Position numbers and translations under genes: made by a program
Assembly (NCBI GenBank): GCA_009705865.1
Contig: WLSJ01000002.1
Location: 1 to 33,577, forward strand
DNA: 33,577 nt
Reading direction: 5' to 3'
From: Actinomycetota bacterium
Lineage (GTDB): Bacteria > Actinomycetota > Acidimicrobiia > Acidimicrobiales > Ilumatobacteraceae
Shown: in pieces, positions 1 through 33,577 of the stretch
How the letters are laid out: each line of letters opens with the position of its first letter
Numbering within the stretch: position 1 is the first letter of the stretch
The notes under the pieces: model-generated
Told to the model about the DNA's origin: nothing
Seen by the model: the letters and a program-made list of their open reading frames with translations, nothing else
Databases searched by the model: none

Positions 1-243
1 ACTGAATGGGAATGGGATGACACTTTGATGCCCCGTAGTGAAGGCCGCCTAACCCGATGGGTTGCGTCTGTCGGTGGTTCTTCATCTGATCTTCTCGACA
101 GCGTCAGAGCATGTCTCGATAACGATCTTGATACACCTCGAGCTCTTGCTCTCATTGATGCAGCGGCTGATTCTGGCGCTGATGTCACCTCTGCTGCCGC
201 ACTGCTCGGCGTAGAACTGCACACCGCTGTCGGCCCTCGCTAA
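1..243 (+). CDS. mshC: C-terminal fragment of a cysteine ligase / cysteinyl-tRNA synthetase-like protein, most likely MshC (mycothiol cysteine ligase); 5' end outside window
   Basis: Frame 1 is open from base 1 (TEWEWDDTLMPRSEGRLTRW...CLDNDLDTPRALALID...LLGVEL); the DLDTPxAL and terminal LLGV pattern resembles MshC/CysS C-termini. Confidence 0.6.
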   Translation, partial: TEWEWDDTLMPRSEGRLTRWVASVGGSSSDLLDSVRACLDNDLDTPRALALIDAAADSGADVTSAAALLGVELHTAVGPR

Positions 244-298
244 CCAAGCGCTATATCCTGCTGACGTCTCAGTAAATCGGGACTATTATGTGCCGTGC

Positions 299-1045
299 AT
301 GGCAACAGAATCGGACTCACACACGCCAGCCGCTCAACTGCCGCTAAAAACCAGCCGTGCACAGTCACGAGCAAGAACAATTTTGCGCCCGCTCTCAACA
401 AAATTGTGGAATTTCAATTTTGAAGGATTCGAAAATTTGCCAGAATCAGGCCCGGCGATTTTGTGTCCAAACCACATCAGTTTTCTCGACTCTGTTTTCA
501 CCATGGTTCATGCAGGTCGTCAGATCAGTTTTGTTGGCAAGGCCGAGTACATGGATTCGTGGAAGACGAAGTATTTGTTTCCTGCGCTCGGAATGATTCC
601 AATCGATCGATCTGGCGGATCCAAAAGCGAAGGCGCATTGTTGGCAGCAGAGACGGTACTTAGACGTGGCGAATTATTTGGCATTTTCCCTGAAGGAACT
701 CGTAGTCGAGATGGCATGTTGTACAAGGGTCATACTGGTGCTGCACGGCTGGCGCTAAAAGTTGGTTGTCCTATTTTGCCGGTGGGCATTATCGGCACAC
801 GAGAGATCCAACCACCAGACACAGTGATGCCTCGTTTCAGGCTTGATTGCACAATCAAGATCGGAGCCCCGATCAATGTGGCTCGATATGGCGACCGGAC
901 AGACGACCATATGGTGTTACGCGAAATAACTGACGAGTTGATGTTTGAGATTCAAGGTCTCACTGGCCAGGAATATCGCAATGTCTATGCCACAAAGCGT
1001 GCGGAAAGCATTCCCACCGAACAAGCAGTCCTAAATCACGCGTAA
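299..1045 (+). CDS. 1-acyl-sn-glycerol-3-phosphate acyltransferase (PlsC family)
   Basis: NHISFLD (HX4D) and FPEGTRSRDG motifs; start preferred at ATG 299 (ORF track gives GTG 290). Confidence 0.9.
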   Translation: MATESDSHTPAAQLPLKTSRAQSRARTILRPLSTKLWNFNFEGFENLPESGPAILCPNHISFLDSVFTMVHAGRQISFVGKAEYMDSWKTKYLFPALGMIPIDRSGGSKSEGALLAAETVLRRGELFGIFPEGTRSRDGMLYKGHTGAARLALKVGCPILPVGIIGTREIQPPDTVMPRFRLDCTIKIGAPINVARYGDRTDDHMVLREITDELMFEIQGLTGQEYRNVYATKRAESIPTEQAVLNHA

Positions 1046-1090
1046 ATAGAGCCGAGCCGACAGTCGCCCCAGCCGTAGAATGGTTGTCTC

Positions 1091-3076
1091 ATGTCAGAGA
1101 TTTCAGTACTTCTTCCCGATGGATCATCGCGAGCATTGCCCGATGGGTCGTCAGTTGCCGACCTAGCAAGCGCCATTGGGTCGCGGCTTGCAAAAGCGGC
1201 CATTGCCGGCACCATCAACGGCGCCGAAGTAGACCTGTCGGTGTCTGTGTTTGATGGTGCGACTGTGTCGATCATTACTGCGGATTCTGATGCTGGCCGA
1301 CATGTGTTGCGCCACTCCACAGCTCATGTGCTTGCACAGGCGGTTTTGCAGTTGTTTGACGGCGCCCATTTCACAATCGGCCCAGCAATTGAAGATGGCT
1401 TCTACTACGACTTCGCTTTACCGAATGGTCAGACATTCTCTGACGATGATCTAGCAGCTATTGAAAAACGTATGCGCGAAATCATGAAATCTAATCAACC
1501 CTTCATTCGTTCAGAAGTATCGGTTCAAGAAGCGTTAGCGGTATTTTCTACCCAACCATATAAGTGCGAAATCATTGAACGGGTCACTTCGGGATCCGCA
1601 GACGGCAGTGATGCAGCTGAAGTCGGCAGTTCTGGTTCTGTCAGTTTGTACCGAAACTCGGATTCCTTTGTTGACTTGTGTCGTGGGCCTCATGTTCCAT
1701 CAACATCGCGTTTAGGTCACTTCAGTTTGATGAAAGTTGCTGGTGCGTATTGGCGAGGCAACGAAAAGGGTCCGATGCTTCAGCGCATCTATGGCACTGC
1801 GTGGGAATCTGACACAGCGTTGAAAGAGCATCTTCATCGACTGGAAGAAGCCACAAAACGCGATCATCGCCGTCTGGCTAATGAACTTGACCTTCTGTCA
1901 TTCCCTTCGGAATTAGGAGGCGGTCTTGCTGTCTGGCATCCGAAAGGCGCAATTGTCCGCAAGTTGATGGAGGACTACAGCCGTCAACGACATCAAGACG
2001 GTGATTACCAATTCGTGTACACACCGCATTTGGCTAATGCAAATTTGTTTGCCAAGTCCGGCCACCTCGATTTTTATGCAGACGGAATGTATCCGCCAAT
2101 GGAGATGGATAACGGCACGTACTACATGAAGCCAATGAACTGTCCGATGCACTGCCTTATCTTCGACAGTCGTCAACGCAGTTATCGCGAACTCCCATTG
2201 CGATTGTTTGAGTTGGGCAATGTGTATCGGTATGAGCGCGCCGGAACGCTTCATGGTCTTCTGCGTATTCGCGGGTTTACTCAAGACGACAGCCATATTT
2301 ACTGCACAGAAGAACAGATGGCGGATGAGATTTCCTCACTTCTTGACTTCATCATGTCTGTATTGCGTCGCTTCGGATTCAACGATTTTGAATTCAATTT
2401 GTCGACACGAGATCCTGAGAAATCTGTCGGATCAGATGAAATCTGGGGCAAAGCCACAGAGGCACTACGCGAAGCGCTTGATCGTCATGGTGTGGAATAC
2501 AAGATCAAAGAAGGCGATGCCGCTTTCTATGGTCCAAAGATTGACATCGATGTTCGAGATGCCATTGGTCGTAAGTGGCAGTTGAGCACTATTCAATGTG
2601 ACTTCAATTTGCCGGAACGTTTTGAATTGGAATACGTCGGTTCAGATGGTGCTCGCCATCGACCCATCATGTTGCACCGCGCATTGTTCGGGTCAATTGA
2701 ACGGTTTTTCGGTGTTCTCATTGAGCACTACGCCGGGGCGTTCCCATCGTGGCTGTCTCCTGAACAAGTTCGGGTGCTACCTGTCGCACTGGCCCACGAT
2801 GAATATGCGCAGTCAGTGGTGGCGCAGTTAAAGCAGGCCGGATTCCGAGTTGATATTGATCATGCAGATGAACAATTAGGCAAACGTATCCGAAATGCGA
2901 AAACCAGCAAAGTGCCATATGTACTGGTCGTGGGTGACGATGACGTGGCGCACAAATCTGTCGGAGTGAATCCTCGCGGTGGGGAAGTAGAGCGTGATGT
3001 CTCGGTAGTGGACTTCATTGCGCGTCTCTCAGCTGAAGTCGCAGAAGGACAATTGGGCGACCTTGATGTCTCTTGA
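1091..3076 (+). CDS. thrS: Threonyl-tRNA synthetase
   Basis: Full-length ThrRS with TGS, editing and catalytic motifs (MKPMNCPMHCLIF, RYERAGTLHGLLRIRGFTQDDSHIYC). Confidence 0.98.
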   Translation: MSEISVLLPDGSSRALPDGSSVADLASAIGSRLAKAAIAGTINGAEVDLSVSVFDGATVSIITADSDAGRHVLRHSTAHVLAQAVLQLFDGAHFTIGPAIEDGFYYDFALPNGQTFSDDDLAAIEKRMREIMKSNQPFIRSEVSVQEALAVFSTQPYKCEIIERVTSGSADGSDAAEVGSSGSVSLYRNSDSFVDLCRGPHVPSTSRLGHFSLMKVAGAYWRGNEKGPMLQRIYGTAWESDTALKEHLHRLEEATKRDHRRLANELDLLSFPSELGGGLAVWHPKGAIVRKLMEDYSRQRHQDGDYQFVYTPHLANANLFAKSGHLDFYADGMYPPMEMDNGTYYMKPMNCPMHCLIFDSRQRSYRELPLRLFELGNVYRYERAGTLHGLLRIRGFTQDDSHIYCTEEQMADEISSLLDFIMSVLRRFGFNDFEFNLSTRDPEKSVGSDEIWGKATEALREALDRHGVEYKIKEGDAAFYGPKIDIDVRDAIGRKWQLSTIQCDFNLPERFELEYVGSDGARHRPIMLHRALFGSIERFFGVLIEHYAGAFPSWLSPEQVRVLPVALAHDEYAQSVVAQLKQAGFRVDIDHADEQLGKRIRNAKTSKVPYVLVVGDDDVAHKSVGVNPRGGEVERDVSVVDFIARLSAEVAEGQLGDLDVS

Positions 3077-3578
3077 ACAACTGTGGAACGGGTGGAGAGC
3101 TGAATACATCGGCACTGCTAATTCGAATTCGACAAATCCATCTCAGTCAGTTTTTACTTCAATTCTGAATTCTGGTTTGTCTGATGATGAAACGTTCATC
3201 GTTCGTCGTTCGACTACTTGTTTTGCCATCTTGAATTCCTATCCATACGCGTCAGGGCACCTTTTGGTGTTGCCATATCGAGAAGTGGCCAATCTTGAAG
3301 ACCTCACGTCGGAGGAATCTCTAGATTTATGGGCGCTCGTTACACAGGGCACTGTTGCTCTTCGCGCATCTCATTCTCCTGATGCCTTGAACGTCGGTAT
3401 CAATCTGGGTGCAGCTGCTGGTGGCAGTATTTCTCAGCATTTGCACGTCCATATCGTTCCTCGCTGGAACGGCGACTCGAACTTTATGACTTCAGTGGCT
3501 TCAACTCGTACTATTCCAGAACCACTTCCTCTCACCGCATCGAAAATTCGAAACGCTTGGCCGAAAGAATCACAATGA
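3067..3578 (+). CDS. HIT family hydrolase/phosphorylase
   Basis: HIT motif HLHVHIVPRW; ATG 3067 overlaps the thrS stop; synteny with the HIT gene next to thrS in actinobacteria. Confidence 0.93.
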
Positions 3579-4081
3579 CAGACGAACTGCGCGACCAACT
3601 ACCAGATGATCTCAACGCTGTTGATCATGTGGGCGCATACGATTTTCCTGACAACAGTCGTCGGCGTATTCCCGGTGTCATGTATGCAGTCCTTGCTGCA
3701 CTATGCGTCGCAGTGTGGACCATCGCAGATGGCAATGATTCGCCAAACGTCAACAAAGGTTTGCTGTTTGCCGCAATCCTCTTGGCAGTGATGTCAATCA
3801 TCACCATCACAAGCGGATGGCGAATGACCATCAACGAGTCTGAAGCTCTAGTGGTTGCAACTCGTAGTGCAGGATTCGCAGTTGGCCATGCATCGGCTCA
3901 ACAGGTATGGCGCGGTATTCGTAGCAAGCCGACGTGGCGAATTTTTTGCTACAGCACAGAAGATCCACCGTTGCAACAGGCTCTTGTCCTGATTGACGCG
4001 GTCAATGGGCGTGTCGTTGAATGTCTGGTGGAAAAGAACCCCGAGGCAGAGATGCCATCAACCGTTACCTCAGAGAGATAG
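3575..4081 (+). CDS. Hypothetical two-TM membrane protein with a small C-terminal soluble domain
   Basis: ATGA overlap with the HIT stop; two hydrophobic helices (VMYAVLAALCVAVWTI, GLLFAAILLAVMSIITI) then a ~80 aa soluble domain. Confidence 0.75.
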   Translation: MTDELRDQLPDDLNAVDHVGAYDFPDNSRRRIPGVMYAVLAALCVAVWTIADGNDSPNVNKGLLFAAILLAVMSIITITSGWRMTINESEALVVATRSAGFAVGHASAQQVWRGIRSKPTWRIFCYSTEDPPLQQALVLIDAVNGRVVECLVEKNPEAEMPSTVTSER

Positions 4082-4090
4082 CGTCAGTTC

Positions 4091-4795
4091 ATGTTTGACG
4101 GGCGTTTTCGCGCACCAATCGAAAAAGCAGTTCGACCAGTAGGGCAGTTGTTGCGCCGGACCGGAATGTCTCCCGACCACCTCACTGTTCTTGGAATTGC
4201 GTTTGCAGTTATTGCCGCATTTGCAATCGGAACTGGTGCGCTTCGCGGAGGCTTACTTCTCGTTATTTTGGCTGCCGTTCCAGACATGTTGGACGGAGCG
4301 CTAGCGAAAGCCTCTGGGACATCAAGTCAACGGGGCGCTTTTTTTGACTCGGTAGTTGATCGAGTGACCGACTCCGTGCTCTTTGGTGGCGTTGCATGGT
4401 ATTTCGCATCTGAAAAGAGCCCACATCTTGCCTTATTGCCAATGGCAATCATGGGTGTCTCATCGCTTATCTCGTATGAGCGGGCTAAAGCAGAGTCTTT
4501 AGGTTTGTACGCAAAGGGCGGCTTGATGGAACGAGCAGAACGCATTGTTGTGTTGTGTCTCGGACTGTTATTTGACTCTCTTCTTGTGCCCATTATGTGG
4601 ATCATGTTGGTTCTTACCATTGCAACTGCTGTGCAGCGGTTTGTTCAAGTATGGAAACAAGCAGAAGTGTCCTCTACGACTCAGCAAAAGCGTGATGTTC
4701 GACAAGGTCGTCGGATGACGCGACAAAGTGTTCGTACAAGTCGGCGACAATTGTCGGTCGATTCTCGCCAGCGACGCCGCCGCCGCAATGGCTAG
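4091..4795 (+). CDS. pgsA: CDP-alcohol phosphatidyltransferase, likely phosphatidylinositol phosphate synthase
   Basis: DMLDGALAKASGTSSQRGAFFDSVVDRVTD signature; position between HIT and PatA-like acyltransferase. Confidence 0.88.
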   Translation: MFDGRFRAPIEKAVRPVGQLLRRTGMSPDHLTVLGIAFAVIAAFAIGTGALRGGLLLVILAAVPDMLDGALAKASGTSSQRGAFFDSVVDRVTDSVLFGGVAWYFASEKSPHLALLPMAIMGVSSLISYERAKAESLGLYAKGGLMERAERIVVLCLGLLFDSLLVPIMWIMLVLTIATAVQRFVQVWKQAEVSSTTQQKRDVRQGRRMTRQSVRTSRRQLSVDSRQRRRRRNG

Positions 4796-5723
4796 CCCCT
4801 TCGAGGAACTGTCCGACGCCTTTACCGTCGGTGGGTATCGACTCGGATCTGTCATCGCTCGTCTCACTCCAGGACCGGTGGCTCAAGGAGCTGTATCGCT
4901 GCTAGCACCTGGCGTAGCACTGTCTTTACGTAAACGACGTTTCATGATTGAACGTCATCTTCGTCGTGTTGATCCGACGCTGCAGGGTTTTGCGCTCAGA
5001 AGGGCATCCCAGCAAGCATTTGACAGCTACATGCGTTATTACACCGAGAGTTTTCGATTGCCTTCCATGTCTGCAAAGCATGTGCTGAAATCATTATCGA
5101 ATGATGGTTTTCATTACATTGAAGAAGCGTTGGAACGAGGAAAGGGAGCAATAGTTGCTCTACCTCATCTTGGTGGCTGGGAATGGGCAGGCCGATGGAT
5201 GGCCGAAATGGGCCACAATATGACGGTCATCGTTGAACCTTTAGATCCACCTGAACTTTTCGATTGGTTTACGAAATTGCGCAGTGATCTCGGAATGAAC
5301 GTTGTTCCGCTTGGTCCAGGTGCCGCCCCTGCAGTGCTTGCTGCATTAAAGCGCAACGAAGTCGTGTGCCTATTGTCCGACCGAGATATCCAAGGCAATG
5401 GTGTCGAAGTTGAGTTCTTCGGAGAGAGAACAACTCTTCCCGCAGGTCCAGCGATGTTGGGGATACGTTCTGGTGCAGCTGTAGTGCCAGGGGCCGTGTA
5501 CTTCACCTCAGCAGTAGATGGTCATCATTGCGTCATTCGTCCACCATTAGTTTTTGAAAAAGTGGGTGGCTTGCGAGAATCAGTGGCTGCCGGAACACAA
5601 GCTCTTGCAATTGAACTTGAAGGATTGATTCGTCGAGCACCTGAACAATGGCATCTGTTTCAGCCAAATTGGCCGAGTGATCCAGGATTTGCCGAAATGC
5701 GAGCTCGCGCTAACGCTGAATAA
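4788..5723 (+). CDS. patA: Phosphatidylinositol mannoside acyltransferase-like (LpxL/HtrB superfamily)
   Basis: HLGGWEW (HX4E) acyltransferase motif; follows PIP synthase with overlapping start. Confidence 0.85.
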   Translation: MASPFEELSDAFTVGGYRLGSVIARLTPGPVAQGAVSLLAPGVALSLRKRRFMIERHLRRVDPTLQGFALRRASQQAFDSYMRYYTESFRLPSMSAKHVLKSLSNDGFHYIEEALERGKGAIVALPHLGGWEWAGRWMAEMGHNMTVIVEPLDPPELFDWFTKLRSDLGMNVVPLGPGAAPAVLAALKRNEVVCLLSDRDIQGNGVEVEFFGERTTLPAGPAMLGIRSGAAVVPGAVYFTSAVDGHHCVIRPPLVFEKVGGLRESVAAGTQALAIELEGLIRRAPEQWHLFQPNWPSDPGFAEMRARANAE

Positions 5724-6042
5724 ATTGGGACACTGCGTCAAGTGCCCGGGGAGCTATGGAATACCAGATCCACGTTCCGTCTCGGCGTGACTCGACTAGG
5801 CCAGCTTCGCGCAACACCTTTAGGTGGTGGCTAATCGTAGGTTGACTTCTGTCAAGTGGTTCGGTGAGATCGCACGAACATATGCCGTCACGACCAGCTC
5901 GGCGCACTAAGTCAAAGAGGCGCAGACGAATGGGGTCAGAAAGTGCAGCGAACATTGGTGCAAGATTGGCAGCGGCTGCATCTGCAAGAGGTCCTTTGCC
6001 AAGGGTGATTGGTTTCGCATTCGACACCAGCCCATGATACAT
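5710..6042 (-). CDS. arsR: ArsR/SmtB family metalloregulator
   Basis: Winged-helix motif DRSQPTISHHLKVLREAGLV preceded by metal-site-like ICSCDL; divergent from arsI; ATG at 6042 preferred over TTG 6048. Confidence 0.92.
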   Translation of the reverse strand: MYHGLVSNAKPITLGKGPLADAAAANLAPMFAALSDPIRLRLFDLVRRAGRDGICSCDLTEPLDRSQPTISHHLKVLREAGLVESRRDGTWIWYSIAPRALDAVSQFIQR

Positions 6043-6047
6043 CGACA

Positions 6048-6074
6048 AGTATCAATGTGTTGTATATTGATACT
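6048..6074. promoter_or_regulatory. Candidate ArsR operator: AGTATCAAT-N9-ATTGATACT
   Basis: Perfect 9-bp inverted repeat in the arsR/arsI divergent intergenic region; ATCAA/TTGAT half-sites are typical of ArsR-family operators. Confidence 0.75.
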
Positions 6075-6079
6075 CATCA

Positions 6080-6100
6080 AAGTACCTAACTGGGGTACTT
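6080..6100. repeat. Perfect 7-bp inverted repeat AAGTACC-N7-GGTACTT upstream of arsI RBS
   Basis: Read directly from sequence; lies between the operator-like repeat and GAAGGA RBS. Confidence 0.7.
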
Positions 6101-6116
6101 GACTGAAGGAAACAGT

Positions 6117-6560
6117 ATGTCGCGCGTTCAGCTAGCACTCAATGTCGGAAATCTCAATGATGCCATTGTGTATTACACCAAAATGTTTGGCGTTGGCCCA
6201 GCAAAAGTGCGTGAGGGGTATGCCAACTTCGCTATTGCAGACCCGCCGCTCAAGCTTGTGCTCATAGAGGGACATGGAGAGGCAGGAACTCTTAATCATG
6301 TGGGCGTCGAAGTGGAAGACACTGATCAAGTGGCAGCAAAAATAGTTTCTGCAACTGCTATGGGTCTGCCAATTGAAGTGCAAGAGAGCACGACGTGTTG
6401 TTTTGCCGTGCAAGACAAAGTTTGGGTTACGGGGGGCGAATTGCCATGGGAGTGGTACACGGTGCTGGCCGATGCTCCCGCAGATACATCTTTGAAGCCG
6501 ATGCCCATCATGCTTGGTGTGCCAAGTGGAGCTAGTTGCTGTGGGCCAGAAGGATGCTGA
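6117..6560 (+). CDS. arsI: ArsI/CadI-type glyoxalase-fold protein, candidate C-As lyase
   Basis: MSRVQLALNV...NHVGVEV...TTCCFAVQDKVWV...PWEWYTVLAD; vicinal Cys pair and C-terminal CCGPEGC; RBS GAAGGA. Confidence 0.88.
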   Translation: MSRVQLALNVGNLNDAIVYYTKMFGVGPAKVREGYANFAIADPPLKLVLIEGHGEAGTLNHVGVEVEDTDQVAAKIVSATAMGLPIEVQESTTCCFAVQDKVWVTGGELPWEWYTVLADAPADTSLKPMPIMLGVPSGASCCGPEGC

Positions 6561-7219
6561 ATACTCGCCGCACCCTTGCTGAGTTTTTGGGCACAGCGTT
6601 ATTAGTAATGGCGGTGGTTGGTTCTGGCATCATGGCTCAGAACATGACCACTGATGTTGCGTTGCAACTTCTGGCCAATGCAGTAGCAACTGGTGGAGCA
6701 CTGCTTGGTCTGATCACGATTTTTGGTCCGGTTTCTGGAGCGTCATTTAACCCGATTGTGTCTCTGGTTGGGTTCTTTATCGATCGAGAAACGACTATCT
6801 CAACTCTTGTGACTGACATCATCGCTCAGGTGGGTGGAGCCATCGCTGGTTGCATTATCGCCAACATCATGTTTGCTCACCCGTTTATCGAGACCTCAAC
6901 AAAGATTCGCACTGGCGGCCCAACGTGGTTCTCTGAAGTTGTTGCCACAGTGGGGTTGTTGCTTATTATTTGGGGCGGCAAGCGAGCAGGCGCAAATGTG
7001 GCAGCACTAGTTGCGGCTTGGATCACAGGCGCTTATTGGTTCACTTCGTCAACAAGCATTGCTAACCCAGCAGTTGGTATTGGCCGCATGTTTTCCAACT
7101 CTTTTGCCGGAATAGCTCCTGAGTCAATGCCAATGTTTGCGTTCATGCAATTGATTGGCGGTGTGGTCGGTTTCGCCATTATTGCCATTTTGTGGCCAAG
7201 CAATAAGGCTCAGCAGTGA
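6554..7219 (+). CDS. MIP-family channel (aquaglyceroporin, AqpS-like)
   Basis: Two NPA-type boxes (SGASFNPIVSL, SIANPAVGIGR), six hydrophobic helices; in ars operon; ATG overlaps arsI stop. Confidence 0.88.
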   Translation: MLNTRRTLAEFLGTALLVMAVVGSGIMAQNMTTDVALQLLANAVATGGALLGLITIFGPVSGASFNPIVSLVGFFIDRETTISTLVTDIIAQVGGAIAGCIIANIMFAHPFIETSTKIRTGGPTWFSEVVATVGLLLIIWGGKRAGANVAALVAAWITGAYWFTSSTSIANPAVGIGRMFSNSFAGIAPESMPMFAFMQLIGGVVGFAIIAILWPSNKAQQ

Positions 7220-7602
7220 GCGGTATTTTGTTTCTCTGCATTCATAATGCGGGTCGTTCTCAGATGGCAGCCGGATTCGCACGGGAATTATCCGGAGACA
7301 AAGTATTGATTTTGTCAGGAGGTTCCGAACCTGCAGACAAGATTAATTCTGTTGCTGTTGAGGTAATGAAAGAAATCGGAATTGACATTTCTTCATATGT
7401 GCCTCAGAAATACAACGATGAGCTACTGAACGCAGTTGATGTTGTCGTCACCATGGGATGCGGCGATACGTGTCCCTACATTCCAGGTAAACGTTATGTT
7501 GATTGGCCACTAGATGACCCGAAGGGTCAACCACTCGATGAGGTGCGTCGCATTCGTGACGAAATCAAAAATCGGGTGACGGAATTACTCGCTCAGTTGT
7601 AA
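7216..7602 (+). CDS. arsC: Arsenate reductase, LMW-PTP fold
   Basis: CIHNAGRSQ (CX5R) P-loop and VVTMGCGDTCPYIPGKRYVDWPLDDP; GTGA overlap with MIP stop. Confidence 0.93.
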   Translation: MSGILFLCIHNAGRSQMAAGFARELSGDKVLILSGGSEPADKINSVAVEVMKEIGIDISSYVPQKYNDELLNAVDVVVTMGCGDTCPYIPGKRYVDWPLDDPKGQPLDEVRRIRDEIKNRVTELLAQL

Positions 7603-8507
7603 ATATCAAACAGTTGATTGATGGCCTTTACTTGGCCACCGGTTGTCGAAGACATCACAGCAATCGGAGTGACTCCGGCGTCGGCCCACTCTTCGAAACG
7701 TTGGCGCACATGTGATGCAGAGCCGCTGATTGTGTTGTCATCGAGCCATGTGTCGCTCATAAGCGAAGGAATGATGTCTCTGTTGCCAGCTTCAATAGCA
7801 GCTTCAATCGCATCCATTTCCTCGACGTATCCGGCTGCTCGCCAGTAGTTGCGATAGTTGGGTAGTGAAACATATCCGGTCAGAGTTTTACGGTTGACTG
7901 CGCGCGCGGCCTCAACGTCGTCATCAATCACTGTCGGAATCATGTTGGCTAAGAAAAAATCATCGCGCACTGCGTTTGGAACTTCGGACAACTGTGTAGC
8001 CATGTGACTGAGTGAGGCGTTGGCCCAGATAGCACCCTCTGAGATCTCTGTCGATAATTGCAACATCTTGTTACGCAATGTTGCGAGATAGATCGGAGGA
8101 AGTTGGCCACCGAAGCGTTCATTCGCGCGCATCGCAGCGACGTATGAGGAGGTGTCAGCAAGTGGTTTTCCGGTCTCGACTCCGAGGCGGTCAGTGACTG
8201 GACCGTGGCTGACTCCGAGGCCTAAACGAAAGCGCCCATCGGACATCTCGTTTATGTGGGAAGCCGTATTTGCCATCTCTACGGGGTGGCTGTAATAAAT
8301 CGGTTGAATTGACGTCCAGTAATTGATGCGCGAGGTGACATGCGCCAAAGACACGCATAAACCCATCGTGCCGCCCAGGCTGGGGCACGCAAGGCCTGAG
8401 ATGCCTCTGTTCTCAGCCTCGACCGCGAGGTCAAGAATGGCGCGTCTTTTCGTGGGGGAGGCCACGATGGAAAGAGCAGGACGGAAAGAAGCATCTACCT
8501 TAAGCAT
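7593..8507 (-). CDS. LLM-class flavin (probably F420)-dependent oxidoreductase
   Basis: Luciferase-like TIM barrel motifs (HINEMSDGRFRLGLGVSHGP, GSASHVRQRFEEWADAGV). Confidence 0.88.
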   Translation of the reverse strand: MLKVDASFRPALSIVASPTKRRAILDLAVEAENRGISGLACPSLGGTMGLCVSLAHVTSRINYWTSIQPIYYSHPVEMANTASHINEMSDGRFRLGLGVSHGPVTDRLGVETGKPLADTSSYVAAMRANERFGGQLPPIYLATLRNKMLQLSTEISEGAIWANASLSHMATQLSEVPNAVRDDFFLANMIPTVIDDDVEAARAVNRKTLTGYVSLPNYRNYWRAAGYVEEMDAIEAAIEAGNRDIIPSLMSDTWLDDNTISGSASHVRQRFEEWADAGVTPIAVMSSTTGGQVKAINQLFDIYN

Positions 8508-8525
8508 TCCCGTAACCTAGTCCCA
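8508..8525. promoter_or_regulatory. 18-bp divergent intergenic with overlapping -10-like boxes on both strands
   Basis: TCCCGTAACCTAGTCCCA: + TAACCT 7 nt before pimA ATG; - TAGGTT 6 nt before LLM ATG. Confidence 0.5.
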
Positions 8526-9689
8526 ATGTTGAGAATTGGAATAGTGAGCCCGTACAGCCTCACGGTTCCAGGCGGAGTTCAACAGCAGGTTCTTGGTTTG
8601 GCGCGTAGTTTGCGGGCAAAGGGTCATGAGGTGCGTGTTCTTGGACCATGTGACGGCCCACCCCCCGATGCGTTCGTGACGCCGCTTGGCAACAGTCTTC
8701 CCACTGCCGTAAACGGATCAATTGCGCCGCTAGCTCCTGATGCGTCGGCAGCACTTCGAACTATCCGAGCTCTCAATGATGAAGCATTTGATGTGGTGCA
8801 TGTACACGAGCCTCTTGTGCCAGGACCATCCATGACCGCTTTGCTTGTGAAGATGGCGCCTGTAGTTGCAACGTTTCATTCTGCGGGGGAGTCTGCTGGG
8901 TACAGAACTTTTTCTGCACTTCTAAAAAAAATGGCATCACGGATTGATGTTCGTGTCGCGGTTTCTAAAGATGCTGTTGAACTTGTACAGCGATATTTAG
9001 GCGGAGATTACGAAGTGTTGTTCAATGGCATTGAGCTAGGTGACTATGTTGCATCTTCGTTGCCTCGGGAAAAGGCAATTTTTTTTATTGGCCGACACGA
9101 ACCGAGAAAAGGTTTAAGCGTGTTGCTCGAGGCAATGAAAAAGTTGCCACCAGATGTTCGAGTGTGGATTGCTTCAGATGGGCCAGAGACAGCAGAATTG
9201 CAACAACGTTTCTCTCATGACAAACGAATTGAGTGGCTGGGACGAATCTCGGATACCGAAAAGGTGAGTCGTATGTGTCGCGCTTCTGTTTTTTGTGCGC
9301 CGTCGTTGCATGGCGAATCATTCGGAGTTGTTCTGCTTGAAGCTATGGCTGCAGGTACTCCGGTAGTGGCCAGCAATCTTGATGGCTATCGAAATGTTGC
9401 GACTGACGGAGAGACCGCTCTTCTCGTCGAAACGGGAAATGTCACCAGCCTGGCTACGGCATTAGCAAACGTTTTAAATGACTCAGAACTAGCGGCTCGA
9501 CTCACGACCAACGGCCGCGAACATGCCCAACACTTCTCAATGGACGTATTGGCTGACCGATATGTAGAGATGTATGAGCGTGCGCTTCATATGGAAGCAA
9601 CAAACATCACCACCATCAAGGTGCCCCGTATGCTGAGAAGGTTCGAAGATCGTTTTTTACGGCGGTCACATCTTGGTGGCGAGCGATAG
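8526..9689 (+). CDS. pimA: Phosphatidylinositol mannosyltransferase-like GT4 glycosyltransferase
   Basis: MLRIGIVSPYSLTVPGGVQQQVLGLA...HVHEPLVPGPS...GRHEPRKGL...SLHGESFGVVLLEAMAAGTPVVAS. Confidence 0.9.
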   Translation: MLRIGIVSPYSLTVPGGVQQQVLGLARSLRAKGHEVRVLGPCDGPPPDAFVTPLGNSLPTAVNGSIAPLAPDASAALRTIRALNDEAFDVVHVHEPLVPGPSMTALLVKMAPVVATFHSAGESAGYRTFSALLKKMASRIDVRVAVSKDAVELVQRYLGGDYEVLFNGIELGDYVASSLPREKAIFFIGRHEPRKGLSVLLEAMKKLPPDVRVWIASDGPETAELQQRFSHDKRIEWLGRISDTEKVSRMCRASVFCAPSLHGESFGVVLLEAMAAGTPVVASNLDGYRNVATDGETALLVETGNVTSLATALANVLNDSELAARLTTNGREHAQHFSMDVLADRYVEMYERALHMEATNITTIKVPRMLRRFEDRFLRRSHLGGER

Positions 9690-9709
9690 GAGCCGACCGT
9701 TGTCGGCTC
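9690..9709 (+). terminator. Perfect 8-bp hairpin GAGCCGAC-CGTT-GTCGGCTC without U-tract, immediately after pimA stop
   Basis: Inverted repeat read directly; no downstream T-run, so terminator versus RNA-processing element is unresolved. Confidence 0.5.
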
Positions 9710-9722
9710 TATGAAAGGACAC

Positions 9723-10541
9723 ATGAATCAGCGTCAATGGATTCCCATCGAAGACCAAACAGAGTTAAACAGCAGGCGAGTGCAGATGATCCCTGTGGCA
9801 GTCACCGTTCTTGGTTCCTTCGTATTTTTGGTTCTGGGTTTGATTGTCGGAATGCCTGTCGTGGGCCTAGTACTAGGCGCGCTGGTTGTTGGCGCGTTCA
9901 TGATGAAAGTTCATCGTTCAGCTGAAGAAGTTGTCTTAAAAATGGTTGGTGGTCTTCCTGCGTCAGAACATGAACATGCACGGTTGTTCAACATCATCGA
10001 CGGACTATGTGTTGTAGGTGGAGACCAACGTCCGGCATTGAGAGTGGTGGGCATCGAATACCCCGTTGCGCTAGCCGTCGCTATGCCGGGACAGCCCGGA
10101 ACAATCGTGGTCTCGGCCGGATTTTTGCGGTCCATGGGTCGCGTCGAATTGGAAGCAGTGATGGCGCATCTGATGTGGCGTCTTCGATCAGGAGATATCG
10201 GAATGACGACGTATTTGATCGCTCTGGGCGCTGCCGTGCAGCGATTCGGTGCTTCGCGGTTAATACGAGGCCTTGTCTCTCGATTCTCTGATGAGCGAAT
10301 TCTTTTGTGGGCAGATGTAGCGGCATGTCAAGCCACTCGGTATCCACCAGCACTTGTTTCTGCTCTCGAGATTGTTGAGCGAGCCAATGAAGTGCCGGTA
10401 GGGCGAATTGGTGCCCAAGCGTTGTGGTTTGCAACTCCTGATAGTCCAGGGGATGGCGCCATTCAGTTGGGTGAGGTGCCTAACATCGGGTTTGCGCGTC
10501 CGTCATTAACGGACCGTATTTCTGTTCTCAAGGAGATCTGA
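9723..10541 (+). CDS. HtpX/M48-like membrane protein with degenerate zinc site (predicted pseudoprotease)
   Basis: N-terminal two-TM hairpin; VELEAVMAHLMWRLRSGDI matches the HtpX HExxH region with E and second H lost; WADVAACQAT...ALVSALEIVE matches the downstream EAD region; RBS AAAGGA before ATG 9723. Confidence 0.7.
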   Translation: MNQRQWIPIEDQTELNSRRVQMIPVAVTVLGSFVFLVLGLIVGMPVVGLVLGALVVGAFMMKVHRSAEEVVLKMVGGLPASEHEHARLFNIIDGLCVVGGDQRPALRVVGIEYPVALAVAMPGQPGTIVVSAGFLRSMGRVELEAVMAHLMWRLRSGDIGMTTYLIALGAAVQRFGASRLIRGLVSRFSDERILLWADVAACQATRYPPALVSALEIVERANEVPVGRIGAQALWFATPDSPGDGAIQLGEVPNIGFARPSLTDRISVLKEI

Positions 10542-10542
10542 C

Positions 10543-11622
10543 ATGTTTCAATCACATCGCACGGTGACACGTATATCTGTCGCAGCCGTTTTGGTCTCAC
10601 TTCTCATTTCGTGTGGAGGTGGATCTCAGTCCTCAGACAGCACCGATGGCGTCGCCCCAATCGATTCTGTTCCAGCGACCGGACCTGTCTATCCATTACT
10701 CGGTACTCCAGCAACGGATGCAGCAGTTGCTGCGCGAGTGGCCTTGGTAGCAAAGATCGATAATCACCCAGCCGCGCGACCACAGACCGGGCTTAATAAG
10801 GCCGACATCGTCTTTGAAGAAAATGTTGAATTTCTTACGCGCTTCGCTGCTGTGTTCCACAGTCAAGGCAGTGACCCGGTTGGTCCATTGCGCAGTGGAC
10901 GCACACAAGACATCAACATTCTCGGATCTTTGAACAAGCCAATGCTGGCTTGGAGTGGCGGAAATGCACGAGTGACAAATGCCATTAACGCAAGCGACTT
11001 GGTAAATGTGGGCTACAGCGCGTCACATGGCAAGGGCGGTTACTACAGAGAAAAGACACGTCAAGCTCCGCATAACTTGTATGCAAAGACGAAGAATTTG
11101 TGGACACTTGCGCCGAAGGGTTCTGGACCTCCTCCACAGCAGTTTCTCTATCGGTCAGATAGTGATGCAAAGCCAACAACTTCAGTTGCAATCGACGGTG
11201 CGAAAATCTCGATGTATAACGTGCGCGTGTATTGGAAATGGGATGCAACAACGAAAACGTTCTTGCGATTCAGTGAAAACATCAAGCGCGTTCTCGAACC
11301 TCACATGACAGACGATGGTCAAGTAAACGCAACCAATGTCGTAGTTCTTTACATGAAATACGTTCGAAGCAAGGCTGACCGTAAAAGTCCCGAAGCTGTC
11401 TCTGTTGGTACCGGCACAGGTTTTGTCTTGACCGATGGTGGCATGATTCCCGTCACATGGACTCGCCCTAGTCGTGAGGTGCCTTTCCAGTTGACTGATG
11501 CAGCAGGTACAGCCGTACGAATGATGCCAGGGCGCACATGGGTGGAACTGGCGTACAAAGAATCTTTAGCTCCTGTCAATCCCGGTATTGACCCATCCAA
11601 AGTGGTCTGGCCAGCGGTCTAA
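10543..11622 (+). CDS. DUF3048-family lipoprotein (YerB-like)
   Basis: Signal peptide and lipobox LLISC; ARVALVAKIDNHPAARPQTGLNKADIVFEE, GPLRSGRTQDI, APHNLYA. Confidence 0.85.
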   Translation: MFQSHRTVTRISVAAVLVSLLISCGGGSQSSDSTDGVAPIDSVPATGPVYPLLGTPATDAAVAARVALVAKIDNHPAARPQTGLNKADIVFEENVEFLTRFAAVFHSQGSDPVGPLRSGRTQDINILGSLNKPMLAWSGGNARVTNAINASDLVNVGYSASHGKGGYYREKTRQAPHNLYAKTKNLWTLAPKGSGPPPQQFLYRSDSDAKPTTSVAIDGAKISMYNVRVYWKWDATTKTFLRFSENIKRVLEPHMTDDGQVNATNVVVLYMKYVRSKADRKSPEAVSVGTGTGFVLTDGGMIPVTWTRPSREVPFQLTDAAGTAVRMMPGRTWVELAYKESLAPVNPGIDPSKVVWPAV

Positions 11623-11637
11623 ACCAGTTAATTCCAT

Positions 11638-11658
11638 GGGGTGACTTCGTGTCGCCTC
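11638..11658 (+). repeat. Imperfect hairpin GGGGTGAC-TTCGT-GTCGCCTC between DUF3048 gene and pdxS
   Basis: 8-bp RNA stem with two G-U pairs read directly. Confidence 0.4.
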
Positions 11659-11673
11659 GGTACCATGGCAGTC

Positions 11674-12576
11674 ATGGTTTCTACTAACGGTTCATCGGCA
11701 ACTGGCACCCAACGCGTCAAGCGTGGTCTTGCAGAGATGTTGAAAGGTGGCGTCATTATGGACGTCGTCAACTCTGATCAAGCAAAGATCGCAGAAGATG
11801 CGGGTGCGTGCGCAGTGATGGCGCTCGAGCGAGTGCCTGCCGATATTCGCCGTGACGGTGGAGTGGCTCGCATGAGCGACCCTGAGATGATCATGGCTAT
11901 TCAAGCAAGCGTGCATATTCCAGTGATGGCGAAAGCACGCATAGGTCATTTCGTTGAAGCACAAATTCTTGAATCACTCGGAGTCGACTTTATTGATGAG
12001 TCAGAAGTGTTGACTCCTGCTGACGAAACCCACCACATCGATAAATTCTCTTTTGACATCCCTTTTGTTTGTGGAGCTACAAATTTGGGTGAAGCATTGC
12101 GTCGCATCTCAGAAGGAGCAGCTCTTATTCGCTCAAAGGGCGAAGCCGGAACTGGCAACATTGTTGAAGCGGTGCGCCATTTGCGTTCAATTCTTGGTGA
12201 CATCCGCAAAATCACACAAGCTGATTCTGCTGAGTTGTTTGAATGGGCAAAGAAACTGCAAGCTCCGTTGCCTCTTGTGCAAGAAATAGCAGAGACTGGC
12301 AAACTGCAAGTTCCGCTCTTCTGTGCTGGTGGTATTGCAACCCCTGCAGACGCAGCGCTTGCGATGCAACTTGGCGCAGAGTCAGTATTTGTTGGATCCG
12401 GAATTTTCAAGAGTGATGATCCGGCACCTCGTGCTAAAGCCATCGTTGAGGCAACTACTCACTTCCGTGATGCAGCAGTACTCGCTCGTGTGAGTCGCGG
12501 CCTTGGTGTTGCCATGACCGGTATCGGTATGGACGAAATCAACGAGACTCAACGATTCGCTCAACGCGGTTGGTAG
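11674..12576 (+). CDS. pdxS: Pyridoxal 5'-phosphate synthase subunit PdxS
   Basis: [23 protein letters not shown]...[17 protein letters not shown]...[11 protein letters not shown]; start 11674 or 11665 plausible. Confidence 0.97.
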
Positions 12577-12588
12577 CGACCCTCATGA

Positions 12589-13188
12589 ATGCGAGGCCTC
12601 CAGGTGAACGTGCAGATTGGTGTTTTGGCACTTCAAGGAGCGTTCGCTGCTCATAGTGAGTGTCTCGCGTCTCTCGGTGTGCAATCAATAGAAGTACGCA
12701 CCCCTGAACAGCTCATCGGCGTCGATGCGTTGTTAATGCCAGGCGGAGAATCGAGCACAATGTCGCAGTTGCTCGAGTCATCAGGATTGTTTGATCCCAT
12801 CGCCGAACGAATTTCATCAGGGATGCCTGTTTTCGGAACGTGCGCCGGAATGATTTTGCTTGCTTCCGAGGTTCTTGACGGCCGTAGCGACCAGAGAAAT
12901 TTCTCAGCCATCGATATTTCAGTGCGTCGCAATGCTTTTGGTCGACAGCTTGATTCGTTTGAAACAACCGTCAGTACATCTGTCGGGGAATTTCATGGTG
13001 TTTTCATTCGTGCCCCGCGAATTGAACGCGTAGGTGCAGATGTAAAAGTTTTAGGCAGCATTAACGATGAACCCGTGCTAGTGCAGCAGGGCAATGTGCT
13101 AGCGGCTTCGTTTCACCCTGAATTGTCAGGCGATGCCCGACTTCACGACTATTTTGTTTCCATGACCTCTAATAAGAAAAAGGTGTAG
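12589..13188 (+). CDS. pdxT: PLP synthase glutaminase subunit PdxT
   Basis: IGVLALQGAFAAH, MPGGESSTM, FGTCAGMILLA, SFHPEL; start could be an internal GTG (12604). Confidence 0.96.
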   Translation: MRGLQVNVQIGVLALQGAFAAHSECLASLGVQSIEVRTPEQLIGVDALLMPGGESSTMSQLLESSGLFDPIAERISSGMPVFGTCAGMILLASEVLDGRSDQRNFSAIDISVRRNAFGRQLDSFETTVSTSVGEFHGVFIRAPRIERVGADVKVLGSINDEPVLVQQGNVLAASFHPELSGDARLHDYFVSMTSNKKKV

Positions 13189-13191
13189 CCA

Positions 13192-13938
13192 ATGTCGGGA
13201 CATTCCAAATGGGCAACTATTAAACACAAAAAGGGTGCCATCGATAAAGCACGAGGAAAGTTGTTTGCAAAACTTGCACGCCAACTTGAAGTCGCCGCTC
13301 GATCAGGTGGAATGGACGTTGACACAAACGCTGCATTACGCACCATGGTGCAAAAGGCGAAGGCTGGTCAGATGACCAAGGACGCTATCGATCGCGCAAT
13401 CAAGCGCGGCGGTGGTGAAACCGGTGGGGCAAACTACGAATCAATCATGTACGAGGGGTATGCACCGGGTGGAGTTGCGCTTCTTGTTGATGTCCTCACA
13501 GATAATCGCAACAGAACGGCTTCTGATGTCAGAAACGCTTTTACTAAGTTCGGCGGATCGCTCGCCGAACCCGGAGCAGTGAGTTGGCAATTCTCCCGAC
13601 GCGGGCTCATTGTTGTGCCCGGAACTGTCGAAGAAGACGTCGTGATGACCGCAGCGCTTGAAGCTGGTGCAGAAGACATCGAAAAAGATGGTGACACCTG
13701 GAGAGTATTGACAGATTCATCGGCGGTGTACGAGGTGAAAGAGGCTCTTGAGGGGGCGGGCATTGAGGTCTTGAGCGCAGAAAGCACCATGGTCTCTGCC
13801 AACACCATTGAAGTGACGAATCTTGAAGATGCGCGCCACATTTTGCGTATCATGGACATGTTGGATGAGAGCGATGACGTACAAGATGTCTACGCAAACT
13901 TCGACATTGAAGAATCACTAATGCAGGAGATCGAATAA
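13192..13938 (+). CDS. yebC: YebC/PmpR (TACO1) family protein
   Basis: MSGHSKWATIKHKKGAIDKARGKLFAKLAR. Confidence 0.97.
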   Translation: MSGHSKWATIKHKKGAIDKARGKLFAKLARQLEVAARSGGMDVDTNAALRTMVQKAKAGQMTKDAIDRAIKRGGGETGGANYESIMYEGYAPGGVALLVDVLTDNRNRTASDVRNAFTKFGGSLAEPGAVSWQFSRRGLIVVPGTVEEDVVMTAALEAGAEDIEKDGDTWRVLTDSSAVYEVKEALEGAGIEVLSAESTMVSANTIEVTNLEDARHILRIMDMLDESDDVQDVYANFDIEESLMQEIE

Positions 13939-14390
13939 TGGCAGTTTCAGTCGGCGATAGCGCCCCCGATTTCACTCTTCCTGCAACTGGGGGCGTCAAT
14001 CTGGCTCTGTCTGCATTTCGTGGTCAACCAGTTGTTCTGGTGTTTTACCCAGGCGATGACACGCCAGTCTGCACAAAACAGCTGAATTCGTACAACAATG
14101 AACTTTCTGCGTTTCAGGGAGTTGGTGCCCAAGTGTTGGCAATTTCGGCACAAGATTTAGCCAGTCACGAGCAGTTCTCTTCTAAGCATGGATTTGGTTT
14201 TCCCCTCCTGGCTGACACTGACAAGGCTGTGGCGTCCCTCTACGGCACCGTGGGGCCATTGGGGTTTCCACGGCGCAGCGTCTTTGTAATCAATGGCAAC
14301 GGTGTCATCACATATGTCCACCGGGCCATAGCTGGCATCACATATCGCCCCGTCGATGAACTGGTGGCAGCGGTCGAGGCCTCTCGCTGA
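13938..14390 (+). CDS. Peroxiredoxin, BCP/PrxQ/AhpE-like, single cysteine
   Basis: FYPGDDTPVCTKQL; only one Cys in the ORF; TAATG overlap with yebC. Confidence 0.88.
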   Translation: MAVSVGDSAPDFTLPATGGVNLALSAFRGQPVVLVFYPGDDTPVCTKQLNSYNNELSAFQGVGAQVLAISAQDLASHEQFSSKHGFGFPLLADTDKAVASLYGTVGPLGFPRRSVFVINGNGVITYVHRAIAGITYRPVDELVAAVEASR

Positions 14391-14432
14391 AATGCCTCGC
14401 CACTCTGAGATGAGTGGGCTACAATCAAACAT

Positions 14433-14978
14433 ATGTTCGCCCAGGCCACCTCTGTGTCCCCTCATGTGGTTCTTGGTATCGACCCAGGGCTAACCCGTTG
14501 TGGGTATGCGGTTCTTGAAATGAGTTCTCATCAGAACATCCGCGCCGTTGCAATCGGAGTCGTGCGTACACCGCCCTCAAGCCCACTTCACGAGCGTTTG
14601 GCCGAGATACATGCTGAGGTTGAGTCACTATTGACTCAATTTCAGCCACATGCTGTCGCTATCGAACAAGTCTTTTTCCAAAACAATGTTCGCACTGCCA
14701 TGGGGGTCGGCCAGGCAAGCGGAATCGTTTTAGCTCTGGCTAGTCGGGCGGGTTGCGTTGTTGCGCAATACACACCATCGCAAGTAAAGAACACCATTGT
14801 TGGGTGGGGCAGTGCAACGAAAGATCAAATTGGCCACATGGTGCAACAACGCCTGAATCTTGCGTCAATTCCTCAACCTGCAGATGCTGCTGATGCTGCA
14901 GCAATTGCACTGTGTCATTGTGCCATCGCACCGTTTGTTGCATCACGTGATGCCGCCATTGCTCGGAGCGCACGATGA
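14433..14978 (+). CDS. ruvC: Crossover junction endodeoxyribonuclease RuvC
   Basis: VLGIDPGLTRCGYAV, AIEQVFFQNN, DAADAAAIALCH. Confidence 0.97.
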   Translation: MFAQATSVSPHVVLGIDPGLTRCGYAVLEMSSHQNIRAVAIGVVRTPPSSPLHERLAEIHAEVESLLTQFQPHAVAIEQVFFQNNVRTAMGVGQASGIVLALASRAGCVVAQYTPSQVKNTIVGWGSATKDQIGHMVQQRLNLASIPQPADAADAAAIALCHCAIAPFVASRDAAIARSAR

Positions 14979-15568
14979 TCGGCAGCTTGCGCGGAACAGT
15001 GCTCGAACGTATTGCTCCTGGCACGGTGTTACTAGAGGTGAGCGGCGTCGGCTATTTATGCACGGTGACATCGTCCACTTTTGGTGAATTGGAACCAACG
15101 GTTGTTTCGTTTCTTCACATTCATCACCATATTCGTGAAGATAACCAGACCCTGTTTGGTTTTACATCACGCGTTGAGCGCGACACGTTTGACATTCTGA
15201 TTGCCACACATGGCATTGGGCCATCAATGGCGATGGCCATTTTGTCTACGTATTCACCAACCGCATTGGTGTCAGTAGTTGCCTCTGGAGATCTTGCAGC
15301 ATTAACAATTGTGCCAGGTGTCGGAAAAAAGACCGCAGAACGACTAATGGTTGAATTGAAATCTCGTCTGCACCTCGATGGTCTTTCCGTTACTGATTCA
15401 GCAGATTCAGTTCAATCAAGTGCGGCAGATGTGCGAGATGCTCTCACTGCACTCGGATACGGCCATGAAGAAATTCGTGACACTATGCGTTTGCTCGGTA
15501 CTGCATCTGATTCTGAAACAATGTTGCGCGATGCACTTGCACTGTTAGGGGCTCGCCGTGCGGGATGA
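14975..15568 (+). CDS. ruvA: Holliday junction helicase subunit RuvA
   Basis: [42 protein letters not shown] overlap with ruvC. Confidence 0.97.
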
Positions 15569-16550
15569 ATTCCTTGAACCCATTCTTGCATCAGATCGTG
15601 AAGTGGCAGACGAAATCGGTTTGCGTCCTCGATTGCTCGACGACTTTGTCGGCCAACGCGAACTAAAAGAACATCTCGACATTGTTCTCGGAGCTGCAAA
15701 GCAACGAGGTCAAGCGGCCGATCACATTTTGCTTGCTGGTCCTCCTGGTCTTGGTAAAACCACGATGGCATGCATCGTTGCTGCAGAAATGGGAGTCGCA
15801 CTGCACATCACTAGTGGTCCAGCTCTCGAGAGGGCAGGAGATCTTGCAGCAATTCTCACAAAGTTGGGCGATGGTGATGTTCTCTTTATTGATGAAATTC
15901 ATCGTTTGTCACGCCCCGTAGAGGAAATTCTGTATCCCGCAATGGAGGACTTTCAGATCGACATTGTTGTCGGAAAAGGGCCAGCTGCATCATCAATTCG
16001 TCTCACTTTGCCACGGTTCACTCTTATCGGCGCAACAACGCGTACCGGAATGATCACAGGTCCACTGCGCGATCGGTTTGGTCTCGTCGCGCGACTTGAC
16101 TATTACGATGCGGTTGAACTTGATGCCATCGTCCAACGAACTGCTCGCATTCTTGATGTGCCATTGACAGATGATGCCTCGTTCCACATTGCTCGACGCA
16201 GCAGAGGTACTCCACGTATCGCTAACCGTTTACTGCGACGTGTGCGCGACTATGCAGAGGTACGCGGTGATGGCACCATCAACGCTGAAACAGCATTAGA
16301 AGCGCTACGGGTTTTCGGCGTCGATGAATTGGGTCTTGACAAGGTTGATAGGGCGATCCTGCGCAGTTTGTGTGACCAGTTTGATGGCGGTCCGGTCGGT
16401 CTAACCACGTTGGCTATTGCGGTTGGTGAGCAACCCGAAACCGTGGAAGACGTGTACGAACCATTTCTCATTCAGCAAGGGCTGATTGCGCGAACACCTC
16501 GCGGACGCATCGCAATGGATGCTGCCCGTTCACACCTTGCCAACCCGTAG
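15558..16550 (+). CDS. ruvB: Holliday junction helicase RuvB
   Basis: [51 protein letters not shown]. Confidence 0.98.
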
Positions 16551-16559
16551 CCTCGGTGC

Positions 16560-17561
16560 GTGCAGCTTTCTGACATTGACTACGAGCTACCTGAGAGACT
16601 CATCGCTCAGCACCCTCTAGAACCTCGGGACTCGGCGAGACTGTTGGTGGCGTTAGACGAAGGTCCTCTTCAGCATCGGCAAATTTCAGATTTAGTAGAT
16701 GTGCTTGAAGCAGGGGATGTTCTTGTAGTTAACGACACGCGAGTTCTTCCCGCTCGATTGTCGTTGCATCGCAAGACTGGAGGGGCTGCAGAAGTTCTTT
16801 TGCTTGAGCAGCGTTCGTCTGATTTTCGACTGTGGGAAGCGTTAGTGAAACCGGCCAGCAAATTAAAGCCTGATGAGGTGTTGGAATATTTCGGAAAACG
16901 CGTCGTTCGAGTCGGACCGCGAACGGAAGCTGGCGACACATTTGTTGTTGAGATACTCGATGACAAACCATTGGAATTGTTGCAACGAATCGGGTCAATG
17001 CCGTTGCCTCCATACATACGAAGCCTGCTGACAGATGTTGAGCGCTATCAAACGATCTATGCACGCCGCTCAGCGAGTGCAGCTGCTCCCACGGCGGGTC
17101 TGCATTTCACTCCTGAACTGATGGATCGCTTGGTTTCGAAAGGTGTAGTAGTTGAAACTGTCGAACTGGTTGTAGGGCTTGACACCTTTAAGCCGATCTC
17201 CACCGATGATCCACTTGATCATCTCATCCACTCAGAGTTCTATTCGGTTGATCAACGAGTTCTCGATATTTGTGCAGATGCAAAAAGAGTTATTGCAGTG
17301 GGTACTACAGCTACACGGGCACTCGAGTCGGCTGCTTCGTCAGGGCAGTTGTCTGGTCGAACGTCTTTGTTTATTACTCCGGGATATCAATGGAAAGTCG
17401 TTGATGTGATGATGACAAACTTTCATTTACCAAAAACATCCCTGTTATTAATGATCGAATCTTTCATTGGTTCTCGTTGGCGCGACATCTATGCAGAAGC
17501 AATTCAGCAGGAATACAGATTTTTGTCGTTTGGTGATGCCATGCTGTTAGCGCGTCAGTAA
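16560..17561 (+). CDS. queA: S-adenosylmethionine:tRNA ribosyltransferase-isomerase
   Basis: DYELPERLIAQHPLEPRDSARLL, SAAAPTAGLHFTPEL, TNFHLPKTSLLLMIESF. Confidence 0.97.
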   Translation: MQLSDIDYELPERLIAQHPLEPRDSARLLVALDEGPLQHRQISDLVDVLEAGDVLVVNDTRVLPARLSLHRKTGGAAEVLLLEQRSSDFRLWEALVKPASKLKPDEVLEYFGKRVVRVGPRTEAGDTFVVEILDDKPLELLQRIGSMPLPPYIRSLLTDVERYQTIYARRSASAAAPTAGLHFTPELMDRLVSKGVVVETVELVVGLDTFKPISTDDPLDHLIHSEFYSVDQRVLDICADAKRVIAVGTTATRALESAASSGQLSGRTSLFITPGYQWKVVDVMMTNFHLPKTSLLLMIESFIGSRWRDIYAEAIQQEYRFLSFGDAMLLARQ

Positions 17562-17572
17562 AGGCAGTTGAG

Positions 17573-18670
17573 ATGTTTCCTGTACAACTAGAAATTCAGT
17601 CAGAAGAGGGTGGCGCTCGGACCTCGACAGCTACGACCCACCGCGGTCAATATCACACTCCATGTTTCATGCCAGTCGGAACCCGTGGTGCAGTGAAGTA
17701 TCTCAGTTCGCGTGATTATGAAGAGCTTGGTGCAGAAATTGTCTTGGGCAATACGTATCACTTGATGCTGCGCCCTGGGGCAGATGTCATTGACAGATTC
17801 GGCGGGCTCGGAGCTTTCAGTGGTTGGAAAGGTCTCACGCTGACGGACTCCGGTGGCTTTCAGGTTTTTTCGCTCGACCCCAAGGTTGATGATGATGGCG
17901 TGACGTTCAAATCGACATATGACGGTTCCTATCATCGGTTCACGCCTGAAATAGCAGTTGATACCCAAGAAAAAATTGGTGCAGATATTCAGATGGTGCT
18001 CGATGTGTGTACATCGCTTCCTGCTGAACCAGAAGTCGTTCGTCTCGCATTAGAACGTACGCACGCATGGGCAATACGTGCCCGCGATGCGCACACCCGT
18101 CCTGATCAGTCGTTGTTTGGCATCGTTCAAGGCGGAACTAATGCAGCAATGCGAGCAGAGAGTGCACGCAGAACAGTTGATGTTGGTTTTGACGGCTACG
18201 CAATTGGTGGTTTATCTGTTGGTGAAAGTCGAGCAGAGATGGTTGATGCCATTGGTGCGTGCATCGGAGATCTTCCTCGTGATCGCCCGCGATATCTCAT
18301 GGGAGTTGGCGATCCGGCATCACTCGTGGAAGCGGTCGATCTTGGTGTCGACCAATTTGACTGCGTACTCCAAACTCGTTTGGGGCGTCATGGCACAGCT
18401 TTGACCTCTGAGGGGAAAGTCAACATCAAGAATGCTCAGTTCGTTGATTCAGACGAACCTCTTGATTCTCTGTGTTCGTGTTGGGTATGTACGACCCACT
18501 CTCGCGGTTACTTGCGCCATCTGGCTCAGACAGGGGAGCCCACTGGTTCCCGACTGGTATCTGTCCATAACGTGGCATGGACAATCTCTTTGATGAATGA
18601 GATGAGAGATGCGATCAACGACGGCACCTTTTCAGCCTTGAAACGCCAACTTTTGGCGGTGTGGGGCTAG
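17573..18670 (+). CDS. tgt: tRNA-guanine transglycosylase
   Basis: TPCFMPVGTRGAVK, LTDSGGFQVFSL, GIVQGG, GLSVGE, CSCWVCTTHSRGYLRHL zinc site. Confidence 0.98.
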   Translation: MFPVQLEIQSEEGGARTSTATTHRGQYHTPCFMPVGTRGAVKYLSSRDYEELGAEIVLGNTYHLMLRPGADVIDRFGGLGAFSGWKGLTLTDSGGFQVFSLDPKVDDDGVTFKSTYDGSYHRFTPEIAVDTQEKIGADIQMVLDVCTSLPAEPEVVRLALERTHAWAIRARDAHTRPDQSLFGIVQGGTNAAMRAESARRTVDVGFDGYAIGGLSVGESRAEMVDAIGACIGDLPRDRPRYLMGVGDPASLVEAVDLGVDQFDCVLQTRLGRHGTALTSEGKVNIKNAQFVDSDEPLDSLCSCWVCTTHSRGYLRHLAQTGEPTGSRLVSVHNVAWTISLMNEMRDAINDGTFSALKRQLLAVWG

Positions 18671-18674
18671 GGCT

Positions 18675-18687
18675 AATCAGGCTGATT
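18675..18687. repeat. Palindrome AATCAG-G-CTGATT in the tgt/yajC intergenic region
   Basis: Perfect 6-bp arms with 1-nt centre, near the expected -35 region of a yajC promoter. Confidence 0.5.
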
Positions 18688-18715
18688 CGGTCTGTGGTCG
18701 CTAGGATTACTCGCC

Positions 18716-19063
18716 GTGATTGAAATCCTGCTCTCTGCAACATCGTCTACTAAGAGCAATGGCAATCCATTGTTCTCTTTGGTCTTCTTCGGAGCCATTT
18801 TTGGCGCAATGTATTTCCTGCTGTTGCGTCCGCAACGTCGCCGCCTAAAAGAAGGCAGGGCGCTTCAGTCATCAATCGGAGTCGACGACGAAATTGTTCT
18901 GACCTCAGGTATTTACGGTTTCGTAACAGCTATCGAAGGTGATGTTCTGTGGGTAGACATTGCCGATGGTCACGACAAGGAACGAATCGAAGTTCGAGTG
19001 GCGCGTAGTTCAATTGCGCGCAAAGTTTCAGCCACAGAGACCGCTCAGGACGATACGAAATAA
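18716..19063 (+). CDS. yajC: Preprotein translocase subunit YajC
   Basis: Single TM FGAIFGAMYFLLLRPQRRRLKEGRALQSSIGVDDEIVLTSGIYGFV. Confidence 0.93.
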   Translation: MIEILLSATSSTKSNGNPLFSLVFFGAIFGAMYFLLLRPQRRRLKEGRALQSSIGVDDEIVLTSGIYGFVTAIEGDVLWVDIADGHDKERIEVRVARSSIARKVSATETAQDDTK

Positions 19064-19066
19064 CAC

Positions 19067-20569
19067 ATGATTCGTCGTCTCGTTGTCTCTCTTGTTGCCA
19101 TAGTTCTGCTTGCCGGCGGAATGTTTACGGCCAATCTTGTGGCAGGTAATCACCCGTCTCTTGGTTTAGACCTACAAGGCGGGGCATCGGTCACCATGAC
19201 TCCGGTTGGAGAAGTAGATCCGGCTGCGCTTTCGGTAGCAGTAGACATCATTCGTCAACGCGTCGACTCTCTCGGAGTAGCTGAGCCAGAGATCATTCGC
19301 CAGGGAAACACCATTGTCGTCAACTTGCCAGGCGTCAAAGATCAGCAGCAAGCTTTAGACACGATTGGCCGAACCGGCGCAGTTGAAATGCGTCCTGTTC
19401 TCAAAGTGGCTCCTAATCCCGAAAGTACGACCACCACATCGACTATTGCTGGAGCAACCACAACAACTCTCAAAGGTTCCTCCACCACATTGGCACCTCC
19501 TGCTGGCGGCGTAGGAAGCTCTCGTACAGCTGCGGTCACAACAACCACAGTTCCAACTGCCACCTCACCAACTGATCCTGCAACCGGATTGCCAGAGGGT
19601 CAGACAATTCTTCCTGGCCGAAAAGACGGTCTCGTGTACTTGCTCGGTCCAGCAGAAGCGACCGGAGAAGTCTTTTCAAATGATTCTTCGGCTCAAGTTG
19701 ATGCTGGCTCGTGGGTTGTCGTTGCGAAACTTCGCAGCGGCGCAGCTGGTGCAGACCTTTGGAACAAACTGGCAACCAAGTGTTATGCCGGCGGAGCAGA
19801 TTGTCCGTCCAAAGCAATAGCCATCATTCTCGACGGCGAAGTTATTTCTGCTCCTACTGTTCAAACACCAACGTTTGATAATGGAAGCGTCCAGATCAGC
19901 GGATCCTTTTCTCAAACAGAAGCAAAGGACTTGGCTCGCGTTCTCCAGTTTGGTGCCGTTCCTGTGAAATTTGATACGCCAACAGTGCAAACAGTGTCAG
20001 CATCGCTTGGTGAAGATTCTTTGCGTGCAGCTGTGCTGTCGGGTCTCATCGGAGTTTTGCTAGTACTTCTGTTCTTGATGTTCTATTACCGGCTACTTGC
20101 CATTGTGGTTGTTGGCGGACTCGGAGTCTCCGGGCTGCTGCTCTGGAGCGTCATCTCCTGGCTCTCAAAAACAAACGGTCTAGCGCTCACATTGTCTGGA
20201 GCAGCCGGAATCATTGTGTCTATCGGAGTCACTGTCGACTCGTACGTGGTGTTCTTTGAGAAACTCAAAGATGACGTGCAACAGGGAAGAACCCTACGTA
20301 ACTCGGCTGCTCGCGGTTTCGAAAGAGCATGGCGAACAATTTTGGCAGCAGACACTGTGTCGCTAATTGGTGCCATTGTGTTGTGGTGGCTCACTGTCGG
20401 TTCCGTTCGCGGGTTCGCGTTCTTCTTAGGTTTGTCCACGATGGCAGACATGGTCGTTTCGTATTTCTTTACTCGTCCAGCGGTATTGCTGCTTGCTCGC
20501 ACCAAGCTGTTCAACAAGGGTCGAGTTCTCGGTGTTGCTAGATCCACTACTTCAGAGGCGGTGGCATAA
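19067..20569 (+). CDS. secD: Protein translocase subunit SecD
   Basis: LGLDLQGGASVTM, VNLPGVKD, SGSFSQTEAKDLARVLQFGAVPV, six TM. Confidence 0.97.
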   Translation: MIRRLVVSLVAIVLLAGGMFTANLVAGNHPSLGLDLQGGASVTMTPVGEVDPAALSVAVDIIRQRVDSLGVAEPEIIRQGNTIVVNLPGVKDQQQALDTIGRTGAVEMRPVLKVAPNPESTTTTSTIAGATTTTLKGSSTTLAPPAGGVGSSRTAAVTTTTVPTATSPTDPATGLPEGQTILPGRKDGLVYLLGPAEATGEVFSNDSSAQVDAGSWVVVAKLRSGAAGADLWNKLATKCYAGGADCPSKAIAIILDGEVISAPTVQTPTFDNGSVQISGSFSQTEAKDLARVLQFGAVPVKFDTPTVQTVSASLGEDSLRAAVLSGLIGVLLVLLFLMFYYRLLAIVVVGGLGVSGLLLWSVISWLSKTNGLALTLSGAAGIIVSIGVTVDSYVVFFEKLKDDVQQGRTLRNSAARGFERAWRTILAADTVSLIGAIVLWWLTVGSVRGFAFFLGLSTMADMVVSYFFTRPAVLLLARTKLFNKGRVLGVARSTTSEAVA

Positions 20570-21687
20570 TGGCCGGCGGAATTTCTCGTCTATATCGCGG
20601 TGAAACAACTGTGAATTTTTATGGTCGACGCAACATTGGTTTCATTTTTTCAGCGCTGTTACTAATTGTCACTGTTGGTTCGCTATTTTCACAAGGGCTG
20701 AACTTAGGTATTGACTTTAAGGGTGGCGTTGCATTCGAAGTCCCCGTTTCAGGCTCTATGTCAGAAGCGAAGGCAAAAGAAATCCTTACAACAAACAAGA
20801 TCAAGACAGACAATGTCAAGATCCAAACGTTGACTTCGGGCAGTACCCAAAGAGTGCGAATTCAATTGGGTGATATTCCGGTAGCGACCCGCACCACTAT
20901 TCAGGAAGCGCTAGCCAAAGAAGCTAAAGCAACCGTCAACGATGTCAGTGTGTCAACTGTGTCTTCTACATGGGGTCGCAACATCACTACGAAGGCCATT
21001 AAAGCCTTGTTGATTTTCTTTCTTATTGTTTCTTTGTTTATTGCGTGGCGATTCGAGTGGAGAATGGCTCTCTCGGCAATTGTTGCAATGGTGCATGACG
21101 TCGGAATCAGTGTTGGCGTGTATTCGGTGTTCAAGTTGGAAGTGACGCCCGCAACCGTGGTTGCATTCCTTACCATTCTTGGTTTTTCTCTGTATGACAC
21201 CATCGTTGTGTTCGACAAGGTTCATGACAACAACGAGCGCTTTAGTGGCTCAAAAGTTTCGTATGGAGACATTGTCAATGTGTCAATGAACCAAGTACTG
21301 ATGCGCTCGCTCAATACTTCCATCGCGGCACTGATGCCAGTTCTGAGTCTGCTGGTGCTTGGCTCCGGAGTATTTGGCGCAATCGCACTTCGAGAGTTTG
21401 CTCTAGCTCTTCTTGTCGGATTGGCAACCGGAGCGTATTCGTCGATTTATATAGCTAGCCCGTTGCTGGGAATCTTGAAAGAACGTTCAGACCAGTACCG
21501 GCCTATGCGTGGGCATTTGTCCATCGGGGCCGACATGAGTCACCTGATGCATACCGGGGCCCCGGTCGGGCGTCGTGCTGCTGCAAGGGCTGCAACGGAG
21601 GAATCACAGGGCTCAGTATCTGCGCCCCTAGCCGTGGAGACCCTTTTGAGTCACCCACCGCGCCCTCGAAAGAAGTCTCGTCGCTAA
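20569..21687 (+). CDS. secF: Protein translocase subunit SecF
   Basis: LGIDFKGGVAFEV, GFSLYDTIVVFDKVHDN; TAATG overlap with secD. Confidence 0.97.
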   Translation: MAGGISRLYRGETTVNFYGRRNIGFIFSALLLIVTVGSLFSQGLNLGIDFKGGVAFEVPVSGSMSEAKAKEILTTNKIKTDNVKIQTLTSGSTQRVRIQLGDIPVATRTTIQEALAKEAKATVNDVSVSTVSSTWGRNITTKAIKALLIFFLIVSLFIAWRFEWRMALSAIVAMVHDVGISVGVYSVFKLEVTPATVVAFLTILGFSLYDTIVVFDKVHDNNERFSGSKVSYGDIVNVSMNQVLMRSLNTSIAALMPVLSLLVLGSGVFGAIALREFALALLVGLATGAYSSIYIASPLLGILKERSDQYRPMRGHLSIGADMSHLMHTGAPVGRRAAARAATEESQGSVSAPLAVETLLSHPPRPRKKSRR

Positions 21688-21696
21688 CCTTTGACC

Positions 21697-23916
21697 ATGG
21701 GTACTGCTGATCGAGTTCTTCCGTGGAGGCGCCAGCAGAACGCGCCTATCGAAGAATTGGCCCCGCTATTAACTGCATTCCGTAGTCGGCATCCTAAAGC
21801 ATCAGTCTCGATGGTGAATCGGGCGTACGAAGTTGCTCGAGTAGCGCACACAAACCAGATGCGTTCGTCTGGTGAGGCGTACATCAACCATCCAATTGCT
21901 GTTGCTCGCATCGTTGCAGATATAGGTCTTGATGAAGTGTCGTTAGCTGCAGCTCTTTTGCATGACGCAGTTGAAGACACAGAAATCACGCTCGACGATG
22001 TTCAGCGAAATTTCGGAGACGAAGTAGCGATGCTTGTAGACGGTGTCACGAAATTGGAGCGGTTGCAGTTTGACTCTCGCGAAGCACAGCAGGCCGCCAC
22101 TATGCGCAAGATGTTGGTGGCCATGGCAAAGGACATGCGTGTCCTTGTGATCAAATTGGCAGATCGATTACACAACATGCGCACTCTTGCTGGAGTATCT
22201 GTTGAAAAACAACAACGCACGGCACAGGAAACGCTAGATATATATGCCCCGCTTGCACACCGAATGGGTATGCAAGAAGTAAAACAACAGTTAGAAGACC
22301 TGTCGTTTGCTGCGTTGTATCCGAAGAGATTTGCAGAGTTAGACCATCTTGTGTCTACCCGAACTCCAGAACGCGATCTCTATTTAGCAAAAGCAATTGC
22401 TGAAGTTTCTGCACGGTTGACCGGAGTGCATATTGAAGCAACGGTGACCGGACGCGGAAAGCATCTGTGGAGCATCTACGAAAAGATGGTGCAGAAGGAT
22501 CGTGATTTCGACGACATCTTTGACCTGGTTGCAATCCGAATCGTGGTGGACAGTATTCGTGACTGTTACGGAGCATTGGGATGTCTACACGGAACGTGGC
22601 GTCCGGTTGTAGGTCGGTTCAAGGACTACATCGCTATGCCGAAGTTCAATCTGTACCAGTCGCTGCACACCACAGTCATTGGCCCAGGTGGTCGTCCACT
22701 TGAGGTGCAGATTCGTACTCAAGAAATGCATGAGAGAGCAGAACGAGGTGTTGCGGCCCATTTTGCCTACAAAGAGGGCAGTGATTCCAATGATTCCGAT
22801 TGGCTCAACCGCATCATTGATTGGCAATCTGAAATTTCTGATCCAGATGAGTTCATGGCAGACCTCAAAAATGACCTCGAGCAAGAAGAAGTGTTCGTAT
22901 TCACTCCGAAGGGGCGAGTCATAACTTTGCCAATTGAGTCAACGCCCGTTGACTTTGCTTACGCGGTGCATACAGAAGTTGGTCACTCATGTGTTGGTGC
23001 GAGGGTCAACGGCAGGCTTGTTTCTCTCGATTCCACGTTGGTGTCTGGCGACTCATGCGAGATTTTTACCTCGAACGTTGAAGGTGCGGGCCCTTCACGT
23101 GATTGGTTGGGTTTTGTCCAATCACCGCGCGCGAAGAGCAAGATTAAGAACTGGTTCACACGCGAACGCCGTGAAGACATGGTCGAATCTGGTCGAGACG
23201 ATCTCACTGCTGAGTTGCGTCGCGAAGGACTACCAGTCCAGCGCATCTGGACCTCTGACGCGTTCGTACAAGAACTAGAAGCTCTCAACATGTCCGATAT
23301 TGACACTCTGTTTGCTGCGATCGGCGAACATCACGTGTCAGCCCGCGGGTTTGCACAACGCATTGGTCGTGCCATGCGGCGCGAGGGCAGCGATGAACAA
23401 TTAGCGATGCCGATGCGCATGGATTTATTGACAACAGAAAAACGAAGCGCCACCGGCATTCATGTTGAAGGACTTGAAGATGTGCTCGTGCGTCTATCGC
23501 GTTGTTGTACCCCAGTACCCGGAGACGAGATTTCTGGATTCATCACGAAAGGTCGCGGTGTCAGTGTTCATCGGTCCGACTGTTCGAATGCGGAATCTTT
23601 GGTCGAGGGTGAACCAACACGAATGATTGAAGTGGAATGGGCTCGCACGTCTCCCGGAACCATGTTTACCGTTGGGGTAGAAGTGGTTGCGCTTGACCGC
23701 AGCAAGTTATTGCGCGATGTGGCCAATGTGCTTTCAGAACAACATGTCAACATTGTCGCGTGCAGCACCCACACGGGCTCTGACCGGGTAGCAAAGATGA
23801 GATTTGAATTTGAACTCGGTGACCCCAATCACCTCGACGCAGTTTTACGGGTGATTAAGTCAATTGATTCGGTATACGACGCATATCGCATCGTTCCAGG
23901 CGGGCAGTCCGACTAG
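21697..23916 (+). CDS. rel: Bifunctional (p)ppGpp synthetase/hydrolase Rel
   Basis: HD motif LLHDAVEDTEIT; synthetase GRGKHLWSIYEKM and RFKDYIAMPKFNLYQSLHTTVIGP; TGS and ACT regions. Confidence 0.97.
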   Translation: MGTADRVLPWRRQQNAPIEELAPLLTAFRSRHPKASVSMVNRAYEVARVAHTNQMRSSGEAYINHPIAVARIVADIGLDEVSLAAALLHDAVEDTEITLDDVQRNFGDEVAMLVDGVTKLERLQFDSREAQQAATMRKMLVAMAKDMRVLVIKLADRLHNMRTLAGVSVEKQQRTAQETLDIYAPLAHRMGMQEVKQQLEDLSFAALYPKRFAELDHLVSTRTPERDLYLAKAIAEVSARLTGVHIEATVTGRGKHLWSIYEKMVQKDRDFDDIFDLVAIRIVVDSIRDCYGALGCLHGTWRPVVGRFKDYIAMPKFNLYQSLHTTVIGPGGRPLEVQIRTQEMHERAERGVAAHFAYKEGSDSNDSDWLNRIIDWQSEISDPDEFMADLKNDLEQEEVFVFTPKGRVITLPIESTPVDFAYAVHTEVGHSCVGARVNGRLVSLDSTLVSGDSCEIFTSNVEGAGPSRDWLGFVQSPRAKSKIKNWFTRERREDMVESGRDDLTAELRREGLPVQRIWTSDAFVQELEALNMSDIDTLFAAIGEHHVSARGFAQRIGRAMRREGSDEQLAMPMRMDLLTTEKRSATGIHVEGLEDVLVRLSRCCTPVPGDEISGFITKGRGVSVHRSDCSNAESLVEGEPTRMIEVEWARTSPGTMFTVGVEVVALDRSKLLRDVANVLSEQHVNIVACSTHTGSDRVAKMRFEFELGDPNHLDAVLRVIKSIDSVYDAYRIVPGGQSD

Positions 23917-23927
23917 CCTGATTGGCT

Positions 23928-25205
23928 GTGTCATCGTTTCAAACAAGTCCGGGTACTCGCGACATCTTGCCGCCGCATGCCGGCCGGTGGCGTGCCATGG
24001 TGCAGGTGTTTGCTGACGGTGTCGAAGCAGCTGGGTACCAGAACATAATTCCTCCGATGTTTGAAGATCTCGGCGTTTTTCAGCGTCTGGGTGATGCAAC
24101 TGACGTTGTGACAAAAGAGATGTATGACTTTGTGGACAAGGGTGGCCGTCACATTGCGCTTCGTCCTGAACACACAGCAAGTGTGTGTCGTGCATTTGCC
24201 CAGCACCGCCCCACGCCTCCGTGGAAGGTGTGGTACTCAGGGCCAAACTTCCGGTATGAGCGACCACAGGCGGGTAGATATCGCCAGTTTGACCAAGTCG
24301 GTATCGAAGTCTTGGGGGTTGATGATTCTCAACTTGACGTTGAAGTTATTTCGCTCGGTTGGGATTTCTATAAATCAATTGGGTTGAGCAAAGTTTCACT
24401 GATCATCAACTCGCTGGGCGATGCTGGTGACCGTGGGCGTTATGTTGATGCACTCGGTGCGTATTTCAAAACTCATAGTGACACTCTCAGTGCCGAAGCG
24501 TTGGCTACATTAGAGCGCAATCCGCTTCGCGTCCTCGATTCAAAGAGGCCACAAGATGCGCCAGCTATCGCAACTGCGCCAACTATCGGAGCATTTCTTA
24601 GTACTGATGCTGCAGCCCACTTCGCCGCTGTATGTGCAGGGCTAGATACTCTCAACATTCCCTATGTTGTTAATGATCGCCTGGTGCGCGGTCTTGATTA
24701 CTACCAACGAACCACATTTGAATTTGTATCCGGATCGCTTGATTCTGCGCAAAATGCAGTTGGTGGTGGCGGTCGATATGACGGTCTAGTCGAAGATCTT
24801 GGTGGGCCGGCTACGCCTGGCATTGGCTTTGCTCTCGGAGTCGATCGCACGTTGCTTGCGTGTGACGCAGAAGAATGTTTCTCTTACGGATTTCCAGTTT
24901 TAGATGTCTTTGTGATTGACACCACTGGCGGAGGTCATGCGCTTTCTCTCACTCATCAGTTACGCCAGAGTGGGTACTCAGCCGATCGGGCATTTGAAGC
25001 ACGAAGCATGAAGTCGCAGATGAAAAGCGCAGACCGAAGTGGTGCGCAAGTAGCAGTCATTATCGGCGAATCTGAATCCGAACAATCGACCTGTTCGGTG
25101 CGAAATCTATCTACATCAGAACAAACAACTATTCCTTTAATTGATCTTCAGAGCCATCTGGCATCAATTCTCGGACCGAGACAGCCAAGGCGGCATACCC
25201 CATGA
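23928..25205 (+). CDS. hisS: Histidyl-tRNA synthetase
   Basis: GTRDILPP, LRPEHTASVCRAF, GLDYYQRTTFEFV, GGGGRYDGL; start GTG 23928 or TTG 23922. Confidence 0.96.
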   Translation: MSSFQTSPGTRDILPPHAGRWRAMVQVFADGVEAAGYQNIIPPMFEDLGVFQRLGDATDVVTKEMYDFVDKGGRHIALRPEHTASVCRAFAQHRPTPPWKVWYSGPNFRYERPQAGRYRQFDQVGIEVLGVDDSQLDVEVISLGWDFYKSIGLSKVSLIINSLGDAGDRGRYVDALGAYFKTHSDTLSAEALATLERNPLRVLDSKRPQDAPAIATAPTIGAFLSTDAAAHFAAVCAGLDTLNIPYVVNDRLVRGLDYYQRTTFEFVSGSLDSAQNAVGGGGRYDGLVEDLGGPATPGIGFALGVDRTLLACDAEECFSYGFPVLDVFVIDTTGGGHALSLTHQLRQSGYSADRAFEARSMKSQMKSADRSGAQVAVIIGESESEQSTCSVRNLSTSEQTTIPLIDLQSHLASILGPRQPRRHTP

Positions 25206-26968
25206 GATCCACTGCGATGAGAACACATATGTGTGGAGAATTAGATATTGCGAGTGTCGGTCAAACTGTTTCACTCTGTGGTTGGGTGGCACGCCGTCGT
25301 GAACACGGTGAACATCTTGCATTCGTAGACATACGTGACCATTCCGGAATCATGCAATGCGTTGTAGACAACAACGTAGATGTGCGTAGTGAGTATGTCA
25401 TCAAGGTGACAGGGGTTGTTCGTGCTCGTCCTGAAGGGACAATCAATACATCACTGACAACTGGCATGGTTGAAATCGGTGACTGTGTCGTAGAGATTTT
25501 GAACTCAGCAGAACCGCCACCGTTTCCCGTAGATGCGCGCGCTGACGACGTTGATGAATCAATTCGTCTGAAGTTTCGCTATCTCGATATCCGCCGTGAA
25601 CGTATGCAGAAGAACCTTCGTGTTCGAGCACAAATCAATAGTGCAATTCGTCATTCAATGGAAACTAATGGTTTCGTAGAAGTTGAGACTCCTTTCTTGA
25701 TGCCTTCTACGCCAGAGGGTGCCCGCGAGTTTCTGGTTCCGTCTCGGAAAGAGCCAGGATCGTTTTTCGCATTGCCACAATCGCCACAATTGTGGAAACA
25801 GCTATTGATGGTCGCTGGAGTTGACAGGTACTACCAAATTGCTCGTTGTTTGCGCGACGAGGACCTACGTGCTGACCGTCAATATGAATTCATGCAGCTT
25901 GATGCTGAGATGTCATTTGTTTCACAAGACGACGTCTTGGAAAACATCGGACGCGCAGTCGTTGCAGCAGCTATTGCCGTCACTGGCGAGGCTCCACCAG
26001 AAATTGAACGCATCACTTGGCACGATGCCATGAATCGCTATGGCATCGATAAACCTGACCTTCGCTTTGCGATGGAGCTGATTGAGCTGACTGCATTGTT
26101 CTCTGGGACTGAATTCAAGGCTTTTGCAGGGGCTCCGTGCATCAAGGGAATTTGTGTTGATGTAAAGACATACCCAGATGCAGCAGCGTTCGGCAGAAAC
26201 AAACTTGACGGCCTCACGGATCGTGCAAAAAAGATTGGTGCGAAGGGTCTTGTCTGGATGAAGGTCGGAGCTGATGGGGCGCTTGATTCACCAGTAGCCA
26301 AATTCCTCACAGATGCAGAAAAAGCAGCTCTTGTATCTGCAATGGGTGCAGCAGAAGGTGATTTGTTGCTGCTTGTGGCAGATGAATGGGACACCACGTG
26401 TGAAGTGCTTGGCCAGCTACGCAATGACATAGGCCGACCACCTGTACACCAAGGACCATATAAGTACGTATGGGTGACTGAATTTCCGCTGTTCATCGGC
26501 ATTGATCCTGTCTCTGGTAGGCCACGTCCCGGACATCACCCGTTCTGTCATCCTCACCCTGACGACATGTCACTATTTGATACTGAACCGTTAAAGGTTC
26601 GCGCTCTTGCGTATGACCTAGTGCTCAATGGGTGGGAACTTGGGTCAGGTTCAATTCGTATTCATGAACCTGAGATGCAACGTCGAGTCTTCAATCAATT
26701 GGGCATTAGTGACGAAGAAGCAGATAAGCGTTTCGGATTCTTCCTGCAACCATTCAAATACGGCGCGCCTCCTCATGGCGGATTTGCTTTTGGTATCGAT
26801 CGCCTCGCTGCGATTCTTGCCGGAGAAGAAAACATCCGCGAAGTAATCGCATTTCCGAAGACACAGAGCGGTTCAGATCCGATGACAAATGCGCCAACAC
26901 CAGTAGATCCGGCTCATCTTGCTGAGTTGGGTCTTCGATTGCTGCCTCCTCCTGCTTCGTCTTCTTAG
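25202..26968 (+). CDS. aspS: Aspartyl-tRNA synthetase (possibly non-discriminating Asp/Asn)
   Basis: PSTPEGAREFLVPSR, CLRDEDLRADRQYEFMQLDAEMSF, FGFDRL-like FAFGIDRLAAILAG; ATGA overlap with hisS. Confidence 0.97.
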   Translation: MRSTAMRTHMCGELDIASVGQTVSLCGWVARRREHGEHLAFVDIRDHSGIMQCVVDNNVDVRSEYVIKVTGVVRARPEGTINTSLTTGMVEIGDCVVEILNSAEPPPFPVDARADDVDESIRLKFRYLDIRRERMQKNLRVRAQINSAIRHSMETNGFVEVETPFLMPSTPEGAREFLVPSRKEPGSFFALPQSPQLWKQLLMVAGVDRYYQIARCLRDEDLRADRQYEFMQLDAEMSFVSQDDVLENIGRAVVAAAIAVTGEAPPEIERITWHDAMNRYGIDKPDLRFAMELIELTALFSGTEFKAFAGAPCIKGICVDVKTYPDAAAFGRNKLDGLTDRAKKIGAKGLVWMKVGADGALDSPVAKFLTDAEKAALVSAMGAAEGDLLLLVADEWDTTCEVLGQLRNDIGRPPVHQGPYKYVWVTEFPLFIGIDPVSGRPRPGHHPFCHPHPDDMSLFDTEPLKVRALAYDLVLNGWELGSGSIRIHEPEMQRRVFNQLGISDEEADKRFGFFLQPFKYGAPPHGGFAFGIDRLAAILAGEENIREVIAFPKTQSGSDPMTNAPTPVDPAHLAELGLRLLPPPASSS

Positions 26969-26970
26969 TT

Positions 26971-28140
26971 GTGGATACGCCTGACCTATTTACCTCGTCT
27001 ACCGAAGATCGACTCGCTGCACGTTCACCCTTGGCTGCACGCATGCGTCCTCGCACGCTTGATGATGTAGTTGGTCAGGATCATTTAGTAGGCCCATCTG
27101 GTCCACTGCGTCGATTAATAGAAAGCGATCGAATGTCTTCGATCATTGTGTGGGGTCCTCCTGGGACAGGTAAAACCACCTTGGCTGAGCTCGTTGCTTC
27201 AACAACACAACGTGGTTTCGAACGTCTGAGTGCAGTGACTGCCGGAGTGAAAGACATTCGTGAGGTCATTGAAACTGCTCGTCGTCGCTTGACGATCGAT
27301 GATCGCGGAACAGTGGTGTTCGTTGACGAGATTCATCGATTCTCAACAGTGCAACAAGATGCGCTGTTGCATGCAGTGGAGAGTGGACTCATCACGCTTG
27401 TTGGTGCTACAACAGAAAATCCAGCGTTTTCAGTCAACCCCGCATTGCGTAGCCGCTCATCAGTTTTTGCACTAAAGCCTGTTGATGGCGATGCAATATT
27501 GGAATTGTTGCATCGGGCAGTTGAACTTGAGGGAGTTCCCGCAGACGAAGATGCTCTTGAATTAATTGCACGCAGAGTCACAGGTGATGCTCGTCAAGCA
27601 TTAACCGCATTTGAAGTGTGTTGTGCACTAGCCGTCAATGGCCGTATCGACATATCTGCAGCCACAACTGCCTTAGACACCAGCGTGTCTCGCATGGGTC
27701 GCGATGACCATTACGACGTTATTTCGGCTTTCATCAAATCAATGCGAGCCAGCGATACACATGTGGCACTTCATTGGCTTGCTCGCATGTTGGAAGCAGG
27801 AGAAGATCCTCGATTCATCGCGCGCCGAATGATGATTTTCGCAAGTGAAGATATTGGCCTGGCTGATAGCAATGCATTGCTGATAGCAACGGCTGCAGCA
27901 GAGGTGCTTGACCGAGTTGGCTTACCCGAAGCGCAACTTAATTTGGCACACGCTGTGATCTATTTGTCGAAGTCGCCTAAGAGCAGAGCGGTCACAGATG
28001 CGCTGTTCCGGGCGTTGTCAGATGTTCGAGAAGGCCATACTGGGCAAGCTCCGCCGACAACGGTTCAGCCCCCGTCGTATCTTCCGTTGGGATTAGGGCA
28101 GTTGCGGTATTACCGTGAGGGCGATGAGGACGTGGTTTAA
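26971..28140 (+). CDS. rarA: Replication-associated recombination protein A (AAA ATPase)
   Basis: LAARMRPRTLDDVVGQDHLVG, WGPPGTGKTTLAELVA, FVDEIHRFSTVQQDALLHAVE. Confidence 0.96.
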   Translation: MDTPDLFTSSTEDRLAARSPLAARMRPRTLDDVVGQDHLVGPSGPLRRLIESDRMSSIIVWGPPGTGKTTLAELVASTTQRGFERLSAVTAGVKDIREVIETARRRLTIDDRGTVVFVDEIHRFSTVQQDALLHAVESGLITLVGATTENPAFSVNPALRSRSSVFALKPVDGDAILELLHRAVELEGVPADEDALELIARRVTGDARQALTAFEVCCALAVNGRIDISAATTALDTSVSRMGRDDHYDVISAFIKSMRASDTHVALHWLARMLEAGEDPRFIARRMMIFASEDIGLADSNALLIATAAAEVLDRVGLPEAQLNLAHAVIYLSKSPKSRAVTDALFRALSDVREGHTGQAPPTTVQPPSYLPLGLGQLRYYREGDEDVV

Positions 28141-28161
28141 CAATTTCACGCAGACAAGGTC

Positions 28162-28464
28162 ATGATGCGCAGGCTGTTTTGGTTCTTGTCTGGCGCAGCC
28201 GCCGGAGCCAGCATTGTTGTGTGGGTCAAGCGCACTATTACGTCAGTGTCAGAAAAGATGACCCCTGCCAACATTGCTGATCTCATTTCCTCCGCTGTGC
28301 GCCGAATGGTTATGGGCTTCAGTGATGCGGTGTCATTGCTCATTGATCGATATCGCAATCGGAATTCACTAGACACTTCAGGAATGTCGGCTGAATCGCC
28401 TGATGAAGCCCTTCAGCCTGTGCGCCGCCATAACCCACCCCGTCAGAGAACCAGTCATCGCTAA
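28162..28464 (+). CDS. Small single-TM hypothetical protein upstream of alaS
   Basis: MMRRLFWFLSGAAAGASIVVWVKR N-terminal TM; AAGG RBS; conserved-type position between rarA and alaS. Confidence 0.65.
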   Translation: MMRRLFWFLSGAAAGASIVVWVKRTITSVSEKMTPANIADLISSAVRRMVMGFSDAVSLLIDRYRNRNSLDTSGMSAESPDEALQPVRRHNPPRQRTSHR

Positions 28465-28476
28465 GATGGTGCCTTC

Positions 28477-31110
28477 ATGGCATCATCAACTGGCTCCAGT
28501 ATCCCGCGTTCAGCAGATGCGCTTCGCGGAGCATTTTCCGGATACTTCGCTGACAAGGGACATACGGTTGTCCCTTCTGCGAGCCTCATTCCCCATGATC
28601 CCACTTTGCTGTTCACGGTGGCCGGAATGGTTCCGTTCAAGCCATATTTCATGGGAGACGAAGTTGCTCCCTACGACAAAGCCGTCACTGTACAAAAGTG
28701 CGTGCGTGCCGGCGGCAAACATAACGACCTCGACGAGGTAGGACGCACAAAACGTCATCTTGTGTTTTTTGAGATGCTCGGCAATTTTAGTTTTGGTGAC
28801 TATTTCAAATCAGACGCAATTCCCTGGTCTTGGGAATTGGTGACAGAAGTTTTTGGGTTTGACGGCGATCGTTTGTGGATCACCGTTCATGAGTCTGATG
28901 ACGAAGCAGAAGCTATGTGGCATGAACAAGTCGGAGTACCCATGAATCGCATTCAGCGCCTCGGGGACAAAGACAACTTCTGGCAAGCCGGTGATACGGG
29001 ACCATGTGGTCCATGTTCTGAGATTCACATCGACCGTGGTCCGGCGTTTGGTCCCGACGGCGGTCCGGCTACAGATCCAACGGGTGACCGTTTTATGGAG
29101 TTCTGGAATCTTGTGTTCATGCAATACAACCAGGCACCAGACGGATCACGAACTGCGTTGCCAAAGCCAAGCATCGATACAGGTGCTGGTTTAGAGCGAA
29201 TACTTGCATTGGTGCAGGGAGTTGACTCCGTGTGGGAAACCGATGTTCTGTTTCCGATCATCGAACAAGCTCAATCAACCACAGGTGCTCATTACAAAAT
29301 TGGCGATTACGAAGATCGCAACAGTTTCAGTCTGCGAGTGCTAGCTGAGCATGCGCGTTCCGCTGCCATGCTTATCAACGACGGAGTTTTTCCTAGCAAT
29401 GAAAACAGGGGATACGTGCTTCGTCGCATTATTCGTCGTGCTGTACGTCATGCCTATTTGCTCGGAACCGAAAAACTAGTGATGCCTGCGTTGGCTAACA
29501 CGGCCATTGATGTCATGGCTACTGCGTATCCGGATATAGCAAAGAACAAAGATTTTGTCGTGGGTGTTCTCACTAAAGAAGAAGAGCGTTTCCGCCATAC
29601 ATTGAAGACAGGTCTTTCGATTCTTGAAGACGATCTTTCTGCTGGCAACAAGAAGTTGTCCGGAACTTCTGCTTTCTTGCTTCATGACACATATGGCTTC
29701 CCATTAGAACTGACGCAAGAGATCGCCAGTGAACGCGGAATCGAAGTTGATATTGCTGGTTTCCAGTCTGAAATGAACGAACAAAAGACACGGGCAAAGA
29801 GTGCACGTAAGTCAGGCCGTTCAGATGCGGACCGCGTAGAGGCATATCGCGAGGTTATGGAGACTCATGGAGTAACCGAGTTTGTTGGTTATGTTCATGA
29901 CTTGTCCGAGTCAACTGTTCTTGCAGTCATTGACGGTGATGATTCGTGTGTCGAAGTCTTCCTTGATCACACCCCTTTCTACGCCGAGAGTGGTGGGCAA
30001 GTAGGCGATATCGGAACAATCATCGGTGAGGGTTTCGAACTATCAGTTATTGACACGAATTTTGCATTGCCAGGACTACGTCGACATATTTGTCGAGTCG
30101 TATCTGGTGAGCCCACTGAAGGAATTGCAGTGACTGCTCGAATCGATGTCGATGCGCGTACAGCGACTCGTCGTAATCACACCGGTACCCATGTGTTGCA
30201 CTGGGCGCTTCGAACAGTGTTGGGCGAGCACGTCAAGCAAGCTGGCTCGTTGGTGTCTCCTGATCGTTTGCGTTTCGACTTCAGTCACTATGACGCAGTA
30301 ACAGCAGAAGAGATCATCAAAATCGAGAATTTGGCAAATGCTCAAGTACTCGCAAATTCGCCAGTCACTGCAACGGAATCTTCTAAGGAAGAGGCGTTAG
30401 CCGCAGGTGCCATAGCATTCTTCGGCGATAAATACGGCGACGTGGTGAGGGTCTTGAACGCCGGTGCATCAACTGAATTGTGTGGTGGCACGCATGTGTC
30501 TGCCACCGGTGACATTGGATTCATCAAAATCATTGGTGAATCATCGATTGGTTCAAACCTGCGTCGCATCGAGGCTGTAACCGGTGCTAATGCCGTTTCG
30601 TATATGCAACGCAGCGACACCATCTTGAATGAAATTTCACAGGCAGTAGGGGTACGTCCTGATGAAGCTGCGGCTGGTGTATCGCGGAGACTTGATGAGT
30701 TGAAGGCAGCCAACGATGAGATCAAGGTGTTGCGTGCCAAGTTGGCAGTCGGACGAGCAGTCGAGTTGGCAGCTACTGCAGTTGATGGTCTTGTGGTTGC
30801 GCGCGTCGATGGCTTGACCGCTGGAGACGTGCGAGACCTTGCAGTTGCTATTCGTCAACAACCCGGCGTTATTGCAGTCATTGTCGGAGCTGTTACTGAC
30901 ACAGGGGGAGTATCGCTCGTTGCGGCTACTACTCCTGCACTGAAGGGCAATGCTTCGGAGCTGATAAAAGAAGCTGCACAAGCAGTAGGTGGAGGCGGCG
31001 GGGGCAAGGGCGACATAGCCACTGCTGGCGGAAAAAATGCTGCAGCACTTGACGAAGCGCTGCAACTTGCACGGGACAAGACGCGAGCCGTTATCGGCTC
31101 GATTGCGTAA
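28477..31110 (+). CDS. alaS: Alanyl-tRNA synthetase
   Basis: VAGMVPFKPYFMG, VQKCVRAGGKHNDLDEVG, HTGTHVLHWALR, CGGTHV. Confidence 0.98.
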   Translation: MASSTGSSIPRSADALRGAFSGYFADKGHTVVPSASLIPHDPTLLFTVAGMVPFKPYFMGDEVAPYDKAVTVQKCVRAGGKHNDLDEVGRTKRHLVFFEMLGNFSFGDYFKSDAIPWSWELVTEVFGFDGDRLWITVHESDDEAEAMWHEQVGVPMNRIQRLGDKDNFWQAGDTGPCGPCSEIHIDRGPAFGPDGGPATDPTGDRFMEFWNLVFMQYNQAPDGSRTALPKPSIDTGAGLERILALVQGVDSVWETDVLFPIIEQAQSTTGAHYKIGDYEDRNSFSLRVLAEHARSAAMLINDGVFPSNENRGYVLRRIIRRAVRHAYLLGTEKLVMPALANTAIDVMATAYPDIAKNKDFVVGVLTKEEERFRHTLKTGLSILEDDLSAGNKKLSGTSAFLLHDTYGFPLELTQEIASERGIEVDIAGFQSEMNEQKTRAKSARKSGRSDADRVEAYREVMETHGVTEFVGYVHDLSESTVLAVIDGDDSCVEVFLDHTPFYAESGGQVGDIGTIIGEGFELSVIDTNFALPGLRRHICRVVSGEPTEGIAVTARIDVDARTATRRNHTGTHVLHWALRTVLGEHVKQAGSLVSPDRLRFDFSHYDAVTAEEIIKIENLANAQVLANSPVTATESSKEEALAAGAIAFFGDKYGDVVRVLNAGASTELCGGTHVSATGDIGFIKIIGESSIGSNLRRIEAVTGANAVSYMQRSDTILNEISQAVGVRPDEAAAGVSRRLDELKAANDEIKVLRAKLAVGRAVELAATAVDGLVVARVDGLTAGDVRDLAVAIRQQPGVIAVIVGAVTDTGGVSLVAATTPALKGNASELIKEAAQAVGGGGGGKGDIATAGGKNAAALDEALQLARDKTRAVIGSIA

Positions 31111-31113
31111 TAC

Positions 31114-31542
31114 GTGAGAGTGCTTGGCATTGACCTAGGTTCGAAAAGAATCGGCATTGCAACATCTGATCGCAGTGGAACCATCGCTACGCCGTACACA
31201 GTTTTATTGCGATGTGGCTCTATGGGCGGCGACCACCGAAACATCGCAAAGATGGTTGTAGAAGAAGAAGCTGAAGCTGTGATCGTCGGCTTACCGCTCA
31301 ATATGGACGGTTCAGAAGGAAAAGCAGCACAAGCTGCCCGTGTCGAAGCGGCACGCATGGCTACGGTGGTAGGTGTGCCAGTTCATGTTCATGACGAGCG
31401 ACTGACCACTGTGGAAGCTGATCGTGTGTTGATGGAACAAAAGATGAACGCTCAAGCTCGTCGGCGTGTTGTCGACAAAGTAGCAGCAGCTGTCATGTTG
31501 CAGTCGTGGCTAGACGCTCGTGCTCATCAGGGTGATCTATGA
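31114..31542 (+). CDS. ruvX: Holliday junction resolvase-like YqgF/RuvX
   Basis: VLGIDLGSKRIGIATSD, VIVGLPLNMDGSEG, VHDERLTTVEAD. Confidence 0.95.
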   Translation: MRVLGIDLGSKRIGIATSDRSGTIATPYTVLLRCGSMGGDHRNIAKMVVEEEAEAVIVGLPLNMDGSEGKAAQAARVEAARMATVVGVPVHVHDERLTTVEADRVLMEQKMNAQARRRVVDKVAAAVMLQSWLDARAHQGDL

Positions 31543-32714
31543 CCGGCGACCCGCTATTGCCGAACGATTGGCACGATGATCCGTGGGATCATGTCTCATC
31601 AGTATCTGGTGATTCTCTTGATTCGTTACCTCGGGAATTCGGTCAGTTGCGAGGACTAACACGGACGGTTGCCATAGTTGTGGCTGCATCATTGTTGCTC
31701 CTTGGTTCCATAGGGTTCTGGGTAGTACGGGTTCTCAACCCATCGGGTAATCCAGAAGTAGCAGTGAACTTCACTGTGAATGATGGCGATACGATCGCCA
31801 AAATTGCATCACGGTTGGAAGACGCAGGGATTATTAGCAATGCCACGATTTTTCGATGGTATGTGTCAACCAAGGGGTCTATTGCTCTGACGCCTGGGTA
31901 TTACTCATTGAAGCCACGCGACAATGCCGGAGACATAGTCCAAGCTCTTTCAACACCACCAGCGCAAACATTTATCTCCGTCACGTTTCCAGAGGGAATG
32001 AGTGTCGCTCAGATGGGTGAGCGTTTAGCCGAAAAAATGGTCTTCATGAAGTCCGACCAATTCCTCGCAGCAGCTAACGGCACAGAAATAGTTTCCTCGC
32101 TTCGCCCGAAAAACATCTCGTCACTCGAAGGTCTTCTTTTTCCCGATACGTATCAGATCTCCGGTGACGACACTGAGGCTCGAGTGGTTGCTCGACTGGC
32201 GTCGATGATGGAACGTGTGGCACGCCAAGTTGAACTTGCAGCCGGAGCAAAAATTCGTGGTTTCAGTCCCTATGAGATCTTGATAATTGCTTCCATGGTG
32301 GAAAGGGAAGCGAAAGTTCCTGAAGACCGATCAAAGATTGCACAAGTGATCTACAACCGATTGTCAAAAAAGATGAAGCTTGAAATCGATGCGTCAGTAA
32401 AGTACGGCCAAGACCCAGCCATGTCATGGACCGATATGAAAGCCACCGATACTCCGTACAACACGTACCTGCATGAAGGGCTGCCACCAACCCCGATTGC
32501 TAATCCTGGTAAAGCCTCGATTCAAGCTGCCCTAGCCCCTTTCGGAAATCCTCCGGCTACTGATGCGGCCTGTGTCGGTTTGCCGGCTGGTGTGAAATGT
32601 GAATATCTCTACTACGTGCTTGCAGATGCTGCGGGTAGACATGTTTTTGCAACAACGTACGATCAACATCTAGCGAATATTGAAAAATCTAAAACCGCCG
32701 GAGTGCTGCCATGA
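31539..32714 (+). CDS. mltG: Endolytic transglycosylase MltG (YceG family)
   Basis: N-terminal TM; FPEGMSVAQMGERLAEK, LEGLLFPDTYQI, IIASMVEREAKVPEDRSKIAQVIYNRL. Confidence 0.95.
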   Translation: MTGDPLLPNDWHDDPWDHVSSVSGDSLDSLPREFGQLRGLTRTVAIVVAASLLLLGSIGFWVVRVLNPSGNPEVAVNFTVNDGDTIAKIASRLEDAGIISNATIFRWYVSTKGSIALTPGYYSLKPRDNAGDIVQALSTPPAQTFISVTFPEGMSVAQMGERLAEKMVFMKSDQFLAAANGTEIVSSLRPKNISSLEGLLFPDTYQISGDDTEARVVARLASMMERVARQVELAAGAKIRGFSPYEILIIASMVEREAKVPEDRSKIAQVIYNRLSKKMKLEIDASVKYGQDPAMSWTDMKATDTPYNTYLHEGLPPTPIANPGKASIQAALAPFGNPPATDAACVGLPAGVKCEYLYYVLADAAGRHVFATTYDQHLANIEKSKTAGVLP

Positions 32715-33541
32715 CCACGATCGCTGCGGTGATTGGTTCGCCGGTATCGCATTCTTTGTCGCCTGCAATTCATAATGCGGCTTTCGTTTCCTCGCAGCGC
32801 GTCGGGGAATATGTTGCGATTGAATGCATGCCTACCGAGGTGGAGCAAGTGGTCAGTCAGTTGAAGAAAGATGGTCTTGTAGGGGTATCGGTGACTATGC
32901 CTCTCAAAGAAGCAGTTATCGATTGTCTCGATTTTGTTACTCCCGATGCCGACTTCTTAAATGCGGTGAACTGCATCACATTCGGTTCCGATGGATCTAT
33001 CGGACACAACACAGATGGTGATGGGTGTTGTGATGCTCTGACCGAAGTTGGTGGCGTTCGTTTACGTGGCGCCACTGTGGTGTTGCTTGGTGCAGGCGGT
33101 ACTGCACGCTCGATAGCTCTTGCCTTAGTGCGTCGCGGAGCACATGTCATCGTCGTTAATAGAACTCATACACACGCGGCGGCATTGGTCGGTTCGTTTG
33201 CTGCGTTTGGTGATGAAGTGTCGATTGCAGTCGGTGATCAGTCGAGCATCACATCGGCTTCAGTACTCATCAATGCAACATCGGTCGGGATGAATAGTTC
33301 AGAGACTCCTGTTGACCCGTTATTGCTGCACGGGGGACTCACGGTTCTCGATGCTGTTTATTCGCCGATGGAGACCTCGCTTCTCAGTGCGGCGCGTGCA
33401 GTGGGGGCCACAGTGGTGGACGGCCTCTGGATGCTGATACATCAAGCTCGTCATCAACAAAAACTGTGGTTTGGGGAATTCTCTGATGCGCAGGCAATGC
33501 GTTTAGCAGCAGAGCGGGAACTTTCCGCTCGCCGCAAGTAG
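32711..33541 (+). CDS. aroE: Shikimate dehydrogenase
   Basis: GSPVSHSLSPAIHNAAF, VTMPLKEAV, HNTDGDGCCDAL, LLGAGGTARSIALAL. Confidence 0.95.
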   Translation: MTTIAAVIGSPVSHSLSPAIHNAAFVSSQRVGEYVAIECMPTEVEQVVSQLKKDGLVGVSVTMPLKEAVIDCLDFVTPDADFLNAVNCITFGSDGSIGHNTDGDGCCDALTEVGGVRLRGATVVLLGAGGTARSIALALVRRGAHVIVVNRTHTHAAALVGSFAAFGDEVSIAVGDQSSITSASVLINATSVGMNSSETPVDPLLLHGGLTVLDAVYSPMETSLLSAARAVGATVVDGLWMLIHQARHQQKLWFGEFSDAQAMRLAAERELSARRK

Positions 33542-33551
33542 TCTGAAAACC

Positions 33552-33577
33552 GTGCTTAGGTACCTCACAGCCGGTGA
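33552..33577 (+). CDS. aroC: Start of chorismate synthase (truncated by window end)
   Basis: GTG CTT AGG TAC CTC ACA GCC GGT GA = MLRYLTAGE, the typical AroC N-terminus; follows aroE. Confidence 0.8.

Follow-up and report, generated by a model that had tools for sequence, protein, structure and literature searches.

The pimA locus of a 33,577-nucleotide stretch of Ilumatobacteraceae DNA (hereafter the window) contains a gene, here called X, whose product resembles the protease HtpX with an altered catalytic site. This raises the question of whether X is decaying, or is retained for a purpose other than proteolysis.

Gene X and its M48 fold

X, which comes from a lake bacterium, is an open reading frame of 272 codons preceded by a ribosome-binding site (Table 1); its integrity, proposed from the sequence alone, is thus borne out. 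The gap between pimA and X measures 33 nt and that between X and the ATG of the DUF3048 gene 1 nt, and the ribosome-binding site of the latter lies within the 3′ end of X, suggesting that these two genes are likely translationally coupled. Besides the PimA-like GT4 glycosyltransferase and the DUF3048 protein, the neighbours of X in the window are a PgsA-like CDP-alcohol phosphatidyltransferase, an acyltransferase and PdxS. Promoter and terminator scans gave no signal stronger than in shuffled sequences. An arsenic-type cassette is present between the acyltransferase gene and pimA (positions 5710–8507), encoding ArsR, a glyoxalase-fold protein with a Cys-rich tail, an aquaporin, a low-molecular-weight (LMW) phosphatase-type ArsC and a luciferase-like oxidoreductase. 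It occupies this position in the window's genus and in g2, and is incomplete in other genomes (e.g., L045 and L051); since parts of it are absent there, it looks inserted into the PIM operon.

Table 1. Features of the pimA–X–DUF3048–pdxS region of the window
Feature	Positions	Strand	Evidence and remarks
PimA-like GT4 glycosyltransferase	8526..9689	+	Conserved partner upstream of the slot
RBS of X, AAAGGA	9714..9719	+	Sequence; 4–9 nt 5′ of the ATG
X, pseudo-HtpX slot protein	9723..10541	+	272 aa + stop (ATG 9723, TGA 10539–10541); ORF, HtpX profile, AlphaFold2 (AF2), 3cqb, dN/dS
Retained TM1–TM2 hairpin	9747..9947	+	Two long N-terminal helices, residues 9–42 and 45–75; AF2 secondary structure, family hydropathy
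Glu144	10152..10154	+	Found in all degenerate and active slot proteins
Former HExxH, here HLMWR	10167..10181	+	Residues 149–153; His149 kept, Glu150 to Leu, second His to Arg153
Former ExxxAD (RRETLAD in active orthologues), here ILLWAD	10299..10316	+	HMM alignment; ligand Glu to Leu194, Asp198 kept
TRYPP motif	10335..10349	+	Slot-family hallmark; still there after loss of catalysis
Remnant of M48 active-site plug HPX4R, here RPSLTDR	10497..10517	+	His lost, Pro and Arg kept
RBS of DUF3048 gene, AAGGAG	10530..10535	+	Sequence; within the 3′ end of X
DUF3048 putative lipoprotein	10543..11622	+	PF11258, E=9e-31; usual partner downstream of the slot
PdxS	11641..12576	+	Anchor of the order-wide slot survey

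The proposal that X is an HtpX/M48-like protein was upheld both by profile searches and by the predicted fold. X matches the NCBIfam HtpX model NF003425 with E=3.3e-23, at a score under the equivalog cut-off of 355 bits, and additional HtpX models with E<1e-5, while its Pfam M48 match (E=0.0021, 18.3 bits) falls slightly under the 20.3 cut-off; Pfam M48 is matched at E<0.01 by 12 of the 21 members of its clade. At the sequence level X also matches the solved HtpX domain 3cqb (E=0.0038), and the resemblance to HtpX, as judged from these searches, is far above chance. The AlphaFold model, built from 21 input sequences, has a pLDDT of 83.2 and a pTM of 0.83, and its best PDB match in Foldseek is again 3cqb (probability 1.00, TM 0.71 by target, E 1.5e-3), followed by ZMPSTE24, Ste24 and BepA. 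X is thus confirmed as a real, conserved protein of the HtpX/M48 fold.

The two N-terminal hydrophobic helices, as well as VELEAVMAHLMWRLRSGDI and WADVAACQATRYPPALVSALEIVE, were found as quoted, and the two helices are all that is left of the four-TM layout: both the model and hydropathy lack a hydrophobic hairpin between HLMWR and ILLWAD. The HExxH motif reads HLMWR, as first noticed, and the plug motif HPX4R, defined for M48 proteases in PMC7950410, reads RPSLTDR. At the third zinc ligand the sequence-only reading had placed a Trp; alignment of RILLWAD with RRETLAD of intact orthologues puts Leu194 there instead, and Trp196 stands two residues on, at a non-ligand position. Its count was nevertheless correct: the catalytic Glu and two of three zinc ligands are gone, and only His149 remains.

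Distribution and conservation of degenerate slot proteins

A search of 201 genomes of the family yielded relatives of X (40–73% identity) in some 15 genomes of its genus, all of them degenerate, and the gene order pimA-X-DUF3048-pdxS is fixed across the neighbourhoods read. HExxH is replaced in these relatives by HIMWR, HLLWR, QLLWR, HVLWR or HLVSR, and in degenerate forms of other genera by ACLAR, VCLAR, HQLAR, YQLAS or WLVSR. Those records with relatives of X that bear a name belong to Ilumatobacteraceae or other actinobacterial MAGs, and several of the names are those of freshwater isolates; three public MAG records titled Bifidobacterium breve (L056, L060 and L061) contain an Ilumatobacteraceae slot locus and look mislabelled.

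An intact HtpX (HELSH ... RRETLAD) fills the same slot in five genomes of the window's genus and in the majority of other genera, which makes X the in-place orthologue of a protease that is active. The order pimA-X-(DUF3048)-pdxS extends throughout the taxonomic order, DUF3048 being absent from some slots that still have X. Other actinobacterial classes have this order too, there with an active HtpX of the TRYPP type (L323, L326, L330–L332, L335, L338, L343, L345 and L346), which indicates that the active state is ancestral. One locus of another class (L327, genome G378) carries a tandem HtpX duplication in the slot 5′ of pdxS, with HExxH in both copies. In a survey of the wider order anchored on PdxS, an HtpX homologue lies beside pimA/pdxS in 74 of the 80 regions read, the other six being truncated or elsewhere than the pimA locus. 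With further loci, 103 genomes of the order were scored, 50 degenerate and 53 active; the choice of regions depended in part on a prior HtpX search, so the sample is not a strictly random one.

Slot proteins form one clade separate from other HtpX in the gene tree (support 85). As X shares both slot and clade with intact HtpX, we rejected the possibility that it is a stray paralogue. The 192 slot proteins comprise 104 with all four catalytic residues (HEHE) and 86 degenerate ones, with hardly any intermediates: the sets HAHE, HCHE and HEHQ occur once each. Two slot proteins, HALAH (L298, G300) and HCLAH (L299, G259), keep both His and the ligand Glu and lack the catalytic Glu, and are possible zinc-binding but inactive intermediates.

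The degenerate proteins (about 62 effective sequences) share invariant G100, E144, D198 and P208, and T205, R206, Y207 and P209 of TRYPP are kept in 89–98% of them; Asp198 is present in 100% of both active and degenerate slot proteins. Between HExxH and ExxxAD, at least one hydrophobic segment is found in 94 of 105 active proteins (two in 83), versus none in 80 of 86 degenerate ones. The plug His is usually gone from the latter and its Arg retained. The second His is replaced by Arg in 68% of degenerate proteins by weight, Arg being the majority residue in 13 of 20 degenerate clades, an excess that is significant against an expectation of one in three and not against one in two. Since it fails the latter comparison and His-to-Arg is a single transition, this convergence is suggestive only.

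The gene tree of X was dropped as a basis for counting losses, since it gives 9 changes only and mixes long degenerate branches; we used trees of neighbouring genes instead (PgsA, acyltransferase, PimA, PdxS, YebC and PdxT, rooted with members outside the order), which represent a single locus and hence not a full species tree. Under irreversible loss, the best of them implies 20 events, and 16 when branches under 90 are collapsed; FastTree versions give at least 17 changes, 10–12 of these between supported branches. By these reconstructions, the zinc site of the slot HtpX disappeared on about 16 to 20 separate occasions among related bacteria. A check of orthologues at the same position had been proposed for the degeneration of X. 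This degeneration proved common to the whole clade, and intact HExxH, which had not been expected, also exists at that position, even within the genus. These intact orthologues do not imply a local mutation, because the clade of the window is degenerate throughout and the change recurs about 16–20 times; a local mutation or an assembly error was rejected, as degeneration is shared by the entire clade and by many MAGs of differing origin.

Pairwise dN/dS (Nei–Gojobori) among pseudoproteases of the genus is 0.03–0.18, compared with 0.01–0.06 for PimA, 0.02–0.07 for DUF3048 and 0.034–0.04 for the active slot HtpX. At about 0.1, pseudoproteases evolve about three times faster than their active counterparts, and some relaxation of constraint is real. 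No stops or frameshifts were found in the orthologues read. Given these dN/dS values X is not decaying, as the sequence-only reading had held, and a decaying pseudogene or neutral decay was rejected on the same values and on the unbroken frames. X is a conserved pseudoprotease, its catalytic residues gone and its gene under purifying selection.

A second HtpX elsewhere in the genome

The genome of the window encodes an intact HtpX outside the slot (C42, HELMH) and another M48 protein (C161). By hand scoring, 72 of the 80 genomes with a degenerate slot encode an HtpX outside it, compared with 49 of the 102 with an active slot (Fisher p = 9e-10, uncorrected). Such a backup occurs in at least one member of all 20 degenerate clades, and in all members of 15; HExxH is present in all 18 copies read. 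On the tree, with 10 independent pairs, the association runs the same way in 3.9 and the opposite way in 0.5 (median p 0.25, not significant). The backups of degenerate genomes differ in type, being either HtpX1 or other HtpX types.

No backup HtpX was detected in eight degenerate-slot genomes, two of which (G058 and G173) are over 90% complete. A 318-aa M48-like protein (VVAHEMAHVTNRHD ... FSLERIADQ), encoded at L310 (G173) and L311 (G167) in degenerate-slot genomes without HtpX1, may be another backup. In G002, an HtpX1 copy with an internal TGA (C38:2444–3313, L173) accompanies an intact slot HtpX, and is possibly a decaying backup, the opposite of the usual pattern.

Within the genus of the window, HtpX1 is found in 10 of 15 pseudoprotease genomes and is missing from four of five active-slot genomes. 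The pseudoprotease clade has as its sister G153, a genome that combines an active slot with HtpX1; the next relatives outwards have an active slot without HtpX1. This matches the order of events expected if the backup came first, G153 being an 82% complete MAG in which contamination is not fully excluded.

Possible roles of the slot protein

We propose, with a probability of about one half, that a separate HtpX maintains proteolysis in these bacteria while the operon copy X keeps a non-proteolytic role in binding clients or partners. That the common ancestor had a pimA operon with an active, four-TM HtpX is shown by the intact orthologues that occupy the slot both inside the order and beyond it. 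The slot protein of many lineages then dropped the catalytic Glu, the second His and the ligand Glu together with the TM3–TM4 hairpin, and retained under purifying selection the two-TM anchor, the M48 core (G100, E144, D198) and TRYPP. Such losses arose where another intact HtpX existed, that copy presumably carrying proteolysis; the association is observed and the causation conjectural. The remainder of the protein would be an M48 domain, anchored in the membrane, that takes hold of clients or partners and leaves them uncut; it might keep membrane proteins of the pgsA/acyltransferase/pimA pathway at the cytosolic face, for instance, or pass them to an active HtpX. Candidate partners are thus the PIM pathway, the other HtpX and general membrane quality control. 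Client binding is suggested by analogy with M48 proteases such as BepA, which show chaperone-like activity (PMC8423444). The repurposed scaffold or regulator suggested in the sequence-only reading would fit these data.

If a second HtpX took over and selection on X then relaxed, this would account for both the faster evolution of X and the backups associated with degenerate slots, but such slow decay is largely refuted by dN/dS of 0.03–0.18, by the frames of the orthologues, by core residues that stay invariant across an order, and by the retention of the gene in the slot in nearly all PdxS-anchored regions, and we consider it very improbable. A different site for catalysis or metal, formed by E144, D198 and R153, could be imagined, the first two being invariant and Arg replacing the second His in most degenerate clades. 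However, E144 and D198 look structural, because they are invariant in active HtpX too, and an Arg at a ligand position argues against metal, so that a non-canonical enzyme is hardly credible.

X might instead regulate active HtpX, tuning proteolysis through mixed complexes with HtpX1 or competition for clients, much as iRhoms do for rhomboids and ADAM17; conserved pseudoproteases are known in such roles (PMC3149277, PMC6451368), an intact HtpX exists elsewhere in genomes of every degenerate clade, and HtpX1 and the pseudoprotease tend to occur together in the window's genus. However, the variety of backups makes a specific pairing unlikely order-wide, HtpX1 is missing from some genomes with X, and X is linked to pimA rather than to htpX1, so that we regard regulation of HtpX as unlikely. 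Equally unlikely is a new function in the PIM/lipid operon apart from HtpX clients, in which X would serve PimA, PgsA or the acyltransferase as a subunit, membrane anchor or regulator, or be a partner of the DUF3048 lipoprotein. The slot persists with catalytic or non-catalytic X and in several classes of the phylum, and the tight spacing, with the DUF3048 ribosome-binding site inside X, is consistent with this. The argument is nonetheless one of adjacency, X remains in some slots from which DUF3048 has gone, and PimA of other actinobacteria functions without an X-like partner. The slot could even be a mere convenient location, functionally unlinked to PimA.

X resembles HtpX (M48B; NF003425 and relatives) in sequence, fold, synteny, the N-terminal TM hairpin, D198 and the TRxP region, and differs in lacking HExxH, the ligand Glu, the plug His and the TM3–TM4 hairpin, and in length (272 versus about 305 aa). 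Neither pseudoenzymes nor non-catalytic M48 homologues are new as kinds: the M48 non-peptidase homologues of MEROPS type are M48 sequences without catalytic residues, and in this respect resemble X. To our knowledge, none of them is on record as a conserved family within an operon that underwent losses in parallel. The M48 protein BepA of E. coli shares the fold and sets a precedent for client binding by an M48 domain alongside proteolysis, its edge-strand serving a chaperone-like role as well, but it is periplasmic, has a TPR domain and keeps its zinc site (PMC8423444, PMC7950410). iRhoms and Derlins are likewise conserved membrane protease homologues without catalysis, acting on protein quality control or on partner proteases (PMC6451368, PMC3149277); unlike X, they are eukaryotic and of an unrelated fold, and the repeated change from active to inactive at one locus distinguishes the X slot from them. 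Our literature search found no paper on an HtpX pseudoprotease and no described pimA-htpX operon; as far as it shows, no description exists of a conserved family of HtpX pseudoproteases that sits in the pimA operon and shows many parallel losses.

Membrane pseudoproteases are known chiefly from eukaryotes (iRhoms and Derlins), and here a bacterial protease has many times turned into a pseudoprotease, always at the same place in an operon. Such repeated loss at the same spot suggests a conserved job independent of protein cutting. More tentatively than the reading preferred above, we suggest that the slot HtpX has from the outset done a job independent of proteolysis in the phosphatidylinositol-mannoside operon of Actinomycetota and that, with a second HtpX covering, selection may have repeatedly (about 16–20 times) stripped the zinc site and TM3–TM4, leaving operon pseudoproteases defined by E144, D198 and TRYPP. 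X may be a hitherto unknown component of the PIM/lipoglycan pathway. The substrates of HtpX are poorly known, and the intact, intermediate and inactive slot forms among close relatives offer a natural experiment with which to separate its proteolytic from its non-proteolytic roles.
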